Part shown: piece after piece, positions 1 through 10,075 of the stretch | Layout of the letters: each line of letters begins with the position of its first letter | Position numbering within the stretch: position 1 is the first letter of the stretch | Source of the DNA: Ignavibacteriales bacterium | Lineage (GTDB): Bacteria > Bacteroidota > Ignavibacteria > Ignavibacteriales > Ignavibacteriaceae | Reading direction: 5' to 3' | NCBI GenBank assembly: GCA_027349615.1 | Contig: DAIEML010000069.1 | Span: 1-10,075, forward strand | Length of the DNA: 10,075 nt | Notes under the pieces: model-generated | The model's database searches: none | What the model was told of the DNA's origin: nothing | What the model saw: the letters and a program-made list of their open reading frames with translations, nothing else | Program-made: the position numbers and the translations under genes

Positions 1-1785
1 CTCATGAATAAAATTGTTGTGCATGTGCCCTTGAATTTCTTTATCATAGTTATGCTTATACTTTGCATACAATTGACCTAAGTCGATATCGCCAACGCCA
101 AAGATTGGATGATCTTTAAACATTTTTAATCCGGCCTTCCACAATTCAATCCTTACTCGATTTGATGGATTGTAAGAATCAAATATGCTTAACAACCTGC
201 TTTCTTTGGCGAAAGTAAAAATTAGATTGTCGCCGCTTCTTGCTATACTTTCCGGTTGAGAAGTTAATTTATCTTTAAATAAAATTTTAATATGATTTTC
301 TATGGGATATTCCAGTTCATAAAATTCTCCTTTGGAACTTGCCGCAAATAATTTTTTATCAGAAAAATTCCAGGTATATATTTCTGATAAGGAACTATTC
401 TGATCAATTAAATTTAAGCTGTCTTTTTCGATTGAAAATAATTTTAATCCTTGTTTGTCCGCCACTAATATTTTTCCGTCGCCATAAAAGAAACGATCGA
501 TGTTGGATTTATCAGTATAATTAGCAGCTTCTTTTACAGGCAAGCCATTTTGCAATTTTAGAACCGTTAGCGTATTTGGCCTTTGAAGCATTACTAAATA
601 ATTTGAATCAACACCAACTGCAGTATAACCATGGTAGTTATTAAATCTAACCGTATCAGATAAGTTTAGAGGATTTTTGAATATTGTAAGTCCGCTGTCT
701 AAATCAACAGTATAAAAATATTTATTTGCAGCAGCGTAAGAAATGGTGAGACCGGTTGTAAGAAATTCACTCTTTACTTTTAAATCATCGCCTGATTTTT
801 GCAGAAGAAAAAATCTTGTATCAATTGAAGAAGCAACAAAATAATCATCCCATTTAGTTAATGAATAAACCGGCGCGGGCAGCTTTATTTTTTTAATTAA
901 TGAAGTGTCTTTGTAAACCAGAACACCATCAGTAAAATCGCTCAAATAAGTTTTGCCGCTGTCCGCAAGCACGCTATAAGCCATTCCATTGGTTTTCACA
1001 CTTTGTTCTAATTTTAATTTAGAATTATTGAAATTGTAAAACTCTACACGACTGACATTTTTAGAATACAGAAATAAAAAGATTATCGCCGCGCAAATCG
1101 GAATTATAATTTTCCATTGTTTTTTTAATAGAAGAATTACAAATATACCTGCTGCAACGCCAATCCATCCGGTTCTTTTATAGGTTGATAAAAGAGCTAC
1201 AAGAGAAACCAAAAATCCAATTGATAAAAGAATTTTATTTATCAGTTTTGTTCCTTCATTGATGGCAAATGCAAATAAAAACAAAACCGTAAAGCTGGTA
1301 ATTTCACTTGCAGTAATCGGGTATTGAAAAAGAGACGGACCTGATTCTTTTATGCTATATAAATTGTTGATATAATATTTGAACGAAAAGAAAAGATAAA
1401 CTAAAACAGTAATTAAAGAAGCGCCGATATAAATTTTAAAATAAGTTTTAACTCTCTTCTCGTCGAAAGCTACTGCGATTGCAGTATAAACTAGCGGAAT
1501 CAGTAATGCGCGTTTGCTGAGATATAAATATGCCTGCGGATTATTCCCGGAAAAAATTGCAGACAAAAGTTCAGCTAAGAGAAACCAAATAAAAATTAAT
1601 TCTAATCCGGTCTTCTTAAATTGATTTTCTTTTGACAGAAAATATCGAATCAGAATAAGGACAAGGGCTCCGAAGTAACCAATTTGATTCACGAAAATCG
1701 AATTGGTAAGACTCAGCAGAAACAGAGCTGTAAAGAAAATTATTAACCGGTCAATTATTTTTATTTGATTTTGGCTAGCTTCCAT
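1..1785 (-). CDS. O-antigen ligase (WaaL/Wzy_C) family membrane protein with an inserted seven-repeat beta-propeller-like domain; 3' end cut off by the window
   Basis: The frame is open for 595 codons from ATG at 1785 to the window edge, so the C terminus is missing. About nine hydrophobic helices fill residues 14-241, with KRTGWIG at 203-208 matching the conserved arginine region of the ligase family. The Wzy_C signature follows much later: S541-N-R-V-R-I-E-L-W549, then KDHPIFGVGD, then H587-M-H-N-N. Family members transfer or polymerise lipid-linked glycans on the periplasmic face, using conserved Arg and His residues of the large periplasmic loop. Between the two halves, residues about 245-540 form a soluble, beta-rich insert of seven units of about 40 residues. 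Usual family members are about 400-450 residues, whereas this one already exceeds 595. The start overlaps the end of the ABC exporter gene by 11 bases, which suggests translational coupling. The ligase family call is strong. The substrate (O-antigen, other glycan) and the distinction between ligase, Wzy polymerase and PglL-type transferase cannot be read from the sequence. Confidence 0.85.
   Translation of the reverse strand, partial: MEASQNQIKIIDRLIIFFTALFLLSLTNSIFVNQIGYFGALVLILIRYFLSKENQFKKTGLELIFIWFLLAELLSAIFSGNNPQAYLYLSKRALLIPLVYTAIAVAFDEKRVKTYFKIYIGASLITVLVYLFFSFKYYINNLYSIKESGPSLFQYPITASEITSFTVLFLFAFAINEGTKLINKILLSIGFLVSLVALLSTYKRTGWIGVAAGIFVILLLKKQWKIIIPICAAIIFLFLYSKNVSRVEFYNFNNSKLKLEQSVKTNGMAYSVLADSGKTYLSDFTDGVLVYKDTSLIKKIKLPAPVYSLTKWDDYFVASSIDTRFFLLQKSGDDLKVKSEFLTTGLTISYAAANKYFYTVDLDSGLTIFKNPLNLSDTVRFNNYHGYTAVGVDSNYLVMLQRPNTLTVLKLQNGLPVKEAANYTDKSNIDRFFYGDGKILVADKQGLKLFSIEKDSLNLIDQNSSLSEIYTWNFSDKKLFAASSKGEFYELEYPIENHIKILFKDKLTSQPESIARSGDNLIFTFAKESRLLSIFDSYNPSNRVRIELWKAGLKMFKDHPIFGVGDIDLGQLYAKYKHNYDKEIQGHMHNNFIHE
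175..1005 (-). other. Seven-repeat beta-propeller-like insert within the ligase
   Basis: Residues 261-537 of the ligase-family protein split into seven units: about 261-301, 303-341, 343-380, 383-420, 422-461, 464-504 and 507-537. Each has the pattern hydrophobic strand, turn with D/G/N/S, strand of the type K-x-hydrophobic-hydrophobic-V-A/T-D/S, short turn, then a strand with L-x-hydrophobic-F/Y/L followed by a charged tail. Examples are GDGKILVADKQGLKLFSI, SDKKLFAASSKGEFYEL and GDNLIFTFAKESRLLSIF. The segment 245-260 (VEFYNFNNSKLKL) could supply a closing strand. No membrane helix is visible inside, and the insert lies after the ninth predicted helix, on the side where the ligase active site sits. 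The propeller fold is inferred from repeat spacing and strand pattern. No known propeller family signature such as the WD dipeptide is evident. Confidence 0.6.
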
Positions 1786-3691
1786 TATTATCTCTAAATT
1801 GCATTTCGTAAAATTTCCGGTACAGCCCATTTGAATCTTGGATCAGCTCGTCATGCGTTCCGGTCTGAATTATTTTTCCTTTATCCAAAACTATTATTCG
1901 CGAAGCATTTCTGATTGTGCTTAGCCTGTGGGCAATTACAAAAGTTGTTCTGTTCACCATCATTCTTTCGATTGCTTCCTGGACGAGTAATTCTGATTCG
2001 TTATCAAGTGCTGAAGTTGCTTCATCAAAAATCATTATTTCCGGATTCTTTAAAATTGCTCTCGCAATAGAAATTCTTTGCCGCTGCCCGCCGGAAAGTT
2101 TTAGTCCGCGTTCGCCAATTTTTGTTTCATAGCCATCAGGCAATTCAGTAATGAAGCGGTGTGCGTTTGCTGTTTTAGCTGCTTCAATTATTTTTTCAAT
2201 CGGGTAATCTCCAAGTCCATAAGCAATATTATTTTTTATTGATTCATTAAATAGAATAGTTTCTTGCGTTACAATTCCCATCAATGAACGAAGATTTTGG
2301 ATTTTAATTTTTTTAATGTCGTTCCCATCAATTAAAATTTTACCGCTAGTTGGATCGTAAAATCTTGGAATTAAATCCACCAAAGTTGATTTACCTCCGC
2401 CGCTTGGACCGACGAGTGCAATTATCTCCCCCTTGTTTACTGAAAAATTAATGTCATCCAAAACTAGATCATCGCCGTCATCGTAATGAAATAAAATATG
2501 ATCAAAAGAAATTGTGTTATTGAAATAATTAAATTCCTTTGCATCAGTTGCATCAACAATTGCAGGTTTGTTGTCTAAGATTTCAAAAATTCTATCGCCA
2601 GCAGCACTCGATTCTTGAATTCTGTTGTTAACAGTGCTCAATTCTTTTATTGGCGGCATTAACTGAAAAATCGCAAACAAAAATCCCATAAACTCTGCGG
2701 CTTTGAGAGATTGATTCTGCAATACCAAAACGCCGCCATAATAAATTATAACTGCGCCGACAATGACACTTAAAAATTCTGTAATCGGTGAAGATGCATT
2801 TCTAATTCTTACAATCCTAAGCATCATTTTGAAAAAGCTATGAGTTTCACTTGTGAATTTTTTGTTCTCATAATTTTCCATTCCGAATGCTTTTACAATT
2901 TTAACTCCGGAAATAGTTTCCTGGAGAATGCTGGTAATATCAGCCATCTTTGCTTGAATCGCTGAGCTGTGTTTTCTTAGCTTCAATCCAATCCACGCAA
3001 TTATTAGCATAGAGAATGGAAGAATTACAAATGCCAGCAGTGTCAGTTGCCAGCTAATGCTTAACGCAATCCCGATGAAAACTATAATTGTTAAAGGTTC
3101 GCGAATCAAATTTAAAAATGCCGCAGAAATACTATTTTGAACAACATTAACATCGTTGGTAATTCGTGAGATTAAATTTCCAACTCGCTCTTGCTTAAAA
3201 TAGCTCATTGGTAATTGATGAAGATGTTTGTAAGCAGCATCTCGAAGATCTTTCATTGATCCTTGTTCAACGAAGGAAAGAAAATATGCTTGAAGATAGC
3301 CGAAGATATTTTTCAGTAAGAATGCGAATACAACAAGCAGGCAAATCTTAAATAGTGCATTAATCTTATCTCCGGAGAAAACAAAATTATTAAATGAATT
3401 AGTTATTCTTTCCCCAATATTTATAACCCAATTTGGAAGAATGCTTGTTGCATTTTGTACAGTTGAAGTTTGAGAAACTTGAGCCGGCTGCTTTTGACCT
3501 TCCTGAAATAAAGTGTCAAGTAGAGGAATAGTTAGATAAACAGAAGCACCATTTAAAATTGCATATAAAATTGTAAAAATAATTGAGAGGCTTAAATGCT
3601 TCCAATATGGGGTAACAAATTTTAATATTCTTAAATAAGTTTTCACTACGCGCTGTAATCTGGTATTTGTGGAATATTTCTTAAACCGCAT
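1775..3691 (-). CDS. MsbA-like ABC exporter, fused membrane and ATPase domains
   Basis: This is a 638-residue half-transporter that would work as a homodimer in the inner membrane. The N-terminal six-helix exporter domain spans residues about 30-350. The ATPase domain follows: A-loop Y403, Walker A GPSGGGKST (428-436), Q476 of the Q-loop, signature LSGGQ (532-536), Walker B IMIFDE with catalytic E557, and H588 of the switch. All catalytic elements are intact. MsbA and related proteins flip lipid A core or other lipid-linked substrates. The downstream ligase-family gene supports a lipid or glycan substrate, but drug or peptide export cannot be excluded. A loop of about 60 residues (55-113) between the first two helices is longer than in classical MsbA. 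Start choice is uncertain. ATG at 3691 overlaps the lipoprotein gene by 46 bases. A GTG at 3646 overlaps its TAG stop by one base (TAGTG) and would give a protein starting KTYLRILKFVTPYWK, the usual family N terminus. Confidence 0.9.
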   Translation of the reverse strand: MRFKKYSTNTRLQRVVKTYLRILKFVTPYWKHLSLSIIFTILYAILNGASVYLTIPLLDTLFQEGQKQPAQVSQTSTVQNATSILPNWVINIGERITNSFNNFVFSGDKINALFKICLLVVFAFLLKNIFGYLQAYFLSFVEQGSMKDLRDAAYKHLHQLPMSYFKQERVGNLISRITNDVNVVQNSISAAFLNLIREPLTIIVFIGIALSISWQLTLLAFVILPFSMLIIAWIGLKLRKHSSAIQAKMADITSILQETISGVKIVKAFGMENYENKKFTSETHSFFKMMLRIVRIRNASSPITEFLSVIVGAVIIYYGGVLVLQNQSLKAAEFMGFLFAIFQLMPPIKELSTVNNRIQESSAAGDRIFEILDNKPAIVDATDAKEFNYFNNTISFDHILFHYDDGDDLVLDDINFSVNKGEIIALVGPSGGGKSTLVDLIPRFYDPTSGKILIDGNDIKKIKIQNLRSLMGIVTQETILFNESIKNNIAYGLGDYPIEKIIEAAKTANAHRFITELPDGYETKIGERGLKLSGGQRQRISIARAILKNPEIMIFDEATSALDNESELLVQEAIERMMVNRTTFVIAHRLSTIRNASRIIVLDKGKIIQTGTHDELIQDSNGLYRKFYEMQFRDNNGS

Positions 3692-4686
3692 CCGCCTTTA
3701 ATTTTTATAGTTTGGACTGGCTCATGATTTTTGTAATTGAAAATTTGGATTGACGAATTTTTCTCGAAGCCATCATCAAATATCAAAAATACTTTATTTA
3801 TGAAAAAATTTTTAACTCCGCTGCCTATAAAGGTCTTAATAATTTTTTTTTGTTTCAAATCGTACAAAAATATTTTTGAAGTGTTTGGCTGTCTATCATA
3901 CAAAGTTTTATTTCTTGGCGTAATATCAATCGTAGATAAAAATAAATACTTTTCATCAGGAGACCACTCTACCTGGTTTAGCTTTTGGTCTAAGGACACA
4001 ATCAAGGTTTCTTCAGTTTTTGTCCTTAAATAAATTTTAGTAGTAGAGGAATCTCTAGAAATAATTCTAAAAATTTTATTTGGTGAATAATCCTTGATTA
4101 ATTTTTCCGGAGGTTTTGGATAACCATCTTTTGTAATGTCAAAAATTTTAGAATTGTTCACGAGCTCTCTGCCGAACTGGCTAAAAATAAACGTCTGTTG
4201 ATTAACATAAGTTACAACAGTTCTATCAAATGAATTTAATATAACTTTGAAGGTGTTGTCTGTTGTCCAAGTTGTAAAAATCTGAAGCCCACCGCCGATC
4301 TTTTGAACAAATTTAACTTTTGAGGAATCCAAATTAATTAAATATAATTTCACATTTGAAATGAAAGGGAAAACTCCTTTCTTCCCAAAATCGCTAGCAG
4401 TTAAAAAGAAAATATTTTTCCGGTCGGATGAATATGAAAGCTCGACAACTTTCTCTTTTTTATTTGACCAAAATCGTGCAGCAGTTTTTTTCTTAGCATT
4501 AAATTTATAAAGACCTGGATTTTCTCCAATTATACCAACGAAATAAAAATCATTTGGAATTGCTGAAGATTTTATCTCGGCCGCAGTTCCCTTAATATCA
4601 ACAGTGTCACTGTTTGAGTTTTTATTTCCGCATCCGCAAAGTAAAAGGAAAGCTGAAAATAAGATAAATATTCTTAAGCTAAACAT
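3646..4686 (-). CDS. Beta-propeller-like lipoprotein of unknown function
   Basis: The protein is 346 residues from ATG at 4686. The N terminus MFSLRIFILFSAFLLLCGCG is a lipoprotein signal with lipobox LLCGC, so Cys19 should be lipidated. The remainder is beta-rich, with repeated strand-turn-strand units resembling TolB/PD40-type or WD-like propeller blades. Examples are LSYSSDRKNIFFLT, VEWSPDEKYLFLST followed by SKIFLYDLKQKKIIKTF, and SIQIFNYKNHEPVQTIKI. The frame extends upstream to a TTG at 4710, but ATG 4686 gives a normal-length signal peptide and only an 8-base overlap with the protease gene, so I prefer it. The protein lacks catalytic motifs I recognise. Its place directly before an ABC exporter and a ligase carrying its own propeller suggests an envelope role, perhaps as a binding or scaffold partner, but this is inference. 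There is a run of nine A residues on the coding strand (3843-3851); the frame passes through it intact. Confidence 0.75.
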   Translation of the reverse strand: MFSLRIFILFSAFLLLCGCGNKNSNSDTVDIKGTAAEIKSSAIPNDFYFVGIIGENPGLYKFNAKKKTAARFWSNKKEKVVELSYSSDRKNIFFLTASDFGKKGVFPFISNVKLYLINLDSSKVKFVQKIGGGLQIFTTWTTDNTFKVILNSFDRTVVTYVNQQTFIFSQFGRELVNNSKIFDITKDGYPKPPEKLIKDYSPNKIFRIISRDSSTTKIYLRTKTEETLIVSLDQKLNQVEWSPDEKYLFLSTIDITPRNKTLYDRQPNTSKIFLYDLKQKKIIKTFIGSGVKNFFINKVFLIFDDGFEKNSSIQIFNYKNHEPVQTIKIKGGCGLRNIPQIPDYSA

Positions 4687-5338
4687 TAAAAAAGCCCGCG
4701 GTTTTAACAAACAAACTTAATATTAAGTTAATGAATTTCATAAAATATGACCACAACGGACTATAAATGAAAAACATTAAAATTATTGATCCATATAAAC
4801 CGAGGTTCATTAATTTTGCTGTTGCATTATTTGGAAAAAGATCGAAGAGAATATGAGAGCCGTCCAGCGGGGGAATTGGCAAAAGATTAAATGCGAATAG
4901 AAAAATATTTAGAAAAACTCCGTACCAAAAAAAATTCAAAATGTATTGTTTGAATTCAACATTTATGTTTGCAAAGATTAAGAAACATACAAAAAATATT
5001 AATGATAAAATAAAATTTGATAACGGGCCTGCAAAAGAAACAATTGCGTCGTCGCGAAAATGATTTTTGAAATTTCGTCTATCAACCGGAACCGGTTTTG
5101 CCCAGCCGATCAGCGCTATTCCAGTTGAGAATGACGCGAGCGGCATAATATAAGTGCCGATTAAGTCGGCATGTTTAAAAGGATTAAGAGTCAACCTACC
5201 TAAATTTTTTGCGGTGTTGTCTCCAAGCTTAGAAGCTGAAAACGCATGGGCAAATTCGTGAATTGAAAGTGAAACAAAAAAAACCGGAAGAAAAGTTAAA
5301 AATGAAATCAGCTTTTCGCTTATGTGAATGTTAGACAA
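4679..5338 (-). CDS. Compact M50 site-2-type zinc metalloprotease
   Basis: The protein is 219 residues from a TTG start at 5338. It is a membrane-embedded protease of the M50 (S2P-like) family. The zinc motif HEFAH is at residues 27-31 inside the first helix, and the second motif NLLPIPPLDG at 151-160 places D159 as the third metal ligand. Other family landmarks are GWAKPVPVD (78-86) and SFAGPLSN (101-108). There is no PDZ domain, so it belongs to the short PDZ-less subgroup rather than to RseP proper. Substrates are unknown; relatives cleave membrane-spanning regulatory or signal-peptide fragments. The reading frame stays open upstream to 5560, but that stretch lies wholly within xerD in another frame and does not look like a protease N terminus. 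The TTG has a good ribosome site eight bases before it and starts five bases beyond the xerD stop. It overlaps the next gene by 8 bases. Confidence 0.88.
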   Translation of the reverse strand: MSNIHISEKLISFLTFLPVFFVSLSIHEFAHAFSASKLGDNTAKNLGRLTLNPFKHADLIGTYIMPLASFSTGIALIGWAKPVPVDRRNFKNHFRDDAIVSFAGPLSNFILSLIFFVCFLIFANINVEFKQYILNFFWYGVFLNIFLFAFNLLPIPPLDGSHILFDLFPNNATAKLMNLGLYGSIILMFFIYSPLWSYFMKFINLILSLFVKTAGFFNV

Positions 5339-5342
5339 TTTA

Positions 5343-6233
5343 TTATCCTCTCGGGTGAAAATCTTTATGAACTTGTTTAATATATTCGCGATCAATGTGA
5401 GTATAAATTTGTGTTGTGGAAATATCAGAATGCCCAAGCATTTCCTGAACAGCGCGAAGGTCAGCGCCGCCTTCCAGCAAATGTGTTGCGAACGAATGTC
5501 TGAATGTATGCGGGTGAACTTCTTTTTGAATTCCAGCTTCACGAACATAACGATCAACAATTTTCCAGACGCCCATTCGAGAAAGCTTTGTGCCGTGGTT
5601 ATTCAGAAAAAGGAAATTTCCGCTCTTTAATTTTTTTTCGAGCAACGGTCTGCTTTTTATCAAATATTCTTTAATCCATTTTATTGCGCTGCTTCCAATC
5701 GGTACTAATCTTTCTTTTGATCCTTTGCCCAAAACTCTAATGATTTCTTCCTCCAAATAAAGATCCGATATTTTCAAATTTATTAATTCAGAAACTCTAA
5801 CTCCGCATGCATAAAAAGTTTCCAACGCGGCTTTGTCTCTTAATCCTAATTTATTTTCTAAATCAGGTTTTGAAAGAATTGCATCAACTTCACTGACAGA
5901 CAAAACAGACGGCAAATTTTTTGCTAGCTTTGGAAGAGAAACTTTTTCTATCGGATTAGACATTATATACTTATTTGCAAGTAAGTAATTAAAAAAACCT
6001 TTTAATGATGAATAATATCTTGCGGCTGATCTGCTGTTTAATCCGGTATCTTTTAAAGCTTTAAAAAAATTAATAAGATTTTCATACTTGATTTCGGAAG
6101 GATCATTAATATTAAATTCTGCTAAAAATCTGATGAATGAAGATAAATCGTTTTTATATGATGATATTGTATTATCAGAAAGATTTTTTTCAAGCTTTAA
6201 AACAGTTAAGTATTCTTTTAGAAAGATGTTCAT
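5343..6233 (-). CDS. xerD: Site-specific tyrosine recombinase XerD
   Basis: The protein is 296 residues and full length. The N-terminal SAM-like core-binding domain spans about 1-90 and the catalytic domain about 105-290. All six catalytic residues are visible: R146 (CGVRVSEL), K170 (LGKGSKER), H242 and R245 (HPHTFRHSFATH), H268 (LGHSDISTTQ) and the nucleophile Y277 (QIYTHI). The spacing matches E. coli XerD (R148, K172, H244, R247, H270, Y279) with a constant offset of two. Xer recombinases resolve chromosome dimers at dif with FtsK. XerD fits better than XerC because of the ADLRAVQEMLGHSDISTTQIYTHI segment, but a lone XerA/H-type function is possible. No dif site is visible here and no integrase context (att sites, phage genes) is present. 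The ATG overlaps the TGA of the upstream gene (ATGA), a classic coupled junction. Confidence 0.92.
   Translation of the reverse strand: MNIFLKEYLTVLKLEKNLSDNTISSYKNDLSSFIRFLAEFNINDPSEIKYENLINFFKALKDTGLNSRSAARYYSSLKGFFNYLLANKYIMSNPIEKVSLPKLAKNLPSVLSVSEVDAILSKPDLENKLGLRDKAALETFYACGVRVSELINLKISDLYLEEEIIRVLGKGSKERLVPIGSSAIKWIKEYLIKSRPLLEKKLKSGNFLFLNNHGTKLSRMGVWKIVDRYVREAGIQKEVHPHTFRHSFATHLLEGGADLRAVQEMLGHSDISTTQIYTHIDREYIKQVHKDFHPRG
5346..5351 (-). promoter_or_regulatory. Shine-Dalgarno site deciding the TTG start of the M50 protease gene
   Basis: On the coding strand AGAGGA lies at the last codons of xerD, just before its TAA stop. Counting from AGAGG, eight bases separate it from TTG at 5338-5336. 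Most other starts in the window have little or no SD match, so this one stands out and supports the short protease start over the upstream ATGs. Confidence 0.55.
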
Positions 6234-8440
6234 TGTTCATCTTGTTTTTCGTCGATACCTTTTTCCATCTCGTCCTGTTTGGGATATCTAATCCTTCGAT
6301 GATGCTGGCCGACTAAAATACCAACGAAAGCTTCTTTTATTTTATTTAAATCGCTGAATGTTATCGGCGATTCGTTAAGCTGTCCATCATCAACACGATT
6401 TTGAAGAATGCTTTCTATTAAGTTTTCTACTTTTACTGGGTCAGGCTCTTCGATTGATCTAACTGCTGATTCGCAGCCGTCTGCCAACATAATAATTGCA
6501 GTTTCTTTAGAGTTCGGTCTTGGTCCTGGATATTTATATTCTTCAATATCAACCTTTTCTTCGCCGTAAAGTTTTTTAGCTTTTTCATAAAAATATGTCA
6601 TTACCATCGTACCGTGATGCATAGGAATAAAATCAATTATTTCTTGAGGAATATTATTTTCTTCTGCAAGAGAAATTCCTTCCTTAACATGCTTCGCAAT
6701 TAAGCTAACGCTTTCTTCCGGCGTAAGATTTTCATGAATATTCTGATTGTTCAATTGATTTTCAACAAAATTATGCGGCGTTATTGTTTTGCCAATGTCG
6801 TGATAATAAGCTCCGACTCGTGCTAAAAGAGGATTTGCCTTAATGCTTTCAGCTGCAGATTCAGCAAGTGTTCCCATTGTCATTGAATGATTAAAAGTTC
6901 CTGGTGCACGTCTAGCAAGTTCTTTTAGCAATGGTCGATCGAAATTTGAAAGTTCGAGCAGCGTTAAGTCGGTTGTTATCTTAAATAATCTTTCAAAGAA
7001 AATTAATAAACCGTAAGTAAGAACTGGGCTAATCAAAGCGTTCGATCCTGCAAAGGCCGCTTCAATTAAAATATTTTCAACTGAGGCATATCTTTCTAAT
7101 CCGAAGGCAAGAATTGCAACTAAATATCCAATTAGAATGTAAAGAAAAGATCGAAAAATTTGCGAACGATTTTTAATATCGCGAACAGTATAAACAGAAA
7201 GCGCACCGGCAAATAAATTCATTGCAGCAAAAGAATAATCATTTCCTCTTAATGCACCGGTGATAAGTACAATTACTACAGTTGAATAGAATCCGACTCG
7301 CGAATCGAAAATAATCGTAAGCAGCATCGAGACAACGGGAATGAAAATTAAAAATTGAAGCGGTGCGTCGATAGGTATTTGGTCAACTAAAAATGTTATA
7401 AAAGAAATAAATACGAAATTAATTAGGATAAGTAGAATTTTCTGGTTGTCGTTAAAAATTTTTTTTCTAAATAGAAAAAGGTAAATTGTTAGAAGTGTAA
7501 ATAAGAATGCAAGATGAAGAATTTTTCCTAAAAATTGTAAAAAATTTCCTTCACCACCGACTTGTTCGCCTTTTGCTAATTTGTAAGATTCAATTTTTAA
7601 CTTTGCTTCTTTTGTAACTCGATCATGTTTGGCAATTATTCTTTCGTTCTCGTTTACAATTCCGCTGTATTGGGAAACATTATTTTGTGCTTGAGAAATT
7701 TCTTGCTGCGTTAGCCTTGGACTGTAAATTAAATTAGGAAAAATAAAATGTGAGGCATATTCAATTAGCGCTTGTTTTATGTTAGTTTGAAAATTCATAT
7801 TGCTTATTGAATTGCCTACATCGCTTTGGGCGGAAGAAAGATCAAGCATGCTGCTAAGCTTTACGATACGGTCTACATTGCCAGTTCTTATTGCAATGCT
7901 GTCATGGTTAATTTGTGAAGAATCCTGATTTAGAATTCCAAATCCATATATAATATTTATTTCATCTTGCACGACTTCAAATAATCTTGACAGATTTATA
8001 TGTTTTGATATAAGTGCATTTCTTTCATCTTTCTTCAAAATTTTAAAAGTATTAAATGACTCAGTGCTCAAGAAAGTTGGGTTGAAATCTTTTAGAGTAT
8101 CGTTAGATAAAACACTGTCAATAATTTGAAGCAGAAATTTGTTGTAATTTTTAAGAGAATCGCTGGCAATTTTTGATTCGTCATCTTTTCTTGTAAATAC
8201 CGGATAAACTTCAGCAGCCGCAGTTCTTAACTCGGCTTTATAAACATCCGGATCTTTAAGAACAGGAAAACTGAATGGCGCAATTAGATCGTCATGAATC
8301 CAGATTGATCCAATTGAAACTTCTGATTCAATCGATTCGCCTTTTGGAAACATTAATGCAATTAAAATTATTGCTGATAATGCGAACAATAGCTTAATGC
8401 GCAAACTGCTTTTTAATTTTGATTGTTTCTTATCAGGCAT
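6230..8440 (-). CDS. pgpH: 7TM-HD family cyclic-di-AMP phosphodiesterase, PgpH-like
   Basis: The protein is 736 residues. The order is a short basic N terminus, one helix (about 14-30), an extracytoplasmic domain of about 270 residues ending in a charged, possibly coiled stretch (about 245-290), a seven-helix membrane block (about 303-485) and a cytoplasmic HD domain (about 498-712). The ELARRAPGTFNHS and YYHDIGK segments are typical of the YqfF/PgpH family. The metal ligands line up with those of Listeria PgpH: H518, H547-D548, H584, H608-H609 and D654. The protein is therefore expected to be active and to hydrolyse cyclic di-AMP to pApA. The last 15 residues are very acidic and lysine-rich. 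It is first in the operon, after a 188-base gap with a promoter candidate. ATG 8440 gives a normal N terminus but has no clear SD. The family call is firm; substrate specificity is taken from family knowledge. Confidence 0.9.
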   Translation of the reverse strand: MPDKKQSKLKSSLRIKLLFALSAIILIALMFPKGESIESEVSIGSIWIHDDLIAPFSFPVLKDPDVYKAELRTAAAEVYPVFTRKDDESKIASDSLKNYNKFLLQIIDSVLSNDTLKDFNPTFLSTESFNTFKILKKDERNALISKHINLSRLFEVVQDEINIIYGFGILNQDSSQINHDSIAIRTGNVDRIVKLSSMLDLSSAQSDVGNSISNMNFQTNIKQALIEYASHFIFPNLIYSPRLTQQEISQAQNNVSQYSGIVNENERIIAKHDRVTKEAKLKIESYKLAKGEQVGGEGNFLQFLGKILHLAFLFTLLTIYLFLFRKKIFNDNQKILLILINFVFISFITFLVDQIPIDAPLQFLIFIPVVSMLLTIIFDSRVGFYSTVVIVLITGALRGNDYSFAAMNLFAGALSVYTVRDIKNRSQIFRSFLYILIGYLVAILAFGLERYASVENILIEAAFAGSNALISPVLTYGLLIFFERLFKITTDLTLLELSNFDRPLLKELARRAPGTFNHSMTMGTLAESAAESIKANPLLARVGAYYHDIGKTITPHNFVENQLNNQNIHENLTPEESVSLIAKHVKEGISLAEENNIPQEIIDFIPMHHGTMVMTYFYEKAKKLYGEEKVDIEEYKYPGPRPNSKETAIIMLADGCESAVRSIEEPDPVKVENLIESILQNRVDDGQLNESPITFSDLNKIKEAFVGILVGQHHRRIRYPKQDEMEKGIDEKQDEQ

Positions 8441-8628
8441 TTATTTGTTAAAAAAATTTTTAATAATCTGAATTCTTTAAAATATATCTTATATAATTTT
8501 ATGGTTTTCTTACTATAATTTATAGCTTGTTAAATTAAATTGAAATAACAATAAATATTAAATTTTAGGCGCAAAATGTTTGTTTTATAGGAAAGAAAAT
8601 TAAAGTTTTCAATTAATGCAAGTGTTAA
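8441..8628. other. AT-rich intergenic gap between two transcription units
   Basis: This is the only real gap in the window, 188 bases. It holds the promoter candidate at 8584-8612 and a short AT palindrome at 8513-8525 (CTATAA-T-TTATAG). I see no open reading frame, RNA gene, riboswitch-like conserved element or convincing GC-rich terminator hairpin for the preceding genes. Confidence 0.6.
8584..8612 (-). promoter_or_regulatory. Candidate sigma70-type promoter for the six-gene operon
   Basis: On the minus strand TTGAAA (8612-8607) is separated by exactly 17 bases from TATAAA (8589-8584). Each hexamer matches its consensus at five of six positions. Transcription would begin near 8577, leaving a leader of about 135 bases before the pgpH start. 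The region is very AT-rich, so chance matches are common, and promoters in Bacteroidota proper have a different -7 motif (TAnnTTTG). Confidence 0.35.
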
Positions 8629-9042
8629 TTATTCGTTTCGGTAATTTTTAGAATAGGGAATTATAATAAAGTCATGAATCCCGACATCTGAAATTGAAAG
8701 ACCGTTTTTAAATGGAACGAAAAACAACCCTTGAGAGCTGCCGGTTTTTGTTTCATGAGGTTTTAAATTTCCTTTTAAATTTATTATATGTTTAAGTGTA
8801 TCAGATAAAAAAATCAAATCAAATTTATAATTCACTTCAAAATTATTCTTGTTAACAAGCTTTACAACCACGCCATCATTTAAATTATCTGCTTTTGTAT
8901 ACCATATAAAGTAGGCGATAACACTGTCTTTTTGGTATAAAAAAGTCCATGCACCGTGTTCAGGCATTAGTTCTTGGGCAAAGCCTTTGAAATTTAATAG
9001 AGAAGTCAGGACAAAAATAATTTTTATCCACCGGCTAAACAT
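8629..9042 (-). CDS. Small secreted protein of unknown function
   Basis: The protein is 137 residues and I do not recognise a named family. The N terminus has a basic start, a hydrophobic core (IKIIFVLTSLLNF) and a likely signal peptidase site after GFA, near residue 22, so it is probably periplasmic or exported. The mature part is beta-rich: VVVKLVNKNNFEVNYKFDLI, then NLKPHETKTGSSQGLFFVPF, then IHDFIIIPY. The pattern of strands with N-x-N turns and a late polar turn resembles small Ig-like sandwich domains, but this is only an impression. It has one free-standing start (ATG 9042), 26 bases after the GH2 stop, so it is probably co-transcribed with the glycosidase. It has no cysteine, lipobox or membrane anchor beyond the signal. 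Confidence 0.65.
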   Translation of the reverse strand: MFSRWIKIIFVLTSLLNFKGFAQELMPEHGAWTFLYQKDSVIAYFIWYTKADNLNDGVVVKLVNKNNFEVNYKFDLIFLSDTLKHIINLKGNLKPHETKTGSSQGLFFVPFKNGLSISDVGIHDFIIIPYSKNYRNE

Positions 9043-9068
9043 TTTTTTATTTCATTATTATAAAATTT

Positions 9069-10075
9069 TTATTCTACATTCCAACCAGAAATTTTTACTG
9101 AAGGATTTTTGTTTTCTAAATCTTTCTTATAAACATAACCGTGAATAGTTCGACTTTCTCCGGGAAGTAATGAGAAATAATTATCTTCCAGAAAAACCGG
9201 CAGAACTGGATTGTCTTCTTTCCCTTTGTTAATCATAACTTCAATTTGAAATGCTAATTTGCTCGAGGGATTTTTCAAGTTAATAGTGAAAAATTCTTTC
9301 TCGCCTTTGGACTCAAATTTGTTTTTAACATCTAATTTTACTTTTGGAAGATTATTCAGCTCAGTTAAATCAGCATACGTTTTTTCAGGTGTTACAAAAC
9401 CATTTGTCTTAGCAGTATCAAGTTCATCTTTTGCAGTTGATAAACAATAGAAGTTATCACTGATCATTTTATTTTCTTCAAACAATTTCAAATCAACAAA
9501 ATACGTTTTGCTTAAGTTGGAAAAATCCGGAAGCTGCAATATTTGTTTAGAAATATTTGATGATAAATCTACCGAGATATTTTTTGAAAACTTTTTTAAA
9601 AGGTCAAAATTCAAAACTTCAATTTTTGCTTTTAAGTTTTTATAATCTTTTAAAGTATTGTTGATTACATCGATACCTTTTGTTTCATAATTATATTGAA
9701 TGTGAACAGGCTCGCCAGCTTTTCTTGCGCCGTAAAACGCACCTGTCGGCATTAAATAAAAATCATAAAGCTGCCACCAAAGTTTTGGCCAAGCAGAATT
9801 GTACATCCATTGAATAACTCCGGTAGATTTAAATTTGTTGGCATCAAAAGCTTCATACATTGCCCGCATTGCTTCGTAATTTGTATACTGTGCTTTGCGT
9901 TCATAATCGTCCAAACTTGCTGGTGCACCAAGCCGTTTATCAATTGCTTCATTATATGTTGTAAGATTTTCAAATCTAAATCTGCTGCAATGATAAACAA
10001 TTTGAAAAATGAAATTGAGGCTGGGATTGATCTTTCCAAACTTCATATGCCGGTCGGTTTGAAGATTGGCGAGAT
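9069..10075 (-). CDS. C-terminal part of a GH2 glycosidase, exo-beta-D-glucosaminidase/beta-mannosidase type (5' end outside window)
   Basis: The frame remains open to the right edge, so only the last 335 or so codons are present. The ATG at 10046 is probably internal. The end of the catalytic barrel is recognisable: NLTTYNEAIDKRLGAP, SLDDYERKAQYTNYEAMR, then GVIQWMYNSAWPKLWWQLYD at about 9756-9815, close to the CsxA-type exo-glucosaminidase pattern. Beta-sandwich domains follow, with the family C-terminal landmarks NFYCLS, YADLTELNNLP, LPVFLEDNYFSLLPGESRTI and a final ISGWNVE. Such enzymes remove terminal glucosamine or mannose from chitosan-like or mannan-type glycans, and are usually secreted. 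The acid/base and nucleophile glutamates lie outside the window, so specificity cannot be decided. The first 30 or so visible residues fit the family poorly. This may be divergence, or a frame problem near 10000-10040. Confidence 0.85.
   Translation of the reverse strand, partial: LANLQTDRHMKFGKINPSLNFIFQIVYHCSRFRFENLTTYNEAIDKRLGAPASLDDYERKAQYTNYEAMRAMYEAFDANKFKSTGVIQWMYNSAWPKLWWQLYDFYLMPTGAFYGARKAGEPVHIQYNYETKGIDVINNTLKDYKNLKAKIEVLNFDLLKKFSKNISVDLSSNISKQILQLPDFSNLSKTYFVDLKLFEENKMISDNFYCLSTAKDELDTAKTNGFVTPEKTYADLTELNNLPKVKLDVKNKFESKGEKEFFTINLKNPSSKLAFQIEVMINKGKEDNPVLPVFLEDNYFSLLPGESRTIHGYVYKKDLENKNPSVKISGWNVE

Follow-up and report, generated by a model that had tools for sequence, protein, structure and literature searches.

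In O-antigen ligases and Wzy polymerases, many small and variable loops share in substrate recognition, which makes these enzymes difficult to study. Among the closest described systems is the WaaL O-antigen ligase (CAZy GT121; PDB 7tpg/7tpj), which has 12 membrane helices and in which R191, R265 and H313 of 7tpg have been connected with Und-PP binding and acceptor activation (PMC10920833). Wzy-beta of Pseudomonas aeruginosa likewise has a Wzy_C loop, whose Arg and His are essential, but it has 10 membrane segments and an RX10G loop-3 arginine (PMC4815439), and it is not known to carry a propeller. The loop-3 RX10G motif of the Pseudomonas Wzy proteins has been proposed as a substrate recruiter; single Ala changes of the loop-3 arginines of Wzy-beta were tolerated and a double Ala change disrupted function (PMC4815439). 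An O-antigen ligase with an extra domain is found among the WadA-type bimodular ligases, in which GT121 is appended to GT25; there the extra domain is an appended globular glycosyltransferase (PMC10920833), whereas the one described here is an inserted propeller. The enzyme family is already known, and the propeller insertion in the catalytic loop is an arrangement that we did not find described: a search of the open literature, with most subscription journals outside it, gave no description of a propeller inside a Wzy_C or WaaL enzyme among the papers listed. In the protein O-mannosyltransferases, a loop carries the MIR domain as an insertion. These enzymes are the best functional analogy, being likewise multi-spanning glycosyltransferases with a non-cytoplasmic sugar-binding beta-domain, although they belong to another glycosyltransferase family, carry a beta-trefoil and not a propeller, and work in the eukaryotic ER (PMC7759382). 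With a propeller in its catalytic loop, the enzyme described here would offer a bacterial counterpart of this MIR domain. PorZ of Porphyromonas gingivalis, a Bacteroidota envelope propeller protein, binds A-LPS, an LPS glycan, and is a precedent for a binding role, although it is a separate cell-surface protein of type IX secretion and not part of an enzyme (PMC8545088).

We analysed a window of 10,075 nucleotides from an Ignavibacteriales bacterium, in which one strand carries, in order, genes for a 7TM-HD protein, a XerC/D-type recombinase, an M50 peptidase, PROP2, an MsbA-like ABC transporter and the ligase. PROP2 (3649..4710, minus strand), a member of this gene string, is a putative lipoprotein with a predicted propeller-like fold of its own. 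The MsbA-like transporter (1775..3691, minus strand) belongs to the lipid A exporter family, overlaps the start of the ligase gene and is a conserved neighbour. The ligase gene itself is a single open frame running from 1785 to 1 on the minus strand, which encodes 595 residues without a stop and is cut at the window end; its full-length relatives continue to about 687 residues, as compared with 413 in WaaL. The sequence-only reading had reported one uninterrupted ligase frame with a propeller, without giving the strand, and the Wzy_C signature motifs R-x3-W, DHPIFGVGD and HMHNN, and both observations were confirmed. The N-terminal membrane half (1057..1785, minus strand; residues 1-243) has nine membrane helices predicted from the AF2 secondary structure, and its K+R fraction is 0.24 in the predicted inside loops versus 0.06 in the outside loops. 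K203-R204 of the KRTGW motif (codons 1174-1179, minus strand) lie at the start of helix 8, and G149 (codon 1339-1341, minus strand) occupies a position where close uninserted relatives have Arg. The insert, a predicted seven-bladed beta-propeller, follows at 202..1056 on the minus strand (residues 244-528). The start of the C-terminal ligase half (1..201, minus strand; residues 529-595) holds R530, R545-x3-W549, DHPIFGVGD and H587/H589 of HMHNN.

The structure was modelled with AlphaFold2 for P0002, a full-length relative 87% identical to the window protein, and the model reached a pLDDT of 88 and a pTM of 0.80. At 24 of 25 checked positions the residue is identical in the window protein, the exception being V for I at 244. 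As read from the model, nine membrane helices are followed by strands at 244-527, a helix at 540-558 and three further membrane helices, and the predicted total of 12 (nine before the loop and three after it) is the same as in WaaL. The 28 strands at 244-527 are arranged as seven blades of four, in which blade 7 consists of 513-527 plus 244-264, and both Foldseek and VIA matched the model to solved propellers. These predictions indicate that the inserted domain is a closed seven-bladed beta-propeller with four-stranded blades. The nine N-terminal helices and the seven blades had already been proposed from the letters of the sequence, and the model bears out both counts; an insert had been placed at 245-540, and its presence holds while its boundaries are corrected to 244-528. 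Because the insert ends there, R530, the first conserved Arg of the catalytic loop, stands just beyond the last blade. The main difference from WaaL is this 285-residue propeller between the region of the first Arg and the second Arg. When the full model was used, the propeller filled the lists from Foldseek and VIA, and WaaL chains were absent from the rows shown; since the membrane part, and with it the GT-C_B fold typical of WaaL, was barely probed in this way, their absence is no argument against a WaaL fold. In the A1 alignment (109 of the 121 proteins then available, the 12 left out by hand being included among 86 further rows used below), the stretch 245-532 is 285-298 residues long in all 109 rows. 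Its mean pairwise identity is 35%, against 57% for the N half and 63% for the C half, and the propeller stretch evolves faster than the membrane parts. Named propeller repeat families (WD40 and others) gave no Pfam match above cut-off in the window protein and six full-length relatives.

Because the ligase frame stops short where the window ends, an artefact, in which two genes were merged by an assembly error or a frameshift, had to be considered. A search of 5.8 billion proteins gave 414 relatives of the window protein at E <= 0.001, well beyond chance. The best 120 of the 414 are 592-705 aa long, cover 95-100% of the query and span the insert, and therefore the insert is not an assembly error. 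Where an organism is given, these best 120 come from Bacteroidetes, Ignavibacteriota, Ignavibacteriales, Ignavibacteriaceae and Ignavibacterium, together with one Bacillota MAG, and some relatives carry the annotation 'O-antigen ligase family protein'. A single-sequence scan of genome contigs led to two close genomes; with profile searches, the propeller ligase was detected in 42 of the 294 genomes of a class sample (up to three candidates scored per genome), with one match each. Within the family, 40 of 80 genomes have it, again with one match each except G315, which has two contig-end pieces; the copy in G326 has stops, and contig ends truncate several of the family copies. The single-frame architecture thus recurs in many separate genomes, and the homologues refute a merging artefact, to which we assign practically no probability. 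The propeller-ligase architecture is real and common in its clade.

Wzy_C (PF04932) was matched by the window protein at 63.9 bits against a Pfam-A cut-off of 31.7, in two separate stretches of which the better is 522-594, and by the six full-length relatives at 66-83 bits. The match of the propeller ligase came in two pieces in all 20 insert-bearing genomes tested, with the N pieces ending at profile positions 53-85 and the C pieces starting at 56-80. A ligase profile matching both flanks, which the sequence-only reading had made a check of its insertion, was thus obtained and is split at the insert, although the N-terminal piece on its own is weak, being below cut-off in 15 of the 20 genomes. 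R545 aligns with R265 and H589 with H313 of the solved WaaL 7tpg (by counting; profile match over 542-659, E 4.3e-6). In all 19 uninserted rows (C 7, A3 10, X 2) the residue opposite R204 is an Arg, in an alignment that is not to 7tpg itself. Among insert-bearing proteins, R204 is found in 109/109 rows and in 81/86 further rows, some of which may duplicate A1 rows; the corresponding counts are 109/109 and 85/86 for R545, and 109/109 and 86/86 for H589. The IctB model (TIGR00947) scored 31.7 bits against an equivalog cut-off of 366.4, and this identity was rejected.

Wzy_C also occurs in polymerases, such as Wzy-beta (PMC4815439), and the protein may instead be a Wzy-type polymerase or a chain-length sensor, in which the propeller would hold the growing chain and set its length while the true ligase is another protein. 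Eighteen of the 20 genomes scanned encode further Wzy_C proteins, which, with the exception of one partial match, start at profile position 1-5 and end at 146-149; as possible alternative ligases they are a point against a WaaL-type reading and fit the polymerase. In contrast, G137 and G271 encode no Wzy_C protein besides the propeller ligase, by a scan that covered Wzy_C proteins. Taken with the gene positions and the loop-3 residue described below, we regard a polymerase or length sensor as unlikely.

Another possibility is a PglL-like protein O-oligosaccharyltransferase, with a propeller that would recognise a protein acceptor as MIR domains do in the protein O-mannosyltransferases. PglL belongs to a protein family that includes the WaaL ligases (PMC3643930), and the luminal beta-domain of the O-mannosyltransferases has mannose-binding sites and affects processivity (PMC7759382). 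However, neither PglL_A nor Wzy_C_2 gave a Pfam match at E <= 1 in the window protein or at E <= 10 in the six relatives, and a PglL domain identity was dropped on these scans. The gene neighbours also point to lipid A and the LPS core, namely the MsbA-like gene, a family-2 glycosyltransferase in 8 of 22 loci and a heptosyltransferase-family gene in one sister locus, and we consider a PglL-like activity very unlikely.

Relatives without the insert were found by two routes. When the joined membrane halves were used in the protein search, there were 575 matches, and the 120 listed are all 667-705 aa, the insert-bearing size. In a phylum sample of 395 genomes (up to two candidates scored per genome), 33 matches were obtained at E <= 1e-40, of which 25 have the insert and 8 match with the C half only. 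These eight sit inside frames of 389-506 aa and form the C set (L105-L112). All eight can be aligned with the joined membrane halves over almost the full length, seven at E 2e-60 to 5e-68 and the eighth at 7.5e-71 (small test sets), which bears out the expectation that the residues flanking the insert would match ordinary ligases. Compared with seven of the C-set proteins, the insert lies between the end of helix 9 (N243) and S529/R530; where the propeller would be, the C-set proteins carry only a few linker residues (as in FLFAPPSQIERAKSIV), after which the alignment resumes at this Arg. For the second route, 24 of the 40 family genomes without the propeller ligase were searched around the MsbA-like gene, 22 matched and 18 loci were taken (L087-L104). 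In 12 of the 18, the MsbA-like gene is followed by a distant uninserted ligase; the 10 complete ones match Wzy_C, and the two cut ones, L090 by a run of unknown bases and L098 by the contig end, were judged by eye. The A3 ligases, which come after the MsbA orthologue in sister genomes, align with the joined halves at an hhalign probability of 98.3% (E 2.4e-14, 343 columns). They resemble an empty site of the same gene by their position, but with a mean identity of 18% they are distant and were treated as replacement by another ligase. The C set, at a mean identity of 29%, in a sister clade and with partly shared flanks, is the better empty-site comparison; its members resemble the window enzyme in the joined halves and differ in the missing propeller, in the linker between helix 9 and the Arg (as in FAPPSQIE) and in keeping the loop-3 Arg.

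An IQ-TREE tree of the membrane parts groups the 16 insert-bearing rows in a single clade (100/99), with the seven uninserted rows as the group joined to it (94/81); the branch of X_L086 is very long and the rooting is insecure, X_L085 is not in the tree, and L107, the eighth C-set member, is in neither the alignment nor the tree. Because the insert-bearing rows form one clade, a single gain is the simplest history, and on these sequences there was probably one entry of the propeller, at a point after helix 9 and before Arg530. Uninserted relatives, several of which occupy the same place among the genes, show that this is a domain insertion and not an end-to-end fusion, as had been proposed earlier. 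Related enzymes with and without a rigid recognition-type domain, several of them at the same gene position, make acceptor and chain selection in a GT-C ligase testable by swap, deletion and structure, and the propeller ligase is perhaps a handle for glycan engineering in laboratory strains.

Gene context was examined in 22 insert-bearing loci with a simple frame caller, which may miss or invent small genes. In 17 of the 22, the next gene upstream is MsbA-like and has the same orientation as the ligase, and the adjacent co-oriented copy is missing in 5. The best NCBIfam model for the transporter is MsbA TIGR02203 at 550 bits, below its cut-off of 602. Directly downstream, a family-2 glycosyltransferase is present in 8 of the 22 loci and is immediately followed by an NAD kinase in 6. 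In the C set, the transporter is directly upstream in 4 of 8 loci and one frame away in 2 more, and the family-2 glycosyltransferase is directly downstream in 7 of 8; an NAD kinase lies beyond it in those 7, with one or two frames between (L107 was not scored). For many of the loci, though not for every one, the insert-bearing and uninserted forms thus have their flanks in common. In L102, from a genome without the insert, a heptosyltransferase-family gene follows a 45% identical MsbA-like gene, which points to LPS. From these comparisons, the place after MsbA acts like a slot for ligases that can be filled by three or more types of occupant. LpxC was detected in 20 of 20 insert-bearing genomes tested, and those bacteria should therefore make lipid A. 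Together with the MsbA-like neighbour, this is circumstantial evidence that the propeller ligase transfers Und-PP-linked O-antigen to lipid A-core. A setting more like that of a polymerase is seen in L037, where the ligase adjoins a sugar-phosphate transferase and a glycosyltransferase, which counts against the ligase reading, and L036 is likewise beside sugar-transferase genes. Polymerases are typically variable and located in sugar clusters, whereas the propeller ligase has one match per genome, mostly at the MsbA-linked place.

The same neighbours would suit a docking scaffold, in which the propeller stays off the substrate and couples ligation to export by recruiting an envelope partner; candidates for this partner are the MsbA-like exporter, PROP2 and the LPS transport machinery. 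Propellers are common scaffolds. Besides the MsbA-like gene in 17 of the 22 loci, PROP2-like proteins were found in 14 of the 22, and the envelope assembly propeller BamB appears in the Foldseek list for the P0002 model. On the other hand, the insert is kept in L037, L038, L040 and L051, where neither an MsbA-like gene nor PROP2 was seen adjacent, and PROP2 was not detected in L043, L047, L048 and L052, which keep the MsbA-like gene. The most conserved residues of the propeller are, moreover, on the side where the membrane enzyme attaches, as described next. A docking role is a tentative alternative that we consider rather improbable.

The chain enters the propeller at the start of strand C and leaves it at the end of strand B, both in blade 7, and we take both points to be on the B-C/D-A loop side by the usual convention. 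Because entry and exit share that side, it should face the membrane enzyme; this predicted facing is drawn from the strand order and the pTM of 0.80. The loops of this top face are more conserved than those of the bottom face (2.33 versus 1.68 bits, p 0.016 by loop shuffling), and the difference is 0.47 bits (p 0.07) without blade 7, the junction blade. The residues concerned in the window are D283 (937-939), D322 (820-822), R324 (814-816), G345 and D361-x-D363-S364-G365 (691-705), all on the minus strand. D283, R324, D361, D363 and S364, located in the B-C loops of blades 1-3, are invariant in the 109 rows; in the 86 further rows they are kept in 81, 83, 79, 80 and 78, respectively, which brings R324 to 192 of 195 insert-bearing rows. 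Since R204 and D283 are each kept in 81 and D361 in 79 of the 86 further rows, neither the active site nor the patch is absolute. From the strand order and this conservation, the conserved face of the propeller appears to be directed at the active site.

On this basis, the explanation that we favour, and which we consider about evenly balanced between right and wrong, is a WaaL-type O-antigen ligase (GT-C, Wzy_C superfamily) with a once-inserted propeller, whose conserved face over the active site would help glycan or acceptor recognition. The propeller would have been inserted in the common ancestor of the Ignavibacteria-like clade, at a site after helix 9 and ahead of R530 in the catalytic periplasmic loop. 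In the membrane half, Arg204 and Arg545 would bind the diphosphate of the undecaprenyl-diphosphate-linked glycan and His589 would activate the acceptor, as the alignments suggest by comparison with WaaL. The B-C/D-A loop side of blade 7 would face the membrane, placing the conserved polar patch on blades 1-3 (D283, D322, R324, D361, D363) over the active site. This patch may bind the donor glycan or else the acceptor, lipid A-core, which the neighbouring MsbA-like exporter would supply. Sequence and prediction establish the fold, the split Wzy_C domain, the close uninserted relatives with several in the same gene place, the single clade, the gene neighbours and the lack of the loop-3 Arg. What we infer beyond these is that the enzyme acts as a ligase and not as a polymerase, how the propeller is oriented and that it binds substrate. 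Of the roles proposed for the propeller (recognition of acceptor or glycan, length sensing, docking), substrate recognition ranks first.

A further difference from the uninserted enzymes is at position 149, in the loop between helices 5 and 6. In insert-bearing rows this residue is Gly in 108/109 and 83/86, and Arg in 0/195 (L049 may be misaligned here), so that the loop-3 RX10G arginine of the Pseudomonas Wzy proteins is absent, which also argues against a polymerase. Arg is present in 7 of 7 C-set rows, each as R-x10-G, in 10 of 10 A3 rows, in L107 by eye and in one of the two more distant X rows; the other, X_L086, likewise has Gly. In the favoured ligase, the patch would do the work of the arginine missing from the insert-bearing clade. 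The simplest functional reading of these sequences, which represent one branch in one tree, is a partial transfer of substrate recruitment to the propeller; the gain of the insert and the loss of the loop-3 Arg are single events on that branch and may be unconnected. A more specific proposal, that Arg149 was lost when the propeller entered and its job passed to R324, with the propeller binding donor or acceptor directly and setting specificity or chain register, is doubtful in our view. If true, the catalytic site of a GT-C enzyme would have come to include a rigid module that was grafted into its catalytic loop.

The origin of the insert was also searched for. A protein search with the insert alone gave, as stand-alone candidates, 2 of 809, and both were short PF04932-bearing fragments of the family. 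Descent from PROP2 was not supported, since hhalign gave a probability of 3.6% (37 columns, E 0.0038) and BLAST reached E 2.0 at best, and a Pfam resemblance to PorZ in one relative (P0053) was at chance level (E 0.33). PROP2 itself gave a shallow, low-confidence AF2 model (pLDDT 66), which Foldseek matched to TolB, WDR5 and others, a hint of its propeller-like fold.

The gene place after the MsbA-like ABC transporter gene behaves as a swap site in the sister-genome loci (L087-L104). It was occupied by an uninserted ligase of the distant type in 12 of the 18 loci and by a heptosyltransferase-family gene in L102, while other genes were found there in the remaining loci.

The uninserted ligase of L107 (L107:7384-8901), one of the close relatives without the propeller, retains the loop-3 Arg, and the positions that follow carry S-E as in the insert-bearing enzymes, both as read by eye. 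The L107 ligase is possibly an intermediate state. The propeller ligase copy of genome G326 (G326:C1:3539443-3541496) is broken by stops, which may come from decay, strain mixture or an assembly fault.

PROP2, a putative lipoprotein encoded two genes upstream of the ligase (window 3649-4710, minus strand), matched no Pfam family above the cut-off, and a TolB/WDR-like propeller was predicted for it with low confidence. It evolves fast, and its relatives were found in 14 of the 22 insert-bearing loci. The stretch 5343-8440 (minus strand) encodes a PgpH-like 7TM-HD protein and, after it, a XerC/D-type recombinase; both are retained upstream of the MsbA-like gene in 15/22 insert-bearing loci.

A small protein of 137 residues with a signal-like stretch at its N terminus (8629-9042, minus strand) showed no families above the cut-off, and is kept in the loci L001 and L002. 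A glycosidase of the exo-beta-D-glucosaminidase/mannosidase type is cut by the window end and is present with its C-terminal Ig-like domains (9069-10046, minus strand); in the same two loci, its frame is 872-874 aa.
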